A stretch of 6,571 bases of DNA from the NCBI GenBank assembly GCA_021846145.1, contig JAJZCJ010000185.1:1-6571 (forward strand). Reading direction: 5' to 3'. Of this stretch, positions 1 through 6,571 are shown one piece after another; positions within the stretch are counted from its first letter, which is position 1; each line of letters begins with the position of its first letter. The notes under the pieces are model-generated. The model saw only the letters and a list, made by a program, of their open reading frames with translations. It did not search any database and was not told the origin of the DNA. Made by a program: the position numbers and the translations under genes. Origin of the DNA: Bacillota bacterium (GTDB lineage: Bacteria; Bacillota; Bacilli; Alicyclobacillales; SLC66).

Positions 1-1
1 C

Positions 2-337
2 GATCTCTCCTTGGTCGTTGTCCCTGGCTTTGTGTTGCCCACGCAGCGCGTGGGCGGGGTGCGGCAGAAATTGCAAGGATTGATTCAACAGAAACTATCG
101 ACGATGACCGTTCAACTGAGTGAACAGTTTGGCGTCAGCGGGGCGTTGTTGACGCGCATTTTTAGTCGCGAACCAGAAGAGACTGACAAGTTTTCGCATG
201 TGAATCTGGAACTGCGCGATTTGCAGGTGCGCCAATCCGTGGCTGGACGCTGGTTGTTCATGTGGATCGGCATGTTCTCTTCCATAGGACCCGCGCTACT
301 CCATTGCGTTATTTCGCCGAATTTTCGCGGTGCTTGA
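2..337 (+). pseudogene. ABC exporter transmembrane-domain fragment (5' partial, broken at its 3' end)
   Basis: This is the second half of the membrane domain of a fused (membrane plus ATPase) ABC exporter. The reading frame is open from the first bases of the window, so the true start lies upstream; the TTG at 11 is not a credible start. The translated stretch (VLPTQRVGG, then a helix around LSEQFGVSGALLTRIFSRE, then ELRDLQVRQS and GRWLFMWIGMFSSIGPAL) follows the usual order of cytoplasmic helices 3-4 and the start of TM5 in this family. After GPAL at about position 297 the family resemblance stops, and the frame ends at TGA 335-337. The continuation is found in another frame: SIALFRRIFAVLDIEPEVQD, starting at about 300, is the conserved segment just after TM6. 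The rest of TM5, TM6 and their linker (about 44 residues) are therefore missing. What I see is the frame break; the size of the loss is inferred from family architecture. Confidence 0.8.
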
Positions 338-1133
338 TATTGAGCCAGAGGTTCAGGATGGTTCCGTGGTGATGACACCACGCGGTGCGGCGGGTCTAAT
401 TCGCTTAGAAGATGTATCTTTTGCCTATAGAAAATCGGCCAACGACGATCCTACGCTGGTGTTGCAGCATATTAATCTCACGATTGAGCCGGGCCAAACG
501 GTCGCCATCGTGGGGCCAAGCGGGGCCGGGAAATCCACGCTACTTAATCTTATTCCGCGCTTTGCAGATCCGCTTTTTGGGCGCATCCTTATTGACGACC
601 ACGATACCAAATCGTTGACACTCGCATCACTGCGTGGTCAAATGGGTCTCGTCCCTCAAGAGCCGTTCTTTTTTCACGACACCATACTCAACAATATGCG
701 GTTTGCTATGCCTAATGCGACGATGCAAAATATTGAGGTGGCGTGTCGGGCAGCGCAGATTCACGAGATGATTGCCTTGCTACCGGAAGGGTATGACACG
801 GTAGTTGGTGAACGTGGTTACCGCTTGTCTGGCGGTGAGCGGCAACGCCTAGCAATTGCTCGCGTGTTACTGCGGGCACCGCGCATCGTACTGCTCGACG
901 AGGCGACGAGTGCGCTCGATACGCTCGTTGAGCGGCAGATTCAAGCGGCTCTCGCGGTGTTGATGGAGGGACGGACAGCGATTGTGATTGCGCATCGGTT
1001 GTCTACCATTTTGAATGCTGACAACATTGTGGTGCTCCAAGGGGGGGCGATTGTTGCACAAGGCACGCACGACAATCTGCTGACGACAAGCGTGTTGTAC
1101 CAAAAGTTGTATGCGGCTCAGTTCGCTCTCTAG
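330..1133 (+). CDS. ABC exporter ATP-binding domain (3' part of the broken exporter gene)
   Basis: This is the nucleotide-binding domain that powers substrate export by ATP hydrolysis. All core motifs are present, numbered from the GTG at 330: Walker A GPSGAGKST (62-70), Q-loop Q110 in VPQEPFFF, signature LSGGERQR (166-173), Walker B IVLLDEATS with D190 and E191, D-loop around 195-198, and H-loop H222 in IAHRLS. This is the canonical exporter type (MsbA/multidrug-like); the substrate is unknown. The GTG at 330 has no Shine-Dalgarno sequence, and family resemblance continues upstream of it in the same frame to about 300. It is therefore probably not a true start: this piece was the C-terminal half of a single gene with the fragment at 2-337. 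An isolated domain made from 330 would lack its membrane partner. The ATPase itself shows no damage, which suggests either a recent break or an assembly error. The gene ends 7 bases from the stop of the convergent LysE gene. Confidence 0.85.
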   Translation: MLDIEPEVQDGSVVMTPRGAAGLIRLEDVSFAYRKSANDDPTLVLQHINLTIEPGQTVAIVGPSGAGKSTLLNLIPRFADPLFGRILIDDHDTKSLTLASLRGQMGLVPQEPFFFHDTILNNMRFAMPNATMQNIEVACRAAQIHEMIALLPEGYDTVVGERGYRLSGGERQRLAIARVLLRAPRIVLLDEATSALDTLVERQIQAALAVLMEGRTAIVIAHRLSTILNADNIVVLQGGAIVAQGTHDNLLTTSVLYQKLYAAQFAL

Positions 1134-1140
1134 TCGTCAG

Positions 1141-1767
1141 TTAAGGAAAAAGTTGTACGATGCCGGTGATACCCATCGCGATGGCAAGTATCACAAGCGA
1201 TACGGCAGTTCCTCGTAACACCCATACTCGTCCCTTTCCGCCTGTCAAAGATAGACCACGATCCACGCCGACAGATAGCACTACTTTGATGCCGACAAGT
1301 AAGACATAAAAGCTAAGGATGAATACAAGTGCTTCGGCTACGGATGTTTTGGCAAAACGGACGGTGATGGGGGAGCCAACAACCACCCAGAACAGCCAAG
1401 CGTGCGGGTTGATAATGTTCACTAACACGGCGTGCCATAATCCTTTGCTATCATGGGAGACGTTGGTGGATTGGATGCTGTGCGTCGCGTGTGCACGTGA
1501 CGCACGCCACGTGTCAAGTGCGATGTAAGCGATCATGATGGCACCGATTACGGTCATGCCATGCAACACCCACGTGGGGACGTGACTGAACAGCCACACC
1601 GTTGCTACCACGATGAAGGTATCGGTGATCAGCGGCGCGAATGATACTAGCACCCCGCGTCGCCAACCGTGTTGTGCGCTTTGGGAAATCACTAGCGCTT
1701 GCAACGGTCCTGGCGTAAGCCCCGAGGCTAAACCTAACAGTACCCCAGTCACTAGGGCGTGTAACAC
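1141..1767 (-). CDS. LysE/RhtB-family amino-acid or small-metabolite exporter
   Basis: This is an integral membrane protein of 208 residues, the usual size for the LysE superfamily, which exports amino acids and related compounds. About six hydrophobic segments are visible (roughly 4-27, 40-62, 66-86, 111-133, 145-168 and 182-206). The polar loop at 88-109 is rich in His and Ser. Two family hallmarks are present: GLTPGP at 16-21 in the first segment and NPHAWLFW at 120-127. The start is GTG at 1767. It is supported by a strong AGGAGGG ribosome binding site (1775-1781) spaced 7 bases away; no ATG fits the frame. The gene begins inside the 3' end of the upstream ogt gene (16-base overlap), so the two are almost certainly co-transcribed and probably translationally coupled. 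The substrate cannot be read from sequence, and a link between export and DNA repair is not implied. Confidence 0.9.
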   Translation of the reverse strand: MLHALVTGVLLGLASGLTPGPLQALVISQSAQHGWRRGVLVSFAPLITDTFIVVATVWLFSHVPTWVLHGMTVIGAIMIAYIALDTWRASRAHATHSIQSTNVSHDSKGLWHAVLVNIINPHAWLFWVVVGSPITVRFAKTSVAEALVFILSFYVLLVGIKVVLSVGVDRGLSLTGGKGRVWVLRGTAVSLVILAIAMGITGIVQLFP

Positions 1768-2327
1768 ACAATGTCCCTCCTGCTATGTAATTCCGCATCA
1801 TGGTGTGGCAATGTTGCAAGCCCCTCTAGTTTGAGTAGGGCGGTTTTAATGTCGATGCCGCCACGGTAGCCAGTAAGCGTTCCATTTTTGCCAATCACAC
1901 GGTGACAGGGGACGATGATCGGGATCGGATTTGCACCGTTTGCTGCTCCTACCGCCCGTACGGCGGTGGGATGTCCGATTTGCGCGGCCACGTCGGAATA
2001 ACTTTTGACCATACCAAATGGAATTTGCATCAAGGCCTGCCACACTTGAACTTGAAACGGTGTTCCACGGAAGTCAAGCGGGCAGGTGAATATTTGACGT
2101 TGTCCACTTAAATATTCGTCTATTTCACGCTGATATGGCTCTACTTTTATCGGATCATGAGACAAAACTGCACCATGCACGTGCTTTTGTATCCATTGAT
2201 TCATTGTTTCAAATGTCTCATTTGGTAGCGTGATGCAGCAAAGACCGATGTCTGTTGCGGCGAGGTGGAGTGTCCATTGCTGATGCATGAGCGTGTTCCA
2301 ATAAACAGGTACTGGTTTTTGCGTCAA
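1752..2327 (-). CDS. ogt: Methylated-DNA--[protein]-cysteine S-methyltransferase (O6-alkylguanine repair)
   Basis: This suicide DNA-repair enzyme transfers the alkyl group from O6-alkylguanine (and O4-alkylthymine) to its own cysteine, restoring the base in one step. The 191-residue product has the expected two-part layout. A variable N-terminal domain (about 1-85) lacks the metal-binding cysteines of Ada, so this is an Ogt-type protein. The C-terminal catalytic domain begins at GTPFQVQVWQAL (88-99). It contains the DNA-binding helix AVRAVGAANGANP with the arginine finger R124, then the active site PCHRVIG with acceptor Cys141, and the GYRGG segment (153-157). The start is TTG at 2327, backed by AAGGAG (2336-2341) with an 8-base spacer; no ATG lies in frame nearby. 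The last roughly 20 residues run past the usual end of the family and overlap the next gene's ribosome binding site and start. First gene of a two-gene unit with the LysE exporter. Confidence 0.95.
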   Translation of the reverse strand: MTQKPVPVYWNTLMHQQWTLHLAATDIGLCCITLPNETFETMNQWIQKHVHGAVLSHDPIKVEPYQREIDEYLSGQRQIFTCPLDFRGTPFQVQVWQALMQIPFGMVKSYSDVAAQIGHPTAVRAVGAANGANPIPIIVPCHRVIGKNGTLTGYRGGIDIKTALLKLEGLATLPHHDAELHSRRDIVCYTP

Positions 2328-2439
2328 TGGTAGATCTCCTTCTTGTAATTTTTATGATTACTATACCGCAGGCTATCGAACATAAACAGTAGGAATTGTA
2401 TTAGAATCAATAATAACTGAAGGGTCGGTGGATGAATAG
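2328..2439. other. Divergent intergenic spacer between ogt and the phosphatase gene
   Basis: This A+T-rich spacer of 112 bases must contain the promoters of both divergent units. The sequence shows a TAGAAT hexamer at 2402-2407 (+), one mismatch from the -10 consensus, and TATAGT on the minus strand (2360-2365) as a -10 candidate for ogt. Neither has a convincing -35 at the proper distance, so exact promoters cannot be fixed. No Ada-box or other recognisable operator was seen. Confidence 0.4.
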
Positions 2440-2910
2440 GTGAGAGTGTTGTTTTTGTGTCTCGGCAATATTTGCCGATCGCCAATGGCGGAGGCAGTTT
2501 TTCGCCAAATGGTGCAGGAACGGGGGCTTGCACAACGAATTGAAATTGACTCTGCGGGACTAAGTGACTGGCACGTAGGCGCACGGCCACATCGCGGCAC
2601 TCTCGAAGTGTTGACTACGCACGGCATTGCTCACGAATCGATTCGCAGTCGACAAATTCAACGTGCAGATCTGCGGAATTTTGACTATATTGTAGCGATG
2701 GATGACGAAAATATGCAAGGGTTGCAACGACTAGGTGCCGAGCTAGGCTCCAAGGTGTTTCGCTTGCTTGATCTGGTCGCGGAAGTGCCGGATAAGAACG
2801 TGCCGGATCCCTACTACAGTGGCAATTTTGAGCAAGTGTACCAACTTGTCAATGTCGGCTGCCAGCGCTTGCTTGAAAAAATCATTCAACAAATTGAACA
2901 TACAACGTAA
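2440..2910 (+). CDS. Low-molecular-weight protein tyrosine phosphatase (YfkJ-like)
   Basis: This cytoplasmic phosphatase hydrolyses phosphotyrosine (or, in some relatives, phosphoarginine) on proteins through a cysteinyl-phosphate intermediate. The P-loop CLGNICRS (residues 7-14) carries nucleophile Cys7 and the phosphate-binding Arg13. The general acid is Asp123 in VPDPYYSGNFEQVY, the standard DP(Y/W) loop. The length of 156 residues is typical, and the overall sequence, including DSAG at 37-40 and FDYIVAMDDEN at 81-91, resembles Bacillus YfkJ more than the arginine phosphatase YwlE; that assignment is from memory of the families. The start is GTG at 2440, which places MRVLFLCLGN exactly at the family N-terminus. 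The ribosome binding site is weak (GGTGG at 2427-2431, or AAGGG at 2420-2424 at a long distance). The esterase gene follows 17 bases later, suggesting one transcript. Confidence 0.95.
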   Translation: MRVLFLCLGNICRSPMAEAVFRQMVQERGLAQRIEIDSAGLSDWHVGARPHRGTLEVLTTHGIAHESIRSRQIQRADLRNFDYIVAMDDENMQGLQRLGAELGSKVFRLLDLVAEVPDKNVPDPYYSGNFEQVYQLVNVGCQRLLEKIIQQIEHTT

Positions 2911-2914
2911 TGGA

Positions 2915-2922
2915 AAGGAAGG
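2915..2922 (+). promoter_or_regulatory. Ribosome binding site that fixes the esterase start
   Basis: AAGGAAGG lies 5 bases (8 for its AAGGA part) upstream of the ATG at 2928. The earlier in-frame ATG at 2910, which overlaps the phosphatase stop as TAATG, has no such signal before it and would add six residues not expected in the family. The ATG at 2928 is therefore preferred. Confidence 0.75.
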
Positions 2923-2927
2923 CCAAG

Positions 2928-3887
2928 ATGCCAATTCTTGATATGCCACTTACGCAATTGCAACAGTACCAAGGGAGTAACCCGCGTCCTGCGGATTTTG
3001 ACGCGTATTGGAGTCGTGCACTCGCGGAAATGCAGGCGGTGAAGCCGGAAGTTGAGTTGATTCCCAGTTCTTTTACTGTGCCCAATGCGGATTGTTTCGA
3101 TCTGTATTTTACGGGTGTGCGTCAGGCGCGCATCCATGCGATGTACCTTCGTCCGAACAATGTATCAGAGCCTCATCCTGCTTTACTGCAATTTCACGGC
3201 TATGCGGGCAGCGCAGGCAGCTGGTCAGAAAAATTAGCGCACGTATCGCTTGGCTGGTCGGTGATCGCCATGGACGCGCGCGGACAGGGCGGGTTATCGG
3301 AGGACACGGGTGGCGTGAAAGGCACCACCTTGCGTGGGCATATCATTCGCGGACTTGATGATCACGAAGATGAACTGTTATTTCGCCAGATTTTTTTAGA
3401 TGCCGCACAACTTGCCAACATTGTCATGGCGTTGCCGGAGGTGGACGCAAATCGGGTAGGAGCGACGGGGTGGTCGCAAGGCGGGGGATTGACAATCGCC
3501 TGCGCGGCACTTGAGCCTCGTATTAAGCGCTTGGCCCCCGTGTACCCGTTTTTGAGCGATTACAGGCGCGTGTGGGACATGGATTTCGACAAAAATGCCT
3601 ACGAAGAGCTTCGGGACTACTTTCGTCGCCATGATCCGCAGCACAAACGGGAAGAGGAGGTGTTCACGCGCCTTGGCTACATTGACGTCCAACACCTTGC
3701 CAATCGCATCCGCGGCGACGTGCTGTTTGGCGTAGGACTGATGGATGAAATATGTCCGCCATCAGCCCAATTTGCCGCCTACAATAAAATCAACGCCTCC
3801 AAGCAGCTTGAGATTTTTCCGGACTTTGGTCATGAGGTGCTGCCGGGAATGCATGATTTGATCACGCAATTTATGCTAGGGCTATGA
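2928..3887 (+). CDS. cah: Cephalosporin-C deacetylase / acetylxylan esterase (CE7 family)
   Basis: This alpha/beta-hydrolase removes acetyl groups from small substrates such as acetylated xylo-oligosaccharides and cephalosporin C; relatives act in the cytoplasm as hexamers. No signal peptide is present, in line with that. From ATG 2928 the protein has 319 residues, essentially the length of Bacillus subtilis Cah, and the N-terminus MPILDMPLTQLQQYQG aligns with the Cah beginning. The catalytic triad is visible: nucleophile Ser183 in GWSQGGG, Asp273 in GLMDEICPPS, and His302 in FGHE. The CE7 landmarks HGYAG (90-94, Tyr92 in the oxyanion region), DARGQGG (116-122) and RGLDD (141-145) are all intact, so the enzyme should be active. 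It follows the phosphatase gene closely. No carbohydrate-use genes lie nearby, so the natural substrate is open. The family assignment is very secure; the exact substrate is not. Confidence 0.95.
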   Translation: MPILDMPLTQLQQYQGSNPRPADFDAYWSRALAEMQAVKPEVELIPSSFTVPNADCFDLYFTGVRQARIHAMYLRPNNVSEPHPALLQFHGYAGSAGSWSEKLAHVSLGWSVIAMDARGQGGLSEDTGGVKGTTLRGHIIRGLDDHEDELLFRQIFLDAAQLANIVMALPEVDANRVGATGWSQGGGLTIACAALEPRIKRLAPVYPFLSDYRRVWDMDFDKNAYEELRDYFRRHDPQHKREEEVFTRLGYIDVQHLANRIRGDVLFGVGLMDEICPPSAQFAAYNKINASKQLEIFPDFGHEVLPGMHDLITQFMLGL

Positions 3888-4174
3888 GAGCAGGGCTGGC
3901 AAAGCGAATGCGATCGATAGGGGTGCGATCAGGCTTTGATTAAGGTAGCGGTAGCGAGGCTTATTGAAAATGAATAAAAGCAGAAGGCAGTGGAGCATAC
4001 GAAAGAATTTGCCGAGTATCGCCGCTAGCGTACTTACTGCGTTTGTTACGCCTTGACAGCAGAATGAATAACTCGGTGATGAGGCATTTACAAGATGCAA
4101 TCAGATCCGGATTAGAGTATGCTGATCGTAAAACAGTCCATCACGATGATACTGTGGGAAAGGATGGGCGATCC
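3888..4174. other. Gap between the esterase and ietA; possible remnant of a minus-strand membrane gene
   Basis: This 287-base stretch has no convincing intact gene. On the minus strand an open frame (about 4050 down to a stop at 3882-3884, overlapping the esterase end tail-to-tail) would encode hydrophobic segments (LHCLLLLFIF, then PLSIAFALPALL). It could be the C-terminal tail of a lost membrane protein, but it has no start signal and I recognise no family. Short direct repeats are visible: TGCGATC at 3909-3915 and 3924-3930, and GGTAGC in tandem at 3944-3955. A perfect TTGACA at 4053-4058 is a candidate -35 for ietA, though only poor -10 sequences follow at the right distance. The ietA reading frame is open upstream to 4043, but that extension is not expected in the family. 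No rho-independent terminator for the esterase was found. Confidence 0.4.
4159..4164 (+). promoter_or_regulatory. Ribosome binding site that supports the ietA start at 4175
   Basis: AAAGGA, within a longer purine run (GGGAAAGGATGGG), ends 10 bases before the ATG at 4175. The earlier in-frame candidates (TTG 4043, ATG 4064, ATG 4079) have no recognisable ribosome binding site. The protein from 4175 begins the way this ATPase family usually begins. Confidence 0.55.
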
Positions 4175-5170
4175 ATGAACTCGACCTTGCTAAAACGATT
4201 GTTTCGATCGATATCTTCTGGTAGTGACGATGATGTACGCAAAGTTGCGCGAATCATCATTGACGAGGAAATCAAGAAGGGGCACACGACGTTATCTAAA
4301 GAGTTGGATACGATCTTGTCCTCTGCTTCTAACACACATGCGTCAACATCTCGCGTCGTTCCGATGATGGGTGCGGGTCTCACGGAATTCCCCAAGAGCA
4401 AGCGATCACAGACGCCACTGGCTACGCACGTTCCTTTTGAACGGCTGAAGCATCATATGGTGTTGGCACCTGATACGGAAGAGCGATTTCAACGAATTGA
4501 AAAGGAGTTTGCAGCTAGGGAGAGATTAGCCAAATTCGGGTTTCAGCCACGCAGGAAAATCCTGTTGTATGGCCCACCAGGATGTGGGAAAACCATGGGT
4601 GCAGAGCGTTTGGCGTGGAATACCGGACTGCCGCTGATCAAGGTGCGTTTTGATGCAGTTGTATCCTCCTATCTTGGCGAAACTGCCGTCAACTTGCGTT
4701 CTATTTTCGATTCAGCTCGGCAAACACCGTGTGTGTTATTTGTGGATGAAGCCGATTCTCTGGCACGTTCTCGTCGATCAGACCAAGAGCTTGGTGAGAT
4801 CAAGCGAGTGGTAAATTCGTTTTTGCAATTGCTTGATGAATTTGATTCACCCGGATTGTTTGTGGCCGCCACGAACTTGGATGATCAATTGGATGAAGCC
4901 ATTTGGCGTCGATTTGATGAGATCATTCAGGTTGGCAAACCAGGTAGGCCGGAGATCCGAGAATTAATGATACAAACGTTGTCAGCCATGAAATCTGAAC
5001 TTCGGGATTGGGATATTTTATTGCAAGCTTGTGAGGGATTTTCTGCCGCGCAAATCGTCAGGGCTTGCCAAGATGCGGCAAAAAATACTATTCTAGAGGG
5101 AGATAAAGTGGTGTCTCAGCAAGCGCTTCTCGATGCGATTGCGAGCCTGGCCTTACCTAGAAGGGGATAG
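4175..5170 (+). CDS. ietA: IetA-like AAA+ ATPase (IetAS defence / toxin-antitoxin pair)
   Basis: This is a classical AAA+ ATPase of 331 residues, partner of the S8 protease encoded next. The small N-terminal helical domain (about 1-50: an MNSTLLKRLF helix, a DDD-rich turn, then EEIKKGHTTLSKEL) matches the start pattern of IetA-type proteins and argues for this ATG over upstream starts. A linker (50-85) leads to the ATPase core: Walker A GPPGCGKT (133-140), a pore-loop-like SYLGET (165-170), Walker B VLFVDEAD with D191 and E192, sensor 1 Asn234 in AATN, and arginine fingers in WRRFDE (R246, R247). A small lid domain follows, with sensor-2-like GFSAAQIVRA (288-297). All catalytic residues are intact. 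The protease starts 3 bases after the stop, and its ribosome binding site lies inside this gene's end, indicating tight coupling. In the Agrobacterium Ti-plasmid pair the ATPase acts as antitoxin to the protease. That role here is inferred from homology and gene order. Confidence 0.88.
   Translation: MNSTLLKRLFRSISSGSDDDVRKVARIIIDEEIKKGHTTLSKELDTILSSASNTHASTSRVVPMMGAGLTEFPKSKRSQTPLATHVPFERLKHHMVLAPDTEERFQRIEKEFAARERLAKFGFQPRRKILLYGPPGCGKTMGAERLAWNTGLPLIKVRFDAVVSSYLGETAVNLRSIFDSARQTPCVLFVDEADSLARSRRSDQELGEIKRVVNSFLQLLDEFDSPGLFVAATNLDDQLDEAIWRRFDEIIQVGKPGRPEIRELMIQTLSAMKSELRDWDILLQACEGFSAAQIVRACQDAAKNTILEGDKVVSQQALLDAIASLALPRRG
5161..5166 (+). promoter_or_regulatory. Ribosome binding site of ietS
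   Basis: AAGGGG sits in the last codons of ietA, 7 bases before the ATG at 5174. It fixes the protease start and ties translation of the two genes together. Confidence 0.7.
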
Positions 5171-5173
5171 TCA

Positions 5174-6571
5174 ATGCCAAATAAAGAACAGTTCCCGCAC
5201 ATACCTTTGTTATGGGTACGAGACGCCCCTCCAAAGACTGTGCCAAGACCTATACCTTCCCCTGCTCAGACTACTGAGAATCTTAGCAACCGTGCATTGC
5301 ATCATCGTAAAATTGAGGGGGCCATTCAGCGATTATTAGAAGATGATCGATTGGTCAAGGCCGATCGATTACAGCAGAGCCTTCCGAGCATTGATGATCA
5401 CATCGCGTTATTTCTTCAGATTGACGGACAAAAACTCAAGGTTGATGACCTTCGCAAGTACGACATTGAAATCATTGCAGAACTTGACGACGGTTTTATC
5501 ATTGGGTGTTCATCCGATCTTACATTGTCCGCATTACGCAAGAAAATCGATAAATTTCTTGGTGGCAAACAAAATGATGTAGCGGGATTATACAACATCA
5601 ATGAGGGATTCGGGTGGAGACCTGAGCAGATTCTCTCTCCTGATCTTTGGGAACGCTGGGTGGATCTTCGTGACGATGAGATCATCATGGTCGATATTGG
5701 CGTTGCCTGTTTAGGGATTACTTCAATTTCAGAGCGACCCCATCAGGATTCCTATCATTCTGAGGAGAAGTTCATGATAGCCATAGAAAAATGGGAGAGG
5801 CGATATCGAGAAATTTTGCTTTCGTGGGATGATCTTCAAAGAGAGCGTTCAGACCAACTCAGATTTTTTCTATCTGCTTACGGATTCGATCCTATAGACG
5901 AATTTAATGAGAATATCACAGAAGATATAGCACGGTTACCAGATAGCTTCACCTGTCGGGCGAAGATTAGTGGAAAATGTCTGCGCGATTTAACTCTGAA
6001 TTTCCAATATGTATTTGATATTTCTACTGTGGATTTAACTGAAATTGCTCCCGATGCATCGGGGGTTGAGGGTGATCAGGAAATCCAAGACGTAACAGTG
6101 CTACCGCCTCAACTTGATGCACCTTTTGTTTGCGTGATCGACAGTGGAATGCAAGAGAATCATCGTTTGTTGCAAGCTGCCATTGATCATGGCTACTCTC
6201 GAAGCTGGATAGGAAATGCGTCAGATACGGCAGATTATGTGTCTCCGGGTGGTCATGGAACAAGGGTGGCTGGAGCGATACTTTATCCCCAAGAAATTCC
6301 TAGTAGTGTGGAGCACCATGCAGCTTTCTGGTTGCAAAATGTGCGGGTATTGGATGATCACAATGGTATGCCGAACACTTTATTTCCTCCCAAAATTATT
6401 GGCGATACAGTCCATGAATTTTATCACGGACCAACGCAAACGCGACTATATAATCACTCTATAGCATCCACAACTTCTTGCCGACTGCAAAAGATGAGTG
6501 CATGGGCGGCAGAGATTGATTACCAATCGTGGCAATATGACGTGCTTTTTGTGTTGGCCGCAGGCAATGTC
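5174..6571 (+). CDS. ietS: IetS-like subtilisin-family (S8) serine protease, 3' partial
   Basis: The frame is open for 466 codons from ATG 5174 to the window edge without a stop; the gene continues beyond. Residues 1-310 form an N-terminal region without a signal peptide. It opens FPHIPL, followed by a proline-rich stretch (about 19-32), then acidic mixed alpha/beta sequence with SSDLTLSALRKKIDKFL (about 112-128), as in other S8 proteins paired with this ATPase. The subtilase domain starts at about 315: catalytic Asp323 in VIDSGM, catalytic His361 in GGHGTRVAG, and oxyanion-hole Asn465 in LAAGN at the very end. The nucleophile Ser (GTS-A motif) would lie beyond the window. Absence of an export signal points to an intracellular protease, unlike most subtilisins, and fits a toxic or abortive defence effector. 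G+C is low in sampled stretches (38-42%) compared with 60-67% in sampled stretches of the phosphatase and esterase genes. Family assignment is strong; the cellular target is unknown. Confidence 0.88.
   Translation, partial: MPNKEQFPHIPLLWVRDAPPKTVPRPIPSPAQTTENLSNRALHHRKIEGAIQRLLEDDRLVKADRLQQSLPSIDDHIALFLQIDGQKLKVDDLRKYDIEIIAELDDGFIIGCSSDLTLSALRKKIDKFLGGKQNDVAGLYNINEGFGWRPEQILSPDLWERWVDLRDDEIIMVDIGVACLGITSISERPHQDSYHSEEKFMIAIEKWERRYREILLSWDDLQRERSDQLRFFLSAYGFDPIDEFNENITEDIARLPDSFTCRAKISGKCLRDLTLNFQYVFDISTVDLTEIAPDASGVEGDQEIQDVTVLPPQLDAPFVCVIDSGMQENHRLLQAAIDHGYSRSWIGNASDTADYVSPGGHGTRVAGAILYPQEIPSSVEHHAAFWLQNVRVLDDHNGMPNTLFPPKIIGDTVHEFYHGPTQTRLYNHSIASTTSCRLQKMSAWAAEIDYQSWQYDVLFVLAAGNV

Follow-up and report, generated by a model that had tools for sequence, protein, structure and literature searches.

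The closest described counterparts of the gene pair studied here are IetAS, the sgiAT pair of Salmonella genomic island 1 (SGI1), and the 0132/0133 pair (TA132/3) of mycoplasmas. For sgiAT, protease toxicity and its rescue by the ATPase have been described in E. coli, and the pair is reported to promote maintenance of the SGI1 island; under its own promoter, sgiAT gave no post-segregational killing (PMC5006074). In the mycoplasma pair, loss of the ATPase alone is lethal and loss of both genes is viable, according to the accessible parts of two reports, in which no anti-phage test of the pair was found (PMC6755753, PMC8562856). The mechanism of IetAS, which a preliminary description of the present locus had called poorly understood, is indeed termed unknown in the available portions of PMC9958689, PMC11878078, and PMC6755753. 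For the clade of the pair described here, no anti-phage or toxin experiment was found in the literature.

A divergent IetAS gene pair, probably of Bacillota origin

The window analyzed here spans positions 1 to 6,571 of contig JAJZCJ010000185.1. Within it, a complete AAA+ ATPase gene (ietA) is followed, in the same direction and after a gap of three bases, by a subtilase gene (ietS), as first described, and each has its own Shine-Dalgarno-like sequence, the second lying inside the end of ietA (Table 1). An alternative in-frame TTG at 4043 would extend IetA to 375 aa, but two near relatives (P0001 and P0002) begin at the Met that corresponds to its MNS... start. The leader ahead of ietA aligns with two related contigs (L001 and L026) from approximately the last 20 bases of a helicase gene up to ietA, with 1- and 2-base indels that disrupt any reading frame, and no sigma-70-type promoter match was found on its plus strand.

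Table 1. Positions of the genes, conserved motifs, and modeled domains of the IetAS pair in the window.
Feature	Coordinates	Strand	Details
Conserved non-coding leader of ietA	4045..4174	+	Alignments with L001/L026
Shine-Dalgarno-like AAAGGA of ietA	4159..4164	+	10 nt 5' of the ietA ATG; sequence
ietA, AAA+ ATPase	4175..5170	+	331 aa, complete; ATG 4175, TAG 5170
IetA N-terminal three-helix bundle, residues 3-52	4181..4330	+	AlphaFold2 model
Walker A, GPPGCGKT	4571..4594	+	G133, P135, G136, G138, K139 invariant in 57 rows
Pore-loop-1-like SYLGET	4667..4684	+	Y/F in 51/57 rows, L/M in 57/57, G in 57/57
Walker B, LFVDEAD	4736..4756	+	D191, E192 invariant in 57 rows
Putative sensor-1 Asn (AATN) and paired Arg (WRRF)	4865..4915	+	N234, R245, R246 invariant in 57 rows
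Shine-Dalgarno-like AAGGGGA of ietS	5161..5167	+	Within the 3' end of ietA; sequence
ietS, subtilase, first 466 aa	5174..6571	+	ATG 5174; open frame interrupted by the window boundary
First small alpha/beta domain of IetS (beta-alpha-beta-beta-alpha-beta)	5402..5602	+	L001 model residues 78-144, one-residue offset
Propeptide-like (I9-position) domain of IetS with long helical insert	5678..6040	+	L001 IetS model residues 170-290
Catalytic Asp323 of IetS	6140..6142	+	Invariant in 62 rows
Catalytic His361 of IetS	6254..6256	+	Invariant in 62 rows
Oxyanion-hole Asn465 of IetS	6566..6568	+	Invariant in 62 rows

The IetAS identity put forward in the preliminary description is borne out by defense-system profiles: IetA matches the PADLOC IetA profile with E 1.3e-84 (residues 6-323 on profile positions 7-319 of 374), and the 466-aa IetS fragment matches PADLOC IetS with E 2.2e-20. 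The corresponding Pfam matches are AAA for IetA (E 3.4e-33) and Peptidase_S8 for IetS (E 8.5e-13). Because the window stops one codon after N465, the catalytic serine of IetS falls outside it, as had been supposed. A database protein of 758 aa (P0123), found with a relative's IetS as the query, is identical to the window IetS over 466/466 residues and holds Ser597 in the motif LGTSFAA, so that an objection based on a lacking serine fails; D323 and H361 in the window and S597 in P0123 complete the Asp-His-Ser triad, and the four D/H/N/S positions are invariant in 62 rows. P0123 itself matches PADLOC IetS with E 7.5e-51 (residues 282-717) and Pfam S8 with E 2e-29, and Pfam PF27160 is listed (precomputed) for it and for other proteins. 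The IetS profile matches begin at approximately residue 276, leaving the residues ahead of it unmatched, and visual inspection revealed no signal peptide.

Both members of the pair score below the NCBIfam equivalog cut-offs, with 236.7 bits against 510 for IetA on IteA (E 4.3e-70) and 118 bits against 900 for P0123 on IteS, and we therefore assign them to a divergent IetAS subfamily. The pair in another genome of the Bacillota set (L078) also remains under these cut-offs (364.6 and 396.7 bits against 510 and 900). Judged from sequence, the window pair is confirmed as a real, divergent IetAS; family, gene order, and spacing are as first described, and the system is of a known kind. P0123 ends 113 residues short of the 871-aa IetS of a relative (L001), which may reflect an early stop or a contig edge, and the C terminus of the window copy is possibly truncated.

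In the AlphaFold2 model of IetA (mean pLDDT 85.5), the three-helix bundle is followed by a low-confidence linker (residues 53-70). A MIT-like identity for this bundle was considered and dropped, as Pfam gave p31comet only (E 0.03, below cut-off). The modeled AAA domain aligns structurally with those of PAN, Rpt, FtsH, p97, and Vps4, and the features sought for a proteasomal/FtsH-type motor are found together in IetA: a classic AAA fold, Walker A and B, arginine fingers, and an aromatic pore loop. The aromatic-hydrophobic-Gly pattern of SYLGET is taken here to be the pore loop 1 motif, while the Asn of AATN and the paired Arg of WRRF presumably mark the sensor-1 and arginine-finger positions. 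On these models, IetA is predicted to be a motor of the PAN/p97/FtsH type.

Models predict for IetS a subtilisin core that is preceded by a propeptide-like domain and followed by a KP-43-like sandwich. By structural alignment, residues 170..661 of the L001 IetS model match chain residues 6..365 of unautoprocessed pro-subtilisin E; the list of structural matches is filled by the catalytic domain and barely covers the parts of the model outside residues 307-670. The end of P0123 at residue 758 falls in a low-confidence acidic loop, beyond which the 871-aa model completes the sandwich with its last three strands and a closing helix. For the N-terminal part of IetS, no PDB chain was matched at E 0.01 by phmmer with the whole 871-aa L001 IetS, a profile of its residues 1 to ∼313 gave matches no better than E 0.08, and Pfam returned PG_binding_2 only (E 0.017, below cut-off).

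The genes located 5' of ietA encode parts of an ABC exporter, LysE, O6-methylguanine methyltransferase, a low-molecular-weight phosphatase, and an acetyl xylan esterase-family protein; by Pfam these are metabolic genes, and no defense gene is present upstream of ietA in the window. The GC content drops from 0.53-0.54 near the esterase gene to 0.44-0.45 within ietS, a contrast that says little because GC also falls to 0.46 at 2001-2800. The membrane and ATPase parts of the ABC exporter (2-337 and 330-1133, plus strand) occupy different frames with an 8-base overlap, and the gene at 2-1133 looks split or frameshifted. Between the esterase gene and ietA lies a reverse-strand open frame (3882-4100) of 72 aa, rich in hydrophobic residues; it had no Pfam match and a best E of at least 0.41 among the matches listed for the fetched loci, and it is probably not a gene, so that none is claimed.

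The closest two loci belong to Bacillota metagenome-assembled genomes (MAGs), and the esterase gene adjoining ietA has homologues 68-75% identical in four genomes from the family of one of these MAGs; both observations fit the probable Bacillota host suggested earlier. The chromosomal location given in the same account fits the metabolic genes upstream, which fall short of proving it. Placement of the pair in a Bacillota chromosome is probable.

Relatives, defense neighbors, and one-sided decay

Two Bacillota MAG contigs (L001/L072 and L026) carry IetA proteins 90-92% identical to that of the window. The first, a single contig of MAG DX2.bin20 with IetA 90% and IetS (871 aa) 74% identical to the window pair, encodes in one direction a helicase, IetA, IetS, BrxA, BrxB, BrxC, PglX, and PglZ, followed in the same direction by a DrmD/BrxHI-type helicase, a 201-aa open frame that PADLOC does not recognize, and a PrrC-like protein of the AAA_13 type; 164 bases separate the end of ietS from brxA. 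The PrrC-like protein (L072:610-2925, minus strand; PADLOC PDC-S06) stands at the far end of this IetAS-BREX island. The helicase located 5' of ietA has the composition DUF4011-MTES_1575-DUF3320 and is recognized by PADLOC as PDC-S37 and also as Hhe. In the second contig (L026), the same helicase precedes ietA. This ietA diverges from the family near residue 303, at most 0.1 kb before the contig stops, and the remaining sequence shows no ietS.

Similarity of the window to these contigs begins at 4045-4070, where their helicase gene is just ending, and the window is therefore considered to be without the helicase; our claim of similarity is restricted to ∼4045 onward. A decayed helicase remnant at 3888-4061 was rejected, since shuffled sequences often scored equally high: among dinucleotide shuffles, 54/1000 (L001) and 382/1000 (L026) did so in local alignment and 99/1000 and 516/1000 in anchored alignment, as did 22/300 and 207/300 earlier mononucleotide shuffles. 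The genes brxC, pglX, and pglZ adjoin the pair in L001/L072 and in L078; the window ends inside ietS.

Neighbors were scanned in 14 of the 26 Bacillota-set loci (L001, L002, and 12 of the 24 in L077-L100), mostly the large or adjacent ones, and a PADLOC-recognized defense protein was found nearby in 10 of the 14, a count that this size-based choice biases upwards. BREX is near the pair in L001 and L078, and type I restriction in L084, L088, L096, and L099; Wadjet is adjacent in L095 and ∼4.5 kb away in L002, Hma is ∼4.5 kb away in L083, and Drt2 is present in L097. The remaining four (L077, L079, L080, and L087) had no defense protein among the neighbors checked.

At E 0.001, related AAA motors led the IetA model to match every one of the 199 Bacillota genomes and of the 14 control genomes, and hence only scores above ∼220 bits were counted as IetA (22 genomes, including G107, G024, G090, and G014 with partial IetA). 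PglZ occurs in 8 of these 22 genomes vs. 27 of the 177 others (Fisher p 0.021). The two share a cluster in G001 and G118 only, and in the other six they are on separate contigs or distant from each other; we give this BREX co-occurrence statistic little weight. A term search of the main text of a paper on the BREX landscape (PMC12839542) returned no 'subtilisin', 'subtilase', 'DUF4011', or 'Iet'. Plasmid records with an IetA-like match over at least 80% of the query number 517, a figure that includes other AAA proteins. Five weak matches (23-29% identical) were found in phage records, and no viral_contigs DNA matched patterns derived from P0123.

Natural loss of one partner was examined from both sides. 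The IetA-centered set held 28 loci, reduced to 26 by dropping L028 (27% identical, not IetA) and setting L026 aside. IetS occupies one open frame in 19 of the 26, including L006, where its N-part is duplicated, and L010, where it starts at model position 30; in the other seven (L002, L008, L013, L014, L015, L017, and L019) an intact IetA accompanies an IetS that is broken, cut, or missing, three of these (L013, L014, and L019) lying within ∼1.6 kb of a contig end. In the cyanobacterial L008, L013, and L015, ietS appears to have been cut by an insertion or large deletion while ietA is open. From the IetS-centered set of 244 cyanobacterial genomes, 24 matches representing 22 genes were obtained, 19 intact and three broken (L102, L113/L124, and L121). 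None of the 19 intact IetS genes lacks an open IetA directly upstream, five of these IetA frames running over the border of the retrieved segment; among the three broken ones, an open IetA accompanies two, and none is visible at L113/L124. The asymmetry (7/26 vs. 0/19) gives a one-sided Fisher p of 0.014, with relatedness ignored. The sets overlap (L005 is L109, and L019 is apparently the same locus as L121), and they consist of draft and MAG contigs, where frameshifts can be assembly errors.

Outside these counts, an open IetA is paired with a partial IetS in L086 of the Bacillota set, L092-L094 and L100 match IetA in part and show no IetS, and L081 has no IetS in the remaining 0.9 kb of its contig. 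The IetA-like AAA motors of L092, L093, and L094 are matched from model position ∼56-68 onward, with no IetS match on the 20 kb retrieved, and perhaps form a separate family. In two cyanobacterial loci, IetS carries a partial extra copy of its N-terminal region in front of the regular one (L006:11040-14462, 1140 aa; L110/L123, a 1068-aa open frame). The one-sided decay fits IetS as a toxin and IetA as its restraint, an antitoxin being able to outlive its toxin.

Mechanism and rival explanations

We consider it likely that the pair is a divergent IetAS in which IetA restrains the toxin IetS, whose release upon infection or loss of IetA halts growth. IetS would be an intracellular subtilase with its own propeptide-like domain, and IetA a protein-unfolding AAA+ motor that assembles into a ring, binds IetS, and keeps it harmless in the healthy cell. 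As a translocating motor, judged by its pore loop, IetA could keep IetS in, or return it to, a propeptide-blocked state; infection or loss of IetA would break this hold, and the freed IetS would cut host proteins and stop growth, such that the infected or element-losing cell does not propagate. Toxin and antitoxin roles in this clade are suggested by analogy with the related pairs, and we infer that IetA forms a ring, binds IetS directly, and depends on ATP, as well as what triggers the release and what IetS cuts. In favor of this restraint of a toxin we count the profile matches, the invariant motifs, the asymmetry of decay, the defense neighbors, and the related toxin-antitoxin pairs. Counted against it are the scores under the NCBIfam cut-offs, the 113 residues missing from a possibly damaged P0123, the metabolic upstream genes of the window, the damaged ietA end of L026, the four loci of 14 without defense neighbors, and the draft and MAG nature of the contigs.

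The pair could instead form an ATP-dependent protease, comparable to a split FtsH or to the PAN-proteasome, in which the motor would deliver unfolded proteins of the phage or host to IetS, making IetA an activator, not an antitoxin. The fold of the IetA AAA domain, closest to the PAN, Rpt, and FtsH motors that feed proteases, and its translocation-type pore loop speak for such a machine, which we nonetheless consider quite improbable: IetA is found on its own whereas no lone intact IetS was observed, no HbYX-like docking tail (sought by eye) is seen at the IetA C terminus, and in the related pairs the protease is toxic alone and relieved by the ATPase (PMC5006074, PMC6755753, PMC8562856). It also seems unlikely that the pair chiefly stabilizes its carrier DNA as an island or plasmid addiction module, with phage defense secondary. 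Relatives on plasmids (with the 517 records including other AAA proteins) and the reported island maintenance by the SGI1 pair would agree with addiction, whereas recognized defense genes near 10 of the 14 examined relatives, and the absence of post-segregational killing by the SGI1 pair under its own promoter, argue against it (PMC5006074).

A doubtful though possible reading concerns the window copy alone, which may be a decaying remnant with an intact IetA beside an IetS without the end of its sandwich; this would be compatible with restraint of a toxin in the family as a whole. The end of P0123 ahead of the last three strands and final helix, and the seven relatives with an intact IetA and a broken or missing IetS, are consistent with decay, yet the catalytic core of P0123 is complete and its end is possibly the edge of its contig of 9,997 bases. 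A more speculative proposal, to which we assign very low probability, is that IetAS, in this clade and related Bacillota, guards the BREX, type I restriction, or Wadjet systems whose genes share its row: the motor would sense their failure, for example as phage anti-restriction, and free the self-propeptided subtilase for a last-resort suicide. PrrC, which guards a type I restriction enzyme, is the model for such a guard.

Returning to the likely restraint of IetS by IetA, the propeptide-like domain in the IetS model means that IetA may act on the zymogen step, and since some Bacillota relatives have BREX or type I restriction genes as immediate neighbors, a trigger linked to these systems can be tested. 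These two features are the leads offered by the locus. If true, a restriction-linked trigger would connect DNA-targeting immunity with a suicide step carried out by a protease; if it is not confirmed, the window adds a further copy of a known defense pair.

Comparison with known systems

The nearest complete relative, L001/L072, has the helicase 5' and brxA 3' of its pair, whereas the window pair has the acetyl xylan esterase-family gene at its 5' side. The mycoplasma 0132/0133 pair consists of an ATPase of 353 aa and a subtilase of 757 aa, a shorter protease. The sgiAT pair likewise combines an ATPase antitoxin with a subtilase toxin and resides on an enterobacterial island. The window pair differs from IetAS as delimited by NCBIfam IteA/IteS in falling under the equivalog cut-offs and in the IetS residues before ∼276, which lie outside the profile matches. 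With IetAS in the wider sense (ietAS of pTiC58, PADLOC IetA/IetS, and NCBIfam IteA/IteS), it shares an ATPase gene directly 5' of a gene for a subtilase without an apparent signal peptide, and the same motifs.
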